This document shows, piece after piece, positions 1 through 64,000 of a stretch of 64,000 bases of DNA (position 1 is its first letter; each line of letters begins with the position of its first letter). The stretch is from Streptomyces diastatochromogenes (GTDB lineage Bacteria; Actinomycetota; Actinomycetes; Streptomycetales; Streptomycetaceae). The DNA is taken from positions 124,001 to 188,000 of the forward strand of contig NZ_MCGQ01000012.1 of assembly GCF_002242805.1 (NCBI RefSeq), given 5' to 3'. The translations under genes and the position numbers were made by a program. The notes beneath the pieces are model-generated. The model did no database searches and was not told the DNA's origin. It saw only the letters and a list, made by a program, of their open reading frames with translations.

Positions 1-326
1 ACCTCCCGCAGGGTGCGCGAGCGCGGCCGTACCGCCGCCGCGGGCACCTGCGAGGCGAGGTCCTCCACGAGCTGTGCCACGCGCGCGTCGGCCAGCCGGA
101 CGTACCGGTGCCGGCCCTGCCGCTCCTCGGCCAGCAGCCCGCCCCCGACCAGCTTGCCCAGATGTTCGCTCAGTGTGGACGCGGCGACCCCCGCATGCCG
201 GGCCAGCTCGCCCGCGGTCCAGGCCCGCCCGTCCAGCAGCGCGAGCAGACACGCGGCCCGGGTCTCGTCGGCGACCAGCGAGGCGAGTGCGGCGAGGCCG
301 GCGGCCCGGGAGTCCTTGGCGGTCAT
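1..326 (-). CDS. ArsR-family HTH regulator (3' end outside window)
   Basis: The frame starts at ATG 326 and runs off the left edge, so only about 108 N-terminal residues are present. It begins MTAKDSRAAG and has a winged-helix pattern: a DETRAACLLALLDGRAWTAG helix pair, then recognition helix VAASTLSEHLGKL and a wing-like stretch around RQGRHRYVRL. This layout is typical of small ArsR/HTH_20 repressors that control metal efflux or unrelated genes. No metal-binding cysteine motif is visible in this part. The next gene, a TetR regulator, lies downstream on the same strand coordinates but ends at 373, so a shared transcript is possible. The ligand cannot be inferred. Confidence 0.75.
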   Translation of the reverse strand, partial: MTAKDSRAAGLAALASLVADETRAACLLALLDGRAWTAGELARHAGVAASTLSEHLGKLVGGGLLAEERQGRHRYVRLADARVAQLVEDLASQVPAAAVRPRSRTLRE

Positions 327-372
327 GCCCCCAGCATGCGGTACGGATACTTCGGCAGCGGCCGAAGTGTCC

Positions 373-1023
373 TCACACGCTCTGCCGTACCTGCTCGTAC
401 TGCTGCGCCAGCCCGTCCAGCAGCGCGCTCAGCCCCGTGTCGAAGGCCCGCTCGTCGATCTTCTCCTGCTGTTCGGCGAGGAGGTGCGCCTGCCCGAGGT
501 GCGGATAGTCGGCGGGGTCGTACGCGCTCGCGTCGTCCACGAAGCCCCCGGCGAAGGAGCCGAGCGCGGAGCCCATGATGAAGTACCGCATCAGCGCGCC
601 GATGGACGTGGCCTGCGCCGGCGGCCAGCCCGCCGCGACCATGGCGCCGTAGACCGCGTCGGCCAGCCGCAGCGCGGCGGGGCGGCGGCCGGGCCCGCGG
701 GCGAGGACCGGGACGATGTTCGGGTGGTCGCGCAGGGCGGCGCGGTAGGAGATCGCCCAGTCGTGCAGCGCGGTCCGCCAGTCCCGGCCGTCCTCGAACA
801 TCGACAGGTCCACCAGACCGCTCACCGAGTCGGCGACCGCCTCCAGGATCTCGTCCTTGGTGCGGAAGTGGTTGTAGAGCGAGGGCCCGCTCACCCCCAG
901 CTCGGCGGCGAGCCGCCGGGTGGAGACGGCCGCCAGGCCCTCCGTGTCCACGAGTTCCCGTGCCGTCTCGACGATCCGGTCGGTGCTGAGGAGGGGCTTG
1001 CGCGGTCGGGCCATGGCGCACAT
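373..1023 (-). CDS. TetR/AcrR-family transcriptional regulator
   Basis: About 216 residues. The N-terminal HTH reads STRRLAAELGVSGPSLYNHF followed by KDEILEAVAD, a classic TetR DNA-binding domain; the rest is an all-helical ligand domain of the TetR_C type, with MRYFIMGSALGSFAGGF near the C terminus. Two ATG starts are possible, 1023 (MCAMARPRKP) and 1014 (MARPRKP); neither has a strong Shine-Dalgarno, and I give the longer. It is divergent from an acyl-CoA dehydrogenase 78 bp away, with a perfect short palindrome between them, so it most likely represses itself and that gene. An acyl-CoA ligand is an inference from this context only. Confidence 0.85.
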   Translation of the reverse strand: MCAMARPRKPLLSTDRIVETARELVDTEGLAAVSTRRLAAELGVSGPSLYNHFRTKDEILEAVADSVSGLVDLSMFEDGRDWRTALHDWAISYRAALRDHPNIVPVLARGPGRRPAALRLADAVYGAMVAAGWPPAQATSIGALMRYFIMGSALGSFAGGFVDDASAYDPADYPHLGQAHLLAEQQEKIDERAFDTGLSALLDGLAQQYEQVRQSV

Positions 1024-1044
1024 AGTAGGGCTGCAACAGGAAAC

Positions 1045-1055
1045 TAGCAGTGCTA
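1045..1055. promoter_or_regulatory. Candidate TetR operator (TAGCAGTGCTA)
   Basis: An 11-bp perfect inverted repeat (TAGCA-G-TGCTA) lies in the divergent region between the TetR start (1023) and the acyl-CoA dehydrogenase start (1102). The flanks are unusually AT-rich for this genome (taatttaaatg just to the right), as expected for overlapping promoters. Operator assignment is inferred from position and symmetry. Confidence 0.5.
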
Positions 1056-1101
1056 ATTTAAATGTCCGGCTTTCAAGAACCATCTGGTGTGGGGTGATCT
1101 C

Positions 1102-2256
1102 GTGGTGAACCTGGGGCTCAGCGCGGAGCAGGCCGCCGTACGGCAGCTCGCCCGGGACTTCGTGGAGCGCGAGATCGCCCCGCACATGGTCGCCTGGGAC
1201 CGGGCCGAGGAGGTGGACCGGGGCATCGTGAAGAAGCTCGGCGAGGTCGGCTTCCTCGGTCTGACCGTCGACGAGGAGTACGGCGGCTCGGGCGGCGACC
1301 ATCTGGCGTACTGCCTGGTCACCGAGGAGCTGGGGCGCGGGGACTCGTCGGTCCGCGGGATCGTGTCCGTGTCCCTGGGGCTGGTCGCCAAGTCGATCGC
1401 GGCCTGGGGGAGCGAGGAGCAGAAGCGGCGCTGGCTGCCGGGTTTGACCGCGGGCGAGTACGTCGGCTGCTTCGGCCTCACCGAGCCCGGCACCGGCTCC
1501 GACGCGGGCAACCTCACCACCCGCGCGGTGCGCGACGGCGACGAGTACGTCCTGAGCGGCACCAAGATGTTCATCACGAACGGCACCTGGGCCGATGTCG
1601 TCCTGCTCTTCGCCCGCTCCACCGACGCCCCCGGACACAAGGGCGTCTCCGCCTTCCTGGTCCCCACCGACACCCCCGGACTGACCCGCCGCACCATCCA
1701 CGGCAAGCTCGGCCTGCGCGGCCAGACCACCGCCGAACTGGTCCTGGAGGATGTCCGGGTGCCCGCCTCCGCGCTGCTCGGCGAGGAGGGCAAGGGCTTC
1801 TCCGTCGCCATGTCCGCGCTGGCCAAGGGCCGGATGTCGGTGGCGGCGGGCTGTGTCGGCATAGCCCAGGCCGCGCTGGACGCGGCCGTGCGGTACGCCG
1901 GTGAGCGCGAGCAGTTCGGAAAGTCCATCGCCCACCACCAGCTGGTGCAGGAGCTGATCAGCGACATCGCCGTCGACGTGGACGCGGCCCGGCTGCTCAC
2001 CTGGCGGGTCGCCGATCTCATCGACCGCGGGCAGCCGTTCGCCGTCGAGTCCTCCAAGGCCAAGCTGTTCGCCTCCGAGGCGGCCGTCCGCGCCGCCAAC
2101 AACGCCCTCCAGGTCTTCGGCGGTTACGGCTACATCGACGAGTACCCGGCCGGCAAACTCCTGCGCGACGCCCGCGTGATGACCCTCTACGAAGGCACCA
2201 GCCAGATCCAGAAGCTGCTCATCGGGCGTGCGCTGACCGGGGTTTCGGCGTTCTGA
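1102..2256 (+). CDS. Acyl-CoA dehydrogenase
   Basis: FAD-dependent acyl-CoA dehydrogenase of about 384 residues, the usual family length. It should make trans-2-enoyl-CoA from an acyl-CoA and pass electrons to ETF. Visible signatures are the substrate/FAD motif GCFGLTEPGTGSDAGN, the middle beta domain (KMFITNGTWADVVLLFARS), the helix RMSVAAGCVGIAQAALD, and the C-terminal QVFGGYGYIDEYPAGKLLRDARV with YEGTSQIQKLLIGR; the E in YEGTSQ is at the catalytic-base position of short/medium-chain enzymes. I chose GTG 1102 because ggggtga lies about 5 bases upstream; GTG 1105 and 1087 are alternatives. It is divergent from the TetR gene at 373-1023 and probably under its control. Confidence 0.9.
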   Translation: MVNLGLSAEQAAVRQLARDFVEREIAPHMVAWDRAEEVDRGIVKKLGEVGFLGLTVDEEYGGSGGDHLAYCLVTEELGRGDSSVRGIVSVSLGLVAKSIAAWGSEEQKRRWLPGLTAGEYVGCFGLTEPGTGSDAGNLTTRAVRDGDEYVLSGTKMFITNGTWADVVLLFARSTDAPGHKGVSAFLVPTDTPGLTRRTIHGKLGLRGQTTAELVLEDVRVPASALLGEEGKGFSVAMSALAKGRMSVAAGCVGIAQAALDAAVRYAGEREQFGKSIAHHQLVQELISDIAVDVDAARLLTWRVADLIDRGQPFAVESSKAKLFASEAAVRAANNALQVFGGYGYIDEYPAGKLLRDARVMTLYEGTSQIQKLLIGRALTGVSAF

Positions 2257-2273
2257 GTACGTGCCTGAGTATC

Positions 2274-2305
2274 TCGGCGGATGTGGCGCGGGCCACGTCC
2301 GCCGA
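2274..2305. terminator. Hairpin terminator after acyl-CoA dehydrogenase
   Basis: Arms 2274-2287 and 2292-2305 pair over 14 positions with one G-T wobble and a 4-base loop. It begins 18 bases after the dehydrogenase stop and ends 11 bases before the next start. There is no T tract, which is common in Streptomyces. Confidence 0.6.
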
Positions 2306-2316
2306 TGCTTGCTCCC

Positions 2317-2604
2317 ATGAGTGACACACCGGTCAAGCAGCAGAGTACGGCCGCGTTCTACGGCCAGTCCGTCGCCTCCTTCGCCATCGCCATGGCGGCC
2401 ACGTCCATCGGCATCTACCAGCTGAGGACCGACGCCTGGGTCCGGGCCTTCCTGGCCATCGCCGTCCTCTACCTCGTCACGTCCGCCTTCACGCTCGCCA
2501 AGGTGATCCGGGACCGCCAGGAGGCCGGGCAGATCGTCAGCCGCGTCGACCAGGCCCGCCTGGAGAAGCTGCTCGCCGACCACGACCCCTTCGAGAAGCT
2601 GTGA
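2317..2604 (+). CDS. YiaA/YiaB-family small membrane protein
   Basis: A 95-residue protein starting MSDTPVKQQSTAAFYGQS. Two hydrophobic helices are visible, about residues 15-33 (SFAIAMAATSIGIYQL) and 41-60 (WVRAFLAIAVLYLVTSAF), joined by a short charged turn, then a hydrophilic tail with VIRDRQEAGQIVSRVDQARLEK. This two-helix layout with the FYGQS...YQL pattern is that of the YiaA/YiaB inner-membrane family, whose function is unknown. The start at 2317 avoids the hairpin at 2274-2305, which the longer frame from 2281 would include. Confidence 0.75.
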   Translation: MSDTPVKQQSTAAFYGQSVASFAIAMAATSIGIYQLRTDAWVRAFLAIAVLYLVTSAFTLAKVIRDRQEAGQIVSRVDQARLEKLLADHDPFEKL

Positions 2605-2622
2605 AAAGCGCCGGCAAGCTCT

Positions 2623-2649
2623 GAGCGGGCGCTCTAAGCGAGCGCTCAC
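2623..2649. promoter_or_regulatory. Candidate operator pair upstream of TetR gene
   Basis: Two adjacent palindromes: GAGCGGGCGCTC at 2623-2634 and GAGCGCTC at 2640-2647 within CTAAGCGAGCGCTCAC (2634-2649). The second matches the perfect palindrome at 3822-3837 in front of the MaoC gene at 11 of 16 positions, with the CTAAGC half kept. This suggests one regulator acting at both sites, most simply the TetR protein encoded at 2698-3321. Confidence 0.55.
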
Positions 2650-2697
2650 CTTCGGCGGTATGGTGGTGCTCCTGTCACCGAGAGGGGCGAGCGAGCG

Positions 2698-3321
2698 ATG
2701 AGTACGGCGGAGGAGACGACCGGCGGCGAGGTCGAGCCGTGGGAAGAGGTCACCCCTGACGCGGCCCGGCGGCTGCTGGTCGCCGCCGTGGAGGCCTTCG
2801 CCGAGCGCGGCTACCACGCGACGACGACCCGCGACATCGCGGGCCGCGCCGGCATGAGCCCGGCCGCGCTCTACATCCACTACAAGACCAAGGAAGAGCT
2901 GCTCCACCGGATCAGCCGGATCGGTCACGACAAGGCCTTGGACATCCTGCGGACGGCCGCCCGGCGCGAGGGCACCGCCGCGGAGCGGCTCGCCGACGCC
3001 GTCAGCTCCTTCGTCCGCTGGCACGCCGGGCGGCGCACCACCGCGCGGGTCGTGCAGTACGAACTCGAGGCGCTCGGCCCCGAGGCCCGCGCCGAGATCG
3101 TCGCGCTGCGCCGCCAGGTGGACGCCGAGGTGCGCGGCATCATCGAGGACGGTGTGGCCTCCGGCGAGTTCGACGTGCTCGACGTGAAGGGCACCACCCT
3201 CGCCGTGCTGTCGCTGTGCATCGACGTGGCCCGCTGGTTCACCCTGGACGGCCCGCGCACCCCCGAGGAGGTCGGCGCGCTCTACGCCGACCTCGTGCTG
3301 CGGATGGTGGGCGCCCAGTAG
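2698..3321 (+). CDS. TetR/AcrR-family transcriptional regulator
   Basis: A 207-residue regulator. The TetR HTH spans about residues 28-70 (AFAERGYHATTTRDIAGRAG, then MSPAALYIHYKTKEELL). The C-terminal part includes LRRQVDAEVRGIIEDGVASGEFDV and LCIDVARWFTLDGP, resembling the TetR_C domains found with fatty-acid and steroid catabolism regulators. ATG 2698 follows gaggggcgagcgagcg, an acceptable ribosome site. A pair of palindromes lies 50-75 bases upstream, and a related palindrome lies before the next, convergent gene (MaoC). Control of itself and the MaoC hydratase is inferred. Confidence 0.87.
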   Translation: MSTAEETTGGEVEPWEEVTPDAARRLLVAAVEAFAERGYHATTTRDIAGRAGMSPAALYIHYKTKEELLHRISRIGHDKALDILRTAARREGTAAERLADAVSSFVRWHAGRRTTARVVQYELEALGPEARAEIVALRRQVDAEVRGIIEDGVASGEFDVLDVKGTTLAVLSLCIDVARWFTLDGPRTPEEVGALYADLVLRMVGAQ

Positions 3322-3334
3322 GGCGCCCCGCGGC

Positions 3335-3796
3335 TCAGAGGTAGTACCGGGACACCGACTCCGCGACGCAGACCGGCTTGTCGCCGCCCTCGCGCTCCAC
3401 GGTGAAGGCGACGGTCACCTGGACCCCGCCCGGGACGTCCTCGACGCCGGTGATCGTCGCGGTGGCGCGCACCCGGGAACCGACGGGGACGGGGGAGGGG
3501 AAGCGGACCTTGTTGGTCCCGTAGTTGACGCCCATCTTCACGCCCTCGACCTTGATGAGCTGCGGCCCGAAGAGCGGGAGCAGCGACAGGGTCAGGTAAC
3601 CGTGCGCGATGGTGGTCTTGAACGGCCCCGCCGCGGCCTTCTCCGGGTCCACATGGATCCACTGGTGGTCCCCGGTGGCCTCGGCGAACAGGTCGATCCG
3701 CTTCTGGTCGACCTCCAGCCAGTCCGTGTGGCCCAGCTGCTCGCCCACGGCGCCCTTCAGCTCGTCGGGGGAGGTGAAGGTCCTCGGTTCTGCCAT
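3335..3796 (-). CDS. MaoC-family (R)-specific enoyl-CoA hydratase
   Basis: A 153-residue single hotdog-fold protein. The hydratase-2 motif is clear: FAEATGDHQWIHVDPEKAA carries the catalytic Asp/His pair (residues about 51-56), followed by GPFKTTIAHGYLTLSLLP. Such enzymes hydrate trans-2-enoyl-CoA to (R)-3-hydroxyacyl-CoA. I start at ATG 3796 (MAEPRTFTSP) rather than the longer frame, because gagaggccgg precedes it. It is convergent with the TetR gene (14-bp gap) and has a perfect 7-2-7 palindrome at 3822-3837 just upstream. It resembles the 'MaoC family dehydratase' proteins seen singly in many actinomycetes. Confidence 0.88.
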   Translation of the reverse strand: MAEPRTFTSPDELKGAVGEQLGHTDWLEVDQKRIDLFAEATGDHQWIHVDPEKAAAGPFKTTIAHGYLTLSLLPLFGPQLIKVEGVKMGVNYGTNKVRFPSPVPVGSRVRATATITGVEDVPGGVQVTVAFTVEREGGDKPVCVAESVSRYYL

Positions 3797-3821
3797 GTTC
3801 CCGGCCTCTCGCTCGCAAGGT

Positions 3822-3837
3822 CTAAGCAACTGCTTAG
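3822..3837. promoter_or_regulatory. Candidate TetR operator (CTAAGCAACTGCTTAG)
   Basis: Perfect inverted repeat with 7-base arms and a 2-base centre, 26 bases upstream of the MaoC start. It shares CTAAGC..GCT.A with the site at 2634-2649 upstream of the TetR gene, so the two probably bind the same protein. Confidence 0.6.
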
Positions 3838-3914
3838 CATGGTCGGGTCCGGAGGTGATGTCAACGGATGGCGGCCCGACCGGGTGGCCACCCTGGGTAG
3901 GTAGTCTCTGAGGA

Positions 3915-4373
3915 GTGCCCCAGATTCCCGAGAAGATCCACGAGCTGACCGTCGGCCAGCTGTCCGCGCGCAGCGGCGCCGCCGTCTCCGCCCTGCACTT
4001 CTACGAGTCCAAGGGCCTCATCACCAGCCGTCGCACCTCCGGCAACCAGCGCCGCTACACCCGGGACACACTCCGCCGCGTCGCCTTCGTCCGCGCGGCC
4101 CAACGGGTCGGCATCCCCCTGTCCACGATCCGCGAGGCCCTGGCCCAACTCCCCGAGGAACGCACCCCGACCCGCGAGGACTGGGCCCGCCTGTCGGAGA
4201 CGTGGCGCTCGGAACTGGACGAACGCATCAAGCAGCTCAATCGCCTGCGAGACCACCTCACCGACTGCATCGGCTGCGGGTGCCTGTCCTTGGACACGTG
4301 CGTCCTGTCCAACCCGGACGATGTGTTCGGGGAGCGGCGGGCGGGGTCGCGTCTGATGACGGAGGGGCGCTGA
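3915..4373 (+). CDS. soxR: Redox-sensitive transcriptional activator SoxR
   Basis: A 152-residue MerR-family protein. The HTH reads LTVGQLSARSGAAVSALHFYESKGLI with TSGNQRRYTRDTLRRVAFV. A long dimerisation helix follows, then the SoxR-specific cysteine cluster CIGCGCLSLDTC at residues 118-129 (C-x2-C-x-C-x5-C), which binds the [2Fe-2S] sensor cluster. In streptomycetes SoxR responds to redox-cycling metabolites and controls oxidoreductase and transporter genes rather than a SoxS regulon. Its start is GTG 3915, with gagga seven bases upstream. No obvious SoxR target gene is adjacent; the neighbours are MaoC (divergent, 118 bp) and an RNA ligase. Confidence 0.95.
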   Translation: MPQIPEKIHELTVGQLSARSGAAVSALHFYESKGLITSRRTSGNQRRYTRDTLRRVAFVRAAQRVGIPLSTIREALAQLPEERTPTREDWARLSETWRSELDERIKQLNRLRDHLTDCIGCGCLSLDTCVLSNPDDVFGERRAGSRLMTEGR

Positions 4374-4426
4374 GCCGGGCTATTGGGGTGGGGAGTGCTG
4401 TGATGTGCCGGGTGCGGCTGCGTGGG

Positions 4427-4458
4427 GGCTTGTCGCGCAGTTCCCCGTGCCCCTGGGG
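4427..4458 (+). repeat. Dispersed Streptomyces intergenic repeat, copy A
   Basis: Contains CGCGCAGTTCCCCGTGCCCC followed by TGGGG. The same core occurs at 13539-13570 and, inverted, at 56226-56256. I remember this string as frequent between genes in many Streptomyces genomes. Its role is unknown to me. Confidence 0.75.
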
Positions 4459-4490
4459 AGTTGCAGCGCCGTTGGCCGCATAGCGCCGTG

Positions 4491-4538
4491 CGTAGCTGCG
4501 GACAGCCGCCCCGCCGTGGCCGCCGTAGCTGCGGGCAG
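4491..4538 (+). repeat. 15-bp direct repeat pair downstream of soxR
   Basis: CGTAGCTGCGGACAG (4491-4505) and CGTAGCTGCGGGCAG (4524-4538) differ at one base and are 33 bp apart. They sit in the 265-bp gene-free stretch between soxR and the RNA ligase, next to dispersed repeat copy A. I see no gene in this stretch. Confidence 0.6.
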
Positions 4539-4539
4539 T

Positions 4540-4560
4540 CGTGCCGCTTGGGGCGGCACG
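4540..4560. terminator. Hairpin between convergent soxR and RNA ligase
   Basis: Perfect 8-bp arms CGTGCCGC (4540-4547) and GCGGCACG (4553-4560) with a 5-base loop, placed between convergent genes, so it could end transcripts from either side. No T tract. Confidence 0.5.
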
Positions 4561-4638
4561 GGTGGGCGCAGCGGCATCCCGTCAGCGCCGGGCCGCGCGA
4601 CCCACCCCGCCCAGCTGCAGCACCGGGCAACCCGTGGC

Positions 4639-5706
4639 CTACTCGTACTCGGTCCCACCCTTCCGCGTCAGATACGCCGGACTCACCGCCTTCGCGATCG
4701 CCCGCCCCCCGGTCACCCCGCTGTACCGCTCCGCCGCAGGCCGTATCACCACACCCTCCCGCAGATGCAGCCCCCGCCCGGACACGGTCTCCCGGCCGCT
4801 CGCGAACTCCAGCACCCGCTCGATGTCGTACGGCCCGGAGAAGAGCCGTGGCACCAGGGGCAGTTCCCCTTCCAGCACCTCGGCCGCGTCCAGCCACCGC
4901 ACCGTCCCGTCGATCTCGGCCGATACGTCGAACGCCGCGTACCCGAGCGTCTCGCGCCGGCCGTCGGCCCCGTACGTGAGGTCCTGCACCCCCGCGCCGT
5001 ACACCTCCCCGAAGATGCCGACCCGCCGCGCCCCCAGCCGCTCGCAGAGCCGCGCCGCAGCCTCGGCGACCCCGTGCCCCCGCACCGCCCGCCAGTACAG
5101 GTTCCGCGGGTCCTCCTTCAGCGCCAGGGACTTGCCCCCGAAGCCCTTGGAGGACACGTACACCCGCCCCTCGTCGGCGACATACGTCACCAGGCACGCC
5201 GAACCGTGCAGCTTCTCGGTCAGGACCACAGCCTCGCCCGGTGTGAAGATGTCCGGAAACCGCTGGATGTTCTCGATGTCGACCCAGGGCAGCAGATCGG
5301 GCGCGGACTCGACCTCCCCGCTCATCGTGGGCGGGACCGGCGGTACCCACTTGGTGATGCCGAGCACGTCCGCGAAGTCGGTACCCTCCTGAGCCGCCCG
5401 CGCCAGATCGACCTCCGCCAGCGCCTTCGGCCGGCACACGATGCCCTGCGACAGCTCACCGCGCAGGCGCACCGCCTTGACCCGGTCGGAGTTGCTTCCC
5501 GCCAGCCGCCCGGTCAGCCCCAGCTCCTCGATCAGCCCGGTCGGGAGCACGGACTGCTCGGGGATGTAGACGGCGGTCTCACCGGTGCGGTACGCACCCT
5601 TGGCGACGACGGCCCGGTACAGGCCCACCTGGGCCAGCTCGAGCGCATCGGCGTTCGGATGCTCGTGGACGGTCAGCACTTCGGCGGTGACGCGGAGCGT
5701 CGACAT
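4639..5706 (-). CDS. ATP-dependent RNA ligase, Rnl5/DRB0094-like
   Basis: A 355-residue protein. The N-terminal ~120 residues (TVHEHPNADALELAQVGLYR) form an OB-fold-like module, then a nucleotidyltransferase domain. Ligase motif I is EKLHGSA with Lys165 as the likely AMP acceptor; motif III is GIFGEVYG (Glu234); motif IV is REGVVIRP (Glu317); motif V is IAKAV (Lys339). An N-terminal OB module in front of the ligase core is the arrangement of Deinococcus DraRnl (Rnl5), which seals nicks with an RNA 3'-OH strand. All catalytic residues are present. The natural substrate in Streptomyces is unknown to me. It is transcribed away from the unusual segment at 5761-5870. Confidence 0.85.
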   Translation of the reverse strand: MSTLRVTAEVLTVHEHPNADALELAQVGLYRAVVAKGAYRTGETAVYIPEQSVLPTGLIEELGLTGRLAGSNSDRVKAVRLRGELSQGIVCRPKALAEVDLARAAQEGTDFADVLGITKWVPPVPPTMSGEVESAPDLLPWVDIENIQRFPDIFTPGEAVVLTEKLHGSACLVTYVADEGRVYVSSKGFGGKSLALKEDPRNLYWRAVRGHGVAEAAARLCERLGARRVGIFGEVYGAGVQDLTYGADGRRETLGYAAFDVSAEIDGTVRWLDAAEVLEGELPLVPRLFSGPYDIERVLEFASGRETVSGRGLHLREGVVIRPAAERYSGVTGGRAIAKAVSPAYLTRKGGTEYE

Positions 5707-5914
5707 CTCGGGACTCCCTGGTTGCTCAACTCGGTTTCATCGGCCCCCACTCTCCGCACCGCAAAGGGGTGGAGCGACCGGATTAGCGGCTGGTAAGTTC
5801 GGGATCTTCGGCTGGCGCCAAGACGCCGCGCACGGAGTCCTGACGGGTTCAACTCCCTTGCTCTCAACCGCCCTTGAGGCTGCCCTCGCGAACATCGACA
5901 CGGTCTTCAACGGA

Positions 5915-6439
5915 ATGCGCCGCCTGTTGCCCCAGGGGGTGCGGGCGATGGCCGAGGGCGTGCTGGAAGGTGTCGGCTGGGGTGACCACGGGCTGAGTCA
6001 GGTCGACTGGCGCTCCTGGCCGGCCGAGCAGGCCACCGCCGTCGAGGAGTTCGTGCATGCCTGGTGGCAGGACGTCCATGCCACGCCGAAGCCGCCGTAC
6101 CAGGTGGAGGAGGTCTTCGAGATCTGCGCCGCGATCGGCCGGTCCGTCACTCCGCTGCTCGACCGCCGGCCCGCGCACCCCGTGGCCGACGCCCACCTCG
6201 TCCGGTGCGTGGACTGGTGGCTCGATCGTCTGCTCGTCGACGACGCGCCGTTCACCTGGTTCCCGCACGGCGCGAAGGCCGCCGTACCCGGACTCCAGTC
6301 CTGGCCGGCCCGGAACGCCCCCGCTCGGCTGCGCGCCCAGGGCGAGCCCGATCTGGCGATCCGTGCCGGACTCCTCGGCCTGCCCTACGACGACCGCTGG
6401 GCCCACCCGTACTGGGCCGATCCCTCCACCACCAACTGA
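5915..6439 (+). CDS. Conserved hypothetical protein, start uncertain
   Basis: About 174 residues from ATG 5915 (MRRLLPQGVRAMAEGV); coding-type codon usage begins near 5865, so the true start may lie a little upstream or at GTG 5939. The sequence is rich in Trp and His (DWRSWPAEQATAVEEFVHAWWQ; RCVDWWLDRLL; GLPYDDRWAHPYW) and has no membrane segment or motif I recognise. It may be the C-terminal part of a longer family member. Its 3' end overlaps the convergent BKACE gene by 55 bases. Confidence 0.55.
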   Translation: MRRLLPQGVRAMAEGVLEGVGWGDHGLSQVDWRSWPAEQATAVEEFVHAWWQDVHATPKPPYQVEEVFEICAAIGRSVTPLLDRRPAHPVADAHLVRCVDWWLDRLLVDDAPFTWFPHGAKAAVPGLQSWPARNAPARLRAQGEPDLAIRAGLLGLPYDDRWAHPYWADPSTTN

Positions 6440-7119
6440 GCATTGGACAGGGCGCGTTCACCGTCCGGCAGGAACAGGGTGTCCTCCAGGCCTATGCGGG
6501 TGGCGAGGCCCAGCCGTCCGGCCAGTCTCAGCACCGGCCAGGTACCTCCCTCCTCGCCGTGCAGCAGGACCGGACGGCCGTGTGCGTCACCGAGATCGGC
6601 GAGCAGGCGGTGCGCCGACGCCTCCGCCGTCGCCGGGGCCGGGTCGGTCACCTCCGCCAGCACCCGCAGCACCCTCGGCCCGAGCGGCGAGGCCGCGAAA
6701 CGGGCCGCAGCGTCGGTGCCGGACCAGATGCCCGCCTCCACCGCGACCCCCAGGGCGAGCAGCTGTGCCGCGACCTCCTCGGCGCCCGGCTCATGCCAGT
6801 TGACCGAGGCGAAGTCGGGCAGCACCGACCAGCTGAACACCCGGTCGAGCCGGGCGGCCGGGTCGGGCTCGGCCCAGGCGCCGGTGGTCACCCCGACCGG
6901 CACCGGCACCCGCGCCCGTATCGCCTCCAGCGTCGGGGCGAGCACCCGTGGGGAGAGACTGTCGTGCCCGCACGGTGTCTTCGGATGGACATGGACTTCC
7001 GTGGCACCGGCCGCGACGGCTTCGGCGGCGGACCGCGCCAACTCCTGCGGAGACAACGGCACCGCTACGCCGTCCGCGGCCGAGTGGCGCCCGTTGAGAC
7101 ACACCTGCACCTGCACCAT
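6385..7119 (-). CDS. BKACE-family (DUF849) 3-keto-acid cleavage enzyme
   Basis: A 244-residue protein beginning MVQVQVCLNGRHSAADGV. The BKACE fold is recognised by NGR near the N terminus, AVAAGATEVHVHPK (the His-x-His pair that binds Zn), PVGVTTGAW, FASVNWHEPGAEE, and a C-terminal GLEDTLFLPDGERALSNAQLV that carries the Glu-Asp pair. Family members condense acetyl-CoA with a beta-keto acid to give acetoacetate and a new CoA ester; the substrate varies. It is shorter than the usual 280-310 residues. Start ATG 7119 is the first that preserves the whole fold. It overlaps the convergent hypothetical gene by 55 bases. Confidence 0.8.
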   Translation of the reverse strand: MVQVQVCLNGRHSAADGVAVPLSPQELARSAAEAVAAGATEVHVHPKTPCGHDSLSPRVLAPTLEAIRARVPVPVGVTTGAWAEPDPAARLDRVFSWSVLPDFASVNWHEPGAEEVAAQLLALGVAVEAGIWSGTDAAARFAASPLGPRVLRVLAEVTDPAPATAEASAHRLLADLGDAHGRPVLLHGEEGGTWPVLRLAGRLGLATRIGLEDTLFLPDGERALSNAQLVVEGSAQYGWAQRSS

Positions 7120-7241
7120 GCCTCGATGGTGCCAGCCGCCACTGACAGCGACCCGTGGCATGTCCCGCAACGCCCGACGGCACGTCCCGGCAAGGGGCGC
7201 GGCATCCCCTGCGCACCCCCCGATTCCACCCCCCCTGCAGA

Positions 7242-7844
7242 TCAGGCCGACATCAGCAGCCGTCCCCGCCCGGCGCACGCCAGTGCCTGAGGCGTGAGTA
7301 CGGGCCGGGGTACGAGGATCCCGCAGTCCGTGCAGACCGGGCCGGACGACGGCTCGTGGTCCAGGTCGTACTTCCACACGAGGCGCTCACCGCCGCACAC
7401 CGGGCAGGCCGAGCCCGGCTCGCGCTCCAGGGCGGCGATCAGCCGGCGCAGCACCTCGGCCAGGGGCTCGTCGGGGTGGACCCGTGGGTCGTCGCACCAG
7501 GCGACCCCGAACCCGCCCCAGGTCAGCCGGTGCCAGTCGTCCACGGTGCCCGGCCGGCGCAGCCCGTCGTGCTTCTCCTTCTTGCGGCGCTCGGCGAACT
7601 CGCCCTCGTAGGCGAGCCAGACGCCGCGCGCCTCCTCCAGCTCCTCCAGTGCGGCCACGAGCCGCGCCGGGTCGGGGGAGCGGTCCTCCGGGCCGAAACC
7701 GGCCCGGGAGCACAGATGGTCCCAGGTGGCCCGGTGCCCGTAAGGAGCGAACCGCTCCAGGCACTTGCGCAGTGAGTAGCGTCGCAGTGCCAGATCACAC
7801 CGCGGATCGCGCACCTGTCTCGCCAGACTTCGGAATCCGGCCAT
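7242..7844 (-). CDS. Hypothetical protein with C-terminal zinc ribbon
   Basis: A 200-residue protein with ATG 7844 preceded by ggaggt nine bases upstream. The N-terminal 130 residues are charged and helical (VAALEELEEARGVWLAYEG, then EFAERRKKEKHD). The C-terminal part has CPVCGGERLVWKYDLDHEP followed by CTDCG, two CxxC knuckles about 22 residues apart that probably bind one zinc. I do not recognise a named family; the ribbon suggests contact with nucleic acid or protein. It is divergent from the penicillin acylase gene, 256 bp away. Confidence 0.75.
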   Translation of the reverse strand: MAGFRSLARQVRDPRCDLALRRYSLRKCLERFAPYGHRATWDHLCSRAGFGPEDRSPDPARLVAALEELEEARGVWLAYEGEFAERRKKEKHDGLRRPGTVDDWHRLTWGGFGVAWCDDPRVHPDEPLAEVLRRLIAALEREPGSACPVCGGERLVWKYDLDHEPSSGPVCTDCGILVPRPVLTPQALACAGRGRLLMSA

Positions 7845-8100
7845 CGCCTTGCACCTCCGTCACACCTGCGTCCGCACTTCGGTCACTTCGGCGTCGCCGT
7901 ACGGCTTTCGCGCGACGTCGCCGAGTAGACGTATCGACACGCGATCCGGCTCCATCCGATTTCCGATGCCCTCCCATAAGGCGCCCCGGGTTGACCGCCG
8001 GGCACCGGTCCTGGTGACTCCAAAACTTGACGCATGTTCATCTTCAATCCCGGGGATACCGGCGGTAACGTCCGGCCCACCCCCGTCGGGAGGAGCTGCC
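7845..8100. other. Divergent intergenic region upstream of penicillin acylase
   Basis: A 256-bp gene-free stretch between the zinc-ribbon protein (minus) and the acylase (plus). A possible -35 element TTGACG lies at about 8027-8032, but I cannot place a convincing -10. There is no clear riboswitch-like fold. Confidence 0.4.
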
Positions 8101-10890
8101 ATGCCACGGCGCACCCCACGCAACGTGTTGTTCGACAAACTGAGAACTCCCCGCAGGCTCACCGGGTTCCTGAAGACGGCATCCGTATGCGTTCTGATCG
8201 CGGGAGTGCTCTCCCCGCTCACCCAGGCAGCGGCGGCGGAGAGCGCCACGGCCTCGAACGACTACTGCGGCGGCCAGTGTTCGGACATCCTGCCGCCCGG
8301 CGAGAACGGCAACGCCACCCTCGCCCAGATCCTGCTCAACCAGGCCTTCGGCACCCAGCCCTCCCATGCCGAGGACCAGCTCGGCCCGTACGCCAACCTG
8401 GCGACCGGCTACTCGGGGCTCACCGACGCGAAGATCAACACCTTCTTCAACGACGCCTCGTTCGGGGTCCCTTCCGACCAGGTCGCCTCCACCGAGAAGC
8501 CGGCCGGCCGCAGTGACGTGACGATCGTCCGCGACAAGAAGGCCGGTGTGCCGCACATCACAGGCACCACCCGGTACGGCACCGAGTTCGGCGCCGGGTA
8601 CGCGGCGGCCGAGGACCGGCTGTGGCTGATGGACGTCTTCCGGCACGTGGGCCGCGGCCAGCTGACCACGTTCGCCGGCGGCGCGGCCGCCAACCAGGGG
8701 CTTGAGCAGGAGTTCTACCGCAACGCGCCGTACACCGAGGCCGACCTGCAGGCGCAGATCGACAACGCCATCGCGAAGAACGGCGCCCGCGGCCAGCAGG
8801 CCCTCGCCGACGCCAACGCCTACCTCGACGGCATCAACTCCTACATCGACGCCTCCGACAGCGGCCGTTACTTCCCGGGCGAGTACGTCCTGACCGGCCA
8901 CAAGGACTCCATCACCAACGCCGGCACCATCGACCACTTCAAGATCACCGACCTGGTGGCGCTCGGCTCGGTCATCGGCTCGCTGTTCGGCTCCGGAGGC
9001 GGCGGCGAGGTCAACAACGCCCTCTCGCTGATCGCCGCCCAGTCCAAGTACGGCGTGGAGCAGGGCACCAAGGTCTGGGAGTCCTTCCGCGAGCGCAACG
9101 ACGCCGAGGCCGCTCTGACCGTCCACAACGGCGAGAGCTTCCCGTACGCGTCCAAGCCCGACGACCCCCAGGGCGAGGCCCTGCCCGACTCCGGCTCGGT
9201 GACCCAGGAGCCGCTGGTCTACGACCGCACGGGCAGCGCCGCCACCGCGAGTGCCAAGAGCACGTCCGCCACGGCCGCCAAGACCACCCTCAGCTCGGCC
9301 AAGCGCGGGATGTCCAACGCCCTCGTGGTCAGCGGCAAGTACACCGCCAGCGGTCACCCGATCGCCGTCTTCGGCCCGCAGACCGGCTACTTCGCCCCGC
9401 AGCTGCTCATGCTGCAGGAGATCCAGGGCCCGGGCATCAGCGCCCGCGGCGCCTCCTTCGCCGGCCTGAGCATGTACGTCGAACTCGGCCGCGGCCAGGA
9501 CTACTCCTGGAGCGCGACCACCTCGGGCCAGGACATCATCGACACCTACGCCGTCGAGCTGTGCCAGGACGACTACCACTACCTGTACCACGGCACCTGC
9601 ACCGCGATGGACAAGGTCGAGCAGAAGAACGCGTGGAAGCCGACGACCGCCGACGGCACCGCGGCGGGGTCGTACACCATGCGGGTGTGGCGGACGAAGT
9701 ACGGCCCGGTCGAGTACCGCGCCACCGTCGGCGGCAAGAAGGTCGCCTACACCACCCTGCGCTCCTCCTACCTGCACGAGGCCGACTCGATCATCGGCTT
9801 CCAGATGCTGAACGACCCCGACTACGTCAAGGGACCGAAGGACTTCCAGAGCGCGGCCCAGCACATCAACTACACCTTCAACTGGTTCTACGCCGACTCC
9901 CAGCACACCGCGTACTACAACAGCGGTGACAACCCGGTCCGGGCGAGCGGTGTCGACGCCGAGTTCCCGGTGTGGGGGCAGCAGGCGTACGAGTGGCGGA
10001 ACTGGGACCCGGCCACCAACACGGCCGACTACACCCCGGCCTCCGCGCACCCCAACTCCGTCGACCAGGACTACTACATCTCCTGGAACAACAAGCAGGC
10101 CAAGGACTACACGACCGCCTCCTGGGGCGACGGGTCCGTGCACCGCGGCAACCTCCTCGAGGACCGGGTCAAGAAGCTGGTCGCGGCCGGCGGGGTGACG
10201 CGTACCAAGCTGGTGCAGGCCATGGCGGACGCGGCCCTCGCCGACCTGCGCGCCGAGGACGTGCTGCCCAAGCTGCTGAAGGTGGTCAACTCCTCCCCGG
10301 TGACCGACTCGACGGCCGCCGACGCGGTGAGCAAGCTCCAGGCCTGGGTGACCGCGGGCGCCAAGCGCACCGAGACCTCGGCCGGTTCGAAGACGTACGC
10401 CAACGCCGACGCCATCCGCATCCTGGACGCGTGGTGGCCGCTGCTGGTGAAGGCCGAGTTCGAGCCCGGCCTGGGCAGCGATCTGTACGGGGCGTTCACC
10501 AGCAACCTGCCCGTGGACGAGGCCCCGTCCGCCGGCCACGGCCCGACCGGCTCGCACGCCGGAAGCTCCTTCCAGTACGGCTGGTGGAGTTATGTCGACA
10601 AGGACATCCGGGCGGTGCTCGGCGAGTCCGTGCAGGGCGGTCTCGCGCAGAAGTACTGCGGCGGCGGCAGCCTCAGCGCCTGCCGGGACACCCTGATCAG
10701 CACCCTCAAGCAGGCCGCGGGCCTGACCGCCGCCCAGGTCTACCCGGGCGACGACCAGTGCTCGGCCGGCGACCAGTGGTGCGCCGACTCGATCGTCCAG
10801 CGCACCCTGGGCGGCATCAAGCACGGCAAGATCAGCTGGCAGAACCGGCCGACCTTCCAGCAGGTCGTGGAGTACACGACACACCGGTGA
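8101..10890 (+). CDS. Secreted penicillin acylase-family Ntn hydrolase
   Basis: A 929-residue precursor with ATG 8101 after a good site, gggaggagctgcc. The N terminus is basic (MPRRTPRNVLFDKLRTPRR) followed by a hydrophobic stretch, about residues 22-44, ending LTQAAAAES, so it is exported by Sec. The alpha-chain region has VPHITGTTRYGTEFGAGYAAAEDRLWLMD. The autoprocessing site is KRGMSNALVVSG with Ser405 as the N-terminal nucleophile, giving the alpha and beta chains; HINYTFNWFYAD and similar blocks belong to the beta chain. Family members hydrolyse amide bonds of penicillins, acyl-homoserine lactones or acylated lipopeptides; the substrate here is unknown. It has a Ser/Thr/Ala-rich linker (residues about 379-400) before the nucleophile, likely the excised spacer. 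Confidence 0.93.
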   Translation: MPRRTPRNVLFDKLRTPRRLTGFLKTASVCVLIAGVLSPLTQAAAAESATASNDYCGGQCSDILPPGENGNATLAQILLNQAFGTQPSHAEDQLGPYANLATGYSGLTDAKINTFFNDASFGVPSDQVASTEKPAGRSDVTIVRDKKAGVPHITGTTRYGTEFGAGYAAAEDRLWLMDVFRHVGRGQLTTFAGGAAANQGLEQEFYRNAPYTEADLQAQIDNAIAKNGARGQQALADANAYLDGINSYIDASDSGRYFPGEYVLTGHKDSITNAGTIDHFKITDLVALGSVIGSLFGSGGGGEVNNALSLIAAQSKYGVEQGTKVWESFRERNDAEAALTVHNGESFPYASKPDDPQGEALPDSGSVTQEPLVYDRTGSAATASAKSTSATAAKTTLSSAKRGMSNALVVSGKYTASGHPIAVFGPQTGYFAPQLLMLQEIQGPGISARGASFAGLSMYVELGRGQDYSWSATTSGQDIIDTYAVELCQDDYHYLYHGTCTAMDKVEQKNAWKPTTADGTAAGSYTMRVWRTKYGPVEYRATVGGKKVAYTTLRSSYLHEADSIIGFQMLNDPDYVKGPKDFQSAAQHINYTFNWFYADSQHTAYYNSGDNPVRASGVDAEFPVWGQQAYEWRNWDPATNTADYTPASAHPNSVDQDYYISWNNKQAKDYTTASWGDGSVHRGNLLEDRVKKLVAAGGVTRTKLVQAMADAALADLRAEDVLPKLLKVVNSSPVTDSTAADAVSKLQAWVTAGAKRTETSAGSKTYANADAIRILDAWWPLLVKAEFEPGLGSDLYGAFTSNLPVDEAPSAGHGPTGSHAGSSFQYGWWSYVDKDIRAVLGESVQGGLAQKYCGGGSLSACRDTLISTLKQAAGLTAAQVYPGDDQCSAGDQWCADSIVQRTLGGIKHGKISWQNRPTFQQVVEYTTHR

Positions 10891-10907
10891 CGTCACACCG
10901 GTGACGT
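10880..10907 (+). repeat. 14-bp tandem duplication across the acylase stop codon
   Basis: CACACCGGTGACGT occurs twice in tandem, at 10880-10893 and 10894-10907. The first copy contains the acylase stop codon (10888-10890). Each unit holds the palindrome CACCGGTG. Confidence 0.85.
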
Positions 10908-10913
10908 CCGGAC

Positions 10914-10944
10914 GGCGGCGGGTCAGGCGATACGGCCCGCCGCC
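10914..10944. terminator. Hairpin at convergent acylase/hydrolase ends
   Basis: Arms GGCGGCGGG (10914-10922) and CCCGCCGCC (10936-10944) pair perfectly. The hairpin sits 24 bases after the acylase stop and overlaps the last codons of the convergent hydrolase, so it probably terminates the acylase transcript. Confidence 0.5.
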
Positions 10945-12197
10945 AACACCACCCGCGCCAGCTCGGGGTGCACGATGTCGCTGTGCGCCCCGGCCGGCGG
11001 ACCCCCGCGGTGGACGACCGCGGACGCGTCGACGTTCACACAGCCCGAGCCGGGCAGCGCCCCGTTCAGGGCCGCGGCGAGGTCCAGCTTCGCGGTGCCC
11101 GGTACCGCCTGCACTCCGTCGTGCCCCATGGCTCCCCACTCGGGGCCCAGCACGGCCGCGATGTCGACGCCCAGGAGCGAGTTGTCGTCCCCCGCGAGAC
11201 GCGAGGCGAGCGGATAGAAGGTGCCGAGCGCCGCGTCGAAGTGCGAGTAGCAGCACACCAGCGGGCCGTCGATCCGCTGGTGCCGGTCCTTGAGCGCCCC
11301 CGCGGTGTCCGGCTCCTGGGGAAGCCGGGCCGCGAACGCATAGTGCGAGAAGGCTCCCTGCAGCAGCGTCACGGACTTCACCGTGCGCACTCCGTCGGGC
11401 AGCCCGCGCAGCGCGAACGCCACCAGCCGACCGCCGAAGCTGTGTCCGACCAGATGCACCCGCACACCGGGAGCCACATGGGCCAACTGCCCTACGAGGG
11501 GCCCGAGTCCGTGCTCGCCGACCTTCCCGGCCCGCCGCTTCATCGTGTAGTACGTCGCCTGCCGCAGCAGTTCCTTGGCGCCCTCCCACGGGTTCGGCAG
11601 GCTGAAGTCGGCGCGCGCCCCGGTCAGGGCGTGGGCGAACTCCTCGCAGGCGGTCGCCGTGTCCCCGCTGAACGCGACGGGCTCGCCCTCTTGCGAGGTG
11701 TCCGCCGCGGCGAGCGGCTGCGGTGTCCCGACCAGCTGCCGCACCAGCTGCCCGAACTGTGCCAACCCCTCGTCCCCGCCCGGCTGTTCGTCCAGCATCC
11801 GGGCCAGTTGGTCGAGCACGTCGGCCCGGTCCGGGAAGGTCTTCAGCAGCGCGCGCCGGGTGTCCGGATCCAGCGCTGGGCCCGCCGCGAGAGTCGGCGC
11901 GGCGCCGGGGAAGTCCGGGATCGGCTCGTCGCAGAACCGCATCGACGGCCAGATCACCCCCACGTACCCGATCCGCGCCCTCGGCGCGAGGTTCGGGATC
12001 GGGGCGAAGAAGCTCCGGTACAGCCTGGTGGCGCCCGAACGGTCGTTGTTCCAGCCGTGCGCGAAGACGATCAGGTCACGGACGCCCTGGTCCGTGACCT
12101 GCGCCAGCAGCCGGTCGCGTTCGGGGCCGTCCACGTCCCCGTCCGCATCGAAGGTCAGCTCCCAGTAGGGAGTCACGCTCATCCCAGGATCCGCCAT
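10923..12197 (-). CDS. Alpha/beta-hydrolase, serine hydrolase
   Basis: A 424-residue protein starting MADPGMSVTPYWELTFDADG at ATG 12197 (ggga upstream); ATG 12182 is an alternative. It has DLIVFAHGWNNDRSGATRLYRSFF near the N terminus, an oxyanion-type HGWN segment, and a nucleophile elbow VHLVGHSFGGRLVAFALRG with Ser in GHSFGG. A late His candidate is in GGPPAGAHSDIVHPELARV. There is no signal peptide, so it should act in the cytoplasm. The fold is lipase/esterase-like with a large insertion between strands; the substrate is unknown. It follows NamZ on the same strand after an 80-bp gap and is convergent with the acylase. Confidence 0.8.
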   Translation of the reverse strand: MADPGMSVTPYWELTFDADGDVDGPERDRLLAQVTDQGVRDLIVFAHGWNNDRSGATRLYRSFFAPIPNLAPRARIGYVGVIWPSMRFCDEPIPDFPGAAPTLAAGPALDPDTRRALLKTFPDRADVLDQLARMLDEQPGGDEGLAQFGQLVRQLVGTPQPLAAADTSQEGEPVAFSGDTATACEEFAHALTGARADFSLPNPWEGAKELLRQATYYTMKRRAGKVGEHGLGPLVGQLAHVAPGVRVHLVGHSFGGRLVAFALRGLPDGVRTVKSVTLLQGAFSHYAFAARLPQEPDTAGALKDRHQRIDGPLVCCYSHFDAALGTFYPLASRLAGDDNSLLGVDIAAVLGPEWGAMGHDGVQAVPGTAKLDLAAALNGALPGSGCVNVDASAVVHRGGPPAGAHSDIVHPELARVVLAAGRIA

Positions 12198-12277
12198 GCA
12201 AGGCTCCCTCGTCCCCCGAACGATGCGATGTGGTCGTATCGTCCTGCGGCGGGGCAGAGTTGGCCATACAACGCGGG

Positions 12278-13498
12278 TCACTTGTAGAGCAGATATTCCT
12301 TTCGGACGCTCCGGAAAGCCGCCAGCTCCTCCTGCCAGCCGGCGACCACCTCGTCCGTGCCCGCTCCCGCGTCGATCATCGTCCGCACCCGGGTGGAGCC
12401 GGTGAGCTTGTCGATCCAGTTGTCCGACCGCCAGGCGAAGCCGTCCCAGACCTTCCGCGCGGTCACCAGCAGCGCGATCCCGGTGCGCACGGGGTCGTAG
12501 GCGGCCCGGTCCTGCACATGAATCTGCACGCCCCCGACGGTCTTGCCCTGGAACTTGGAGAAGGTGGGCGTGAAGTACGCCTCCCGGAACCGCACACCCG
12601 GCAGCCCGAGTTCGTTGACCGCGGCGGCCCACCGCCCGTCGACGTCCTCGGCGCCGAGCAGTTCGAAGGGCCGGGTCGTGCCGCGCCCCTCGGAGAGGTT
12701 GGTGCCCTCGAACATGCAGGTGCCCGAGTACACCAGCGCGGTGTCCGCAGTCGGCATGTTCGGGCTCGGCGGCACCCAGGGCAGACCGGAGGTGTCGTAG
12801 AACCGGGTGCGCTTCCAGCCCGTCATCAGGACGGTCTCCAGCGGGACGGGCGCGCTCAGGAACTCCCCGTTGAACAGCCGGGCCAGCTCGGCGACCGTCA
12901 TGCCGTGCGCCTGCGCGATGGGCTGCCGGCCGACGAAGGTGGCGAACTCCTTGTGCAGGACGGGACCCTGGGCCGAGCGGCCGGTGACCGGGTTCGGGCG
13001 GTCGAGTACGACGAACCGCTTGCCCGCGAGCTGGGCCGCCTCCATGCAGTCGTACAGGGTCCAGATGTACGTGTAGAAGCGGGCGCCCACGTCCTGGATG
13101 TCGAAGACGATCGTGTCGACGCCGGAGGCGGTGAAGATGTCGGCGAGGGGGCGGCCGCTCTTCAGGTACGTGTCGTAGACCGGCAGGCCGGTCGCCGGGT
13201 CGTCGTAGCGGCCCTCGGAGCCGCCGGCCTGGGCGGTGCCGCGGAAGCCGTGTTCCGGGCCGAAGACTGCCGTCAGCTTGACGTGGGGGTCTTTGTGCAT
13301 GACGTCGACGATGTGGCTGGCGTCTCTGGTGATGCCGGTGGGGTTGGTGACGATGCCGATGCGCTGGCCGCTCAGTGCCGAGTAGCCGTCGGCTGCGAGT
13401 TTTTCGAAGCCGATGTGCAGTTGTTCGCGGTGTTGGGGTGTGACAGGTACGGCTGCCATCGTGGCCGATGCGAGAAGGCTCCGTCTGGACAGACGCAT
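12278..13498 (-). CDS. Exo-beta-N-acetylmuramidase NamZ-like (DUF1343), Tat-exported
   Basis: A 406-residue protein with an N-terminal MRLSRRSLLASATMAAV, a short twin-arginine-type signal. The body matches the DUF1343/NamZ family: IGIVTNPTGITRDASHIVDV, TAVFGPEHGFRGTAQAGG, TIVFDIQDVGARFYTYIWTL, FVVLDRPNPVTG, YSGTCMFEGTNLSEGRGTTR and FTPTFSKFQGKTVGGVQIHV. Characterised family members (GH171) remove N-acetylmuramic acid from the non-reducing end of peptidoglycan fragments, so cell-wall turnover is the likely job. The Glu in FGPEHG is conserved. A dispersed repeat (copy B) lies just upstream of the start. Confidence 0.88.
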   Translation of the reverse strand: MRLSRRSLLASATMAAVPVTPQHREQLHIGFEKLAADGYSALSGQRIGIVTNPTGITRDASHIVDVMHKDPHVKLTAVFGPEHGFRGTAQAGGSEGRYDDPATGLPVYDTYLKSGRPLADIFTASGVDTIVFDIQDVGARFYTYIWTLYDCMEAAQLAGKRFVVLDRPNPVTGRSAQGPVLHKEFATFVGRQPIAQAHGMTVAELARLFNGEFLSAPVPLETVLMTGWKRTRFYDTSGLPWVPPSPNMPTADTALVYSGTCMFEGTNLSEGRGTTRPFELLGAEDVDGRWAAAVNELGLPGVRFREAYFTPTFSKFQGKTVGGVQIHVQDRAAYDPVRTGIALLVTARKVWDGFAWRSDNWIDKLTGSTRVRTMIDAGAGTDEVVAGWQEELAAFRSVRKEYLLYK

Positions 13499-13538
13499 GG
13501 GGTGACCTCCGTTTGTGTGGAAGGTGCAAGCCGTATGT

Positions 13539-13570
13539 GGCTGGTCGCGCAGTTCCCCGCGCCCCTTAGG
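13539..13570 (+). repeat. Dispersed Streptomyces intergenic repeat, copy B
   Basis: Contains GGCTGGTCGCGCAGTTCCCC followed by GCGCCCCTTAGG. Same family as 4427-4458 and, inverted, 56226-56256; similarity with the third copy extends upstream through tgtggctgg. It lies between divergent NamZ and the SDR gene. Confidence 0.8.
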
Positions 13571-13597
13571 TTGGAGCAGTCACCCTTCCTTTTACAC

Positions 13598-13613
13598 ATA
13601 CCGACTGGTTAGT
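13598..13613. promoter_or_regulatory. Candidate TetR operator (ATACCGACTGGTTAGT)
   Basis: An imperfect inverted repeat 44 bases upstream of the SDR start. It matches one strand of the near-perfect palindrome at 19073-19090 in 13 of 16 positions. The most likely binding protein is the TetR encoded at 16136-16729, between the two sites. Confidence 0.55.
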
Positions 13614-13656
13614 CTGGTCATCGCTGAGCCGAGTCGCGTCGTGTCGAAGGAGACCG

Positions 13657-14430
13657 ATGGTGGAAGCCGTGCAGGATGCGGGAGTGGTCGTCACCGGGGC
13701 GGGTGGGGGGATCGGGGCCGCGCTCGCCCGTAGGTTCGCCGCGGAGGGGGCCCGGGTGGTGGTGAACGACCTGGATGCCGACAAGGCCGAGGCGGTGGCG
13801 GACGAGATCGGTGGGATCGCCGTGCCGGGGGATGCCTCCGCGATCGTCGGCGACGCCCGTGACGCGCTCGGTGGCAGCGTGGACGTGTTCTGTGCCAATG
13901 CCGGTGTCGCCTTCGAGGACGCGGGTGCCGGTGAGGCGCTCGACGAGAAGGCCTGGGCGCTGTCCTGGGACGTCAATGTGATGGCCCATGTCCGGGCGGC
14001 CAACGCGCTGCTGCCGGAGTGGCTGGAGCGTGGCCGTGGGCGTTTCGTCTCCACCGTGTCGGCCGCCGGGCTCCTCACCATGATCGGCGCACCCTCCTAC
14101 AGTGTCACCAAGCACGGCGCGCTGGCCTTCGCCGAGTGGCTGTCGCTCACGTACCGCCACCGGGGTCTCAAGGTCCACGCCATCTGTCCCCAGGGCGTCC
14201 GCACCGACATGCTGGCCGCCACCGGCAGCGCCGGTGACCTGGTGCTGCAGCCGACCGCGATCGAGCCGGCGGCGGTCGCCGAGGCGCTGTTCCAGGGCAT
14301 CGAGGAGGACCGCTTCCTGATCCTGCCGCACCCCGAGGTCGCCGAGTACTACCAGGCGCGGGCCACCACGCCCGACCGCTGGCTCGCCGGCATGAACCGC
14401 GTCCAGCAGAAGTGGGAGGTCACCCGGTGA
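13657..14430 (+). CDS. SDR-family oxidoreductase
   Basis: A 257-residue classical short-chain dehydrogenase. The cofactor motif is VVTGAGGGIGAALARRF (TGxxxGxG); VCANAG stands in for NNAG as FCANAG; the catalytic triad is Ser in STVSAAGLL and YSVTK (Tyr-x3-Lys). A loop ICPQGVRTDM follows. ATG 13657 has gaagga upstream. The acyl-CoA synthetase starts inside its stop codon (GTGA), so the two are co-translated; the context suggests a 3-hydroxyacyl or alcohol substrate in fatty-acid catabolism. Confidence 0.9.
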   Translation: MVEAVQDAGVVVTGAGGGIGAALARRFAAEGARVVVNDLDADKAEAVADEIGGIAVPGDASAIVGDARDALGGSVDVFCANAGVAFEDAGAGEALDEKAWALSWDVNVMAHVRAANALLPEWLERGRGRFVSTVSAAGLLTMIGAPSYSVTKHGALAFAEWLSLTYRHRGLKVHAICPQGVRTDMLAATGSAGDLVLQPTAIEPAAVAEALFQGIEEDRFLILPHPEVAEYYQARATTPDRWLAGMNRVQQKWEVTR

Positions 14431-16112
14431 GCCACTCCCCGTACGCGGCGCGGCCCTGGCTGGCCCTGCTCAACGAGGTCCAGCGGGGGCCGATCGAGCC
14501 CGCGGATTCGCTCGTGCACGCCCTGCGTGACGCGGTCGCCGCAGCCCCCGACCGGACCTGCCTCACCTACTTCGACGCCCGGCTGAGCTACCGCGAGGTC
14601 GACGAGCTGAGCGACTCCGTAGCCGCCCACCTCGCCGGGCGCGGTCTGGAGCGGGGCGACCGGGTCGCCGTGCTGCTGCAGAACTCCCCGCACTTCGTCC
14701 TGGCCGTCCTCGGCGCCTGGAAGGCGGGCGCGACGGTGGTGCCCGTCAACCCCATGTACAAGTCGGCCGAGGTCGCCCATGCGCTGCGGGACGGCGAGGT
14801 CGCCGCGCTGGTCTGCACCGACCGGGCCTGGGAGTCGTATCTGCGGGACACGGCCGCCGACTCGCCGGTGCGGATCGTGCTCACCGCGTGCGAGCTGGAC
14901 TTCCAGACGCGGGACGACGCGCGCGTGCTCACCTTCGAGCGGCTGCCCCAGGCCCCCGACGCCGACGACCTCGTGGCCGTCGCCCGGCAGGGCGGCAAGG
15001 CGCCCGAGGGCCGCGACCCGCGCCCCGGCGACATCGCGCTGATCAGCTACACCTCGGGCACCAGCGGCACCCCGAAGGGCGCCACCAACACGCACGGCAA
15101 CATCATGCACAACGCCGAGCGCCAGCGGACGGGGCTCGCGCTGCCCGAGGCACCCGTCTACTACGCGCTCGCGCCCCTGTTCCACATCACCGGGATGGTC
15201 AGCGAGTTCGCGACCTGCCTCAACAGCGTGGGCACCCTGGTGCTCACCTACCGCTTCGAGCCCGGCGTCGTCCTGGACGCCTTCGCCGAGCACCGCCCGC
15301 ACTACACGGTCGGCCCGTCCACCGCCTACATGGCGCTGGCCGCCCACCCGGACGCCACCCCGGAGCACTTCGCCTCCTTCGTGAACATCGCCTCGGGCGG
15401 CGCCCCCGTGCCGCCCGCCCTGGTCGAGAAGTTCCGCGCGCGCTGCGGCCGGTACATCCGCACCGGCTACGGACTGACGGAGTGCAGCGGGGCCGCCGCG
15501 GCCGTCCCGCCCGGCCTGGAGTCGCCGGTCGACCCCGTCTCCGGGACGCTGGCCGTCGGCCTGCCCGGCGCCGACACCGTCGTGCGCATCCTGGACGAGC
15601 AGGGCGCGGAGGTGCCCTTCGGCGAACAGGGCGAGATCGTCGTACGAGGGCCCCAGGTGGTCCCGGGCTACTGGCGGCGCCCCGAGGCCACCGCCGAGAC
15701 CTTCCCGGACGGGGAGCTGCGCACCGGCGACATCGGGTTCATGGACCCACAGGGCTGGCTCTACGTCGTCGACCGCAAGAAGGACATGATCAACGCGTCC
15801 GGTTTCAAGGTGTGGCCGCGCGAGGTCGAGGACGTCCTCTACACCCATCCGGCGGTGCGCGAGGCGGCCGTCGTCGGCGCCCCCGACGGCTATCGCGGGG
15901 AGACCGTCTGGGCCTACGTCAGCCTCCGTCCGGGCGCCGAGGCGGACCCGGATGAACTCGCGGTGTACTGCAAGGAGAGACTGGCCGCGTACAAGTACCC
16001 GCGCCAGGTGGAGATCCTGCCCGACTTGCCCAAGACGACGAGTGGGAAGATCCTCCGTCGGGAACTGCGTTCCCGCGCCCAGGACAATCACGCCCACGAC
16101 AATCAGCAGTAA
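14427..16112 (+). CDS. Long/medium-chain acyl-CoA synthetase (AMP-forming)
   Basis: A 561-residue ANL-family ligase. GTG 14427 overlaps the SDR stop and has gggaggt upstream. Core motifs are SYTSGTSGTPKGATNTHGN (P-loop/A3), ALAPLFHITGMVSEF, RTGYGLTECSG (A5), GELRTGDIGFMD (A7), DRKKDMINASGFKVWPREVE (A8) and KTTSGKILRREL with the catalytic Lys (A10). It should activate a free fatty or related carboxylic acid to the CoA thioester, feeding the acyl-CoA dehydrogenase of the convergent operon. The TetR regulator follows after 23 bp. Confidence 0.93.
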   Translation: MSHSPYAARPWLALLNEVQRGPIEPADSLVHALRDAVAAAPDRTCLTYFDARLSYREVDELSDSVAAHLAGRGLERGDRVAVLLQNSPHFVLAVLGAWKAGATVVPVNPMYKSAEVAHALRDGEVAALVCTDRAWESYLRDTAADSPVRIVLTACELDFQTRDDARVLTFERLPQAPDADDLVAVARQGGKAPEGRDPRPGDIALISYTSGTSGTPKGATNTHGNIMHNAERQRTGLALPEAPVYYALAPLFHITGMVSEFATCLNSVGTLVLTYRFEPGVVLDAFAEHRPHYTVGPSTAYMALAAHPDATPEHFASFVNIASGGAPVPPALVEKFRARCGRYIRTGYGLTECSGAAAAVPPGLESPVDPVSGTLAVGLPGADTVVRILDEQGAEVPFGEQGEIVVRGPQVVPGYWRRPEATAETFPDGELRTGDIGFMDPQGWLYVVDRKKDMINASGFKVWPREVEDVLYTHPAVREAAVVGAPDGYRGETVWAYVSLRPGAEADPDELAVYCKERLAAYKYPRQVEILPDLPKTTSGKILRRELRSRAQDNHAHDNQQ

Positions 16113-16135
16113 CGACGGAAAGGCAGGTGGCGGCA

Positions 16136-16729
16136 GTGCCCAGGACGACGGACGGAGACGGGACGCCCGTTCCGCAGCGGCTGCTGAACGCCGCCACCCG
16201 CCTCTTCGCCGAGCAGGGCTACGACCGCACCTCGGTGCAGGAGATCGTGGAGGCGGCCGGCGTCACCAAGGGGGCGCTGTACCACTACTTCGGCTCCAAG
16301 GACGACCTTCTGCACGAGGTGTACGCGCGCGTGCTGCGCGTCCAGCAGGAGCGGCTGGACCACTTCTCCACCATGGACGCGCCGGTGGAGAAGCGGCTCA
16401 GAGGCGCCGCGGCGGACGTGGTCGTCACGACAATCGAGAACCTCGACGACGCGATGATCTTCTTCCGCTCCATGCACCATCTGAGCCCGGAGAAGAACAA
16501 GCAGGTGCGCGCCGAGCGCCGGCGCTACCACGAGCAGTTCCGCGCGCTCATCGAGGAGGGCCAGCGCGAGGGCGTCTTCTCCACGGCGACCCCCGCCGAC
16601 CTGGTCGTGGACTACCACTTCGGTTCCGTGCACCACCTGTCGACGTGGTACCGCCCGGACGGCCCCCTCACCCCCCAGCAGGTCGCCGACCACCTCGCCG
16701 ACCTGCTGCTGCGGGCGCTGCGGCCGTAG
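16136..16729 (+). CDS. TetR/AcrR-family regulator of the fatty-acid module
   Basis: A 197-residue TetR protein. HTH: ATRLFAEQGYDRTSVQEIV, then EAAGVTKGALYHYFGSKDDL. The C-terminal part holds EKNKQVRAERRRYHEQFRAL and FGSVHHLSTWYRPDGPLTPQ. I choose GTG 16136 (MPRTTDGDG); GTG 16127 is an in-frame alternative. It is the last gene of the SDR-synthetase operon and faces the acyl-CoA dehydrogenase operon. Matching palindromes lie upstream of both operons (13598 and 19073), so it probably controls both in response to an acyl-CoA. Confidence 0.88.
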   Translation: MPRTTDGDGTPVPQRLLNAATRLFAEQGYDRTSVQEIVEAAGVTKGALYHYFGSKDDLLHEVYARVLRVQQERLDHFSTMDAPVEKRLRGAAADVVVTTIENLDDAMIFFRSMHHLSPEKNKQVRAERRRYHEQFRALIEEGQREGVFSTATPADLVVDYHFGSVHHLSTWYRPDGPLTPQQVADHLADLLLRALRP

Positions 16730-16742
16730 CCTCGCGGACACA

Positions 16743-16781
16743 CGTGTAAGGGGCGGTCGCGCGGCGACCGCCCCTTACACG
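16743..16781. terminator. Strong bidirectional terminator
   Basis: Perfect 18-bp arms CGTGTAAGGGGCGGTCGC (16743-16760) and its complement (16764-16781) with a 3-base loop. It lies between the convergent TetR and acyl-CoA dehydrogenase genes, and both sides benefit. Confidence 0.9.
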
Positions 16782-16787
16782 CGCCTT

Positions 16788-18002
16788 CTACAGGTACTTC
16801 TTCAACTCCCGCCGCGCCAGCGACCGCTGGTGCACCTCGTCCGGGCCGTCCGCGATCATCAGGGTGCGTGCCCCCGCGTACAGCTCGGCCAGCGGGAAGT
16901 CCTGGCTCACGCCGCCCGCGCCGTGCAGCTGGATCGCACGGTCGATGATGTCGACCACCGCGCGCGGTGTGGCGATCTTGATGGCCTGGATCTCCGCGTG
17001 CGCGCCCCTGTTGCCGACCGTGTCCATCAGCCAGGCCGTCTTCAGCACCAGCAGCCGCAGCTGCTCGACCGTCACCCGGGCGTCCGCGATCCAGTTGTGG
17101 ACCACGCCCTGCTGGGCCAGCGCCTTGCCGAAGGCCGTACGGGACACCGCCCGGCGGCACATCAGCTCGATCGCCCGCTCGGCCATGCCGATCAGGCGCA
17201 TGCAGTGGTGGATCCGGCCGGGGCCGAGGCGGGCCTGGGCGATGGCGAAGCCGCCGCCCTCCTCGCCGATCAGGTTGGCGACGGGCACGCGCGCGTGGTC
17301 GAAGATCACCTCGGCGTGGCCGCCGTGGTAGTGGTCCTCGTAGCCGAAGACCTGCATCGCGCGCCGGACGGTGACGCCCGGGGTGTCGCGCGGGACCAGG
17401 ATCATGGACTGCTGGCGCCGGATGTCCGTCCCGTCCGGGTCCGTCTTGCCCATGACGATGAAGATCTTGCAGTCGGGGTTCATCGCCCCGGAGATGTACC
17501 ACTTGCGGCCGGTGACGACGTACTCGTCGCCGTCCCGCTCGATGTGCGTGGTGATGTTGGTGGCGTCGGAGGAGGCCACGTCCGGCTCGGTCATCGCGAA
17601 CGCCGAGCGGATCTCACCGGCCAGCAGCGGCTCCAGCCACTGCTTCTTCTGCTGCTCGTCGCCGAACTGGGCGAGCACCTCCATGTTGCCGGTGTCCGGC
17701 GCCGCGCAGTTGAGCGCCGTGGGCGCGAGCTGCGGGGAGCGGCCGGTGATCTCGGCGAGCGGCGCGTACTGGAGGTTCGTCAGCCCGGCGCCGTACTCGG
17801 CGTCCGGCAGGAAGAGGTTCCACAGGCCCTGCCTGCGCGCCTCCGCCTTCAGTTCCTCGACCACGGCCGGGGTGTCCCAGGGGGAGGCCAGCGCGGCCCG
17901 CTGCTCCTCGGCCGCCGCCTCCGCCGGATACACGTGCTCGTCCATGAAGGCGAGCAGCTTGCCGCGCAGCTCCTCCGTACGCGCGTCGAACGCGAAGTCC
18001 AT
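16788..18002 (-). CDS. Acyl-CoA dehydrogenase, ACAD10/11-like
   Basis: A 404-residue dehydrogenase. Signatures: RSAFAMTEPDVASSDATNIT (FAD/substrate motif with an unusual DVASSD), GRKWYISGAMNPDCKIFIV, QVFGYEDHYHGGHAEVIFD, LGPGRIHHCMRLIGMAERAI, and the C-terminal QLHGAGGVSQDFPLAELYAGAR. The WYISGA...CKI pattern and the GRIHHCMR helix are those of the ACAD10/ACAD11 subgroup. The gene lies 6 bp downstream of an APH-type kinase; in mammalian ACAD10/11 these two domains are fused and act on 4-hydroxy fatty acids through a phosphorylated intermediate. It is followed by a strong terminator. Confidence 0.92.
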   Translation of the reverse strand: MDFAFDARTEELRGKLLAFMDEHVYPAEAAAEEQRAALASPWDTPAVVEELKAEARRQGLWNLFLPDAEYGAGLTNLQYAPLAEITGRSPQLAPTALNCAAPDTGNMEVLAQFGDEQQKKQWLEPLLAGEIRSAFAMTEPDVASSDATNITTHIERDGDEYVVTGRKWYISGAMNPDCKIFIVMGKTDPDGTDIRRQQSMILVPRDTPGVTVRRAMQVFGYEDHYHGGHAEVIFDHARVPVANLIGEEGGGFAIAQARLGPGRIHHCMRLIGMAERAIELMCRRAVSRTAFGKALAQQGVVHNWIADARVTVEQLRLLVLKTAWLMDTVGNRGAHAEIQAIKIATPRAVVDIIDRAIQLHGAGGVSQDFPLAELYAGARTLMIADGPDEVHQRSLARRELKKYL

Positions 18003-18008
18003 GTCCGG

Positions 18009-19031
18009 TCAGCCTTCCTGAAGAGTGGTCAGTCCGTGGTCGATGAACACGGGCACGAGTTCGCCGATGCGGTCGAAGCCGCGCCCGACCGTCTGGCCGA
18101 GCGTGTACCGGTAGTGGATGCCCTCCAGGATCACGGCGAGCTTGAACCAGGCGAACGCCGTGTACCAGGAGACGGCGGAGACATCGCGCCCGGAGCGCGC
18201 GGCGTACCGCTCGATCAGCTCCTGCGGGGACGGGTGCCCGGGAGCCTCCGCGGTCGTGGACACCGGCGACTCGGGCATCCCGAGCGGCTGGCTGTACATC
18301 ACCAGCAGGCCCAGGTCGGTCAGCGGATCGCCGAGCGTCGACATCTCCCAGTCGAGGATCGCCTTGATCTGGTCGTCGTCGCCGATCAGGACGTTGTCCA
18401 GCCGGTAGTCGCCGTGCACGACGGCGGGCGCGGGGGAGGTCGGCAGGGCGCGTCCCAGGGCCGCGTGCAGCTCGTCGATGCCGGCCAGCTCGCGGTTGCG
18501 GGAGGCGTCCAGCTGCTTGCCCCAGCGGCGCAACTGCCGGTCCAGGAAGCCCTCGGGCCGGCCGAAGTCCGCGAGGCCCACCTCGGCGGGGTCCACCGCG
18601 TGCAGTTCGACCAGCGTGTCCACCAGGGACAGCACCGCGTTCCGGGTGCGCTCCGCGCCCAGCGGGGCGAGCTGCTGGGCGGTGCGGTACGGGGTGCCCT
18701 CGACGAACTCCATGACGTAGAACGGCGCCCCCAGCACCTCCTCGTCCTCGCACAGCAGCACCGGGCGGGGGACCGGCACATCCGTCGGGTGCAGCGCGCT
18801 GATCACCCGGTGCTCGCGCTTCATGTCGTGCGCGGTGGCCAGGACGTGGCCCAGCGGGGGCCGTCGTACGACCCACTTCGAGGTGCCGTCGGAGAGCGCG
18901 TAGGTGAGGTTCGACCGTCCGCCCTCGATCAGCCGGCCGGTCAGCGGGCCGTTCACCAGACCGGGCCGCTCATGGTCGAGCAGGCCGCGCAGCCGGTCGA
19001 GATCGAGTCCGGGCGGGTGGTCGGCGCTCAT
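18009..19031 (-). CDS. APH-family small-molecule kinase, ACAD11 kinase-domain-like
   Basis: A 340-residue aminoglycoside-phosphotransferase-fold protein. The P-loop-like GGRSNLTYALSD, the catalytic HGDYRLDNVLIGDDD (His-Gly-Asp, Brenner motif) and metal-binding ILDWEMSTLGDPLTDLGLL are intact. The pattern matches the N-terminal kinase of ACAD10/11, which phosphorylates 4-hydroxyacyl-CoA. A resistance role is unlikely because the gene is in an operon with an acyl-CoA dehydrogenase. The start ATG 19031 is 42 bases downstream of a near-perfect palindrome (19073-19090). Confidence 0.88.
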   Translation of the reverse strand: MSADHPPGLDLDRLRGLLDHERPGLVNGPLTGRLIEGGRSNLTYALSDGTSKWVVRRPPLGHVLATAHDMKREHRVISALHPTDVPVPRPVLLCEDEEVLGAPFYVMEFVEGTPYRTAQQLAPLGAERTRNAVLSLVDTLVELHAVDPAEVGLADFGRPEGFLDRQLRRWGKQLDASRNRELAGIDELHAALGRALPTSPAPAVVHGDYRLDNVLIGDDDQIKAILDWEMSTLGDPLTDLGLLVMYSQPLGMPESPVSTTAEAPGHPSPQELIERYAARSGRDVSAVSWYTAFAWFKLAVILEGIHYRYTLGQTVGRGFDRIGELVPVFIDHGLTTLQEG

Positions 19032-19072
19032 ACATCACTCCTACGAACGGGTGAACAAGAACAGGACTCATG

Positions 19073-19090
19073 ATGCCGACCGGTCGGTAT
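19073..19090. promoter_or_regulatory. Candidate TetR operator (ATGCCGACCGGTCGGTAT)
   Basis: An 18-bp inverted repeat with one mismatched pair, upstream of the kinase/dehydrogenase operon. It is the same motif as 13598-13613 upstream of the SDR/synthetase operon, so the two facing operons likely share one TetR repressor. Confidence 0.7.
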
Positions 19091-19144
19091 GTAGTCCAGT
19101 GCAAGTGCCGAACGTGGCGCGAAACGTGACCGGAGCCACGATAG

Positions 19145-19183
19145 GCCGACGGCTCCCCGCGCGCTGCCCGGGGAGCCGTCGGC
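19145..19183. terminator. Terminator of the His-rich protein gene
   Basis: Perfect 15-bp arms GCCGACGGCTCCCCG (19145-19159) and CGGGGAGCCGTCGGC (19169-19183) with a 9-base loop, 17 bases past the minus-strand stop at 19200. Confidence 0.85.
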
Positions 19184-19199
19184 CGTGGTGCGACGAGGG

Positions 19200-19499
19200 T
19201 CAGTGGTCGTCCCAGTGGTCCCCGTGCTCGGCGTGCCGGTGCCCGTCGTGCAGGTAGTCGACGTGGTCGCCGTGCTGCACCTGCGCGTGCCCGCACTCTT
19301 CGTGGTGCACGTGCTCGTGGCCCGCGTGCGCGGTGTGGCCGGCCGGTTCGCACTCGTCCCAGTGGCCGCCGTGCTCGCGGTGCAGATGGCCGTCGTGTGC
19401 GTAGTCGAGGTGGTCCAGGTGCGGTACGGCGGTGTGCCCGCAGTCGGGGCCGTGGCTGTGGGTGCCGTGCTCGGTGTGTTCCTGATGGAGGGTGGTCAT
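19200..19499 (-). CDS. Histidine-rich repeat protein, probable metal binder
   Basis: A 99-residue protein with about 28 His and no membrane segment. It is built from two similar units of about 30 residues: CGHTAVPHLDHLDYAHDGHL and CGHAQVQHGDHVDYLHDGHR, each followed by H.EHG.HWD. An N-terminal extension adds HQEHTEHGTHSHGPDC. Cys-Gly-His and the DYxHDGHxH core suggest bound Zn, Ni, Co or Cu, in storage or chaperone use. I see no Zur or Nur box in the 115 bp before the oxidoreductase gene, which is divergent. Confidence 0.8.
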   Translation of the reverse strand: MTTLHQEHTEHGTHSHGPDCGHTAVPHLDHLDYAHDGHLHREHGGHWDECEPAGHTAHAGHEHVHHEECGHAQVQHGDHVDYLHDGHRHAEHGDHWDDH

Positions 19500-19613
19500 G
19501 GGTTCACCTTCGAGGGGTACGGAACGGTGACGACCGACAGGCTACGCGCGCGAACGGTACATATCGGGGCATACAGGTTGCGTGGCGTGCGAGTACCCCG
19601 GAGGGTCGAGGGC

Positions 19614-20564
19614 ATGAAGGCCATCAGCTACAGCCGCTACGGCGGACCCGAGGTGCTGGAGTACGGGGAGGTCCGCGACCCGAAGGTCGGCCCGGACCAG
19701 GTGCTGGTCAAGGTGCGCGCGGCGGCGGTCAACCCGGTCGACTGGAAGTGCCGCGAGGGATATCTCGACGCCGTCCTGGACGCCGTCTTCCCCGTCGTCC
19801 CCGGCTGGGACGTCAGCGGGGTCGTGGTGCAGCCCGGTGTCGCGGTGCCGGAGTTCGCCGTCGGCGACGAGGTCATCGGCTATGTCCGTGAGGACTTCCT
19901 GTCCCGGGGCACCTTCGCCGAGTACGTCGCCGCGCCCGTGCGCACGCTGGCCCGCAAGCCGCGCAACCTGTCCTTCGAGGAGGCCGCCGGACTTCCGCTG
20001 GCCGGGCTGACCGCCTACCAGGTCCTGGTGAAGGCGCTGGAGGTCAAGCGCGGCGAGACCGTGCTGGTGCACGCGGCGGCCGGCGGGGTCGGCTCGCTGG
20101 CCGTCCAGATCGGCGTCCATCTGGGCGCCCGGATGATCGGCACGGCCAGCGAGCACAACCACGACTTCGTACGGGGCCTGGGCGGCGAGCCGGTCGCCTA
20201 CGGCGAGGGCCTGGCCGAACGGGTGCGCGGACTGGCTCCCGAGGGCCTGGACGCGGTCTTCGACACCGTCGGCGGCGACACGCTGAAGACCTCCGCCAAC
20301 CTGCTCGCCCCCGAGGGCCGGCTGGCGTCCATCGCCGACGCCGAGGTGCTGAGCTACGGCGGCCGTTACTGCTTCGTCCGCCCCGACCCCGCGGACCTGA
20401 GGAAGCTGGCCGAGCTGGCCGAGCTGGGCGCGGTGTCCGTGCACGTCCAGGAGGCCTTCCCGCTGGAGCGGGCGGCGGACGCGCACCGGCTGAGCGAGGA
20501 GGGACGCACCCGCGGCAAGATCGTGGTCACGATGGACTGGGAGACCGAGGAAGGCATCGCCTGA
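19614..20564 (+). CDS. NADP-dependent zinc-free MDR oxidoreductase (quinone reductase-like)
   Basis: A 316-residue medium-chain dehydrogenase/reductase. It has the N-terminal GroES-like domain (MKAISYSRYGGPEVLEYGEV; AAAVNPVDWKCREGY) and a Rossmann motif LVHAAAGGVGSLAVQIGVHLG (AxxGGVGxxAVQ). The zinc ligands of alcohol dehydrogenases are missing, as in quinone oxidoreductases/enoyl reductases. ATG 19614 is preceded by ggagggtcgaggg. The physiological substrate is unknown. Confidence 0.88.
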   Translation: MKAISYSRYGGPEVLEYGEVRDPKVGPDQVLVKVRAAAVNPVDWKCREGYLDAVLDAVFPVVPGWDVSGVVVQPGVAVPEFAVGDEVIGYVREDFLSRGTFAEYVAAPVRTLARKPRNLSFEEAAGLPLAGLTAYQVLVKALEVKRGETVLVHAAAGGVGSLAVQIGVHLGARMIGTASEHNHDFVRGLGGEPVAYGEGLAERVRGLAPEGLDAVFDTVGGDTLKTSANLLAPEGRLASIADAEVLSYGGRYCFVRPDPADLRKLAELAELGAVSVHVQEAFPLERAADAHRLSEEGRTRGKIVVTMDWETEEGIA

Positions 20565-20583
20565 GAAGCCGCCCGGAACCCGC

Positions 20584-20898
20584 CTAGAACACGAGTACGG
20601 CCGCACACGCGGCCATCGCCACCGTGCACAGCACCGCCGCCGTCGCGTGCCGGGGAGCCAGCGCGGCCGGGCGCGGGCTCGTCGCGAGCGCCCGGATCCG
20701 GCGGTGCGCCACCCACAGGAAGCCCAGCCAGAGGCCACAGCACAGGGCGCACAGCGCGACGGAGAGGGGCGAGGCCCCGCCGTGCAGCGCTGTCTTCACG
20801 GCGAGCACGGCCGCCACGGTGCTGGACAGTGTCGTACGCCGCCAGGCCAGCCGGGTGCGCTCCGGCTGCAGCCCGGGATCCCGGGCCTCGGTGCTCAC
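20584..20898 (-). CDS. DUF202 membrane protein (second of pair)
   Basis: About 104 residues with DPGLQPERTRLAWRRTTLSS, the DUF202 signature (RTxLAWxRT), and three predicted helices (TVAAVLAVKTALHG; SVALCALCCGLWLGFLWVA; ATAAVLCTVAMAACAAVLVF). GTG 20898 overlaps the stop of the upstream DUF202 gene (GTGA), so they are coupled; ATG 20907 is an alternative. Function of the family is unknown. Confidence 0.82.
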   Translation of the reverse strand: MSTEARDPGLQPERTRLAWRRTTLSSTVAAVLAVKTALHGGASPLSVALCALCCGLWLGFLWVAHRRIRALATSPRPAALAPRHATAAVLCTVAMAACAAVLVF

Positions 20899-21287
20899 CC
20901 CGCCCATCCGACCAGCACCACCACGACCATCGCGACGGCCACCACCGCGACCACCAGGCTCAGCAGCGCCGGGAACCGGGACGCCGGCAGGTCCTCGCCC
21001 CGCCGCATCGCCCGCTCGCAGCGCACCCAGTGGTTCACCGCGCGCAGTGAGCACAGCACACCGGCGCCGAGCAGCGCGAGCGCCAGGCCGACCCGCCACG
21101 CCCAGCGCAGGTCCGGCAGGAACTGGTCCACCGCGAAGCCCCCGCCGATCAGCGCGAGCGCGGTCCGCAGCCAGGCCAGGAACGTGCGCTCGTTGGCCAG
21201 CGAGAACCGGTAGTCGGGGGTGCTGCCCTCTTCCCGTACCTGTTCCGGGGCGAACCAGAGCCGGACGTTCCGCACGAATTCGATCAC
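20895..21287 (-). CDS. YidH-like DUF202 membrane protein
   Basis: A 130-residue protein with DYRFSLANERTFLAWLRTALALI, the family signature, and three transmembrane helices (LALIGGGFAVDQF; WRVGLALALLGAGVLCSL; LLSLVVAVVAVAMVVVVLVG). It has the N-terminal YidH-type extension MIEFVRNVRLWFAPEQ. It forms a coupled pair with the next gene; two DUF202 proteins together suggest a heteromeric membrane complex (inference). Confidence 0.85.
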   Translation of the reverse strand: MIEFVRNVRLWFAPEQVREEGSTPDYRFSLANERTFLAWLRTALALIGGGFAVDQFLPDLRWAWRVGLALALLGAGVLCSLRAVNHWVRCERAMRRGEDLPASRFPALLSLVVAVVAVAMVVVVLVGWAG

Positions 21288-21308
21288 GCGCAGGACCTTA
21301 TCGGGGTG

Positions 21309-21824
21309 TCACCGGGCCGACCGGAACGCCCTCAGCCGCTCGTACGCCGCCAGCCCGTCCGGCACCCACTCCCACTCGGTGAGGCGCCGCTCCACCTCGT
21401 CCTCGGGCAGGAACTCGTGCCACTGGACCTCCTCCGGCTGGGGCCGTACCGGAAGGTCGCACCGCACCTCGTACACCGCCGACCACCAGCTGTTCCCGGC
21501 CCCGTCGTGGTACAGGAACTTGAAGAGGTACGCCGGCCGGGGCAGACCGGTGACGCCCAGCTCCTCCTCCGCCTCCCGCAGCGCCGCCTCGTCGTAGGAC
21601 TCGCCGGCGCCCACGACCCCGCCGACGAACATGTCGTAGAGGGCGGGGAAGACCAGCTTGGTCGCGGTGCGGCGGTGGACGAAGAGCCGTCCGGCCGCGT
21701 CCCGGGCCTGGATGAAGACGCACCGGTGGCGCAGGCCCTTGGCGTACGCCTCGCCGCGCGGGGCCTGGGCGACGACCCGGTCGTGCTCGTCGACGATGTC
21801 GAGGATCTCGTCAGCAGGGTTCAT
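21309..21824 (-). CDS. Nudix hydrolase
   Basis: A 171-residue protein starting MNPADEILDIVDEHDRVV. The Nudix box is complete: GAGESYDEAALREAEEELGV with the REAEEE Glu residues that bind Mg. The N-terminal DEHDRVVAQAPRGEAYAKGLRHRCVFI resembles isopentenyl-diphosphate isomerase/YfcD-type Nudix proteins. I chose ATG 21824 over a TTG at 21836. The substrate is unknown. Confidence 0.88.
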   Translation of the reverse strand: MNPADEILDIVDEHDRVVAQAPRGEAYAKGLRHRCVFIQARDAAGRLFVHRRTATKLVFPALYDMFVGGVVGAGESYDEAALREAEEELGVTGLPRPAYLFKFLYHDGAGNSWWSAVYEVRCDLPVRPQPEEVQWHEFLPEDEVERRLTEWEWVPDGLAAYERLRAFRSAR

Positions 21825-21857
21825 GCCCGTATCCAAGCAGGACCCCCGGGCAGGGGC

Positions 21858-22766
21858 TCAGCGTGCCTGGAGGTCCCTCGTGGGCTCCGTCTCCGCGCCG
21901 CACGGCATCGCCGGGTGCAGCCCGAGCAGCACGATGCCTCCGACGATCGCCGCGAGCCCCGCCGCCTCCCAGGCCAGCGCCCCGGTGTCGGTGTGCAGCC
22001 GGTCGCCGAGGAAGCCCACGCCGCACAGGATGCCGGCGAGGGGCTGGGCGGCGGTGAGCGCGGGCAGCGACATGCGCAGCTCGGCCGTCTCGAAGGCGCT
22101 CTGCACCAGGACGAGGCCGGTGACGCCCAGGGCGAGCACCCCGTACGGCTGCCAGCCGGTGAACAGCTCCGCGAAGCCGCCCTCGGCGAAGCGGGTGCCG
22201 CTCACCCGGGTCAGCGCGTCCTGCACGCCGTACAGCAGCCCGGCGGCGGTGGCCAGCAGCACCGGACCCCAGCTCAGCCGGGACCGCTTGGCGTACGTCG
22301 TGAGCACCATGGCCACGCCGAGCATCGCGCCGATGATCAGCCAGTGCCGTACCGGGTCGGCGACCGCGCTGCCGCCGCGCGGCTCGCCCGCCACGATGAA
22401 CGCGGTCACGCCGCCCGCGAGCAGCGCGAGGCCGGTCCAGCCCTGGCGGCCCAGGGGCTGTCTGGTCTGGTGGCGGGAGAGGGCGAGCGCGAACAGCAGG
22501 TTCGTCGCGAGCAGCGGCTCGACCAGGGAGATCTCGCCCTTGCCCAGGGCGACGGCACCCAGCGCCATGCCGGCCACCATCAGGGCGATGCCGCCGAGCC
22601 AGCGCGGCACCCGCATCAGGTCGAGCAGCAGCCGGAACGACAGGAAGTCGCCGAGCGGTGCCTTCTGGGCGACGTTCTGCTGGAGCACGAACCCGAAGCC
22701 GACGCAGCAGGCCGCACTCACGGCGAGAAGGAGAACCAGAACGGACACGCTGCGTACCTCGATCAT
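21858..22766 (-). CDS. DMT-superfamily permease
   Basis: A 302-residue integral membrane protein with nine or ten hydrophobic segments, starting MIEVRSVSVLVLLLAVSAAC. It shows the internal duplication of EamA/NIPA-like transporters, with SLVEPLLATNLLFALALS in the first half and SLPALTAAQPLAGILCGVGF in the second. Such proteins export metabolites or, for the NIPA branch, move Mg; the substrate cannot be read from sequence. It is divergent from the TPR-like protein. Confidence 0.8.
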   Translation of the reverse strand: MIEVRSVSVLVLLLAVSAACCVGFGFVLQQNVAQKAPLGDFLSFRLLLDLMRVPRWLGGIALMVAGMALGAVALGKGEISLVEPLLATNLLFALALSRHQTRQPLGRQGWTGLALLAGGVTAFIVAGEPRGGSAVADPVRHWLIIGAMLGVAMVLTTYAKRSRLSWGPVLLATAAGLLYGVQDALTRVSGTRFAEGGFAELFTGWQPYGVLALGVTGLVLVQSAFETAELRMSLPALTAAQPLAGILCGVGFLGDRLHTDTGALAWEAAGLAAIVGGIVLLGLHPAMPCGAETEPTRDLQAR

Positions 22767-23037
22767 CCGGCCGGACCACGGACGCGTAGTGGCCGACTGT
22801 AGCGCTCCCGGGGCCGCATTGCCCCGGAGAGTGCCCGGAACCGGGCAGTTGACTGGGTCACGATGCTGCGCCGAGCGAGCCTCCGGCGCCATGGCGTACG
22901 CCACACCTGGCTCAAGTACCCCTCCTCGTAGGTTGGTTGAACGCAGCAACACCCGGGTTCCGCTTGACGCAAACCTTGGCTGGGGGTTTGCTGTGCGTGA
23001 TCGGTCGATGGCAGCCCGAGAATCAGGAAGTCCTGCG

Positions 23038-24039
23038 GTGACCCCACTCCCGCCTCTGCTCGGCGTTCGCCGGGCCCCCACGGACCAGTCCGGCGACACC
23101 GCCCCGGACGACTCCAGCGCGTTAGAGGACGGCTTCGACGACGCGCTCGGTGACGCCGAACTCCTCACCGCCCGGGCCGCGTTGACCCAGGGCCGCTGGC
23201 AGGTCGCCCGCTCGCTGCTGCTGCACACCGGCGACGACTGGGACCGGCGGGGTCACCGGGCCACCGTGCTCGCCGGGGAGCCGTACGCCGCCGCCTGGGC
23301 CCACGACTGGCTGCTCGCCGAGCCCGGCTCCGCCGACGCCGCCACCCTGCACGCCCTCGCCCTGGTCCAGCGCACGCTGCGCGGCAAGGACGACGCCGAC
23401 CGGGCCCGCGAGGCCTGCCGCACCGCCGCCGCGCTCGCCCCCGCCGACCCCACCCCCTGGCTCGGCCTGCTCCGGCTGGCCCGCACCCGGGGCCCGGAGA
23501 ACGAAGTGCTGCGCACGTTCGCGGAACTCCGCGCGCGCCACCCCGAGCACCACCACGGACACCACCTGCTGGTCGCCCGGCTCGCCGAGCGGCCCCAGGG
23601 CGGCCGGGCCGAGTCCCACGAGGTGTACGACCTCGCCGAGCTGGCCGCCGCCCAGGCCCCCGCCGACTCCCCGCTGGCCGTCCTGCCGGTGGTCGCGTAC
23701 GCCGAGCGCTACCGGGTCCTGGCCGCCACCGGGCCGGCCCCCGCCGACCCGGTCGGCTCCGGGCACTGGTCCGGCCCCCGGGCCCGCCGGATCCTGCGCG
23801 CGGCCTTCGACTGGTGGCTGGAGTGGGAGCACGACGACCACCCCCGCCGCCACACCGACCTCAACCACCTGGCGTTCGCCATGTCCTGCGCCGGCCGCCC
23901 GGCCGAGGCGGCGGCCCTCTTCCAGCGCATCGGCCGGCACGCCACCCGGGCCCCCTGGTCCTACCCGCACCGCGACGCGTGGCAGGCCTTCCGCACCGCC
24001 CGCTGCCGCGCACTCGGCCGGGCGTTGCCTGAGACGTAG
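23038..24039 (+). CDS. Hypothetical TPR-like soluble protein
   Basis: About 333 residues from GTG 23038, chosen because aggaag lies seven bases upstream; GTG 22993 and ATG 23008 are alternatives. It is Ala/Leu-rich and helical with repeated motifs such as DADRAREACRTAAALAPADP and LAFAMSCAGRPAEAAALFQR that look like tetratricopeptide helices, and Trp/Arg-rich turns (FDWWLEWEHDDHPRR). It has no signal or membrane segment. A scaffolding role is possible but not shown. Confidence 0.7.
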   Translation: MTPLPPLLGVRRAPTDQSGDTAPDDSSALEDGFDDALGDAELLTARAALTQGRWQVARSLLLHTGDDWDRRGHRATVLAGEPYAAAWAHDWLLAEPGSADAATLHALALVQRTLRGKDDADRAREACRTAAALAPADPTPWLGLLRLARTRGPENEVLRTFAELRARHPEHHHGHHLLVARLAERPQGGRAESHEVYDLAELAAAQAPADSPLAVLPVVAYAERYRVLAATGPAPADPVGSGHWSGPRARRILRAAFDWWLEWEHDDHPRRHTDLNHLAFAMSCAGRPAEAAALFQRIGRHATRAPWSYPHRDAWQAFRTARCRALGRALPET

Positions 24040-24132
24040 TTTCCTGAGACACGGGTGAGAAGTGATTACGGAAGTCTGACCGGCTGCCGTACACCCTGGC
24101 CCGGGAAGGGCCGGAAGTGCTCGAATGACTAT

Positions 24133-24861
24133 GTGAAACCTGAACCGACCGAGGAACCGGAGGGCAGGCCGATCGGCCGCCGTGTCTTCCTCGGCACCCT
24201 CGGCCTGGGCGCCCTCGGCGTCGCGGCCGCGCCGGTGCTGCAACGTGGCCTGGAGGGCTTCCTCGGCAGCATCTCCGGCAAGGACCCCACGGGCCTGACC
24301 GGCCTGCTGCCCAACGGCGGCGGCTTCCGCTACTACTCGGTCGCCGCGTCCGTCCCGCACAAGGGCCCCGCCGACTACCGGCTCACCGTCGACGGCCTGG
24401 TCGACCACCCGCACACCTACACCCTCGCCGACCTGCGCGCCCTGCCGCAGACCCGGCTGGTCAAGGACGTCCAGTGCGTCACCGGCTGGCGGGTGCCGGG
24501 CACCCCCTTCGAGGGCGTACGGCTCTCCCACCTGCTGGACGCCGCGGGCGTCCAGGCCGCCGGCAAGGCCATCCGCTTCACCTGCTTCGACGGCACCTAC
24601 ACCGAGAGCCTCACCCTCGACCAGGCCCGCCGCCCGGACGTCCTGGTCGCCCTGCGCATGCAGGACAAGGACATCGGCCACGACCACGGCGGCCCGGTCC
24701 GCCTCTACGTCGCCCCCATGTACTTCTACAAGTCGGCCAAGTGGCTCTCCGGGATCACCGTGACCGACCAGGTCAGGCCCGGCTACTGGGAGGAGCTCGG
24801 CTACGACGTCGACGCCTGGGTCGGCCGCTCGAACGGACGGACCGATGAGCCTACGAGCTGA
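24133..24861 (+). CDS. Molybdopterin-dependent oxidoreductase, Tat-exported
   Basis: About 242 residues from GTG 24133. The N terminus GRPIGRRVFLGTLGLGALGV is a twin-arginine signal (GRRVFLG). The sulfite-oxidase-type Mo-cofactor fold follows: DYRLTVDGLVDHPHTYTLAD, then VKDVQCVTGWRVPGTPFEGV, where Cys is the Mo ligand, and VRLYVAPMYFYKSAKWLSGI. It overlaps the cytochrome b gene by 17 bases. The pairing of a YedY/MsrP-like soluble enzyme with a membrane b-type cytochrome suggests periplasm-side reduction fed from quinol. Confidence 0.88.
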   Translation: MKPEPTEEPEGRPIGRRVFLGTLGLGALGVAAAPVLQRGLEGFLGSISGKDPTGLTGLLPNGGGFRYYSVAASVPHKGPADYRLTVDGLVDHPHTYTLADLRALPQTRLVKDVQCVTGWRVPGTPFEGVRLSHLLDAAGVQAAGKAIRFTCFDGTYTESLTLDQARRPDVLVALRMQDKDIGHDHGGPVRLYVAPMYFYKSAKWLSGITVTDQVRPGYWEELGYDVDAWVGRSNGRTDEPTS

Positions 24862-25471
24862 GACCCCGGCCCCGCCGAGCGCCCGCGTCCACCGCTTCAC
24901 CCACGCCGAGCGGTGGGTGCACCGCATCACGGCCGCGCTGATGGGCGCGTGCGTGGTCACCGCGGCCTGCCTCTACATCCCGCAGCTGGCCGTGCTGGTC
25001 GGGCGCCGCGAACTGGTCGTACGCATCCACGAGTGCGCCGGGCTGGCCCTGCCCGTCCCCGTCCTGCTGGGCCTGGCCTCCCGGGCCTTCCGAGCCGACC
25101 TGCGGTTCCTCAACCGCTTCGGCCCGCACGACCGCATGTGGCTGCGCGCGGCCCTCGTCCGCGACAAGCGCCGCTCCTCCCGCCCGGCGGGCAAGTTCAA
25201 CGCCGGCCAGAAGGTCTACGCGGCCTGGATCGCCGGGGCCACCCTGGTCATGCTCGGCACCGGCCTGATGATGTGGTTCACCCACCTCACCCCGCTGATG
25301 TGGCGCACCTCGGCGACCTTCGTCCACGACTGGCTGGCCCTGACCATCGGCGTGGTCCTGGCCGGCCACATCGGCATGGCGCTGGGGGACCCGGAGGCGC
25401 GCCGGGGACTGCGGACCGGGTCGGTGAGCAGGGAGTGGGCCAAGCGGGAACACCCGTTGTGGCGTCCGTGA
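24845..25471 (+). CDS. Membrane cytochrome b (FdnI/b561-like) partner
   Basis: A 208-residue protein with four transmembrane helices. Likely haem-ligand histidines are in HRFTHAERWVHRI (helix 1), LVVRIHECAGLAL (helix 2), ATFVHDWLALTIG (helix 3) and VLAGHIGMALG (helix 4), as in cytochrome b subunits of formate dehydrogenase and thiosulfate reductase. It starts within the Mo-oxidoreductase gene, so the two should form one electron-transfer unit. Confidence 0.85.
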   Translation: MSLRAETPAPPSARVHRFTHAERWVHRITAALMGACVVTAACLYIPQLAVLVGRRELVVRIHECAGLALPVPVLLGLASRAFRADLRFLNRFGPHDRMWLRAALVRDKRRSSRPAGKFNAGQKVYAAWIAGATLVMLGTGLMMWFTHLTPLMWRTSATFVHDWLALTIGVVLAGHIGMALGDPEARRGLRTGSVSREWAKREHPLWRP

Positions 25472-25514
25472 CGCCGCACGAACGGTGTCTTCCTGGTCTC
25501 CCTAGACTTGAAGG

Positions 25515-27242
25515 GTGGCCCGGCCCAATGAGGAGGTCGAGGCGCTCCTGCAGGAGTACGCGGACCTCATCGCGATCACGGGAGGCGACGCCTTCAAGGC
25601 GCGCGCCTACGAGAAGGCCGCGCGTGCCATCGGCGGCCATCCCGCCGACATCTCCCAGCTGGACGCCGACGGCCTGAAGGAGATCCCGAACGTGGGCAGG
25701 TCGATCGCCGAGAAGGTGATCGAGTACCTGCGCACCGGCACCATGGCCGTGGTCGAGGAGCGCCGGGCGAAGATCCCCGCCGGGGTACGGGAGCTGATCA
25801 CGATCCCCACGCTCGGCCCGAAGAAGGCCCTGCGGCTCTACGAGGACCTGCACATCTCCTCGGTGGACGAGCTGGCCAAGGCCATCGAGGCCGACGCGCT
25901 GGCCGATCTGAAGGGGTTCGGCGAGAAGACGCAGGAGAACATCCTGCACGGGATCCAGCTCCTGCGGCAGGCGGGCGACCGCATCCCGGTCCACCTGGCC
26001 CTCGACACCGCCGAGGAGATCGTCGCCGAACTGTCCGCGGTGACCGGCTGCAAGCGCTGCGCCTACGCCGGATCGCTGCGGCGCATGCGGGAGACCATCG
26101 GCGACATCGACATCCTCGTCGCGGCGAACCGGTCGGCGCCCTTCATGGACGCCCTCGTCTCGCTGCCGTCGACCGCGGAGGTGATCGCCCACGGCGAGAA
26201 GAAGACGTCGGTCCGCACCCACAAGGGCGTCCAGGTGGACCTGCGGGTGCTGCCGCCCACCTCGTGGGGCGCCGGGCTGCAGTACTTCACCGGCTCCAAG
26301 GGGCACAACATCCGCACCCGCACCATCGCCGTCCACCAGGGGCTCAAGCTCTCCGAGTACGGCCTGTTCGACGCCGAGAGCGGGGAGTCGCTCGCCTCTC
26401 GCACGGAGGAGGAGGTCTACGACCGGCTCGGCCTGCCCTGGATCCCGCCGACGCTGCGCGAGGACCGCGGGGAGATCGAGGCCGCCCTGCACGGCGAGCT
26501 GCCCGAGGTGCTGACCGAGCGGGACATCCGCGGCGACCTGCACACCCACACGGACCTCACCGACGGCCTCGCACCGCTGGAGACGATGCTGGAGGCCGCC
26601 GCCACACGCGGCTACGCCTACTACGCGGTCACCGACCACGCGCCCAACCTGTACATGCAGCGCATGACCGACGAGAAGATCCTCGCCCAGCGGGAGCAAC
26701 TGCGGGCGCTGGACGGCACCTTGGGCAGGATGCGGCTGCTGCACGGCACGGAGCTGAACATCGGCCCCGACGGCGACGTGGACTGGCCGGACGACTTCCT
26801 GGCCGGTTTCGACCTGTGCGTGGCCTCCCTGCACTCCCACTTCGACCTGGACCGCAGGGCGATGACCCGGCGGCTCGTGCGGGCCTGCGAGAACCCGTAC
26901 GTCAACGTCATCGGCCACCCGACCACCCGGCTCGTCGGCAAGCGCCCGGGTGTCGACGCCGACTGGGACGAGGTGTTCGCCGCCTGCGCCCGCACCGGCA
27001 CCGCGCTGGAGGTCAACGCCCAGCCCGACCGGCTGGACCTGCGTGACGAGGACATCCTGCGGGCCCGGCGGTTCGGGGTGAAGTTCGCCGTCGACACCGA
27101 CGCCCACTCCGTCCTCCACCTCGACCAGCTGCGCTACGGCGTCGGCACCGCACAGCGCGGCTGGCTCACCAAGGAGGACGTGATCAACACCTGGCCCCTG
27201 ACCCGCCTGCGCACGTTCCTGCGCAAGAGCGGGCGGGCCTGA
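25515..27242 (+). CDS. polX: DNA polymerase/3'-5' exonuclease PolX
   Basis: A 575-residue family-X polymerase from GTG 25515. Domains in order: N-terminal HhH region (DAFKARAYEKAARAIGGHPA; IPNVGRSIAEKVIEYLRTG), a polymerase palm with YAGSLRRMRETIGDIDILV (catalytic DxD), QVDLRVLP carrying a further Asp, then a C-terminal PHP domain from residue ~338 (GDLHTHTDLTDG; CVASLHSHFD; NVIGHPTTRL; DTDAHSV) giving the Mn-dependent exonuclease. All PHP metal ligands look present. Role: base-excision and end repair. Confidence 0.95.
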   Translation: MARPNEEVEALLQEYADLIAITGGDAFKARAYEKAARAIGGHPADISQLDADGLKEIPNVGRSIAEKVIEYLRTGTMAVVEERRAKIPAGVRELITIPTLGPKKALRLYEDLHISSVDELAKAIEADALADLKGFGEKTQENILHGIQLLRQAGDRIPVHLALDTAEEIVAELSAVTGCKRCAYAGSLRRMRETIGDIDILVAANRSAPFMDALVSLPSTAEVIAHGEKKTSVRTHKGVQVDLRVLPPTSWGAGLQYFTGSKGHNIRTRTIAVHQGLKLSEYGLFDAESGESLASRTEEEVYDRLGLPWIPPTLREDRGEIEAALHGELPEVLTERDIRGDLHTHTDLTDGLAPLETMLEAAATRGYAYYAVTDHAPNLYMQRMTDEKILAQREQLRALDGTLGRMRLLHGTELNIGPDGDVDWPDDFLAGFDLCVASLHSHFDLDRRAMTRRLVRACENPYVNVIGHPTTRLVGKRPGVDADWDEVFAACARTGTALEVNAQPDRLDLRDEDILRARRFGVKFAVDTDAHSVLHLDQLRYGVGTAQRGWLTKEDVINTWPLTRLRTFLRKSGRA

Positions 27243-27278
27243 ACCCGAGTCTCACCGGGCGGACTCGACCCCCCGGTC

Positions 27279-28394
27279 TCACCGCAGGGCCCGCACCGTG
27301 AGCGTGCCGTCGTCCGCGTCCTCGACCCGGGTGCCGAGGGCGCGGCTGCACCGGTCGAGGGTGGCGCGCAGCCACGCGGTGTCCTCGGCCGACGCGTGCT
27401 CCAGACGCATCCGGCGCGCCTGGAGCGGCACCATCCGCAGGCCGGTCAGCCGGCCGGTGCCGGGTTCGAGCGAGGCCAGGTACAGCAGCCGCAGATCGTC
27501 CCGGTAGCGCTCGTAGCCGCCGATGCCCTCGTAGTCGTCGACGAGGTCACCGCAGCCGTACAGGACGAGCCGGTCTCGGTACACCTCCAGCGGACGCGGG
27601 TGGTGCGAGGAGTGGCCGTGGACCACGCTCACGCCCGCGTCGACGAGCGCGTGCGCGAAACGGACCTCGGCACGGGAGACGCCGTACCCCCAGTTGGAAC
27701 CCCAGTGCACGGAGGCGACCACGATGTCGTCCGGCCGGCCGGACTGCCGCAGGCGGTCGGCGAATTCGGCCGCGGCGCCCTCCGTCGGCGCCGCGACCAG
27801 GGCCACCCCGGACCGCTCGGCGTCGGCCGCCCAGCTGTGCGGGATGCCGCTGGACGGCATCCCGAAGGAGAAGACCAGCACCCGTCCGCCCGACCGCAGC
27901 GGCACGGTCGCCGGCCGCCACGCCTCGGCCTCGTCCCGGCCCGCACCCGCGCCGCGCAGCCCGGCCGCCGCCAGCGAGTCCAGCGTCTCCGCGAGGCCCG
28001 GCGGCCCGAAGTCGAGCACATGGTTGTTGGCGAGAACGCAGACGTCGGGCCGCGCCACGGCGAGAGCGGGCAGGTTGGCCGGGTGCATCCGGTAGTGGAC
28101 TCCCTTGCCCGGCGCGAAGTCGCCGTCCCGGGTGACGGCCGTCTCCAGATTGATCACCCGCACGTCGGGCGCCGCACGCTCCAGCACCGGCAGCGCCTCG
28201 CCCCAGGGCCAGGAGGGCGCCACCGGCCGCGGTACCGGGCCGTTCGCCGCCTCCGCCAGGGCGACATAGTCGCGGGCGTCGTGCACATAGCCCTCCCGCA
28301 GGGCGGGGTCACCGGGGTGCGGGAGGATCTGGTCGACGCCCCGGCCGAGCATCACGTCACCGGCGAGAAACAGGGTGACGAGCCCCTCGGGCAT
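27279..28394 (-). CDS. CapA-family metallophosphatase-like protein
   Basis: A 371-residue protein with motifs of the CapA (PGA_cap) family: FLAGDVMLGRGVDQ, INLETAVT, VCVLANNHVLDFGPPGL, VHWGSNWGYGVS, VVHGHSSHHPRPLEVY and LVLYGCGDLVDDYEG, the metal-ligand blocks of calcineurin-like phosphoesterases. ATG 28394 has aggtgggg upstream. The family includes poly-gamma-glutamate synthesis proteins, but the other cap genes are missing. It lies 9 bases after the PRTase fusion gene. Confidence 0.88.
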   Translation of the reverse strand: MPEGLVTLFLAGDVMLGRGVDQILPHPGDPALREGYVHDARDYVALAEAANGPVPRPVAPSWPWGEALPVLERAAPDVRVINLETAVTRDGDFAPGKGVHYRMHPANLPALAVARPDVCVLANNHVLDFGPPGLAETLDSLAAAGLRGAGAGRDEAEAWRPATVPLRSGGRVLVFSFGMPSSGIPHSWAADAERSGVALVAAPTEGAAAEFADRLRQSGRPDDIVVASVHWGSNWGYGVSRAEVRFAHALVDAGVSVVHGHSSHHPRPLEVYRDRLVLYGCGDLVDDYEGIGGYERYRDDLRLLYLASLEPGTGRLTGLRMVPLQARRMRLEHASAEDTAWLRATLDRCSRALGTRVEDADDGTLTVRALR

Positions 28395-28403
28395 GATCCC
28401 CAC

Positions 28404-29708
28404 CTACACGTGTGCGGGTGCCATGTGGTCGGTGAACCAGTCGCGGGCCAGCTCGGTCACCCGCTCCAGCGTGCCGGGCTCCTCGAACAGATGCGTGGCG
28501 CCGGGGACCACCTCGAGCCGGTTCTCGCACCGCAGTCGGGCCTGCGCCTCCCGGTTGAGACCCAGCACCTGGATGTCGGCGCCGCCCACGATGAGCAGCG
28601 TGGGCGCCGTCACCTCGGGCAGCCGCGGCCCGGCGAGGTCGGGGCGGCCGCCGCGGGAGACGACCGCTGCGGGGCGGGCCGACGGTTCGGCGGCGGCCCA
28701 CAGGGCGGCGGCCGCGCCGGTGCTGGCGCCGAAGTAGCCGATGGCGAGCCCTTCGACGTCGGGTTCCTCGCGCAGCCAGCCGGTGGCACCGGCCAGCCGC
28801 CCGGCCAGCAGCGCGATGTCGAACACGTTGGCCCGGTCGCGCTCCTCGTCCTCGGTGAGCAGGTCGAACAGCAGGGTGCCGAGACCGGCCCCGTTCAGTC
28901 CCTCGGCCACGAACCGGTTGCGCGGGCTGTGCCGGCTGCTGCCGCTGCCGTGGGCGAAGGCGACGACCCCGGTCGCGCCCTCGGGCAGGGTGAGCCGCCC
29001 GCGCAGCCGTACGGCACCCGCCGCCACCTCCACCTCGCGGTCCTCGGCGCCGGTGCCGGCGAACCGTTCGTGGCGTCTGGCGGCCTGCCGCAGACAGGCC
29101 GTGACCTCGTCGTCGCCGGTCTGGGTGAAGTCGCCGTAGAACTGGCCGATGGCGAAGAAGTCGTCCGGGGTGTCCAGGCAGACCAGTTCGTCGGCGTCCC
29201 CGCCGAGCCGCCGGGCGAAGTCGCGTGGTGCGACGGGGACCGCCAGCACGATGCGCGCGGCACCCCGGGCCCGGGCGATCCGGCAGGCCACCCGCGCGGT
29301 CGAGCCGGTGGCCACCCCGTCGTCGACGACCACGACGGTCCGGCCGGCGACGCTGACGGGAGCGCGTTCGCCCCGGTAGCGGGCGGCCCGCTGCTCCAGC
29401 ACCTGGCGCTCGTGCCGCTCGACCCGCTCCAGTGCCGCCTGGCCGACGCCGGTGCCGCGCAGCACCTCCTGGTTGATCACCCGTACGTCGCCCTCGCCGA
29501 TCGCGCCCATCCCCAGCTCGGGCTGGTCGGGCACGCCCAGCTTCCGCACCAGGCAGACGTCCAGCGGCGCGTCGAGCGCCTCGGCGACCTCCGCGCCGAC
29601 CGGCACCCCGCCGCGCGGCAGTCCGAGCACCACGACGTCCTGGCCCCTGAGGTACTCGAGGCGCAGGCCCAGCCGGCGCCCCGCCTCGATCCGGTCGGTG
29701 AAGAGCAC
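28404..29708 (-). CDS. Phosphoribosyltransferase-hydrolase fusion protein
   Basis: A 434-residue two-domain protein. Residues 1-210 are a type-I phosphoribosyltransferase: FTDRIEAGRRLGLRLEYLRG, LPRGGVPVGAEVA, and the PRPP loop VVVVDDGVATGST (125-137). Residues 235-434 are an alpha/beta-hydrolase of the dienelactone-hydrolase type: VVAFAHGSGSSRHS, nucleophile elbow YFGASTGA with Ser329, Asp378 in VGGADIQ and His406 in GATHLF. The fusion is known in actinomycetes, but its substrate is not. It sits between DUF1876 and CapA genes on the same strand. Confidence 0.9.
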   Translation of the reverse strand: MLFTDRIEAGRRLGLRLEYLRGQDVVVLGLPRGGVPVGAEVAEALDAPLDVCLVRKLGVPDQPELGMGAIGEGDVRVINQEVLRGTGVGQAALERVERHERQVLEQRAARYRGERAPVSVAGRTVVVVDDGVATGSTARVACRIARARGAARIVLAVPVAPRDFARRLGGDADELVCLDTPDDFFAIGQFYGDFTQTGDDEVTACLRQAARRHERFAGTGAEDREVEVAAGAVRLRGRLTLPEGATGVVAFAHGSGSSRHSPRNRFVAEGLNGAGLGTLLFDLLTEDEERDRANVFDIALLAGRLAGATGWLREEPDVEGLAIGYFGASTGAAAALWAAAEPSARPAAVVSRGGRPDLAGPRLPEVTAPTLLIVGGADIQVLGLNREAQARLRCENRLEVVPGATHLFEEPGTLERVTELARDWFTDHMAPAHV

Positions 29709-29720
29709 GGCAGGGCTCCG

Positions 29721-30032
29721 TCATCCCTGGGCCGGCCAGAGCGGAGCGGGAGTCTCCGTCTCGGTCGCGCCCATCTCCTTCATGTCGCCCGCGGCCGCGC
29801 GCAGCAGCAGACGGCCCATGGCGATCAGCGCACGTCCGGCCGCGAGTTCGTCACCGATGTCGGGCACCGCCGTGTCGTAGGGGTTCCTGCGGGCCTCCGC
29901 GTGGCTCTCCAGGACGTTGTCCCCGGTGTCCAGGATGATCCGGGCCGTGGTGTCCGGGTCGTGTTCGGACAGGTACAGGTTCAGCCGCCATTCCTTGACG
30001 GACGGAGGACGGTTGCTCAAGGGTCGAGTCAT
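29721..30032 (-). CDS. DUF1876 domain protein
   Basis: A 103-residue protein from ATG 30032 with ggagag upstream. Residues 12-90 carry the DUF1876 pattern: VKEWRLNLYLSEHDPDTTAR, then ARRNPYDTAVPDIGDELAAGRAL and MGRLLLRAAAGDM, which folds as a double-stranded-RNA-binding-like alpha/beta domain. Family members are often near stress genes. It is first in a minus-strand run with the PRTase fusion and CapA. Confidence 0.85.
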   Translation of the reverse strand: MTRPLSNRPPSVKEWRLNLYLSEHDPDTTARIILDTGDNVLESHAEARRNPYDTAVPDIGDELAAGRALIAMGRLLLRAAAGDMKEMGATETETPAPLWPAQG

Positions 30033-30146
30033 CGTCCGTCTCTCCTCACTGCGTGCGAGGCAACGGGACGCACCGGCGCGTCTCCTCTTCCACTGTGCAC
30101 CGCGGCGGCGGTCGGCGCCTCCCCTGGTACGGGCAGAATGTGGGCC

Positions 30147-30521
30147 ATGACCACGCGCACCTGCCCCTGCGGCCGTCCCGAGTCCTACGACGCCTGCTGT
30201 GGCCGCTTCCACTCCGGCCCGGCCGCCGCGCCCACCGCCGAGGCGCTGATGCGGTCGCGGTACAGCGCGTTCGTCAAGGGGGACGCGGGGTATCTGCTGC
30301 GGACCTGGCATCCCCGGACCCGGCCCGAGCGGCTGGACCTGGACCCGGGCATGAAGTGGACGGGGCTGGAGATCCTCGGCAGCACCGACGGGTCGGCCTT
30401 CCACACCACCGGCACCGTGACCTTCCGCGCCTCCTACCGCGACGGCTCGCTGCACGAGCGCAGCCGGTTCGAGCGGGTGGACGGGGCGTGGGTGTACGTC
30501 GACGGGGACTTCCTGGACTGA
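30147..30521 (+). CDS. YchJ-family SEC-C zinc-binding protein
   Basis: A 124-residue protein. The N-terminal CPCGRPESYDACCGRFHSG is the SEC-C-type zinc motif (C-x-C-x8-C-C), followed by an NTF2-like domain (AEALMRSRYSAFVKGDAGYL; WHPRTRPERLDL; VTFRASYRDGSLHERSRFER). ATG 30147 is chosen; ATG 30138 is in frame. Function unknown. Confidence 0.9.
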   Translation: MTTRTCPCGRPESYDACCGRFHSGPAAAPTAEALMRSRYSAFVKGDAGYLLRTWHPRTRPERLDLDPGMKWTGLEILGSTDGSAFHTTGTVTFRASYRDGSLHERSRFERVDGAWVYVDGDFLD

Positions 30522-30542
30522 AGCGACTGAAGCGACTGAAGC
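30516..30542 (+). repeat. 9-bp tandem repeat (3 copies) over ychJ stop codon
   Basis: GACTGAAGC is repeated at 30516-30524, 30525-30533 and 30534-30542. The first copy contains the stop TGA, and the unit is a multiple of three, so copies read in frame past the stop carry further TGA codons. Confidence 0.85.
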
Positions 30543-30553
30543 GACCGACGTGC

Positions 30554-31255
30554 CTAGGGCGCCAGGATGTCCAGCTCCTCCAGGGCGCCCATGGTGATCT
30601 CCCTGGTCAGCTGTTCGGCCCGGGCCGCGTCGCCCGCGCGTACCGCCTCCGCGACCTGGACGTGCAGGGTCACCGCCGCCGGGTCGGGGTCCTCGAACAT
30701 CACCTCGTGATGGGTGCGCCCGGCCAGCACCTCCGCGACGACGTCGCCGAGCCGGGCGAACATCTCGTTGCCCGAGGCCATGAGGATGACCCGGTGGAAG
30801 GCGACGTCGTGGACGAGGTACTCCTCCAGCCGGTGGCCGCGTGAGGTGGCCACCATCCCCAGCGCGCACTCCGTGAGTTCGGCGCACTGCTCGGCCGTGG
30901 CGTTCTTCGCGGTCAGGCCCGCCGCCACCGGCTCGACCGCCGAGCGCAGCACGGTCAGGGAGCGCAGCTGGTGCGGGCGGTCGGCGCCCGCGAGGCGCCA
31001 GCGGATGACCTGCGGGTCGTAGACGTTCCACTCGGCCTTGGGGCGGACCGTCACGCCCACCCGGCGGCGGGACTCGACCAGGTGCATGGACTCCAGGACC
31101 CGGACCGCCTCGCGCATCACGGAACGGGACACCTCGAAGTGCTGGGCCAGTTCGTCGGTGCGCAGAACGCTGCCCGGAGGGTACTCGCCCGCAGTGATCG
31201 CGGGACCGAGGGTGTCCAGTACATGGCCGTGCAGCCCCCGGCCCGGTGTGCTCAT
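30554..31255 (-). CDS. GntR/FadR-family regulator of gluconate genes
   Basis: A 233-residue regulator. The winged HTH reads LRTDELAQHFEVSRSVMREA and VRVLESMHLVESRRRVG, followed by an FCD domain (LRSAVEPVAAGLTAKNATAE; HDVAFHRVILMASGNEMFAR) with metal-binding His/Asp. It is divergent from gluconokinase, and a palindrome with the FadR-type GTC-n-GAC core lies between them, so it most likely represses the gluconate/idonate operon until gluconate or a derivative is present. Confidence 0.88.
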   Translation of the reverse strand: MSTPGRGLHGHVLDTLGPAITAGEYPPGSVLRTDELAQHFEVSRSVMREAVRVLESMHLVESRRRVGVTVRPKAEWNVYDPQVIRWRLAGADRPHQLRSLTVLRSAVEPVAAGLTAKNATAEQCAELTECALGMVATSRGHRLEEYLVHDVAFHRVILMASGNEMFARLGDVVAEVLAGRTHHEVMFEDPDPAAVTLHVQVAEAVRAGDAARAEQLTREITMGALEELDILAP

Positions 31256-31289
31256 GCACTCAGAGTACGGCGTGGATCACGGAGCCAAA

Positions 31290-31300
31290 AAGTCAGACTT
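31290..31300. promoter_or_regulatory. GntR/FadR-type operator (AAGTCAGACTT)
   Basis: A perfect 11-bp palindrome with the core GTC-A-GAC typical of the FadR subfamily. It is 35 bases upstream of the regulator and 98 bases upstream of gluconokinase, so can control both. A weaker GTCACAGAC follows at about 31305-31313. Confidence 0.65.
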
Positions 31301-31397
31301 ATATGTCACAGACTCTTGAATTCGTCGTACCTAATGGGTTTCAGTGTGGCGACGCCGGACGTCGGCGTCGGATGTCGAGGAAGACAGCGAGGCAGTC

Positions 31398-31916
31398 ATG
31401 CGCACCCCCCAGGTCGTCGTCGTGATGGGCGTCGCCGGGACGGGCAAGACCACGATCGGTCCTCTGCTCGCCGCCCGGCTGGGCGTCCCGTACGCCGAGG
31501 GTGACGACTTCCACCCGCAGGCCAACATCGACAAGATGTCGGCCGGGATCCCGCTGGAGGACGCCGACAGATGGCCGTGGCTCGAGGCCATCGGTCACTG
31601 GGCGCACCAGCGGGCCGGGCTCGGCGGGGTGGTCAGCAGCTCGGCGCTGAAGCGGTCGTACCGCGACCGGCTTCGGTCCGTGGCTCCCGGGATCGTGTTC
31701 GTGCACCTCACGGGCGACCGGAAGCTCATCGAGGACCGGATGACCCACCGGCAGGGTCACTTCATGCCGACCGCCCTGCTGGACTCCCAGTTCGCCACGC
31801 TCCAGCCACTGGAGCCGGACGAGAGGGGAGTCGCCGTGGACGTCAGCGGCGGCCCCCAGGAGATCACCGATCGAGCCGTGAAGGCACTCGACGCGCTTCC
31901 CGACATCCCCGCGTAG
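31398..31916 (+). CDS. gntK: Gluconokinase
   Basis: A 172-residue P-loop kinase. VVVVMGVAGTGKTTIGPLLA contains the Walker A (GVAGTGKTT); EGDDFHPQANIDKMSAGIPL is the gluconate-binding signature of GntK/IdnK, followed by LEDADRWPWLEAI and VSSSALKRSYRDRLR. ATG 31398 was chosen (gaggcag upstream). It phosphorylates D-gluconate to 6-phosphogluconate for the pentose-phosphate pathway. First gene of a four-gene operon. Confidence 0.94.
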   Translation: MRTPQVVVVMGVAGTGKTTIGPLLAARLGVPYAEGDDFHPQANIDKMSAGIPLEDADRWPWLEAIGHWAHQRAGLGGVVSSSALKRSYRDRLRSVAPGIVFVHLTGDRKLIEDRMTHRQGHFMPTALLDSQFATLQPLEPDERGVAVDVSGGPQEITDRAVKALDALPDIPA

Positions 31917-31955
31917 CACCTCACCCCCGTCCCCCGTACCTGCAAGGGAACCCCC

Positions 31956-33353
31956 GTGACCAGACTCAGCGTCGAGATGCTGGCAGCGGACACCGTCCAG
32001 CCCATCACCTCGGCCGGCCACGTCCAGCTCGGCATCGCCGTCCTGGTGGGCATCGCCACCATCGTCCTGCTCATCACCAAGTTCAAGCTCCATGCCTTCC
32101 TGGCGCTGACCATCGGGTCGCTGGTCCTCGGGGCCGTCGCCGGGGCACCGCTCGACAAGGCCATCGTCAGCTTCACCACCGGGCTCGGCACCACCGTGGC
32201 CGGCGTGGGCGTCCTGATCGCGCTCGGGGCGATCCTGGGCAAGCTCCTCGCCGACTCCGGCGGCGCCGACCAGATCGTCGACACGATCCTTGCCAAGGCG
32301 GGCGGGCGTGCGATGCCCTGGGCGATGGTGCTGATCGCCTCCGTCGTCGGCCTGCCGCTGTTCTTCGAGGTCGGCATCGTGCTGCTGATCCCGGTCGTGC
32401 TGATGGTCGCCAAGCGCGGCAACTACTCCGTGATGCGCATCGGCATCCCGGCGCTGGCCGGTCTGTCCGTGATGCACGGCCTGATCCCGCCGCACCCCGG
32501 CCCGCTGGTCGCGATCGACGCGGTCGGCGCCAACCTGGGCGTCACCCTGGCCCTCGGCATCCTCGTCGCCATACCCACGGTGATCATCGCCGGCCCCGTC
32601 TTCTCCCGGTTCGCCGCCCGCTGGGTGGACGTCCCGGCCCCCGACCGCATGCTCCCGCAGCGCGCCTCCGAGGAACTGGAGCGTCGGCCCGGCTTCGGCG
32701 CGACGCTCGCCACCATGCTGCTGCCGGTGGTGCTGATGCTGTCCAAGGCCCTGGTGGACATCGTCGTCGACGACCCCACGAACATCAACCAGCGGGTCTT
32801 CGACATCATCGGCTCGCCGCTGATCGCGCTGCTCGCCGCCGTGCTGGTCGGCTTCTTCACACTGGGCCGGGCCGCCGGGTTCGGCAAGGAGCGGCTCCAG
32901 CAGACGGTCGACAAGGGCCTGATGCCCATCGCGGGCATCCTGCTGATCGTCGGCGCGGGCGGCGGCTTCAAGCAGACGCTGATCGACTCCGGCGTCGGCC
33001 AGATGATCCTGGACATCTCCAAGGACTGGTCGATCCCGGCGCTGCTGCTGGCCTGGCTCATCGCGGTGGCGATCCGGCTGGCCACCGGCTCGGCGACGGT
33101 GGCGACGATCTCCGCGGCCGGTCTGGTCGCGCCGCTCGCGGCCGACATGTCGACCACCCACACCGCCCTGCTGGTCCTCGCCATCGGCGCCGGCTCGCTC
33201 TTCTTCAGCCATGTCAACGACGCCGGCTTCTGGCTGGTCAAGGAGTACTTCGGGCTGAGCGTCGGGCAGACCGTCAAGACCTGGTCGGTGATGGAGACGA
33301 TCATCTCGGTGGTCGCCGGCGGTCTGGTCCTGCTGTTGTCCCTGGTGATCTAG
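31956..33353 (+). CDS. gntT: Gluconate/idonate permease, GntP family
   Basis: A 465-residue integral membrane protein with about 12-14 transmembrane helices. Family signatures include LPLFFEVGIVLLIPVVLMVAK, LSVMHGLIPPHPGPLVAIDA and LATGSATVATISAAGLVAPL, with SHVNDAGFWLVKEYFGLSV near the C terminus. It is a proton symporter for gluconate or idonate. GTG 31956 follows the kinase stop by 39 bases; idnO follows after 13 bases. Confidence 0.94.
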   Translation: MTRLSVEMLAADTVQPITSAGHVQLGIAVLVGIATIVLLITKFKLHAFLALTIGSLVLGAVAGAPLDKAIVSFTTGLGTTVAGVGVLIALGAILGKLLADSGGADQIVDTILAKAGGRAMPWAMVLIASVVGLPLFFEVGIVLLIPVVLMVAKRGNYSVMRIGIPALAGLSVMHGLIPPHPGPLVAIDAVGANLGVTLALGILVAIPTVIIAGPVFSRFAARWVDVPAPDRMLPQRASEELERRPGFGATLATMLLPVVLMLSKALVDIVVDDPTNINQRVFDIIGSPLIALLAAVLVGFFTLGRAAGFGKERLQQTVDKGLMPIAGILLIVGAGGGFKQTLIDSGVGQMILDISKDWSIPALLLAWLIAVAIRLATGSATVATISAAGLVAPLAADMSTTHTALLVLAIGAGSLFFSHVNDAGFWLVKEYFGLSVGQTVKTWSVMETIISVVAGGLVLLLSLVI

Positions 33354-33366
33354 GAGCGGTACGGCG

Positions 33367-34131
33367 ATGACGGCTCACCCTCTCTTCGACATCGGCGGCC
33401 GTACGGCCCTGGTCACCGGCTCCAGTCGCGGCATCGGACTCGCGCTGGCCCGGGGCCTGGCGGAGGCCGGCTGCACGGTGGTCCTCAACGGGCGCGACCC
33501 GGACCGGTTGGCCGACGCGGCCGCCTCGCTGCCCGGCGACCGGGTGCACACGGCGGCCTTCGACGTGACCGACGGTCCGTCCGTGGCCGCCGGCATCGCG
33601 GACGTCGAGGAGCGGGTGGGCCCGCTCGACATCCTCGTCAACAACGCGGGCATGCAACTGCGCGCCCCGCTGCTGGAGTTCACGGACACGGACTGGCACC
33701 GGATCCTGGACACCAACCTCACCAGCGCGTTCCTGGTCGGCCGGGAGACCGCCCGGCGGATGACGGAACGCGGCCACGGCAAGATCATCAACATCTGCTC
33801 GCTGCAGAGCGAGGTGGCACGGCCGGGCATCGCGCCCTACGCCGCCACCAAGGGCGCGCTGAAGATGCTCACCAAGGGCATGTGCGCCGACTGGGGCCCG
33901 TACGGCGTCCAGGTCAACGGGCTCGGACCCGGCTACATCGAGACCGAGCTGACCAGACCCCTCGTCGAGGACGAGGAGTTCAGCGCCTGGGTGCGTCGCC
34001 GCACCCCGGCCGGCCGCTGGGGGCGTACCGAGGACCTGGTGGGCGGGGTGCTCTTCCTCGCCTCGCCCGCCGCCGACTTCGTCAGCGGGCAGGTCCTGTA
34101 CGTCGACGGCGGTATGACGAGCGTGCTCTGA
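33367..34131 (+). CDS. idnO: 5-keto-D-gluconate 5-reductase (SDR)
   Basis: A 254-residue SDR: ALVTGSSRGIGLALARGLAE (TGxxxGIG), DILVNNAGMQLRAPLLEF, Ser in INICSLQSEV, YAATK (Tyr-x3-Lys) and GPGYIETELTRPL. The pattern MQLRAPLLEF/WHRILDTNLTSAF is that of gluconate 5-dehydrogenase/IdnO. In an operon with GntK, GntP and an idonate dehydrogenase it should reduce 5-ketogluconate to gluconate. Confidence 0.9.
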   Translation: MTAHPLFDIGGRTALVTGSSRGIGLALARGLAEAGCTVVLNGRDPDRLADAAASLPGDRVHTAAFDVTDGPSVAAGIADVEERVGPLDILVNNAGMQLRAPLLEFTDTDWHRILDTNLTSAFLVGRETARRMTERGHGKIINICSLQSEVARPGIAPYAATKGALKMLTKGMCADWGPYGVQVNGLGPGYIETELTRPLVEDEEFSAWVRRRTPAGRWGRTEDLVGGVLFLASPAADFVSGQVLYVDGGMTSVL

Positions 34132-34145
34132 AAGGGGCGGCGGAC

Positions 34146-35171
34146 ATGCTGGGTTGTGTGATCCACGGCGCGGGGGAGCTGCGGGTGGCGGAGCTGCCGG
34201 TCCCCGAACCCGGGCCGGGCCAGGCCCTGGTGGCCGTCCGGTACGGCGGTGTGTGCGGCTCCGACCTGCACTACTGGCGGCACGGCGGGGTCGGCGACTT
34301 CCGGCTCAGGGAGCCGATGGTGCTCGGGCACGAGGTCGTGGGCACCGTGGTCGCCTACGGCGCCGGAGCCACCGGCCCGGCCCCGGGTACGGCGGTCGCC
34401 GTGCACCCCGCGACCCCCTGCGGGCGCTGCCCGGAGTGCGGCGCCGGGCGGGCGAACGTGTGCCGGGACACCCGCTACCTCGGCAGCGCGGCCCGTTTCC
34501 CGCATGTGCAGGGCGGGTTCGCCGGTCAGGTGGCCGTACCGGCCGGGCAGTTGAGGCCACTGCCGGACGGGCTCGCGCTGCGGCGGGCGGCGCTCGCCGA
34601 GCCGCTCGCGGTGGCCCTGCACGCGGTGCGGCGGGCCGGGGACGTGTCCGGCCGGCATGTGCTGGTGACCGGGGCCGGGCCGATCGGCTGCCTGGTGGTC
34701 GCGGCGGCCAAGGCGGCCGGCGCGGCACGGGTGACGGCGACCGACCTGCTGCCCGAAGCCCTCGCCTACGCGGCCGCCGCCGGGGCCGACACCCTCGTAC
34801 GGGCCGACGACCCGGACGACACCGGGTGGCCGGCCGAGGCGGACGTGGCCGTGGAGGCGTCCGGGGCGGCGGCCGGCCTGGACACCTGCCTGCGGCTGGT
34901 ACGGCGCGGCGGTGTGGTCGTCCAGCTCGGGATGCTGCCGCCGGGGCCGAGCCCCTTCCCCGGGAACCTGCTGGTGAGCCGGGAGATCGAGCTGCGCGGC
35001 GCCTTCCGCTTCGACACCGAGTTCGACGAGGCACTGCACCTGCTCGCGGCTCGCCCCGAGTTCGACGGGCTGATCAGCGCGGTGGTCCCGGTACAGGAGG
35101 CCGAGGCGGCGTTCACCCTGGCCGCCGACCGGAGCCGGTCGTGCAAGGTGCTGCTGGAGTTCGGCGACTAG
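34146..35171 (+). CDS. idnD: L-idonate 5-dehydrogenase (zinc MDR)
   Basis: A 341-residue zinc-type dehydrogenase. Catalytic zinc ligands appear in GGVCGSDLHYWRHGG and VLGHEVVGTV; structural zinc in CGRCPECGAGRANVC; the Rossmann motif is VTGAGPIGCLVVAAAKAAGA. The LHYWRHGGVGDF segment matches IdnD. It converts L-idonate to 5-ketogluconate. Its stop codon shares bases with the convergent M1 peptidase stop (CTAG at 35168-35171). Confidence 0.9.
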   Translation: MLGCVIHGAGELRVAELPVPEPGPGQALVAVRYGGVCGSDLHYWRHGGVGDFRLREPMVLGHEVVGTVVAYGAGATGPAPGTAVAVHPATPCGRCPECGAGRANVCRDTRYLGSAARFPHVQGGFAGQVAVPAGQLRPLPDGLALRRAALAEPLAVALHAVRRAGDVSGRHVLVTGAGPIGCLVVAAAKAAGAARVTATDLLPEALAYAAAAGADTLVRADDPDDTGWPAEADVAVEASGAAAGLDTCLRLVRRGGVVVQLGMLPPGPSPFPGNLLVSREIELRGAFRFDTEFDEALHLLAARPEFDGLISAVVPVQEAEAAFTLAADRSRSCKVLLEFGD

Positions 35172-36589
35172 ACGGCCGCCCGCGAGCCCAGCATCGGCAG
35201 CGGCGGCAGCACCGCCCCGTACACCCACGCCTTGAACAGCCCGTCCAGCGGCTCGTCCGCGAACCGGGCCACGTGCGCGGTGAACACCGATGTCGTCACC
35301 GACCCGTTCCGGTGCAGCCGTACCCAGCTGCGCAGCATGAGGAAGAACGCGTCGTCGCCCAGCGCGCAGCGCACCGCGTGCAGGGTCAGGCCGCCGCGCT
35401 CGTAGAGCCGGTCGTCGAACATCGACTTGCGGCCCGGGTCGGCCAGCCGGAGGTCCTGCGGCAGCGTGGACAGCAACCGGTGTGCGACGGCGGCCAGTTG
35501 CTGGGCGCTGCGGCCGCCCGAGCGCTCGGACCACAGCCACTCCGCGTACTTGGCGAAGCCCTCGTTCAGCCAGATGTGCCGCCAGTCGGCGATGGACACA
35601 CAGTTGCCGAACCACTGGTGCGCCAGCTCGTGCGCCACCAGCCGCTCCGAACCCCGGGCGCCGTCCACGTGGTTGGAGCCGAACAGCGACAACCCCTGTG
35701 CCTCGACGGGCACATCGAGTTCCTCCTCGGTCACCGCGACCGCGTACTCGTCGAACGGGTACGGCCCGAACAGCTCCTGGAACAGCTCCATCATCGCGGG
35801 CTGCCGCGCGAAGTCCCGGGAGAACTCGGGCAGCAGATGCGCGGGGATGTGCCCGTGCTGCGGGATGCCGCCCGGTCCCGGGTCGCCCAGCAGCACCGTC
35901 TGGAACTTGCCGATCGCCAGACCGACGAGATAACTGGACGTGGGCGCGGCCTGCTCATACACCCAGGTGGTCGTCGAGGCCTTCGTCGTACGGGTCAGCA
36001 GGCGCCCGCCCGCGACCACCGCGTACGCGGACGGCGTGGTGACCGAGATCAGGTACGACGCCTTGTCGGCCGGCCGGTCGTTGCACGGGTACCAGGACGG
36101 CGCCCCGATCGGCTGGCTCGCCACCAGCGCCCCGTCCGACAGCTCCTCCCAGCCGATCCCGCCCCAGGGCGTCGCCACCGGCTTGGGGTTGCCGGACCAG
36201 TGCACCTCGACCGTGAACGCGGCCCCGGCCCGCACGGGCTTGGCCGGGCGGATGCGCAGCCTGCCGCCCCGGTGCGTGTAGTGCGGCTGCCGGCCGTCCA
36301 CCCGCACCCGGCCGATCTTGAAGTCGGCCAGGTTGAGCTGGAACTCGGTGAGCGCCGTCCGCCCCGCGATCGCATTGATCCGAGCCGTGCCCGCCAGCCG
36401 GTTCGGACCCGGGCGGTAGTCCAGCGTGATCTCGTAGCGGTGCACCCGGTAGCGGGAGTCACCGTTGTCCGGGAAGTACGGGTCCGGGCCGACCGACTGC
36501 TGAACTGCCACTGCTGTGTCCGCTCCCTGCGCTGTGCCACCACTCCGTGCCGGTCGACCGCCCACCGGCCCCGAAAAGGCTGCGCTCAC
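35168..36589 (-). CDS. M1-family zinc metallopeptidase, coupled to pls-like gene
   Basis: A 473-residue aminopeptidase-like protein from GTG 36589, which overlaps the stop of the upstream Pls-type synthetase (GTGA). The zinc site HELAHQWFGN (His320-Glu321...His324) with NEGFAKY (Glu343) is intact. The exopeptidase GxMEN motif is replaced by VEAQGLSLFG. It has an N-terminal M1 beta domain (YRVHRYEITLDY) but lacks the usual C-terminal helical domain and any signal peptide. Known epsilon-poly-lysine producers carry a poly-lysine-degrading M1-type peptidase gene with pls (from memory), so trimming or self-protection is plausible here. Confidence 0.88.
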   Translation of the reverse strand: MSAAFSGPVGGRPARSGGTAQGADTAVAVQQSVGPDPYFPDNGDSRYRVHRYEITLDYRPGPNRLAGTARINAIAGRTALTEFQLNLADFKIGRVRVDGRQPHYTHRGGRLRIRPAKPVRAGAAFTVEVHWSGNPKPVATPWGGIGWEELSDGALVASQPIGAPSWYPCNDRPADKASYLISVTTPSAYAVVAGGRLLTRTTKASTTTWVYEQAAPTSSYLVGLAIGKFQTVLLGDPGPGGIPQHGHIPAHLLPEFSRDFARQPAMMELFQELFGPYPFDEYAVAVTEEELDVPVEAQGLSLFGSNHVDGARGSERLVAHELAHQWFGNCVSIADWRHIWLNEGFAKYAEWLWSERSGGRSAQQLAAVAHRLLSTLPQDLRLADPGRKSMFDDRLYERGGLTLHAVRCALGDDAFFLMLRSWVRLHRNGSVTTSVFTAHVARFADEPLDGLFKAWVYGAVLPPLPMLGSRAAV

Positions 36590-39500
36590 GGACGCCACGC
36601 CTCGATCGGGTTACCCAGCCAGCGGGTGTCGTCCGGGACGGACTCCGCGGCCATGACGAGCGACGCGGGACCCAGGGTCGTACGGGCCCCGATCGTGCTG
36701 CCGGGCAGCACGATCCCGCCAGGGCCCAGCGTGGCGCCCTCACGGAGGACCACAGTATCCGTCCGCAAGATCCGGTCGTGGAAGAGGTGAGTCTGCAGGA
36801 CGCAGCCGCGGTTCACGGTGGACCCGTCCGCCAGCGTCACCAGGTCGGCCTCCGGCAGCCAGTAGCTCTCCACCCACACGCCCTTGCCGATGCGGGCGCC
36901 GAGCCCGCGCAGCCACGCCGTCATCACCGGCGTCCCCGGCACGGCCCCGGCCAGCCACGGCACCGCCAGCACCTCGACGAACGTGTCCGCCAGCTCGTTG
37001 CGCCACACGAAGGAACTCCACAGCGGATGCTCCCCGGCGCGGTGCCGCCCCACCAGCAGCCACTTCGCCACGACCGACGCGAGCGCGGCCGCGGCCCCGG
37101 CCGCGAGCAGCACCAGCCCCGACAGCAGCGGCACCCACGGCCCCAGCGCACACAGCGCCGCCACCGTCAGCACGGCCAGCGCCGCCGAGCAGAAGACCGG
37201 CACGATCCGGCACAGCTCCACCAGACCGCGCGCCCACAGCAGCCGGGCGGGCGGCTCGTACGTCCGGCTCTGGTCCCCGCCGGCGGCGCTGCGCGGCAGC
37301 TTCACCGGCGGCAGCCCCAGATACGAGGTGCCCTTCTTCGCCTTCTTCGGCGTCGCCGACAGCACGCCGACCAGACCGCCGTCCGGCACGCTCCGCCCCG
37401 GCGCGGTCATTCCCGAGTTCCCGAGGAAGGCCCGCCGCCCGATCTCCGCGTGTCCGATCCGCACCCAGCCGCCACCCAGCTCGTACGGCGCGGTCAGCGT
37501 GTCGTCCGCCAGGAAGGCCCCGTCGCCGACGGTGGTCAGGCTCGGCAGCGCGAGCACGGTCGACACCTCGGCACCCCGCCCGACACGCATCCCCAGCAGC
37601 CGCAGCCACACCGGCGTGACCAGGCCCGCGTACAGCGGGAACAGCGTCTCCCGGGACCGGTCCATCAGCTGCGTCACGGTCCACGCCTGCCAGCCGACCC
37701 GGCTGTGCGTCGGATGCGTGCCCTCGCGCAGCCCCAGGCTGAGCAACCGTACGGCGACCAGGATCAGCAGCGCGTATACCAGGCCGTAGGCGAGCGTGGC
37801 GGGGACGAGCCCGAGCGCGGCCCCGCGCAGCGCCTGGGCCGGAGAGCTGCCGGGCGTCACGAAGACCCGGGCGACCAGCAGCGCGACCACGCCCGCGAGC
37901 AGCGGCAGGGCGCTGAGCGCGATGCCGGTCACGCCGTACATGACCCGCCAGTACGTACCCCGCTGCGGCCGCTCCTTCGGCCAGTTGCGCTTGGCCTTGC
38001 CGAGCTTGACCGCGGGTGCGCCCGCCCACCGCTGACCGGTGGGCACCTGCCCCGTGACCGCCGACCCCGGCGCCACCTCGGCCCGCTTGCCGACGCGCGC
38101 GCCCGGAAACAGCATGCTGCGCGTCCCGACGACGGCGTGCGCGCCGACCTTCACCGGACCGACCTCCAGCCGGTCACCGTCCAGCCAGTACCCGCGCAGG
38201 TCCACCTCGGACTCCACGGCGGCCCCGCGCCCCAGCCGCAGAAGGCCGGTGACCGGCGGCAGCGAGTGCAGGTCCACATCGGGCCCGATCTTGGCGCCCA
38301 GCGCCCGCGCGTACCGCTCCAGCCACGATCCGGTCAGCGAGGTGGCCCCGCTGAACTCGGCCAGCCGCTCGGCGGTCCACAGCCGCAGATGCACGCTCCC
38401 GCCCCGCGGGTACCGCCCGGGCGTAAGGCCCCGCAGCAGCAGCCGCGCCCCGCCCGCAGCGAGCGCGATCCGGCCGGGCGGGCTGAAGAACAGCAGCGCA
38501 CCGGCCGCGAGCAGCCACCAGGGGGCGGTCGGCAGCCAGGCGTACCCGGGCAGCAGGTTCCCGGCGGCGGCCAGGACCACCGTCCAGCGCACCCCGAGCA
38601 GCGTGACCAGCGGGACGAGCACCAGGAGCTGGACGGCCTGCGCGCGCACCGGCACCGGCGCGATCGTGCGCTGCGCGCCGTCGTCCTGCGCCGAGGCCTC
38701 CAGACGCCGGGCCAGCTTGCGCAGCGTGGGCTGCTGGTAGATGTCGAGGACGGCGGCGCTCGGGTAGCGGGTGCGCAGCCGGGTGGTGAGCTGGGCGGCG
38801 GCCAGGCTGCCGCCGCCGATCGCGAAGAAGTCGTCGGAGGCGCTGGTCACCGGGATGCCCAGCACCTCGGCCCACTGCTCGGCGAGCCAGGCCTCGGTGC
38901 CGTACAGGTCGGCCTTGGGGGCCTCCACGCCCTCCAGCGGCCAGGGCAGGGCGTTCCGGTCGACCTTCCCGGACGTCCGGGTCGGCAGCTCGGCGACGGG
39001 CGCGAGCAGCGGCACCAGCGCGGCCGGCAGCTCCGCGCGCAGCTTCTCGACGGCGGCCGCGTGGTCCCAGCCGTCCTGGGTGACGACGTACCCGACGAGG
39101 AGCTGGTTGCCGCTGCGGGCGGTCCGCACGGCGGCCGCGGCCCCCGCCACACCGGGCAGCGCCTGCAGCGCGGCATCCACCTCGCCCAGCTCGATCCGCC
39201 GCCCGCCGAGCTTGATCTGCTCGTCGGCCCGCCCCAGGAAGACCAGCCCCTCGGGCTCGGCCTTGACCAGGTCACCGCTGCGGTACGCCCGCTCCCAGCC
39301 CAGCGACTCCAGCGGCGCGTACTTCTCCGCGTCCTTCTCGGGATCGAGATACCGCGCGAGCCCGACCCCGCCGATCACCAACTGCCCGCTGTCGCCCATC
39401 GGAACGGGCTCTCCGCCCTCGTCGACGACGGCCAGCTCCCAGCCGTTCAGCGGCAGCCCGATCCGCACCGGCCCCTCACCGGTCATCAGCGCCGCACAGG

Positions 39501-40446
39501 CCACGACGGTCGCCTCGGTCGGCCCGTAGGTGTTCCACACCTCGCGCCCCTCCGTGACCAGCCGCTGCGCCAGCTCGGGCGGGCAGGCCTCGCCGCCGAA
39601 GATCAGCAGCCGTACGTCGTTGAGGGTCTCGGGCTCCCACAGCGCGGCCAGCGTCGGCACGGTCGAGACGACGGTGATCTCCTGCTCGACCAGCCACGGC
39701 CCCAGATCGGCACCGCTCCTGACCTGCGACCGGGGCACGGGCACCAGACAGGCGCCGTACCGCCAGGCCAGCCACATCTCCTCGCAGGACGCGTCGAACG
39801 CCACGGACAGCCCCGCCATGACCCGGTCCCCGGGCCCGATCGGCTCCTCGGCCAGGAACAACGCGGCCTCGGCATCGACGAACGCGGCGGCGCTGCGGTG
39901 CGTGACGGCCACGCCCTTCGGCTTCCCGGTGGACCCGGAGGTGAAGATGATCCAGGCGTCGTTCTCGACACCGGGCCGGGCGGCCGGGGCCTCGGAGGTG
40001 CCCTTGACGGTGACCTGGTGTCCCGCCCCGATGACGGCCCGTACCTCGGCCTCCCCGAACACCAACTCGGCCCGCTCGTCCGGGTCCTCGGCGTCGACGG
40101 GGACATAGGCGGCGCCGGCGGCGAGAACGGCGAGAATCGCGACGTACAGCTCATTGGTCCCCGAGGGAACCCGCACCCCGACCCGGTCCCCGAGCCCGAC
40201 CCCCGCATCGGCGAGCCGCAGCCGCAGCCGTTCCACCTCCACGGCCAGCCCACGGTAGGTGAGACGGTGGGTGCCGTCGTCCAGCGCGAGTTCCTCCGGG
40301 TACGACCGCACGGACGCGTCGAAGACGTCGACCAGCGTGCGCGGCGAGGCGGCGGGCCCGGCGGAGAAGCGTGCCCTGTCGCCGAACTGCGTGCGGATCT
40401 CTTCGTCGAGCAGGCCGAGAGCACTGCTCTCGTCTATGGCTGCCAT
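36586..40446 (-). CDS. Pls/PosA-type single-module NRPS with C-terminal membrane and LbH domains
   Basis: A 1286-residue protein close in size to epsilon-poly-lysine synthetase (about 1300). Residues 20-505 are an adenylation domain: IIFTSGSTGKPKG (A3), FDASCEEMW (A4), NTYGPTEATV (A5), YRSGDLVK (A7), GRRIELGEVD (A8), TSGKVDRNAL with Lys494 (A10). A carrier domain follows with IGGGSLAAAQL, Ser547 as the phosphopantetheine site. Then come several transmembrane helices interleaved with three left-handed beta-helix acyltransferase-like regions (PGARVGKRAEVAPGSAVTG; HAEIGRRAFLGNSGM; GGIVLPGSTIGARTTLG). There is no condensation or thioesterase domain. My reading of the specificity pocket is D-A-E-T-I-G-T-V-V-K, close to the lysine code I remember for bacitracin synthetase. 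Confidence 0.92.
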   Translation of the reverse strand: MAAIDESSALGLLDEEIRTQFGDRARFSAGPAASPRTLVDVFDASVRSYPEELALDDGTHRLTYRGLAVEVERLRLRLADAGVGLGDRVGVRVPSGTNELYVAILAVLAAGAAYVPVDAEDPDERAELVFGEAEVRAVIGAGHQVTVKGTSEAPAARPGVENDAWIIFTSGSTGKPKGVAVTHRSAAAFVDAEAALFLAEEPIGPGDRVMAGLSVAFDASCEEMWLAWRYGACLVPVPRSQVRSGADLGPWLVEQEITVVSTVPTLAALWEPETLNDVRLLIFGGEACPPELAQRLVTEGREVWNTYGPTEATVVACAALMTGEGPVRIGLPLNGWELAVVDEGGEPVPMGDSGQLVIGGVGLARYLDPEKDAEKYAPLESLGWERAYRSGDLVKAEPEGLVFLGRADEQIKLGGRRIELGEVDAALQALPGVAGAAAAVRTARSGNQLLVGYVVTQDGWDHAAAVEKLRAELPAALVPLLAPVAELPTRTSGKVDRNALPWPLEGVEAPKADLYGTEAWLAEQWAEVLGIPVTSASDDFFAIGGGSLAAAQLTTRLRTRYPSAAVLDIYQQPTLRKLARRLEASAQDDGAQRTIAPVPVRAQAVQLLVLVPLVTLLGVRWTVVLAAAGNLLPGYAWLPTAPWWLLAAGALLFFSPPGRIALAAGGARLLLRGLTPGRYPRGGSVHLRLWTAERLAEFSGATSLTGSWLERYARALGAKIGPDVDLHSLPPVTGLLRLGRGAAVESEVDLRGYWLDGDRLEVGPVKVGAHAVVGTRSMLFPGARVGKRAEVAPGSAVTGQVPTGQRWAGAPAVKLGKAKRNWPKERPQRGTYWRVMYGVTGIALSALPLLAGVVALLVARVFVTPGSSPAQALRGAALGLVPATLAYGLVYALLILVAVRLLSLGLREGTHPTHSRVGWQAWTVTQLMDRSRETLFPLYAGLVTPVWLRLLGMRVGRGAEVSTVLALPSLTTVGDGAFLADDTLTAPYELGGGWVRIGHAEIGRRAFLGNSGMTAPGRSVPDGGLVGVLSATPKKAKKGTSYLGLPPVKLPRSAAGGDQSRTYEPPARLLWARGLVELCRIVPVFCSAALAVLTVAALCALGPWVPLLSGLVLLAAGAAAALASVVAKWLLVGRHRAGEHPLWSSFVWRNELADTFVEVLAVPWLAGAVPGTPVMTAWLRGLGARIGKGVWVESYWLPEADLVTLADGSTVNRGCVLQTHLFHDRILRTDTVVLREGATLGPGGIVLPGSTIGARTTLGPASLVMAAESVPDDTRWLGNPIEAWRP

Positions 40447-40738
40447 CGGTCCTCGCGTCTCGATCCCGGAAGCCTCCGGGGCGCTGGCGGGCCCGCAGGT
40501 CTGCCTGGGGTTGTCCGACTCCAGCTCGGTAACAAACCGGAAATCTTAGTACGACGCTAGGCTTCCGCTCTTGGTCGGGCCACTCGGGAGGGCTGTACGG
40601 GTGTGCGCGGAGCACCGGCCCGAGGTTGCTGACCTGCGGATCTTCGCGCGGGACGAGACATGCCCCACACACACCGCCAAGGAGCGGACATTCAGGGGCA
40701 GTTCGCGCAGCCAGAGCCTCGCCAAGGCGGGAAAAGCA
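40447..40738. other. Upstream region of pls-like gene
   Basis: About 290 bases between the synthetase start and the tRNA terminator. The part next to 40530-40560 is AT-rich for this genome (aacaaaccggaaatcttagta), so the synthetase promoter is probably there on the minus strand. I see no further gene or repeat. Confidence 0.5.
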
Positions 40739-40765
40739 GAGGGCCCCTGATGAACAGGGGCCCTC
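40739..40765 (-). terminator. Rho-independent terminator of tRNA-Leu
   Basis: Perfect 11-bp arms GAGGGCCCCTG (40739-40749) and CAGGGGCCCTC (40755-40765), 5-base loop; on the minus strand it is followed by tctgcttttcc, giving a T-rich tail. It starts 6 bases past the tRNA 3' end. Confidence 0.9.
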
Positions 40766-40770
40766 GCTGG

Positions 40771-40855
40771 TGTCCGAGGGGGGACTTGAACCCCCACGCC
40801 CGATAAAGGGCACTAGCACCTCAAGCTAGCGCGTCTGCCATTCCGCCACCCGGAC
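40771..40855 (-). tRNA. tRNA-Leu (anticodon GAG)
   Basis: An 85-nt class-II tRNA on the minus strand. The 5' GTCCGGG pairs with 3' CTCGGAC plus discriminator A. The anticodon arm is CTAGC-TTGAGGT-GCTAG, giving anticodon GAG. A long variable arm follows (gccctttatcgggc), and the T arm is GGGGG-TTCAAGT-CCCCC. CCA is not encoded, as usual in Streptomyces. Confidence 0.96.
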
Positions 40856-41052
40856 AAGGTGTCTGTCGTGCGGGGCTTCCCCCGCGGCGACGAAGGAAAC
40901 ATTACCAGGCTTTCGGGGGTGGCTGATCACACCCCGTTCCGCCCTCCGATCCCGCGTGAACGGCGTGTGACGGGCCGGGACCGGTCTTGGGTCCCGGGCC
41001 GGGCCGGAGGGAGGATGAGGACGACCACCAGCAGACAGCGGGAGGAAGCAGC

Positions 41053-42378
41053 GTGAGCGAGACGGACACGGCCAAGGGCGTCACCGGCGAGGACGAGGTC
41101 GTGGACCTCTGCCGCGAGCTGATCCGGTTCGACACCAGCAACTACGGCGACCACTCGGGCCCCGGCGAGCGCAAGGCCGCCGAATACGTCGCGGAGAAGC
41201 TCGCCGAGGTCGGGCTGGAGCCGAAGATCTTCGAGTCGCACCCGGGACGCGCCTCCACCGTGGCCCGGATCGAGGGCGAGGACCCGTCCCGGCCCGCGCT
41301 GCTCATCCACGGCCACCTGGACGTCGTACCGGCCAACGCCGACGACTGGACCCACCACCCCTTCTCCGGCGAGGTCGCCGACGGGTGCGTGTGGGGGCGC
41401 GGGGCCGTCGACATGAAGGACATGGACGCCATGACCCTCGCGGTCGTGCGCGACCGGCTGCGCAGCGGGCGGCGGCCGCCGCGGGACATCGTGCTCGCCT
41501 TCCTCGCCGACGAGGAGGCCGGCGGCACGTACGGCGCCCGGCACCTGGTCGACCACCACCCGGACCTCTTCGACGGCGTCACCGAGGCGATCAGCGAGGT
41601 GGGCGGCTTCTCCTTCACGGTGAACGAGCAGCGGCGGCTGTACCTGATCGAGACAGCCCAGAAGGGCATGCACTGGATGAAGCTGACCGTGGCCGGCACT
41701 GCCGGGCACGGGTCGATGATCCACCGGGACAACGCGATCACCGAGCTGTCCGAGGCGGTCGCCCGGGTCGGCCGGCACAAGTTCCCGGTGCGGGTCACCA
41801 AGACCACCCGGGCCTTTCTCGACGAACTCGGCGACGCGCTCGGCACCGAGCTGGACCCGGAGGACATGGAGGCCACCCTGGCCAAGCTCGGCGGGATCGC
41901 GAAGCTGATCGGCGCGTCCCTGTCCAACACCGCCAACCCCACCCAGCTGAACGCCGGTTACAAGGTCAACGTCATCCCCGGCGAGGCCACCGCACACATC
42001 GACGGACGGTTCCTGCCGGGCCACGAGGAGGAGTTCCTCGCCGACCTCGACCGGCTGCTCGGGCCCAACATCCGCCGCGAGGACGTGCACGCCGACAAGG
42101 CGATCGAGACCACCTTCGACGGGGCGCTCGTCGAGGCCATGCAGTCCTCGCTGCTGGCCGAGGACCCGACCGCCAAGGCGATCCCCTTCACGCTCTCCGC
42201 CGGGACCGACGCCAAGTCCTTCGACGACCTCGGCATCCGCGGCTTCGGCTTCGTGCCGCTCAAGCTGCCGCCGGAGCTGGACTTCGCCGGCATGTTCCAC
42301 GGCGTGGACGAGCGGGTGCCCGTCGACGGGCTGAAGTTCGGCGTGCGGGTGCTCGACCGATTCATCGACGCGTCGTGA
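41053..42378 (+). CDS. M20-family metallopeptidase
   Basis: A 441-residue peptidase from GTG 41053 with gggaggaagc upstream. Zinc-site motifs: LLIHGHLDVVPAN (His, Asp), WGRGAVDMKD, LAFLADEEAGG (catalytic Glu and Glu ligand), SEVGGFSF, and a late His in FAGMFHGVDERVP. A dimerisation domain with GTAGHGSMIHRDNAI lies between. It is an amidohydrolase/dipeptidase-type enzyme acting on peptides or acyl amino acids in the cytoplasm; I recall a homologue beside chpH in S. coelicolor. Confidence 0.92.
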   Translation: MSETDTAKGVTGEDEVVDLCRELIRFDTSNYGDHSGPGERKAAEYVAEKLAEVGLEPKIFESHPGRASTVARIEGEDPSRPALLIHGHLDVVPANADDWTHHPFSGEVADGCVWGRGAVDMKDMDAMTLAVVRDRLRSGRRPPRDIVLAFLADEEAGGTYGARHLVDHHPDLFDGVTEAISEVGGFSFTVNEQRRLYLIETAQKGMHWMKLTVAGTAGHGSMIHRDNAITELSEAVARVGRHKFPVRVTKTTRAFLDELGDALGTELDPEDMEATLAKLGGIAKLIGASLSNTANPTQLNAGYKVNVIPGEATAHIDGRFLPGHEEEFLADLDRLLGPNIRREDVHADKAIETTFDGALVEAMQSSLLAEDPTAKAIPFTLSAGTDAKSFDDLGIRGFGFVPLKLPPELDFAGMFHGVDERVPVDGLKFGVRVLDRFIDAS

Positions 42379-42483
42379 AGTCTTGGGCCCAGGTATTCGG
42401 GCGCCCGTACGAGATCGACTGAGAAGAGTGAATGCGACCATAAGCTCGTAGCTCCATTACTCCCTCCTCGTTACTGATGATGT

Positions 42484-42503
42484 GATCCCCGCATCTTGGG
42501 ATC
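42484..42503. promoter_or_regulatory. Inverted repeat in chpH leader
   Basis: GATCCC (42484-42489) and GGGATC (42498-42503) form a 6-bp inverted repeat 23 bases before the chaplin start, in the likely 5' UTR. It could be a regulator site or a small stem; which one is unknown. Confidence 0.4.
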
Positions 42504-42525
42504 GCATTGCCTACAAGGAGGAATA

Positions 42526-42759
42526 ATGATCAAGAAGGTCGTCGCTGCTGCGGCTGCCACCGGTGGTCTGGTTCTCGCCGGCGCGGGCCTGGCCGTCGCC
42601 GACTCGGGTGCCCAGGGTGCCGCCGTGCACTCGCCCGGCGTCATTTCCGGCAACGTCGTCCAGGTGCCCGTGCACGTCCCGGTGAACGTGTGCGGCAACA
42701 CGATCAACGTGATCGGGCTCCTGAACCCCGCCTTCGGCAACACCTGCATCAACGACTGA
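42526..42759 (+). CDS. chpH: Short chaplin ChpH
   Basis: A 77-residue secreted protein from ATG 42526 with a strong aaggagga. It has a signal peptide MIKKVVAAAAATGGLVLAGA, then one chaplin domain: HSPGVISGNVVQVPVHVPVN, CGNTINVIGLLNPAFGNTC. The two Cys form the conserved disulfide. Short chaplins assemble into amyloid-like fibrils on aerial hyphae and spores and lower surface tension. The sequence agrees closely with what I remember of S. coelicolor ChpH. A long chaplin follows, as with chpC/chpH there. Confidence 0.96.
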   Translation: MIKKVVAAAAATGGLVLAGAGLAVADSGAQGAAVHSPGVISGNVVQVPVHVPVNVCGNTINVIGLLNPAFGNTCIND

Positions 42760-42794
42760 CGCCGACTTTCTGAGGGGCGTCTTCTACGAGCCGT

Positions 42795-42829
42795 CGGCCT
42801 CGGAGCGCGCGCCATGCGCTCCGGGGCCG
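42795..42829. terminator. Terminator after chpH
   Basis: Arms CGGCCTCGGAGCGC (42795-42808) and GCGCTCCGGGGCCG (42816-42829) pair with one mismatch; 7-base loop. It is 36 bases after the chpH stop, so the two chaplins probably have separate promoters or partial read-through. Confidence 0.75.
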
Positions 42830-42843
42830 ACCGGTCTTTATAC

Positions 42844-42867
42844 CGCGGAAATCCTTTTCGCGGAAAT
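42844..42867 (+). repeat. Direct repeat CGCGGAAAT upstream of long chaplin
   Basis: CGCGGAAAT occurs at 42844-42852 and 42859-42867, 15 bp apart, in the region that should hold the long chaplin promoter. It may be a regulator site. Confidence 0.5.
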
Positions 42868-42900
42868 GTACGGAGAACGAAGGCAGGGGGGAATACAGAA

Positions 42901-43746
42901 ATGCGACAGGGCACCCGCAAGGGCCTGATGACGATGGCGGCCGCCACCGGCGTGATCGCCGCCGCGAGCGGCTACGCCCAGGCCGACTCGGGCGCGGTCG
43001 GCTCCGCGACCGGCTCGCCCGGCGTACTGTCCGGCAACACGGTGCAGGCGCCGGTACACGCACCGGTGAACGTCTGCGGCAACACCGTGAACGTCGTCGG
43101 ACTCCTCAACCCGTCCGTGGGCAACAAATGCGCCAATCACGGTGGCAGTGACGCGGGGGGGTACGGCGACTCGAGCGGCTCCGGCGGCTCGCACGCGGGC
43201 GGCCACAGCAGCGGCTCGCCCGGCGTCGGCTCCGGCAACACCGTCCAGGTGCCGATCGACGTCCCGGTGAACGTGTGCGGCAACAGCGTGGACGTCGTCG
43301 GGGCGGGCAACGCCACGACGGGCAACGACTGTGCCAACGGCGGCGGTCACCACAGCCAGCCGCCGGGCGACGGGCACGGCAACCCGCCCGGACAGCCGGG
43401 GCACCCGGGCGAGCCGGGGCATCCCGGTCAGCCTGGTCACCCGGGACAGCCTGGCCACCCGGGCCAGCCCGGTCAGCCGGGCCACCCGGGTACGCCTGGT
43501 CACCCTGGTACGCCGGGGCACCCGGGAACTCCGGGCCACCAGGGCACGCCGCCCACCACGGGGAGCCACACTTCCCACGGCTCGTCCCAGGTCAAGCAGC
43601 AGGGCGGACACTCCAGCACCTACCTGAGCACCGCGCAGCTCGCCCACACCGGCAGTGACGTGCCGCTGGGCCTCGCGCTGCCGGTGGGCGCGGGCGCACT
43701 GCTCGCGGGCGCGGTGCTGTACCGCAAGGCCCGGGCCTCGGCGTAG
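42901..43746 (+). CDS. Long sortase-anchored chaplin (ChpA/B/C type) with collagen-like linker
   Basis: A 281-residue protein from ATG 42901. Signal peptide: MRQGTRKGLMTMAAATGVIA. Two chaplin domains follow: SPGVLSGNTVQAPVHAPVNV and SPGVGSGNTVQVPIDVPVNV, each with paired Cys (CGNTVNVVG...NKC; CGNSVDVVG...NDC). A Gly-Pro-rich linker of about 55 residues is built from G-H/Q/T/E-P triplets. The C terminus has a sortase motif LAHTG (residues about 247-251), a hydrophobic segment and a basic tail RKARASA, so it should be fixed to peptidoglycan. The position next to chpH suggests the chpC orthologue, but the long linker is atypical. Confidence 0.94.
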   Translation: MRQGTRKGLMTMAAATGVIAAASGYAQADSGAVGSATGSPGVLSGNTVQAPVHAPVNVCGNTVNVVGLLNPSVGNKCANHGGSDAGGYGDSSGSGGSHAGGHSSGSPGVGSGNTVQVPIDVPVNVCGNSVDVVGAGNATTGNDCANGGGHHSQPPGDGHGNPPGQPGHPGEPGHPGQPGHPGQPGHPGQPGQPGHPGTPGHPGTPGHPGTPGHQGTPPTTGSHTSHGSSQVKQQGGHSSTYLSTAQLAHTGSDVPLGLALPVGAGALLAGAVLYRKARASA

Positions 43747-43760
43747 CGCGGCAGCCGGAC

Positions 43761-43802
43761 AACGGAGCGGGCCCCTGCCAGGACGGCGGGGCCCGCTCCG
43801 TT
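43761..43802. terminator. Bidirectional terminator after long chaplin
   Basis: Perfect 15-bp arms AACGGAGCGGGCCCC (43761-43775) and GGGGCCCGCTCCGTT (43788-43802), 12-base loop, between the convergent chaplin and DUF5703 genes. Confidence 0.88.
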
Positions 43803-43815
43803 CACGCGTCCCGCT

Positions 43816-44004
43816 TCACCACGTGGCCCGCACCTGACGGATGATCCGCCGGCGCAACCGCACCCTGCGGCTGCCGTCGCGCAGCAGGCTCAGTCGGTCC
43901 AACTCCCAGTGTCCGTACTCGGCATGGTCGGTCAGCAGACGTGTCGCCTCCTTGCGGGACACCCCGCGCGGTACGTACACGTCGACAAATTCGTATTCCG
44001 GCAT
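43816..44004 (-). CDS. DUF5703-family small protein
   Basis: A 62-residue protein, MPEYEFVDVYVPRGVSRKEA, with TRLLTDHAEYGHWELDRLSL and a very basic C-terminal stretch (DGSRRVRLRRRIIRQVR). The pattern is that of DUF5703 proteins in actinomycetes, whose function is unknown. It is divergent from the acidic protein gene 47 bp away. Confidence 0.8.
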   Translation of the reverse strand: MPEYEFVDVYVPRGVSRKEATRLLTDHAEYGHWELDRLSLLRDGSRRVRLRRRIIRQVRATW

Positions 44005-44051
44005 CGCATCTATTGTGCGGGCTGGTGCCCGGTACGGATAGCGTCTGCACT

Positions 44052-44762
44052 ATGTCTGATGCTGCGCAGCCCACCGCTGCCGAGGTACGCGCCGCCGTCG
44101 AGGCGGTCAAGACCGCGCTCGACCGTCACCTGGCGGCGGTCGAACGCAGGTCGGGGGAGGACGACCCCGCCGTCTACGAGGCGTTCAACCAGCTGGCCGC
44201 GGCCGCCGAGGTGTACGACGAGCTGCTCTACGACCGCTACGACGAGGTCACGCCCTTCGAGATCCCCGGTGCGGAAGACTCGCTGCCGCCGTACGCGGGC
44301 CCCGAGGAACCGAACGCGATCAGCGTGCTGATCCGCCGCGACTACGCCGTGGCGGAACCCCAGCGGCTGCTGGCGCAGGCCCAGCGGGTCGAGGCCGTGG
44401 AGTACGAGAACGGCGGTGGCGCGGGCGAGGACGGCGCCGGTACGGTCCACGGGGCGCTGGGCGTCCTGTTCGGCGAGTTCGAACCGGACGAGATCGCCTC
44501 CCGGCACAAGGAGTTCGGCCTGGAGGAGGGCGACTCCACGCTCTGGGTCACCGCGGCGGACGAGCCGGCCGATCCCGGGGAGTGGCTGGAGGCACCGTTC
44601 GAGCAGGCCGACCCGGAGCGGGTCGTGTGCCGGTTCGACGTCAGCGCGGTCTTCGACGAGGACGTCTCCGACGACATCGACGAGGAGGACGACCTCGAAC
44701 TCGACAGGGACGAGGACAGGGACGAGGACGAGGACCTGGAGCCGCTGGACGCCGAGCGGTGA
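44052..44762 (+). CDS. Hypothetical acidic protein
   Basis: A 236-residue protein. The N-terminal helix (AEVRAAVEAVKTALDRHLAA, AFNQLAAAAEVYDELLY) is followed by a folded part (NAISVLIRRDYAVAEPQRLL; GALGVLFGEFEPDEIASRHK; DSTLWVTAADEPADPGEW) and an Asp/Glu-rich tail from about residue 203 (DEDVSDDIDEEDDLELDRDE). No named domain is recognised. It is convergent with the RecD-like gene. Confidence 0.75.
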   Translation: MSDAAQPTAAEVRAAVEAVKTALDRHLAAVERRSGEDDPAVYEAFNQLAAAAEVYDELLYDRYDEVTPFEIPGAEDSLPPYAGPEEPNAISVLIRRDYAVAEPQRLLAQAQRVEAVEYENGGGAGEDGAGTVHGALGVLFGEFEPDEIASRHKEFGLEEGDSTLWVTAADEPADPGEWLEAPFEQADPERVVCRFDVSAVFDEDVSDDIDEEDDLELDRDEDRDEDEDLEPLDAER

Positions 44763-44773
44763 GGTGAGGCGGG

Positions 44774-44805
44774 GGTGCCGTGCGGCCTGAGGCCGGTACG
44801 GCACC
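44774..44805. terminator. Nested hairpin between convergent genes
   Basis: GGTGCCGT (44774-44781) pairs with ACGGCACC (44798-44805), and an inner GGCC-tga-GGCC forms the top of the stem. It lies 12 bases after the plus-strand stop and 25 bases from the minus-strand stop. Confidence 0.65.
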
Positions 44806-44829
44806 GCCCCCACCGAGCGAAAGAGAGGG

Positions 44830-47106
44830 TCAGCCCGCTGCGGCGACCTGGGTGCGCAGCAGCGTCTGCAGCCGCGTCGTGCGGGCCTTGGCCGGGATCT
44901 CCGCCACCGCCTTCGGCAGGGCCTGCTCCACGCCGTGCACGACCGACAGATGCCGCTCCGCTCGGCTGAACGCCGTGTACACCCAGGGTCTGCTGAGCGT
45001 CTGCGCGGCGTCGCCGGGCAGCACCACCACGACCGCCGGCCAGCGGCCGCCCACCGCCTGGTGCGCGGTCAGCGCCCAGCCGTGCCGCACGCACTGCTCC
45101 ACCCGCTCCCGCGGTACGACGACAGGGGCGCCCGCGCACTCCAGGTGCAGCCCGTCGGCGTCGGCGTTCACCACTCGGCCCGGCACGGTACGGCCCGGGG
45201 CGGGGGAGTAGGCGATCCGGTCGCCGGGGTCGAAGCCGCCGAAGCGGCCGGGGCCGGGGTTGAGGCGTTCCTTCAGGGCGGAGTTGAGCGCCCGGGAGCC
45301 CGCCGCGCCGCCGTGGCCCGGGGTGATCACCACGGTCTGCTCCGGCGGCACACCGATGGCCCGCGGCACCGAGTCCGCGACCAGCTGCACGGTCCGGTGC
45401 ACGGCCTCGCCCGCGTCCCGCACCGGGACGATGACGATCTCCTTGCCGGGCGCCTCGACCTGGTGCAGCTCGCCGACGCCGATGCCGGAGACCAGCTCGC
45501 CGAGCGGGCCGGGGTCGGGGGTGCGGGAGGCGATCTGCGGGCAGGCGCGGGCCGCGAGCAGGTCGGCGAAGACCCGCCCGGGTCCGGCCGACCACAGCAC
45601 CGCGGGGTCGCCGCTCAGCACCAGCCGGGCGCCGTCGGGCAGCGACTCCACCAGCATCGCGGCGCTCTCCACGTCGAGTTGGGGCGCGTCCAGCACGATC
45701 AGCAGATCGAGGTCCAGGGCGCCGTCCGCGTCCCGGCCGGGGCCCTCGGCACCGGAGAGCAGGCCGGCCACGGTGCCCACGGCCGCCTCCGGCTCCTCGC
45801 CCACCAGCGCGGCGAGGCGACGGCGGCCGTCGGGGGTGTGGCAGACCGCGAAGGCCCGCAGGCCGGCGGCGCGGGCGGCGCCGAGCAGGGCGGCCGGTTC
45901 GGCGCGGGCCGCCTCGGCGCCGGTGTGCAGCACCAGGCCGTGCCCGGCGACCGCGCGGGCCAGCTCGGCGGCACCGCCGGTCGCCCCGGCCGAGGCCGCC
46001 TCCCACCTCTCAGCGGCCTCCTCGGACAGCGAGTTGACCAGGCGGGCCAGGCCGTCGGCGAGGCTCTCCTCGGCGAGCGCGTACCGCTCCAGGCCGACGA
46101 GGACACGGACCGGGCGCTCCGCCTCGCCCTCCTCGCCGTCCTCCTCGTGCGGGGCCGGGGCGCCCGGCTCCTCCAGGGCGTCCTGGAAGACCAGCGCCTC
46201 GCCCTCGGCGATCGTGTCCTGCACGGCCGCGTCCGGGTCGGGCACGCCCCGCTGGGCCAGGGCCGCGGTGAGCGCCGGCAGTTCCAGGGCGGTGTGCCCG
46301 GCCAGCGCCGCCTGCTCCAGCAGCCAGACCGTCACCGCGCGGACCCGCCGCTCGTCGTCGGGAGCGCAGGCCGCGCCGAGCAGCGCCCGCGCGAACCCGT
46401 CGGCCTGCTCCGGCCGTACGCCGCCGATCCGCAGCAGCTGCCAGGGGTCCTCCCGGAGCGTGGTGTCGGCGCCCTCGCCGAGGGCCGCCGCCACCTGGGG
46501 CGCGAGGGCCTCGGGTGCGCCGCCTTCGCCCAGCACACGGCGGACGGCCTCGACGGCCTCGGCGGCGGGGGCGCCGGGTGCGAGGGCGGCCGGGGCGGGC
46601 TGCGGCCGGCGTACGGGCTCCGGGGCGGGGCGGCGCGGGGCCGGCTCGGGCTCTGCGAAGACCGTGGCGGCCGGCTTCTCGCCGCTCTCCACCGCGCGGA
46701 TCGCGGCGAGCAGGTCGGCCGCCTTGCCGCTCAGCTTGGCGCCGCTCTCGACGGTCCCCTTCTTCTCGGCCTTGCGTCGCTCGATCCGCTCCCGCTCGAC
46801 CCGCTGCGCGGCCAGCTCGGCCTCGGCCTCGGACAGCTGGGACGCGCCCTCACCCTCGGCTGCCGCAGCACCGCCGGCGGCGTCGCCGCTCTCCACCGCC
46901 CCGTCGCCCGCGTCCCCGGAAACCTCCGCGTCCTCTGCCCCTGCGTCCCCGGAAACCTCCGCGTTCTTCTCCACCCCCGCGCCCCGGCCCCCACCGCTCT
47001 CCTCGGGCGCCGTCTCCTGCCCCAGGGCCTCCGGGGCCTCCGGGGTCTCCAGGCCCTCCGGGGTCCCCGGCCCGGTGTCCTCCGTGGTCTCCGGCTCCGT
47101 GCTCAC
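44830..47106 (-). CDS. Degenerate RecD2-like helicase protein
   Basis: A 758-residue protein. Residues 1-130 are a low-complexity acidic region with EVSGDAG repeats, then a coiled-coil-like AELAAQRVERERIERRKAEK. From about 190 it follows RecD2: the HhH-containing region (AAALGEGADTTLREDPWQLL; GGVRPEQADGFARAL), an ATPase-like core and a C-terminal SH3/UvrD_C2 part (GRVVNADADGLHLECAGAPV; HGWALTAHQAVGGRWP; SRPWVYTAFSRAERHLSVV). In the core the Walker A site reads HTGAEAARAEPAAL with no GKT, and Walker B reads LIVLDAPQLD. It therefore probably does not hydrolyse ATP. GTG 47106 overlaps the aldo/keto reductase stop. Confidence 0.8.
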   Translation of the reverse strand: MSTEPETTEDTGPGTPEGLETPEAPEALGQETAPEESGGGRGAGVEKNAEVSGDAGAEDAEVSGDAGDGAVESGDAAGGAAAAEGEGASQLSEAEAELAAQRVERERIERRKAEKKGTVESGAKLSGKAADLLAAIRAVESGEKPAATVFAEPEPAPRRPAPEPVRRPQPAPAALAPGAPAAEAVEAVRRVLGEGGAPEALAPQVAAALGEGADTTLREDPWQLLRIGGVRPEQADGFARALLGAACAPDDERRVRAVTVWLLEQAALAGHTALELPALTAALAQRGVPDPDAAVQDTIAEGEALVFQDALEEPGAPAPHEEDGEEGEAERPVRVLVGLERYALAEESLADGLARLVNSLSEEAAERWEAASAGATGGAAELARAVAGHGLVLHTGAEAARAEPAALLGAARAAGLRAFAVCHTPDGRRRLAALVGEEPEAAVGTVAGLLSGAEGPGRDADGALDLDLLIVLDAPQLDVESAAMLVESLPDGARLVLSGDPAVLWSAGPGRVFADLLAARACPQIASRTPDPGPLGELVSGIGVGELHQVEAPGKEIVIVPVRDAGEAVHRTVQLVADSVPRAIGVPPEQTVVITPGHGGAAGSRALNSALKERLNPGPGRFGGFDPGDRIAYSPAPGRTVPGRVVNADADGLHLECAGAPVVVPRERVEQCVRHGWALTAHQAVGGRWPAVVVVLPGDAAQTLSRPWVYTAFSRAERHLSVVHGVEQALPKAVAEIPAKARTTRLQTLLRTQVAAAG

Positions 47107-48086
47107 AGCGTGCTCCAGTCGTGATCGGGATAGCGGTGCAGGGGTGCCGACACATCGTCGAGCGCCCGGCAGATCTCGTCAGGAAGACTAAGGGCCTCCA
47201 CTGACAACGCCGCCGTGAGCTGCTGCGCGTTGCGCGCGCCGACGATCGGGGCGGCCACTCCGGGCCGGTCCCGGACCCAGGCGAGGGCCACCTGGAGCGG
47301 GGTGACCGCGAGCCCGTCGGCGGCCGTCTGCACCGCGTCCACGATGCGCGTCGCGGTGTCGTCGAGGTACGGCGCGACGAACGGCGCCAGGTGCTCGGAG
47401 GCGGCGCGCGAGTCCGGGGGAGTGGTGTGCCGGTACTTGCCGGTCAGCACGCCGCGGCCCAGCGGGGAGGAGGGCAGCAGGCCGACGCCCAGGTCGAGCG
47501 CGGCGGGCAGCACCTCCCGCTCGACGCCGCGCTGGAGCAGCGAGTACTCCAGCTGTGTGCTGGCCAGCCGGGTGCGGGTGCCCGGTGCGGCGAGCTGCCA
47601 GGTGGCCGCCTTGGCGAGCTGCCAGCCGCAGAAGTTGGAGACGCCGGCGTACCGGGCGCGGCCGCTGCTCACCGCCAGGTCGAGGGCCTGGAGCGTCTCC
47701 TCCAACGGGGTGTCGGGGTCGAAGGCGTGGATGTGCCAGACGTCGACGTGGTCGGTGCCGAGCCGGGCCAGCGAGGCGTCCAGGGCGGCGAGCAGATGGC
47801 CGCGGGAGCCGTCGAAGCGGCGGTCGGGGTCGGGGACGCTGCCCGCCTTGGTCGAGATCACCAGGTCCCGGCGCGGCACCAGGCCGTCTATGAGCTGCCC
47901 GAGCAGATACTCCGCCTCACCGTCGCCGTACACGTCCGCGGTGTCGACGAGGGTTCCGCCGGCTTCCCAGAACGCCTTCAGCATGTCCGCGGCGTCGTGC
48001 TCGTCGGTGTCCCGGCCCCAGGTGAGGGTGCCGAGTCCGATCCGGGACACGCGCAGGCCTGTGCGGCCGAGATGCCTCTGCTCCAT
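47103..48086 (-). CDS. Aldo/keto reductase
   Basis: A 327-residue TIM-barrel reductase: LGRTGLRVSRIGLGTLTWGR, LVDTADVYGDGEAEYLLGQL (catalytic Asp/Tyr), LVISTKAG (Lys), LARLGTDHVDVWHIHAFDPD (His at the fourth tetrad position), VSNFCGWQ and the NADPH-binding PIVGARNAQQLTAAL. It is the first gene of a two-gene operon with the RecD-like protein (4-base overlap). Substrate unknown. Confidence 0.92.
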   Translation of the reverse strand: MEQRHLGRTGLRVSRIGLGTLTWGRDTDEHDAADMLKAFWEAGGTLVDTADVYGDGEAEYLLGQLIDGLVPRRDLVISTKAGSVPDPDRRFDGSRGHLLAALDASLARLGTDHVDVWHIHAFDPDTPLEETLQALDLAVSSGRARYAGVSNFCGWQLAKAATWQLAAPGTRTRLASTQLEYSLLQRGVEREVLPAALDLGVGLLPSSPLGRGVLTGKYRHTTPPDSRAASEHLAPFVAPYLDDTATRIVDAVQTAADGLAVTPLQVALAWVRDRPGVAAPIVGARNAQQLTAALSVEALSLPDEICRALDDVSAPLHRYPDHDWSTL

Positions 48087-48283
48087 GTGCGCGAGATTAC
48101 TGGCCAGAACTGGTGCCGTGGGTTGCCTGTGGATAACTCCGATTCACAGGGAGGGACCGGGCATCTTCACGGCGAGGGACCGGGCTTCCGGGCGTCGATC
48201 CCCGGCATGCCCTGCCCCTTTGCCCCACCCCCGCGCTAAGGTCTCCGCCAAGGGACGTTACTCATGGGTAAGGGGAATCGGCC

Positions 48284-49339
48284 ATGCAGCTCGGGATCAA
48301 CCTCGGCTACTGGGGTGCCGGGATGGACGCGGACAATCTGGCCGTGGCGCAGGAGGCCGAGCGGCTGGGCTACTCCGTGTGCTGGGCCGCCGAGGCGTAC
48401 GGCTCCGACGCGGCCACGGTGCTCAGCTGGGTCGCCGCGCAGACCGAGCGCATCGACGTCGGCTCGGCCATCTTCCAGATCCCGGCCCGGCAGCCGGCGA
48501 TGACGGCGATGACCGCGGCGACGCTGGACTCGCTGTCCAAGGGCCGCTTCCGGCTCGGCCTCGGCGTCTCCGGGCCGCAGGTCTCCGAGGGCTGGTACGG
48601 CGTCAAGTTCGACAAGCCGCTGGCGCGCACGCGCGAGTACGTGGAGATCGTACGCAAGGCGATGACCCGCGAGCGCCTGTCGTACGAGGGCGAGCACTGG
48701 ACGCTGCCGCTGCCCGGCGGTCCGGGCAAGCCGATCAAGCTGACCGTGCACCCGGAGCGCGAGCACATCCCGCTGTACATCGCCGCCATCGGCCCCAAGA
48801 ACCTGGAGCAGACCGGTGAGATCGCCGACGGCGCGCTGCTGATCTTCCCCTCGGCCGAGCACCTCGAGGACACCGCCATCAAGTACCTGCGGGCGGGCCG
48901 GGAGAAGGCAGGCGAGACCCTCGACGGGTTCGACATCTGCCCGACGCTGCCGCTCGCCGTCGGCGACGACAAGGACGTGCCCCGGCTGGCCGACACCTTC
49001 CGCCCCTACACGGCGCTGTACGTGGGCGGCATGGGCAGCCGCAAGCAGAACTTCTACAACCAGCTCGCCCAGCGCATGGGGTACGAGAAGGAGGCCGCCG
49101 AGATCCAGGACAAGTACCTGTCCGGCGACAAGGAGGGGGCCGCGGCCGCGATCCCGCAGGACCTCATCGACAAGACCACGCTGCTCGGCTCGGTGGAGCG
49201 CATCGCCGACCGGATGAAGGCCTACGCCGCCGCCGGGGTCACCACCCTCACCCTCGCCCCCGCCGGCTTCACGCTGGACGAGCGGATCGCCTCCCTGCGG
49301 GCCGGCACCGAGGCCATGGAGCGCGCCGGGCTCGCCTGA
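48284..49339 (+). CDS. LLM-class F420-dependent oxidoreductase
   Basis: A 351-residue luciferase-like monooxygenase family member: MQLGINLGYWGAGMDADNLA, AERLGYSVCWAAEAYGSDAA, SAIFQIPARQPAMTAMTAAT, FRLGLGVSGPQVSEGWYGVK, and LYIAAIGPKNLEQTGEIADG. The ISGPQVSEGWYG segment is the F420-binding pattern of actinobacterial members. ATG 48284 is preceded by aagggg. Substrate unknown. Confidence 0.92.
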   Translation: MQLGINLGYWGAGMDADNLAVAQEAERLGYSVCWAAEAYGSDAATVLSWVAAQTERIDVGSAIFQIPARQPAMTAMTAATLDSLSKGRFRLGLGVSGPQVSEGWYGVKFDKPLARTREYVEIVRKAMTRERLSYEGEHWTLPLPGGPGKPIKLTVHPEREHIPLYIAAIGPKNLEQTGEIADGALLIFPSAEHLEDTAIKYLRAGREKAGETLDGFDICPTLPLAVGDDKDVPRLADTFRPYTALYVGGMGSRKQNFYNQLAQRMGYEKEAAEIQDKYLSGDKEGAAAAIPQDLIDKTTLLGSVERIADRMKAYAAAGVTTLTLAPAGFTLDERIASLRAGTEAMERAGLA

Positions 49340-49367
49340 CAGGGGAGTTCTCGGCGGGAGTTTTCAG

Positions 49368-49408
49368 CGGCCGTGGTGGGGGCTCGGGGGTCTTCCCCGC
49401 CACGGCCG
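49368..49408 (+). terminator. Terminator after F420 oxidoreductase
   Basis: Arms 49368-49381 (CGGCCGTGGTGGGG) and 49395-49408 (CCCCGCCACGGCCG) pair over 14 positions with one wobble. It is 29 bases after the stop. The rest of the gap to 49576 holds no gene. Confidence 0.75.
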
Positions 49409-49576
49409 TCACGGGGAACAACGCGCCGGGCGCCGCGCGGTTACGACCCCGGCGCTCCGCCTTTCGGCCGAGTCGGCCCGCACTGCTGTTGCGGCTCCCC
49501 TCTGTCCGCAATTGACTCGTTCTTTGCAGAAACCTGCGGATCGTGCAGAGCGGAATCGTGCAGAGAGGTGTCTGCC

Positions 49577-50365
49577 ATGCTTTCGGCCAAGAGTCTGTTC
49601 CAGGAGATCCTCGACGACGACGAGTCCTTCCGGCTCTTCTGCTCCATCGCCGCCAGCGGGGAGTCCCAGGGCGGCTGGGAGAACGGCCGGATCGCCGCGC
49701 TGGTACCGCGGAGCGAACGGGCGATGGCCCCCAAGATCGCCCGGCACGGAGCCGACGAGGACAAGCACGGGCGCATCTTCAACGCCCTGCTGAGGAAGCG
49801 CGGCCTCACCCCGGTCCCGGTCCCGCCCGAGACCGACTACACGATGCTCCTGGAGCGTGAGGGCATCGGTCTCGCCCACGAGAAGCTCAAGCGGGACGAG
49901 CCGCTCACCGTGCGGGACGTCATCGTCTACCTCTCGCACAGCCGGGTCACCGAACAGCGCGCCGCCGAGCAGATGGTGATGCTCCGCAGGTACTTCGGCG
50001 ACCATCCCGAGGTCGGCAGGGCCGTACGGATGATCTCGGGCGACGAGGACAACCACCTCGCCTACACCCACGAGGAACTGCTCCGCTTCGCCGCCGCCGG
50101 GCACGGCCGGCTCATCCAGCGCACCCTGCGCGCGTGCGCGCTCGCCGAGATCCGCGTCTACCGGGACGTCAGCCTCGCCGTGATGGCCCACATGGGCCGC
50201 ATCCTCGACTGGCCGCGGGCCAGGTCGTCGGCGCTCGCGGCCGGTATCCACGCCGTGTACGCCTACGAGCGCCTGGCCGGCTGGCACCGCATGGTGACCC
50301 TGCGCATGCCCGAGCACCGCAACGCCCTCGGCGGGCCCGCCACCCCCGCCCGCGAGTTCGCCTGA
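49577..50365 (+). CDS. Ferritin-like domain protein
   Basis: A 262-residue helical protein. Metal-site motifs of a four-helix bundle are seen: IARHGADEDKHGRIFNALLR (Glu-x2-His), SRVTEQRAAEQMVML (Glu), and ISGDEDNHLAYTHEELLRF (Glu-x2-His, with a further Glu). It begins MLSAKSLFQEILDDDESF at ATG 49577 with gagaggtg upstream. A di-iron oxidase or storage role is likely; the substrate is unknown. Confidence 0.85.
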   Translation: MLSAKSLFQEILDDDESFRLFCSIAASGESQGGWENGRIAALVPRSERAMAPKIARHGADEDKHGRIFNALLRKRGLTPVPVPPETDYTMLLEREGIGLAHEKLKRDEPLTVRDVIVYLSHSRVTEQRAAEQMVMLRRYFGDHPEVGRAVRMISGDEDNHLAYTHEELLRFAAAGHGRLIQRTLRACALAEIRVYRDVSLAVMAHMGRILDWPRARSSALAAGIHAVYAYERLAGWHRMVTLRMPEHRNALGGPATPAREFA

Positions 50366-50372
50366 GCCGTGC

Positions 50373-51377
50373 TCACAGCCAGCCGCGGTCCTTGAACGTG
50401 CGGTACAGCAGCACCTCCAGGGCACCCATCAGCACGATCACCGCCGGATAGGACCACAGCCAGTGCAGCTCGGGCATGTGGTCGAAGTTCATGCCGTAGA
50501 CCCCCGCGATCATCGTGGGAACCGCGGCCATCGCCGCCCACGCGGAGATCTTCCGCATGTCGTCGTTCTGCCGCACGCTCATCTGCGCCAGATGCGCCGA
50601 CAGGATGTCCGACACCAGCCGGTCCAGGCCCTCCACGGACTCGTTCACGCGCGCGAGGTGGTCGTACACGTCACGGAAGAAGGGCCGCGCCTTCTCGTGC
50701 ACGAAGGGCACCCCGACGCCGAGCGCGCCGGTACCGCCCAGCCGGGTCAGCGGCACCGTCAGGGGCACGGTGGCCCGGCGGAACTCCAGGATCTGGCGCT
50801 TGAAGTTGTAGATCCGGGACGCGGTGTGGCGAGTGCCGCCGCGCTCCGGCTGGAACACCTCGGCCTCCAGCTCCTCCAGGTCCGTCTGCAGCTCCGTCGC
50901 CACGTCCAGATAGTGGTCGACGGTGGCGTCGGAGATCGCGTACAGCACCGCGGTGGGGCCCTTGGCCAGCATCTCCGGGTCCTCCTCCAGCCGGTGCCGT
51001 ACGGCGGCCAGCGGCTGGACCTCGCCGTGCCGGACGGTCACCACGAAGCCGTCGCCGATGAAGACCATGACTTCGCCGGCCGTGACGGCGTCGCTCTCGG
51101 GCTCGTACATCACCGGCTTCAGGACCATGAACAGCGAGTCGTCGTACACGTCCAGCTTGGGCCGCTGGTGGGCCTTGAGGGCATCCTCGACCGCCAGCGG
51201 ATGCAGCCTGAACTCCTCGGTGACCAGGTCGAACTCCCGCTCCGACGGCTCGTACAACCCGATCCACACGAACCCGCCCGCCGCCCGTGCCTCCTCCAGC
51301 GCGTCGGACAGGTCCTCCGGGCCCTCGGTACGGTGCCCGTCCCGGTACACGGCGCAGTCCACGATCACGGAGCGCAT
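50373..51377 (-). CDS. corA: CorA-family magnesium/cobalt transporter
   Basis: A 334-residue protein from ATG 51377 (agggaga upstream). It has a cytoplasmic funnel domain (FVWIGLYEPSEREFDLVTEE; HPLAVEDALKAHQRPKLDVY), a long stalk helix (DHLARVNESVEGLDRLVSDI) and two C-terminal transmembrane helices. The selectivity motif YGMN is present in AGVYGMNFDHMPEL between them. It imports Mg along the membrane potential. Confidence 0.94.
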   Translation of the reverse strand: MRSVIVDCAVYRDGHRTEGPEDLSDALEEARAAGGFVWIGLYEPSEREFDLVTEEFRLHPLAVEDALKAHQRPKLDVYDDSLFMVLKPVMYEPESDAVTAGEVMVFIGDGFVVTVRHGEVQPLAAVRHRLEEDPEMLAKGPTAVLYAISDATVDHYLDVATELQTDLEELEAEVFQPERGGTRHTASRIYNFKRQILEFRRATVPLTVPLTRLGGTGALGVGVPFVHEKARPFFRDVYDHLARVNESVEGLDRLVSDILSAHLAQMSVRQNDDMRKISAWAAMAAVPTMIAGVYGMNFDHMPELHWLWSYPAVIVLMGALEVLLYRTFKDRGWL

Positions 51378-51430
51378 TCTCCCTTCGCCCGCCCGCCGCC
51401 GCATGTCGAGAAGCGCTTACCCTGGGCCGC

Positions 51431-52117
51431 ATGCCCACGTTGATCCTCGTCAGGCACGGACGGTCCACCGCCAACACCTCGGGCGTGCTCGCCGGATGGA
51501 CGCCAGGCGTCACCCTGGACGAGCGGGGGGCCGCGCAGGCCGCCGCGCTGCCCGGCCGCCTCGACGGCCTGCCGATCTCCGAGGTCGTCGTCAGCCCCCT
51601 GGAGCGCTGTCAGGAGACCGTACGACCGCTGCTGGAAGCCCGGCCCGGGCTACGCGCCCACACCGACGAACGGATCGGGGAGTGCCACTACGGCGACTGG
51701 TCCGGGCGCAAGCTCGCCGAGCTGAAGGACGAGCCGCTGATGGAGGTCGTCCAGGCGCATCCCTCGGCCGCGGCCTTCCCCGGCGGCGAGTCGATGCGGG
51801 CCATGCAGACCCGCGCCGCCGAGGCCGTACGCGAGTGGAACGCGCGCGTGGAGCGCGACCACGGGGCCGACGCCGTCTACCTGATGTGCTCGCACGGCGA
51901 CATCATCAAGTCCCTGGTCGCGGACGCCCTCGGACTGCATCTCGACCTCTTCCAGCGGATCTCCGTGGAGCCGTGCTCCGTCACCGCGATCCGCTACACC
52001 CGCCTCAGGCCGTTTCTCGTTCGTCTCGGCGACACCGGCGATTTCGCCTCCCTTGCCCCGCGCGAGGAACCCCCGGGGGAAGACGCACCGGTCGGAGGCG
52101 GTGCGGGCGCACCGTGA
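51431..52117 (+). CDS. Histidine phosphatase family protein (MSMEG_4193 type)
   Basis: A 228-residue branch-1 histidine phosphatase: MPTLILVRHGRSTANTSGVL with the phosphorylated His, ISEVVVSPLERCQETVRPLL, ERIGECHYGDWSGRKLAEL, VYLMCSHGDIIKSLVAD with the second His. This subfamily is found beside DUF3090, SCO1664-like and mshC genes across actinobacteria, as here. The C-terminal tail is Gly/Pro-rich and disordered. Confidence 0.93.
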   Translation: MPTLILVRHGRSTANTSGVLAGWTPGVTLDERGAAQAAALPGRLDGLPISEVVVSPLERCQETVRPLLEARPGLRAHTDERIGECHYGDWSGRKLAELKDEPLMEVVQAHPSAAAFPGGESMRAMQTRAAEAVREWNARVERDHGADAVYLMCSHGDIIKSLVADALGLHLDLFQRISVEPCSVTAIRYTRLRPFLVRLGDTGDFASLAPREEPPGEDAPVGGGAGAP

Positions 52118-52208
52118 TCGTCGGGCGCAGTAGGGTGAAGCGGTCCGCACCGTCGCCTTCACGCACCGCCCGCACCGCACCAACTCTCGAATCCAATGGA
52201 GACAGGAC

Positions 52209-52799
52209 GTGTCCCGTCAGGTGTTCCTCTACGATCCGCCGGACCGCTTCGTGGCCGGCACGGTCGGGCTGCCCGGACGCCGTACGTTCTTCCTCCAGGC
52301 CATCGCAGGCTCCCGGGTGACCAGCGTGGCTCTGGAGAAGACCCAGGTCGCCGCGCTCGCCGAACGCATGGACGAACTGCTGGACGAGGTCGTACGGCGC
52401 AGTGGCGGCAGCGCCGCCGTCCCCGCCGTGGCCCCCACGGAGATCGCCGACACCGGCCCGCTGGACACCCCCATCGAGGAGGAGTTCAGGGTCGGCACCA
52501 TGGCTCTGGCCTGGGACGGCGAGGAACAGCGCATGATCGTGGAGGCGCAGGCTCTCGTGGAGCTGGACGCCGACACCGAGGAGGACCTCGCCGAGGCCGA
52601 GGAGCGGCTGCTCCAGGACGAGGAGAACGGGCCCCCGATGCTGCGGGTCCGGCTGACCGGCGCGCAGGCCAGGGCCTTCGCCAAGCGCGCCCTGGACGTC
52701 GTCAACGCCGGGCGGCCGCCGTGCCCGCTGTGCAGCCTCCCGCTCGACCCGGAAGGACACGTATGTCCGCGCCAGAACGGATACCGCCGCGGAGCGTGA
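52209..52799 (+). CDS. DUF3090 family protein
   Basis: A 196-residue protein from GTG 52209 with ggagaca upstream: MSRQVFLYDPPDRFVAGTVG, then GRRTFFLQAIAGSRVTSVAL. A C-terminal zinc knuckle reads CPLCSLPLDPEGHVCPRQNG (Cys-x2-Cys...Cys). Part of the conserved block upstream of mshC. The next gene starts inside it (37-base overlap). Confidence 0.93.
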   Translation: MSRQVFLYDPPDRFVAGTVGLPGRRTFFLQAIAGSRVTSVALEKTQVAALAERMDELLDEVVRRSGGSAAVPAVAPTEIADTGPLDTPIEEEFRVGTMALAWDGEEQRMIVEAQALVELDADTEEDLAEAEERLLQDEENGPPMLRVRLTGAQARAFAKRALDVVNAGRPPCPLCSLPLDPEGHVCPRQNGYRRGA

Positions 52800-53581
52800 C
52801 CGCTGCCGAACTGCTCACCATCGGTGAGCTGAAGGTACGCGGCCGCATCCGTGACGCGTCCAACGCGGCGCTGTTCTGCACGGTCGCGAACGACGGGCAG
52901 GAAGCATCCTGCGTGTACAAGCCGGTCGCCGGCGAGCGCCCGCTGTGGGACTTCCCGGACGGCACCCTGGCCGGCCGTGAGGTGGCCGCCTACGAGGTCT
53001 CCGAGGCCACCGGCTGGGGGCTCGTCCCGCCGACCGTGCTGCGCGACGGCCCCTACGGCGAGGGCATGTGCCAGCTGTGGATCGACGTGAACGCCGAGGC
53101 CGAGCTGCTCGCCCTGGTCGACGCCGAGGAGCCCGAACCCGGCTGGAAGGCGATCGGGTTCGCCGAGGTCGGTGAGGGCCGTACCGCGCTGCTGGTGCAC
53201 GCCGACGACGAGCGGCTGCGCCGCCTGGCCGTCCTGGACGCGGTGATCAACAACGCCGACCGCAAGGGCGGCCATCTGCTGCCCACCGCGGACGGCCGGC
53301 TCTACGGCATCGATCACGGGGTCGCCTTCAACGTCGAGAACAAGCTGCGCACGCTGCTGTGGGGCTGGGCCGGTGAGCCGCTCACCCCGGAGGCCGTCGA
53401 GGTGCTCACAAGGCTGAAGAAGACCCTTTCCGACGGCGGGGAGCTGGCCGTGCGGCTGGCCGGACACCTCACGACGGCCGAAATCGACGCCACGCGCGCG
53501 CGTGTCGAGGCGTTGCTCACCTCCGGCCGGCACCCGGAGCCGAGCGGGGAGTGGCCGGCGATCCCCTGGCCACCGGTGTAA
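52763..53581 (+). CDS. SCO1664-family protein
   Basis: A 272-residue protein that starts at ATG 52763 within the DUF3090 gene, with ggaagga upstream. Motifs: CVYKPVAGERPLWDFPDGTL, AYEVSEATGWGLVPPTVLRD, VLDAVINNADRKGGHLLPTA and YGIDHGVAFNVENKLRTLLW. The NNADRKxGH and GIDHG motifs resemble the catalytic and metal loops of PI3/4-kinase-like HipA-type kinases. It probably phosphorylates something linked to mycothiol metabolism, but this is inferred from its neighbours. Confidence 0.9.
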   Translation: MSAPERIPPRSVTAAELLTIGELKVRGRIRDASNAALFCTVANDGQEASCVYKPVAGERPLWDFPDGTLAGREVAAYEVSEATGWGLVPPTVLRDGPYGEGMCQLWIDVNAEAELLALVDAEEPEPGWKAIGFAEVGEGRTALLVHADDERLRRLAVLDAVINNADRKGGHLLPTADGRLYGIDHGVAFNVENKLRTLLWGWAGEPLTPEAVEVLTRLKKTLSDGGELAVRLAGHLTTAEIDATRARVEALLTSGRHPEPSGEWPAIPWPPV

Positions 53582-53674
53582 GCACATCCGCAGCCGATGT
53601 ACAAGAACGCCTAACCGGTCATCCGGCTTGATCCCGTTCGTATCCGCAGCTCGTGGGCGGTTAGGCTCATGTAC

Positions 53675-54904
53675 ATGCATGCCTGGCCCGCTTCCGAGGT
53701 CCCCGCCCTGCCTGGTCAGGGCCGCGACCTGAGGATCCACGACACCGCGACCGACGGTCCGGTCACCCTCGACCCCGGTCCCGTCGCCCGTATCTACGTC
53801 TGCGGCATCACGCCGTACGACGCGACCCACATGGGTCACGCGGCGACCTACAACGCGTTCGACCTCGTTCAGCGCGTGTGGCTCGACACCAAGCGGCAGG
53901 TTCACTACGTCCAGAACGTCACCGACGTCGACGATCCGCTGCTGGAGCGCGCGGAGCGGGACGGCGTCGACTGGGTCGCCCTCGCCGAGAAGGAGACGGC
54001 CCTCTTCCGCGAGGACATGACCGCCCTGCGGATGCTCCCCCCGAAGCACTACATAGGCGCCGTCGAGGCGATACCCGGCATCGTCCCGCTCGTGGAGCGG
54101 CTGCGCGACCTGGGTGCGGCCTACGAGCTGGACGGCGACATCTACTTCTCCGTCGAGTCCGACCCGCACTTCGGCCAGGTCTCGAACCTCGACGCGGCCG
54201 CGATGCGGCTGCTGTCCGCCGAGCGCGGCGGCGACCCGGACCGCCCGGGCAAGAAGAACCCCGTCGACCCGATGCTGTGGATGGCGGCCCGCGAGGGCGA
54301 GCCCAGCTGGGACGGCGGTTCGCTCGGCCGCGGCCGCCCCGGCTGGCACATCGAGTGCGTCGCCATCGCCCTCGACCACCTCGGCATGGGCTTCGACGTC
54401 CAGGGCGGCGGCTCCGACCTGGCCTTCCCGCACCACGAGATGGGCGCCTCGCACGCCCAGGTACTCACCGGCGAGTTCCCCATGGCCAAGGCGTACGTGC
54501 ACGCCGGCATGGTCGCCCTGCACGGCGAGAAGATGTCCAAGTCCAAGGGCAACCTCGTCTTCGTCTCGCGGCTGCGCCGGGACGGCGTCGACCCGGCCGC
54601 CATCCGGCTGTCCCTGCTCGCCCACCACTACCGCTCCGACTGGGAGTGGACCGACCAGGTGCTCCAGGACGCCGTCGACCGTCTCGGCCGCTGGCGCGCG
54701 GCCGTCTCCCGGCCCGACGGTCCGTCCGCCGACGCGCTGGTGGAGGAGATCCGCGAGGCCCTCGCGAACGATCTGGACGCACCCGCGGCGCTCGCCGCCG
54801 TGGACCGCTGGGCGGCCCGTCAGGAGGCGGAGGGCGGCACCGACACCGGTGCGCCCGGTCTCGTGACCCGGGCGGTGGACGCGCTGCTCGGCGTGGCCCT
54901 GTAG
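53675..54904 (+). CDS. mshC: Mycothiol ligase MshC
   Basis: A 409-residue cysteinyl-tRNA-synthetase-like ligase that joins Cys to GlcN-Ins using ATP. Signature motifs: [20 protein letters not shown] (HIGH-type with the zinc Cys), [42 protein letters not shown] and [16 protein letters not shown] 53675 gives [10 protein letters not shown], as I remember from S. coelicolor MshC; ATG 53669 is also possible. No Shine-Dalgarno is visible before either, so the mRNA may be leaderless. Confidence 0.97.
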
Positions 54905-54917
54905 CCGCAGGTACGGC

Positions 54918-54952
54918 AGAGGGGCGGTTCCCGGCAAGGGAACCGCCCCTCT
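54918..54952 (+). terminator. Strong terminator after mshC
   Basis: Perfect 15-bp arms AGAGGGGCGGTTCCC (54918-54932) and GGGAACCGCCCCTCT (54938-54952) with loop ggcaa; followed by ctcgttgcct. It starts 14 bases after the mshC stop. Confidence 0.92.
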
Positions 54953-55004
54953 CTCGTTGCCTCGACTCGTTGTCCCGATCCGTCGGCTCGGTCCTCCGAC
55001 GGGC

Positions 55005-56069
55005 TCAGTCCTCCGACGTGTCCTCGTCGCCGCCCTCGGCTGAGCCCTCGGCGGGACCTTCGGCGGAGCCCTCGGCGGGATCCTCGGCAGAATCTTCCGA
55101 GGAGCCGTCCGCCGCCCCGGAGGGTCCCGGCTTCGGCGGCTGCCTGGTCGGCCGGGCCTTGCCGCCGGGGCTGTCCCGCAGGTACGAGGCGTCCCCGCCG
55201 TCCGCCGTGGCGTGCCCGCCCGGCGGGCTCACGTCCCGGCGCCGCAGATACCGCTCGAACTCCCGGGCGATCGCCTCGCCGGACGCCTCCGGCAGCTCGG
55301 CGGTGTCCCGGGCCTCCTCCAGCGTCTGGACGTACTCGGCGACCTCGCTGTCCTCGGCCGCCAGCTGGTCCACGCCCACCTGCCAGGCGCGCGCGTCCTC
55401 GGGCAGCTCGCCCTGCGGGATGCGCAGGTCGAGCAGGTCCTCCAGGCGGTTCAGCAGCGCCAGCGTGGCCTTCGGGTTGGGCGGCTGGGAGACGTAGTGC
55501 GGTACGGCCGCCCACAGCGACACCGCCGGGACGCCCGCGTGCGTGCACGCCTCCTGCAGGACGCCGACGATGCCCGTCGGGCCCTCGTACTTGGTCTCCT
55601 CCAGGTCCATCCGCTGGGCCAGGTCCGGGTCGGACGTGACCCCGCTGACCGGCACCGGGCGCGTGTGCGGGGTGTCACCGAGCAGGGCGCCCAGGATGAC
55701 CACCAGCTCCACGCCCAGCTCGTGCGCGAAGCCGAGCAGCTCGTTGCAGAACGAGCGCCAGCGCATGGACGGTTCGATGCCGCGGACCAGCACCAGGTCG
55801 CGCGGTTTCTCGCCGCCGACCCGGACTACCGACAACCTTGTCGTCGGCCACGTGATCTTGCGCACTCCGCCGTCCATGAACACCGTGGGGCGGTTCACCT
55901 GGAAGTCGTAGTAGTCCTCGGCGTCCAGCGCCGCGAACACCTCGCCCTTCCACTCGCGTTCCAGATGCGCGACCGCCGTGGAGGCGGCGTCGCCGGCATC
56001 GTTCCAGCCCTCGAACGCGGCCACCATGACTGGGTCGATCAGCTCGGGAACCCCCTCCAGCTCGATCAC
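55005..56069 (-). CDS. PAC2-family protein (proteasome assembly chaperone-like)
   Basis: A 354-residue protein from GTG 56069. The PAC2 fold: VMVAAFEGWNDAGDAASTAV, YDFQVNRPTVFMDGG, VLVRGIEPSMRWRSFCNELL, LGALLGDTPHTRPVPVSG, PTGIVGVLQEACTHAGVPAV and LWAAVPHYVSQPPNPKATLA. The C-terminal ~60 residues are low complexity with AEGSAEGPAEG repeats. Actinobacterial PAC2 proteins share the fold of eukaryotic proteasome chaperones; their partners are not well known to me. It is convergent with mshC. Confidence 0.92.
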   Translation of the reverse strand: MIELEGVPELIDPVMVAAFEGWNDAGDAASTAVAHLEREWKGEVFAALDAEDYYDFQVNRPTVFMDGGVRKITWPTTRLSVVRVGGEKPRDLVLVRGIEPSMRWRSFCNELLGFAHELGVELVVILGALLGDTPHTRPVPVSGVTSDPDLAQRMDLEETKYEGPTGIVGVLQEACTHAGVPAVSLWAAVPHYVSQPPNPKATLALLNRLEDLLDLRIPQGELPEDARAWQVGVDQLAAEDSEVAEYVQTLEEARDTAELPEASGEAIAREFERYLRRRDVSPPGGHATADGGDASYLRDSPGGKARPTRQPPKPGPSGAADGSSEDSAEDPAEGSAEGPAEGSAEGGDEDTSED

Positions 56070-56225
56070 CCAGTGCCTCCTTCCGACGTGCCCTCGCCTG
56101 ACGTCCCCACCTTACGGCGTCCGGCGGGGGCGTCCGCAGCCCCCTGGGCCGGGGGATGCACGGATCACTGCCCCGTTCGCCACCCTTGAACACCCCAGCG
56201 CTCTCACGGGGGCGAGTGGGCCAAC

Positions 56226-56256
56226 CCAAGGGGCGCGGGGAACTGCGCGACCAGCC
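56226..56256 (-). repeat. Dispersed Streptomyces intergenic repeat, copy C (inverted)
   Basis: Contains AAGGGGCGCGGGGAACTGCG followed by CGACCAGCC; reverse complement of copies at 4427-4458 and 13539-13570. It lies in the 245-bp gap between PAC2 and GntR genes, which holds no gene. Confidence 0.8.
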
Positions 56257-56314
56257 ACAACGAGCCGGCACCGACAAGCCGGCCCGTACCCCTACGGCGC
56301 CCCCCCGGCCGAAC

Positions 56315-56986
56315 TCACAGCGTGGACCGCAGCCACTGCTCCACGCTCGCGATGTGCACGGTCGCCCAGGAACGGGCCGCCTCCGCATCCCGGTCGCGCA
56401 GCGCGGCCAGGATCGCCCGGTGCTCGCGCAGGGTGCGGCTGACCGCGTCCTCCTGGGTGAGCCCCCGCCAGATCCGGGCCCGGGTGGTGGGCCCTGACAG
56501 ACCGTCCAGCAGCGAGCACAGCACCGAGTTGCCCGCGCTCTGCACGATGCCCCGGTGGAACTCCAGGTCGCAGGCGACCAGCTCCTCCACCGAGGGCTCG
56601 GCGCCGAGCGCGTCCAACTGGGCCGACAGCGCGTCCAGTTGCTGCTCGCTGATCCGCGAGGCCGCCATCGCCGTCGCGGCCGGCTCCAGGATCCGGCGCA
56701 CCGCAAGGAACTCCAGCACCGTGTCGTCGCGGTGGAAGTCCACGACGAAGCTCATCGCCTCCAGCAGCAACTGCGGATCGAGGCTGGTGACATAGGTGCC
56801 GTCGCCCTGCCGCACGTCCAGGATCCGGATCAGCGACAGGGCCCGTACGGCCTCCCGCAGGGAGTTGCGGGACAGGCCGAGGTCGGCGGCGAGTTCGCTC
56901 TCCTTGGGCAGCCGGTCGCCCGGGCGCAGGGCACCGGAGACGATCATGTCCTTGATCTTCTCGATCGCCTCGTCGGTGACTGCCAT
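56315..56986 (-). CDS. GntR/FadR-family regulator at the end of the nucleoside operon
   Basis: A 223-residue regulator from ATG 56986 with gggagg upstream. HTH: LPKESELAADLGLSRNSLRE with a wing RQGDGTYVTSLDP; FCD domain with FLAVRRILEPAATAMAASRI and CDLEFHRGIVQSAGNSVLCS. It is the last gene of the minus-strand importer/salvage operon, behind a long palindrome. Control of this operon is inferred. Confidence 0.88.
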   Translation of the reverse strand: MAVTDEAIEKIKDMIVSGALRPGDRLPKESELAADLGLSRNSLREAVRALSLIRILDVRQGDGTYVTSLDPQLLLEAMSFVVDFHRDDTVLEFLAVRRILEPAATAMAASRISEQQLDALSAQLDALGAEPSVEELVACDLEFHRGIVQSAGNSVLCSLLDGLSGPTTRARIWRGLTQEDAVSRTLREHRAILAALRDRDAEAARSWATVHIASVEQWLRSTL

Positions 56987-57012
56987 GACCGGCCTCCCTG
57001 TCGCCCGCCCGA

Positions 57013-57041
57013 TGTGCCGAGACATCGGATGTCTCAGCACA
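57013..57041. promoter_or_regulatory. 29-bp extended palindrome, candidate GntR operator
   Basis: The core GAGACATC-G-GATGTCTC (57019-57035) is a perfect 8-1-8 inverted repeat; outer arms TGTGC (57013-57017) and GCACA (57037-57041) also match. It fills the gap between the deaminase stop (57042) and the GntR start, so likely mediates autoregulation from an internal promoter. Confidence 0.75.
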
Positions 57042-58361
57042 TTATGCGGGCACCACCTGCGGCTGTTCGGGTGAGAGCGCGAACGCGTCCAGCACCGCCC
57101 GCTCGTCCAGCGTGGTCAGCCGCCGGTCCCGCATCAGCACCCGGCCGTCGACCACCGTGTCCCGTACGTCCGCCGCGTGCGCGGCGTAGGCGAGCGTCGA
57201 CCAGGGGTCGTGCGCCGGCCGCAGATGCGGCGCGTCCAGGTCGAGCACGATCAGGTCGGCCCGCTTGCCCGCCTCCAGCGAGCCCAGCTGCTCGCCGAGA
57301 CCCAGCGCCCGCGCACCCTCCAGCGTCGCCATCCGTACGGCCTGCTCGGCGCCGACCGCCGTCGGGTCGCCGCCCGCCTTGTGCACCAGCGCCGCCTGCC
57401 GCACCGCGCCCAGCACGTCCAGCGTGTTGGAGCTGACCGCCCCGTCCGTGCCCAGACCCACGGTCACGCCCGCGCTCAGCAGCCGGGGTACCGGGGCGAT
57501 CCCGCAGCCCAGCTTCAGGTTCGAGACCGGGCAGTGGGCGACCGCCGTACCGGTACGGGCCAGCGCGGCGATCTCCGGTCCCGTCAGGTCGACGGCGTGC
57601 GCGAGCAGCACATCGGGTCCGAGCAGCCCGAGCGAGTCGAGGAGTTCCACGGGCCGCTTGCCGCAGCGCACCTCGACGGTGGCGACCTCGGTGGCGTTCT
57701 CCGCGGCGTGGATGTGGATCAGCGCCCCGAACTCCCTGGCCAGGGCGAAGGCTTCGGTGAGCTGGCCGGGGGAGAGGGTGTAGGCGGAGTGTGCGAAGAG
57801 CACCGGACGGTGTCCGGGCCGGGCCGCTCCGCGCGCCTGAAGGTCCCGGCGCGCCCAGGCGAGCCGGTCCTCGTACGCGATGCCGTCGGCCGGTTCCGGT
57901 ACGTCCATGAAGGTCGGCCCGGTGTGCAGCCGCCAGCCCGCCTCCCGGGCCGCCCGCTCGGCCGCCTCGTGGAACCAGTACATGTCCAGCGCCGAGGTCA
58001 CCCCGGCCCGGACGCTCTCGGCGACGGCCAGCCGTACGGCCGCCGTCACGTTCTCCGGCGACAGCAGTTCGACCTCCCACCTGAGCACCCGCTCCAGGAA
58101 GCCCTGGAGCGTGACGTCGTCGGCGCGGCCGCGCAGCAGGGTCATCGCGAGGTGGGTGTGGGTGTTGACGAGGCCGGGCAGGACGAGACAGCCCGCGGCG
58201 TCGATGGACTCGTTCGCCGTGAACCGCGTACACAGCTCCTCGGCGGGTCCGACGGCGACGATCTCCCCTTCGTGTACGGCGACCGCCCCGTCCCGTACGA
58301 CGGTTCCGGCGTCGTCCACGGTCAGCACGTCACCGCCGTGGACCAGCAGGTCGATGTTCAC
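57042..58361 (-). CDS. Amidohydrolase, MTA/SAH deaminase family
   Basis: A 439-residue metal-dependent deaminase from GTG 58361, overlapping the phosphorylase stop by 4 bases. Motifs: LPGLVNTHTHLAMTLLRGRA (His-x-His metal ligands), LIHIHAAENATEVATVEVR, VLLAHAVDLTGPEIA, AVAHCPVSNLKLGCGIAPVP and VGLGTDGAVSSNTLDVLGA. This set is that of 5'-methylthioadenosine/S-adenosylhomocysteine deaminases (TRZ/ATZ group). Together with a nucleoside phosphorylase and nearby mtnA, deamination of methylthioadenosine to methylthioinosine is the best guess; guanine or other purine deamination remains possible. Confidence 0.88.
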   Translation of the reverse strand: MNIDLLVHGGDVLTVDDAGTVVRDGAVAVHEGEIVAVGPAEELCTRFTANESIDAAGCLVLPGLVNTHTHLAMTLLRGRADDVTLQGFLERVLRWEVELLSPENVTAAVRLAVAESVRAGVTSALDMYWFHEAAERAAREAGWRLHTGPTFMDVPEPADGIAYEDRLAWARRDLQARGAARPGHRPVLFAHSAYTLSPGQLTEAFALAREFGALIHIHAAENATEVATVEVRCGKRPVELLDSLGLLGPDVLLAHAVDLTGPEIAALARTGTAVAHCPVSNLKLGCGIAPVPRLLSAGVTVGLGTDGAVSSNTLDVLGAVRQAALVHKAGGDPTAVGAEQAVRMATLEGARALGLGEQLGSLEAGKRADLIVLDLDAPHLRPAHDPWSTLAYAAHAADVRDTVVDGRVLMRDRRLTTLDERAVLDAFALSPEQPQVVPA

Positions 58362-59119
58362 GCCCAGGTCCCCTCGGCCAGCAGCCGCAGCGCCTCCAGG
58401 GACACCACCGCACCCCGCTCGACGCCCGCCGCGACGACTTCCCGGTGGGGGTTGTAGCCACCTGTCGAGAAAGGTGCCTCCGCGTCGACCAGTTCGTCGG
58501 CGTTGGCCCCGTCCACGACGACCACCCCGCCCGCGACGAGCCCGCGCAGCGAGGCCGTGACCAGCAGCGCGGACAGCTCCATCTCGATGGCGGCGAGCCC
58601 GGCACCCTCGTACGAGAACAGCGGGATCAGACCCGGCTGGAAGGCCGCCCGCGTCCACACGATCCCCCGGTGGTGCGGGGCACCCGCCTCCCGCGCGGCC
58701 CGCTGGAGCGCGAACACCGCCTCGGGCGACGCGTACGCCGGATACTCCGGCGGCAGCAGCTGGTGCGTGACCCCGTCGTCCCGTACGGCCGCCTCGGCGA
58801 TGACGAGGTCGCCGTCGGCGATCCCCGGCCTCATCGCACCCGCCGTACCGAACCGCAGGAAGGCCCGCACGCCGGCCTCGGCCAGCTCCTGGAACAGCAG
58901 GATCGCGCCCGGCGCCCCCACCCCGTGCGAGGCGACGACCACCGGCAGGCCCTTCCAGCTGCCGCTGAACACCCGGTACTCGCGGTGGTACGACACCTCC
59001 TCGGCGCCGTCCAGCAGCGCGGCCACGGCCGCCGCCCGGGCCGGGTCCCCGACCACGAGCGCGTGCGCCGGCAGCCCCGTGCGCGGTATGCGGGTGACGG
59101 GCAGCGGATCCTGCGTCAT
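58358..59119 (-). CDS. Nucleoside phosphorylase (PNP/UDP family)
   Basis: A 253-residue enzyme. Motifs: LVVGDPARAAAVAALLD (phosphate-binding GDPxR), VVVASHGVGAPGAILLFQEL, AFLRFGTAGAMRPGIADGDL, LAAIEMELSALLVTASLRG (Glu-Met-Glu ribose site) and VVVDGANADELVD. It belongs to the hexameric PNP/uridine-phosphorylase type. It overlaps the permease stop by ATGA and the deaminase start by GTGA, so all three are co-translated. Likely substrate methylthioinosine or another purine nucleoside. Confidence 0.88.
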   Translation of the reverse strand: MTQDPLPVTRIPRTGLPAHALVVGDPARAAAVAALLDGAEEVSYHREYRVFSGSWKGLPVVVASHGVGAPGAILLFQELAEAGVRAFLRFGTAGAMRPGIADGDLVIAEAAVRDDGVTHQLLPPEYPAYASPEAVFALQRAAREAGAPHHRGIVWTRAAFQPGLIPLFSYEGAGLAAIEMELSALLVTASLRGLVAGGVVVVDGANADELVDAEAPFSTGGYNPHREVVAAGVERGAVVSLEALRLLAEGTWA

Positions 59120-59985
59120 GCGGCGACTCCGGAGGTAGGGGTACGGCGGCGACGGCGGCGGGCCGTCGAGAGGAACAGGGCGGCGAGCGTGACGACGTAC
59201 GGCGCCGCGTCGGTCGCCTGCTGCGGCAGGCCCACGCCCTGGAGGCGGAAGCCGGCGGCCTCGGCGAGCCCGAACAGCAGCGCGGCGAGCAGCACCCCGA
59301 GCGGGGCGGCACGGCCCAGCATGACCGCGACGACGGCGATCCAGCCCCGGCCGGCCGTCATGTTCTCGGAGAACAAGGTGACGTTCCCCAGGGCGAGTTG
59401 GGCCCCGGCGAGTCCGCACAGCACCCCGGAGACCAGGACGGCACCGTATTTGTACTTGGCCGGGCTCACCCCGAGGGTGGCCGCCGCGTCCGGGGCCTCG
59501 CCGACCCCGCGCAGCCTGAGCCCCCACACGTGCCGCGACAGCAGCAGCGCCGCCACCGCGACCGCCGCCCATGCCAGATAGGCGAGCGGGGTGAAGCCGC
59601 CGACCAGCGGCAGCCCGGCCAGCGTCGGGTCGTCGAAGGTGCCCTGCACCCCGAACACCGTCCGCAGCAGGAAGCTGGTCAGGCCGACGGCCAGCAGGTT
59701 CATGGCGATGCCCAGCACGACCGCGTCGCCGCGCAGGGTCACGGCGCCCACCGCGAGGATCAGCGAGTACGCGGCCGCGGCGAGGGCCGCGGCGAGCACA
59801 CCGAGCCAGGGGCTGCCGGTGAACCAGCTGGTGGCCACCGAGGTGAAGCAGCCGAGCAGCATCATGCCCTCGAGCCCGATGTTGAACACGCCCGCCCGCT
59901 CGCACAGGGCACCGCCCAGCGCGGCCAGCAGGATCGGGGTCAGCGCGCGCAGCGCCGACATCAGCAGGTCGGAGTCGAGGAACAT
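59116..59985 (-). CDS. ABC transporter permease, nucleoside/BMP type (second)
   Basis: A 289-residue membrane protein from ATG 59985 with aaggagg. About eight helices. Family motifs of the BPD_transp_2 type: GALCERAGVFNIGLEGMMLL, TLRGDAVVLGIAMNLLAVGL, and TAGRGWIAVVAVMLGRAAPL. The start overlaps the previous permease stop (TGATG). Pairs with the permease at 59985-61025. Confidence 0.92.
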   Translation of the reverse strand: MFLDSDLLMSALRALTPILLAALGGALCERAGVFNIGLEGMMLLGCFTSVATSWFTGSPWLGVLAAALAAAAYSLILAVGAVTLRGDAVVLGIAMNLLAVGLTSFLLRTVFGVQGTFDDPTLAGLPLVGGFTPLAYLAWAAVAVAALLLSRHVWGLRLRGVGEAPDAAATLGVSPAKYKYGAVLVSGVLCGLAGAQLALGNVTLFSENMTAGRGWIAVVAVMLGRAAPLGVLLAALLFGLAEAAGFRLQGVGLPQQATDAAPYVVTLAALFLSTARRRRRRTPTSGVAA

Positions 59986-61025
59986 CAGACCGCCTCCTTT
60001 CTCCTGCGCCACAACCGGCTCGGGAAGCGCAGCCGGGCCGCCAGGAACACGATCACGATCGCCTGCAGCACCTGGGTCAGCTCGCGCGGCACCTCGGTGG
60101 TCCGCTCCATCGCGAGCCCGCCGACCTGGAGCACGGCGAAGAACAGCGAGGCGATCACCGTGCCCAGCGGAGCGGCGGCGGCCAGCAGCGCGGCCGTCAG
60201 ACCCGTCCAGGTGTAGCCGGGCGCGGTCAGCGAGCCGTCGACGAAGCGGTACGGGAAGCTCAACACCCCGATGGCGCCGACCAGTCCGGACAGCGCACCC
60301 GAGACCGCCATCAACTTCAGCGTCAGGCCCCGGCGTTCGACGCCCGCGTAGGCGGAGAAGCGCGGGTTGAGCCCGGTCATCCGGATCTCGTAGCCGAACG
60401 CGGTGCGCCGGTCGGTGAACCAGTAGCCGGCCGCCGCGAGCAGCACCAGGACCAGCCCGACCGTGACCGTCGAGTCACCGAAGGCGGGCAGCGCCACGCC
60501 CTCGGGCAGCGCGCGGGTCTGGGGGAGGCTGGAGCCGGGCTCCTTGAGCGGGTAGCGGGCCAGGTAGGAGGCGAGGGAGACCGCCGGGTAGCTCAGCAGC
60601 AGGCTGCTGACCAGCAGCGGGACCCCGAGGTGGTTCTCGCACAGGGCGGCCAGCGCGGCGTAGGCGGCACCGGCCGCCATCCCGGCGAGCAGTGCCAGGG
60701 TGACGGCGAGCGGGGCGGGCAGCGGGACGTACAGTCCGGTCACGGCCGCGGTGATCCCGCCGAGGACCAGCTGCCCGTCGCCGCCCAGGTTGATCAGCCC
60801 GGCGCGCAGCGGGATCGCCAGGGCGAGGGCCATGCCGAGCACGCTGGTGCCGGTGCTCAGCGTGGAGCCGATGCCGTCGGCGCCGAGCGCGCCGGTCAGT
60901 ACGGCCTGGTACGCCGTGACCGGGTCGGCGCCCGTGCCGAGCAGGAACAGCGCGCCGATGACGACGCCCGCGAGCACGGAGAAGGTGACGGGGGAGCGCA
61001 GGGCTCCCGATATCCGGTTGTTCAT
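59985..61025 (-). CDS. ABC transporter permease, nucleoside/BMP type (first)
   Basis: A 346-residue membrane protein with eight to ten helices: RAGLINLGGDGQLVLGGITA, CENHLGVPLLVSSLLLSYPA, FGYEIRMTGLNPRFSAYAGV and GYTWTGLTAALLAAAAPLGT are the conserved parts. Members of this group import nucleosides or purines. It follows the ATPase stop directly. Confidence 0.92.
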   Translation of the reverse strand: MNNRISGALRSPVTFSVLAGVVIGALFLLGTGADPVTAYQAVLTGALGADGIGSTLSTGTSVLGMALALAIPLRAGLINLGGDGQLVLGGITAAVTGLYVPLPAPLAVTLALLAGMAAGAAYAALAALCENHLGVPLLVSSLLLSYPAVSLASYLARYPLKEPGSSLPQTRALPEGVALPAFGDSTVTVGLVLVLLAAAGYWFTDRRTAFGYEIRMTGLNPRFSAYAGVERRGLTLKLMAVSGALSGLVGAIGVLSFPYRFVDGSLTAPGYTWTGLTAALLAAAAPLGTVIASLFFAVLQVGGLAMERTTEVPRELTQVLQAIVIVFLAARLRFPSRLWRRRKEAV

Positions 61026-61026
61026 G

Positions 61027-62550
61027 TCAGTCCACGGCCTCCACGGGCGCGGTTCCGCCGCCCGCCATCGCGAGGCCCAGCGACCGCTCGTCGGCCTCGT
61101 CCTTCTGGTACGTCGCCGTGATCCGGCCCTCGTACATGACCAGCACCCGGTCCGCCAGGCCCCGGATCTCGCTCAGCTCGGCCGAGACGAGCAGGACCGC
61201 GTGACCGGCGTCGCGGTAGGCGATCAGCTGGTCGTGGATGTTCTGGACGGCGCCGATGTCGACTCCGCGGGTCGGCTGCTCGACGAGCAGCAGCGGTGCC
61301 TCGTGCGCGAGTTCGCGGCCGATCAGCAGCTTCTGCAGGTTGCCGCCGGACAGCGCCGAGGCGGGCACCTCCTCGGTCGCGGCCTTGATGCCGAACCGCT
61401 CGACCAGCCGGCGCGCATGGGCGCGGACGGCGGCGGGCGACAGCAGGCCGCGGGAGGAGAGGGACGTACGGTGGTGGCCCATCGCGAGGTTGTCCGCGAC
61501 CGACGCCGCCGGCGCCGTACCGACCGCATGGCGGTCCTCGGGGACGTACGCGAGCCCGTGTGCGCGGCGCTCGGTGGCGGAGGCGTGCGTGATGTCCCGC
61601 CCCCGCAGGGCGACCCGTCCCGCGGTGACCGGCCGCAGTCCGGCCAGGGCCTCGACCAGTTCGCTCTGCCCGTTGCCCGCGACGCCCGCGATGCCGACGA
61701 TCTCCCCGGCGCGCACGGCGAGTTCGAGGTCCCGTACGCCGTCGGTGGCCAGGCCCGTCAGGTCGAGCACCACGTCACCCGGGGTGCCCGGGGCGTGAAC
61801 GCGGTCCAGCTCGACCGCGCGGCCGGTCATCGCGGCCGCGATCTCGTCGGCCGTCGTCTCCGCCGTGACCAGCCGGGCCACCACCCGGCCGTCGCGCAGC
61901 ACGGTCACCCGGTCGCTGCCCTCCAGCACCTCGCGCAGCTTGTGCGTGACGAGGATCACCGTACGGCCCTGTGCGGCCAGGGACTTGAGCACCGCGAACA
62001 GCGCGTCGGCCTCGGCGGGCGTGAGCACGGCGGTCGGCTCGTCGAGGATGAGGGTGCGCGCGCCCCGGTGCAGCAGCTTCAGGATCTCCACCCGCTGGCG
62101 CAGGCCCACGGGCAGGTCGCCGACCCGGGCGTCCGGATCGACGGCGAGCCCGTGCTCCTCGGCCAGCTCGCGCACCCGGCGCCGGGCGGCGGCTCGGTCC
62201 ACCAGGCCGAAGCGGCGCGGCTCGGCGGCGTACACCACGTTCTCGGCGACGGTCAGCGAGTCGAACAGCTTGAAGTTCTGGTGGACCATGCCGAGTCCGG
62301 CGGCCATGGCGCCGGCCGGACCGGCGAAGGACACCTCGCGCCCGTCGACGCGGATCGTCCCGGCGTCGGGGCGCTCCATGCCGTAGAGCACCGACATGAG
62401 CGTGGACTTGCCCGCGCCGTTCTCACCCATCAGAGCGTGGATCTCACCGGCCGAGACGGTCAGGTCGACGGAGTCGTTGGCGAGCGTGCCGGGGAACCGC
62501 TTGGTGATTCCCCGCAGCTCGACCGCCGGTTCAGCTTGCGGCGGGGTCAT
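61027..62550 (-). CDS. ABC transporter ATPase with two nucleotide-binding domains
   Basis: A 507-residue protein. Domain 1: Walker A GENGAGKST, Q loop VHQNFKLFDSLTVAENV, non-standard signature LPVGLRQRVEI, Walker B TLILDEPTAVLTP. Domain 2: degenerate Walker A GVAGNGQSEL, signature LSGGNLQKLLIGREL, Walker B-like LLLVEQPTRGVD. This asymmetric double ATPase is typical of sugar/nucleoside importers (RbsA/YufO type). It overlaps the BMP gene by 20 bases. Confidence 0.94.
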   Translation of the reverse strand: MTPPQAEPAVELRGITKRFPGTLANDSVDLTVSAGEIHALMGENGAGKSTLMSVLYGMERPDAGTIRVDGREVSFAGPAGAMAAGLGMVHQNFKLFDSLTVAENVVYAAEPRRFGLVDRAAARRRVRELAEEHGLAVDPDARVGDLPVGLRQRVEILKLLHRGARTLILDEPTAVLTPAEADALFAVLKSLAAQGRTVILVTHKLREVLEGSDRVTVLRDGRVVARLVTAETTADEIAAAMTGRAVELDRVHAPGTPGDVVLDLTGLATDGVRDLELAVRAGEIVGIAGVAGNGQSELVEALAGLRPVTAGRVALRGRDITHASATERRAHGLAYVPEDRHAVGTAPAASVADNLAMGHHRTSLSSRGLLSPAAVRAHARRLVERFGIKAATEEVPASALSGGNLQKLLIGRELAHEAPLLLVEQPTRGVDIGAVQNIHDQLIAYRDAGHAVLLVSAELSEIRGLADRVLVMYEGRITATYQKDEADERSLGLAMAGGGTAPVEAVD

Positions 62551-63583
62551 CGACCTTCAGCTTCCCGGCCACGATCTGGTCGCGCAGCGCCTTGACCTTC
62601 TCCAGGACGTCCTTGTGCCGGGCGATCACGCACTGGGAGGAGTCGACGCCGGCCTCCAGACCGGTGAGGCTGATGCCGCCCTCCTTCAGGCCGTACGACA
62701 CGGTCGTGCCGGCCTTGCCGCCGAGCACCGCGTCGATGCCCTTCTGCACGGCGACGTCCGTGCGCTTGATCACGTTGTCGACGACCGTGCCGGGCGCGGA
62801 GGGGCACTGGTTGACGTCGACGCCGTACGCGAAGGCACCCTTGGCCTTGGCCGCCTCGAAGACGCCGTAGTTGCCGGCCGCCGCGGCCGCCATGAGCTGA
62901 TCGGTGCCCTTGGCGAGCAGCGAGTTGGCCTGCTCCTTGGCGCGGGCCGAGTCGTCGAACGGGGACTGGCCGCCGACGAAGCGGGTGGCCGTCTGCGTCT
63001 TGGCGGCGACCTGCTCGGCGCCGGCCGCGAACGGGTCGCTGTAGCGGCGGAACTGGGGCGTGTCCAGCACGTCCACCGCGCCGACCTTGCCGGACTTGCT
63101 GAGCAGGCCCGCCTCGGCGCCGGCGAGGTAGACACCCTCGTGCTCACGGAAGACCGCGCAACCGACGTTGGCGAAGGTCTTGGTGGTGCAGGCGTCGATC
63201 ATCAGGAACCGCTGCTTCGGGTGCGCCTTGGCCTGCTGGGCGACCAGGTCCGCGAACTCGAAGCCGACGAGCACGATCACGTCCGGCTTCGCCTCGACGG
63301 CGGCCTGCACGTTCTGCTGCTGCGAGGCGGTGTCGGTGGACTCGTACACCTTCTGCGTGCCGTCGTGCGCCTTGGCCGCTTCCTTGATGCCGGTGACCGC
63401 GAGCTTCAGGAACTCGTTCTGGCCCACGGCGTCCGGGGTGACCAGCGTGAACGACGTTCCGCTGCCGCTCTTGCCGCTCGCCGAAGTGTCGTTCTTGGCG
63501 GCGGCGTTGCAGGCGGTGGCGGCGGTGGCCAGGATCGCGGTGGCGGCGGCGAGGCGCAGGGCGCGGCGGTGTCTGCGGTGCAT
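62531..63583 (-). CDS. BMP-family substrate-binding lipoprotein
   Basis: A 350-residue lipoprotein. The signal LRLAAATAILATAATAC ends in a lipobox Cys (Cys25), followed by a linker (AAAKNDTSASGKSGSG). The BMP fold: NVQAAVEAKPDVIVLVGFEF, RFLMIDACTTKTFANVGCAV, GVYLAGAEAGLLSKSGKVGA, and FAYGVDVNQCPSAPGTVVDN. Four or more Cys in the mature part is unusual. BMP proteins bind purine nucleosides. ATG 63583 has ggaagg, which may be masked (see 63589-63642). Confidence 0.9.
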   Translation of the reverse strand: MHRRHRRALRLAAATAILATAATACNAAAKNDTSASGKSGSGTSFTLVTPDAVGQNEFLKLAVTGIKEAAKAHDGTQKVYESTDTASQQQNVQAAVEAKPDVIVLVGFEFADLVAQQAKAHPKQRFLMIDACTTKTFANVGCAVFREHEGVYLAGAEAGLLSKSGKVGAVDVLDTPQFRRYSDPFAAGAEQVAAKTQTATRFVGGQSPFDDSARAKEQANSLLAKGTDQLMAAAAAGNYGVFEAAKAKGAFAYGVDVNQCPSAPGTVVDNVIKRTDVAVQKGIDAVLGGKAGTTVSYGLKEGGISLTGLEAGVDSSQCVIARHKDVLEKVKALRDQIVAGKLKVDDPAAS

Positions 63584-63588
63584 GGGGA

Positions 63589-63642
63589 CCTTCCGGGGAT
63601 GCTTCCGGGATACGGGAAGGCGCGCTCCGCCGTTGGAGCGCG
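63589..63642 (-). promoter_or_regulatory. Candidate attenuator between leader peptide and BMP gene
   Basis: On the minus strand a hairpin with perfect 8-bp arms (63642-63635 and 63628-63621) is followed by CCTTCC (63620-63615), which is complementary to the BMP Shine-Dalgarno GGAAGG (63594-63589). The hairpin lies 41 bases after the leader stop. It has no T tract, so control may be at translation start or at Rho access. This is inferred from sequence only. Confidence 0.5.
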
Positions 63643-63682
63643 TGAGGGTGAAGGGGAAGAAGGACGCTGAGGGTGGGACGGG

Positions 63683-63748
63683 TCAGCGTCGACAGCCGTC
63701 GCCGGCGCAGCGGCCGAAGTCGAGGAAGCGGCGTTTGGTGAGCAGCAC
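63683..63748 (-). CDS. Leader peptide (21 residues) upstream of the importer operon
   Basis: A 21-codon ORF from GTG 63748 to TGA at 63683, with a perfect aaggagg four bases before the start. The peptide begins MLLTKRRFLDFGR and ends GDGCRR, with Cys codons at positions 14 (TGC) and 19 (TGT). The RR.hhD..R...C(R) pattern is that of the short 'putative leader peptide' ORFs I remember in actinomycetes upstream of cysteine and sulfur genes. It sits 99 bases before the BMP lipoprotein on the same strand. Likely a cysteine-sensing upstream ORF. Confidence 0.75.
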   Translation of the reverse strand: MLLTKRRFLDFGRCAGDGCRR

Positions 63749-63773
63749 GCGTCCTCCTTCGCCGTCTCGCCCA

Positions 63774-63815
63774 GCGGAATGCGGGTGTTGGCCTGCGGAA
63801 TGCAGGTGCTGGACT
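63774..63815 (-). repeat. 21-bp tandem iterons upstream of leader ORF
   Basis: Two adjacent 21-bp units at 63774-63794 and 63795-63815 match at 18 of 21 positions; the shared core is GCGGAATGC.GGTG. Two helical turns per unit suits a regulator bound side by side. They lie 26 bases upstream of the leader start on the minus strand, in the likely promoter region. Confidence 0.7.
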
Positions 63816-63916
63816 GTAACACCCGTTTCCAGCCACCCGTCATACCGTCTCGAACTGTGGTTCTACGAGGTCATGTACGGTGGCGGACACCATCGGAACA
63901 TCAGGAGTGTCCCGTT

Positions 63917-64000
63917 ATGTCCCAGGAACTGCGTACCGTCGACTGGACCGGTACCGGTATCGCACTCATCGACCAGACCCTGCTTCCGCATCGCACCGAG
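63917..64000 (+). CDS. mtnA: S-methyl-5-thioribose-1-phosphate isomerase MtnA (5' end only)
   Basis: Only 28 codons are in the window, from ATG 63917 with caggag upstream. The sequence TVDWTGTGIALIDQTLLPHR matches the N terminus of MtnA, which isomerises 5-methylthioribose-1-phosphate to methylthioribulose-1-phosphate in methionine salvage. The gene is divergent from the importer operon, 168 bases from the leader peptide start. Confidence 0.75.
   Translation, partial: MSQELRTVDWTGTGIALIDQTLLPHRTE

Follow-up and report, generated by a model that had tools for sequence, protein, structure and literature searches.

A probable cysteine-sensing leader peptide ahead of a predicted methylthio-nucleoside salvage operon in Streptomyces

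The 64,000-nt stretch of Streptomyces diastatochromogenes DNA analysed here (the window) raises the question of what a 21-codon ORF with two cysteine codons is doing in front of an operon for a BMP-type importer. A first-pass annotation had described the ORF, with its perfect aaggagg and two Cys codons, as a cysteine-type leader. We confirmed these elements from the sequence, found the ORF conserved among relatives, and judge the annotation to have been right about the leader and its likely cysteine signal. The spacing of the peptide motif needed correction: it is RR..D..R.....CR and not RR..D..R...CR, with five residues between Arg13 and Cys19 and an extra Cys directly after Arg13. In the window, 99 nt separate the leader stop from the BMP gene start. 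Our preferred reading, to which we give a probability of about 70%, is that the ORF senses cysteine as the leader of an operon for salvaging methylthio-nucleosides of the MTA type, in which premature termination is relieved by a ribosome at a UGU codon. The features are collected in Table 1.

Table 1. Features of the window and of the same locus extended beyond the right window edge (L118); coordinates of short elements in the window were counted by eye
Feature	Position	Strand	Basis or remark
GntR/FCD-family regulator, operon end	56315..57040	-	PF00392, PF07729
Amidohydrolase, predicted MTA/SAH deaminase	57042..58361	-	PDB 4f0r
PNP/uridine-phosphorylase-family enzyme, predicted methylthioinosine/purine nucleoside phosphorylase	58358..59119	-	PF01048
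ABC permease 2	59116..60012	-	PF02653
ABC permease 1	59985..61025	-	PF02653
ABC transporter ATPase	61027..62550	-	PF00005
BMP/PnrA-type substrate-binding lipoprotein	62531..63583	-	PF02608, PDB matches
BMP gene Shine-Dalgarno GGAAGG	63589..63594	-	sequence; GGAAGG in most printed loci
Spacer rich in C and poor in G (C 51%, G 18%), candidate stretch for Rho loading	63595..63682	-	base composition
Hairpin P2, perfect 8 bp, 6-nt loop, no U-run following	63621..63642	-	sequence
Hairpin P1, GACGCUGA (63690-63683, holds leader stop) with UCAGCGUC (63670-63663)	63663..63690	-	MFE structure, helix score
Leader ORF, 21 codons, MLLTKRRFLDFGRCAGDGCRR	63683..63748	-	GTG start, read from sequence
Sensor Cys codon UGU (Cys19), six codons past conserved Arg13	63692..63694	-	sequence and codon table
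First Cys codon UGC (Cys14)	63707..63709	-	sequence and codon table
Leader Shine-Dalgarno AAGGAGG	63753..63759	-	sequence
Two tandem 21-bp repeats (63812-63792, 63791-63771)	63771..63812	-	in presumed 5' UTR
-10-like hexamer TACAGT (TAnnnT), putative operon promoter	63813..63818	-	sequence
Conserved element GAACCACAGTTCGAGAC	63847..63863	-	28 nt upstream of -10-like hexamer
Start of divergent mtnA (methylthioribose-1-phosphate isomerase), cut by window edge	63917..64000	+	start codon by eye
Third Cys leader MTTPRAKALRMPRMRRCTGARCRG, before mtnDCB	L118:5583-5657	-	past right window edge
Second Cys leader MKTPLLVRRLYVDLLRSTTASCR, before ribose-type ABC importer and mtnK	L118:5809-5880	+	just past right window edge

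The first-pass annotation had named a lack of conservation in related species as what would refute its reading. Instead, 55 of 58 named loci and 28 of 28 other census loci (two overlapping sets) have a leader ahead of the orthologous BMP operon. The named loci come from a genome scan with the BMP protein in which the best 80 of 94 loci were retained, 58 of them Streptomyces-type (L009-L068 minus two Kibdelosporangium loci); in the genus census, 29 of 295 genomes, our own included, carry a BMP ortholog. Some leaders had to be entered individually: L023/L105 and L115-L117 as separately read patterns (the latter three by hand), and L009, L066 and L093 as separate additions. No start codon was assigned in L060/L114. 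A pattern search found no convincing leader at the Kibdelosporangium and remoter loci (L065, L068-L088; L065 and L068 were checked by eye as well), which lie outside these counts. The leader Shine-Dalgarno matches at all seven bases in 52 of 84 leaders and at six in another 16; with so strong a site in most leaders, leaderless initiation was rejected. Over 19 codons of the leader, pairwise differences by codon position were 2.73/2.47/4.84, and the excess at third positions indicates that the frame is translated. An ungapped comparison of the 57 nt past the leader stop gave differences at about 34 places.

The exceptions are informative. In L013 and L031 (S. acidiscabies and S. niveiscabiei) the leader is missing while the importer operon and the second leader are intact, and this argues against the leader being essential. 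In L061 (Streptomyces graminilatus) the leader lacks any Cys codon and the ATPase and both permease genes are absent too, which we read as joint decay. Elsewhere the Cys codons outlast their surroundings: they are kept where the central Arg has become His (L051, L052, L063, L109) and where RRFLD has been lost (L023/L105), and at L115-L117, where the BMP protein is about 67% identical, the ORFs are of other sequence and richer in Cys. These patterns bear on whether the ORF encodes a working small protein, for instance a Cys-containing binder of metal or thiol. Conservation of amino acids beyond Cys (RRFLD, GR) would fit such a product; however, the diverged operons at L115-L117 retain Cys and not the remaining sequence, the sensor Cys keeps to one of its two synonymous codons, which protein function does not require, and the same place and codon recur in leaders of other sequence. 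We therefore regard a working small protein as very improbable.

A codon table was made for 81 of 84 leaders, 58 of them distinct, leaving out L115-L117, whose sequences depart from the R.....C pattern. Cys19 is present in all 58 distinct window-type leaders and is always encoded by UGU, whereas Cys14, also present in all 58, is split between TGC (33) and TGT (25); the background in the operon genes is 109 UGU among 885 Cys codons (12.3%). In nearly all leaders examined, the sensor Cys lies six residues past a conserved Arg (D..R.....C; R.....C in the third leader). Read by eye in the family and own-genome sets, this place holds UGU in 27 of 27 NF042934 loci (nine genomes), in 30 of 30 NF042933 loci (30 genomes across the class Actinomycetes) and in 21 of 22 readable NF042936-type loci having a Cys there; the last set comprises 25 loci, most below the family cut-off, with L196 and L214 unreadable and L209 without a Cys at that place. 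UGU also stands there in 46 of 46 second leaders and in 37 of 38 third leaders, our own included. The Cys two residues before the sensor is UGC in 21 of 24 NF042933 loci, and UGC is frequent at other Cys codons of the same leaders (L129-L155, L160-L214). Third leaders commonly have UGU at other places too (86 UGU versus 37 UGC overall). The leader sets share members, such as the own-genome rhodanese leader, and we attach no formal probability to the bias because related sequences are not independent.

One tRNA reads both UGU and UGC, with UGU read through wobble by tRNA-Cys(GCA), so selective charging of isoacceptors cannot explain the codon choice. Several Arg codons in the leader, and the existence of antibiotic-sensing leaders in Streptomyces, could be taken to mean that the signal is arginine or general translation trouble of the antibiotic type, not cysteine. 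Yet Arg is replaced by His, Pro, Gly or Ser in some loci where the sensor Cys is kept, and all three leader-led units of the island described below contain sulfur genes; we give this alternative hardly any weight. The UGU rule does not extend to every Cys leader, since UGC dominates at the Cys codons of the Rhodobacterales cysS leader in the excerpted account of PMC8632094. We found no mention of a UGU-type codon rule for Actinobacteria in the literature searched, whose coverage was partial.

Why would a cysteine-sensing leader stand before a BMP-type importer? The first-pass annotation called the genes a nucleoside importer operon and took the location as a use outside sulfur metabolism. The BMP importer is indeed there, but the operon is not a plain one: among its products are an enzyme resembling MTA/SAH deaminase and a purine-type phosphorylase, and it adjoins an island of mtn genes. 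The best PDB match of the amidohydrolase is 4f0r, an MTA/SAH deaminase (E 1.1e-80), and no NCBIfam model is above cut-off among the matches listed; 4dyk and 4gbd, also matched, are entries that we take to be P. aeruginosa PA3170. For the phosphorylase, the best PDB group bears the names 'uridine phosphorylase, putative' or 'purine nucleoside phosphorylase' and has a VDG motif that the window enzyme shares, and the best NCBIfam model, uridine phosphorylase, is below cut-off. The best-matching solved structures are presumably Plasmodium enzymes, and 1q1g, one of these entries, is, we assume, a complex with methylthio-immucillin whose enzyme accepts methylthioinosine. We also take the window phosphorylase to be of a different subfamily from the P. 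aeruginosa methylthioinosine phosphorylase.

Beyond the right window edge, L118 continues the island with mtnA (TIGR00512, 424.9 bits versus a cut-off of 279), mtnC (TIGR01691, 229.9 versus 128.1), mtnB (TIGR03328, 173.2 versus 137.05) and mtnD (ARD-family, PF03079), and with a second ABC importer, of the ribose type, behind which lies mtnK (TIGR01767, 395 versus 275). In the flanks examined, mtnA, mtnB, mtnC and mtnD were matched in 58 of 58 loci, the binding protein of the second importer in 46 of 58 and mtnK in 39. The operon thus belongs to a methionine-salvage island and not outside sulfur metabolism, so that cysteine control is to be expected there and fits the known use of such leaders. 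Given the deaminase, the phosphorylase and the content of the island, the BMP importer probably carries MTA or a similar methylthio-nucleoside. A point against our reading is that an MTA phosphorylase is encoded elsewhere in the genome (294.3 versus 274.85), so that the deaminase does not provide its sole route; no own-genome match to the MTA/SAH nucleosidase model TIGR01704 passes cut-off.

A comparable route has been described in Pseudomonas aeruginosa, where, in the excerpts of PMC6302742, MTA is deaminated to methylthioinosine, on which a methylthioinosine phosphorylase then acts. As far as that source goes, the two systems share a homologous deaminase, a phosphorylase and an mtnA neighbour, and they differ in that the window operon has a dedicated BMP-type importer and a cysteine leader. 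Within the partial texts covered, searches on MTA uptake or salvage in Streptomyces, methylthioribose uptake, BMP-type MTA importers and methionine-salvage leaders returned no paper on this system.

The BMP leader has company. The second Cys leader is present in 46 of 46 loci having the second binding protein and contains a single Cys, always UGU; the third was found in 37 of 58 loci and in our own genome, and was not found in 21 of 58. Against the model NF042934, the second leader scores 27.3 bits alone (cut-off 27) and 25 bits in the genome scan. Three parallel leaders are thus available for comparison within about 4 kb. Ten further own-genome matches to NF042934 (L119-L128) were seen. Eight of them precede a cysteine dioxygenase, a ThiS-family protein, a nitrite/sulfite-reductase-like protein, SsuE, a rhodanese, two LLM monooxygenases and a flavin reductase; behind the leader of the ThiS-family gene a cysteine-synthase-like ORF follows, as read by eye. 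The other two precede a GST-like protein and an ABC permease. Across the 11 own-genome NF042934 matches, L119 is without a Cys at the sensor place and the other ten have UGU.

Upstream of the leader, a scan for sigma-70 promoters found none. The -10-like hexamer is of the TAnnnT type described for S. lividans (PMC8079986, as excerpted); the hexamers that we listed were matched in 43 of 70 distinct upstream sequences, and other TAnnnT forms were seen by eye. The element GAACCACAGTTCGAGAC, a partial palindrome (GAAC-N4-GTTC) between the divergent mtnA and BMP promoters, occurs with small changes in nearly all printed loci, L115-L117 included, and is absent in L060. It is a putative regulator site, perhaps for the GntR regulator of the operon. 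The iterons of the first-pass annotation are present in the window as 21-bp repeats with 18 of 21 bases identical, but are not generally conserved: a tandem 21-mer with at most 6 mismatches was found in 7 of the 15 loci with enough 5' UTR to score, and in many other loci the presumed leader 5' UTR is only about 35 nt. Being poorly conserved and within the presumed 5' UTR, the repeats were rejected as operators.

How might the leader act on the genes behind it? The first-pass annotation proposed translational attenuation of the mycobacterial type, in which leader or spacer pairs with the BMP Shine-Dalgarno until ribosome stalling frees it. Several observations point that way. CCTTCC at 63620-63615 (-) is complementary to the GGAAGG of the BMP gene, adjacent CCTTC...GAAGG hairpins were noted by eye in L044, L046 and L051, and with the ribosome placed at the first Cys instead of at the stop, Shine-Dalgarno accessibility rose by more than 0.05 in 16 of 71 sequences (it fell in 4); there is, moreover, the M. 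smegmatis precedent as cited in the excerpts of PMC13236596. In constrained folding of all 71 distinct sequences, however, the mean unpaired probability of the Shine-Dalgarno was unaffected by ribosome position (0.30 with no ribosome, 0.30 at the stop, 0.32 at the first Cys, 0.29 at the last Cys), and shuffled spacers gave the same (0.29-0.31, in 24 of the 71 sequences). In the window alone, a ribosome lifted it from 0.10 to 0.24-0.26, equally at the stop or at either Cys. The spacer-Shine-Dalgarno duplex, at -12.2 kcal/mol, was weaker than in swaps (-13.0) and shuffles (-14.1), pairing of the leader ORF with the Shine-Dalgarno was inside the swap range and weaker than in shuffles, and many loci lack CCTTCC. 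Kinetic effects can escape equilibrium folding; with this limit, opening of the Shine-Dalgarno by a stalled ribosome is unsupported, and we consider it unlikely as the mechanism. Of the leader-hairpin-antiSD unit that the annotation suggested looking for upstream of homologous operons, the leader and the hairpin are conserved and the CCTTCC/GGAAGG pairing is not generally so. Pairing of the leader ribosome-binding site with the spacer, no better than in swaps, was rejected.

The hairpins themselves fared better. The perfect 8-bp hairpin noted in the first pass (P2, 63642-63621) was confirmed, and by eye 46 of 65 distinct sequences have a hairpin of at least 6 pairs ending 12-33 nt before the Shine-Dalgarno. 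Its mean score was 17.2 against 11.7 in shuffles (65 sequences; L060, L107 and L114-L117 left out), and compensatory forms such as CACGCCC/GGGCGUG (L015) occur among 20-mers that were picked for best pairing, which biases the pairing upward. The second hairpin, P1, spans the leader stop. Over 69 distinct ends of 84, its mean helix score was 15.0, with 40 shuffles reaching at most 12.6 and 60 swaps at most 14.6; matched changes include AGCUGA/UCAGCU (L024, L056, L097) and GGCUGA/UCAGCC (L101), and duplexes between leader ORF and spacer were stronger than in all 30 swaps. In part of the loci the best P1 helix is short or displaced. At the second leader P1 did not show up (12.7 observed, 13.4 in shuffles, 13.0 in swaps), and so it is not a general part of such leaders. 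Because the spacers vary in length, RNAalifold on a 65-row MAFFT alignment was uninformative, and Rfam returned for 62500-64000 just two chance-level matches, elsewhere.

These hairpins could be imagined as terminators of an intrinsic-like kind without a U-run, P1 (or P2) ending transcription unless P1 is blocked by a ribosome that has stalled at UGU. In favour of this, P1 has its 5' arm beginning in the codons directly past UGU and including the stop, and P2 is a strong, widely conserved hairpin. Against it, a search for intrinsic terminators found 0 sites in 63500-63920, no U-run follows P1 or P2 in the printed spacers, and P1 is short or displaced at some loci; we hold this alternative to be quite improbable, more so than opening of the Shine-Dalgarno.

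The C/G ratio of 2.81 in the window spacer is reached by 0.02% of 89-nt windows over the 64 kb on both strands, and 71 distinct spacers average C 52% and G 22%, with C/G ranging from 1.4 to 3.4. When the units were compared, C/G was 2.2 at the BMP unit and 2.32 and 2.15 before the other two leader-led units, versus 0.68-1.0 before the mtnA, deaminase, GntR and PAC2 genes, the deaminase and GntR stretches being mainly coding. Upstream of mtnD, the median C/G is 2.39 with the third leader (37 loci) and 1.76 without a detected leader (21), so that the bias is weaker there but still present. A C-rich, G-poor stretch past the leader, which is what a Rho attenuator would have, is thus present by composition, with P1 and P2 inside it. 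Together with the stop-spanning hairpin, the C-rich spacer points to premature termination, perhaps Rho-dependent.

Premature termination relieved at UGU, the reading that we prefer, would work as follows. With charged tRNA-Cys plentiful, the ribosome would pass UGU, end at UGA and leave; P1 could then fold over the stop codon, the C-rich spacer would lie free, and transcription would stop prematurely, probably by way of Rho. Under cysteine shortage the ribosome would stall at UGU, three codons before the stop, covering P1's 5' arm together with the beginning of the spacer and staying near RNA polymerase, and transcription would continue into the genes for the importer, phosphorylase and deaminase. 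Imported MTA-like nucleosides could then feed, through MtnA, MtnB, MtnC and MtnD, sulfur into methionine and from there into cysteine. A stall at UGU would cover only the first few spacer bases, so the link from stall to Rho is one that we infer.

The leader has the marks of known cysteine-responsive attenuators: a short ORF, translated to judge from its codon-position differences, with Cys near the stop, and sulfur genes in the operon, namely the predicted deaminase and phosphorylase beside the mtnABCD set. Against NF042933, the Ms5788A family of Cys-rich leader peptides, it scores 16.8 bits (E 0.0041), below the cut-off of 45. It resembles that family in its colinear KRR..D..R.....CR and in the place of the sensor Cys past the Arg; UGU at this Cys, which the window leader has, is a feature found in this analysis and lies outside the curated model. 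NF042934 ('putative leader peptide', cis_reg_atten; cut-off 27) gave no match to the window leader at E 0.1, while the ortholog leader at L060 scores 26.3 bits. With NF042934 leaders, several of which stand before sulfur-related genes, the window leader shares size, the R...D..R core and the UGU sensor.

Canestrari et al. are said to have identified, in 2020, polycysteine short ORFs as cysteine-responsive attenuators in M. smegmatis. The window leader differs from Ms5788A and the mycobacterial polycysteine attenuators in having two separated Cys codons and no Cys run, in being led by a Shine-Dalgarno with a presumed 5' UTR of about 58 nt where the mycobacterial polycysteine leaders are leaderless, in preceding a different operon, and in that release of the Shine-Dalgarno is unsupported for it. 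The M. smegmatis precedent is also cited in the excerpted text of PMC9094748. Candidate Cys leaders were reported earlier from Mycobacterium, P. acnes and B. longum (Seliverstov et al. 2005, PMC1262725, in excerpt) and proposed for mycobacterial cys operons, without terminators and with candidate pyrimidine-rich Rho sites. In common with them, as that excerpt presents them, the window leader has Cys codons near the stop, no terminator and pyrimidine-rich candidate Rho sites behind; those leaders precede cys/cbs genes and their polyY motifs are unconserved, whereas the window type keeps its C over G bias in 71 spacers. The Rhodobacterales uORFC-8-2 before cysS (PMC8632094, in part) is likewise a short ORF with two conserved Cys codons and a proposed ribosome-mediated attenuation, but it has an intrinsic terminator with a U-run and mostly UGC, in contrast to the window leader with no terminator pattern and a UGU sensor. 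Eight leaders are reported for S. lividans in the available part of PMC8079986, one before metNIQ and none of the window type.

Overall, the leader is conserved and very probably belongs to a known class of bacterial cysteine switches, in a new and sensible place. It hints at an MTA-type substrate for a BMP importer that the family models leave unnamed. A wider proposition, which we regard as quite possible and would not yet call probable, is that Cys leaders of the Actinomycetes sense at a fixed place almost only through UGU, the codon being the sensor, and that three such leaders in Streptomyces join the uptake of methylthio-nucleosides, the uptake of methylthioribose-type sugar and mtnDCB under one cysteine signal. 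The UGU rule is the point most worth testing: the near-fixed codon offers a one-base (UGU/UGC) test of whether decoding speed selects regulatory codons. For Streptomyces, the leader would mean that cysteine governs both methionine salvage and the uptake of methylthio-nucleosides.
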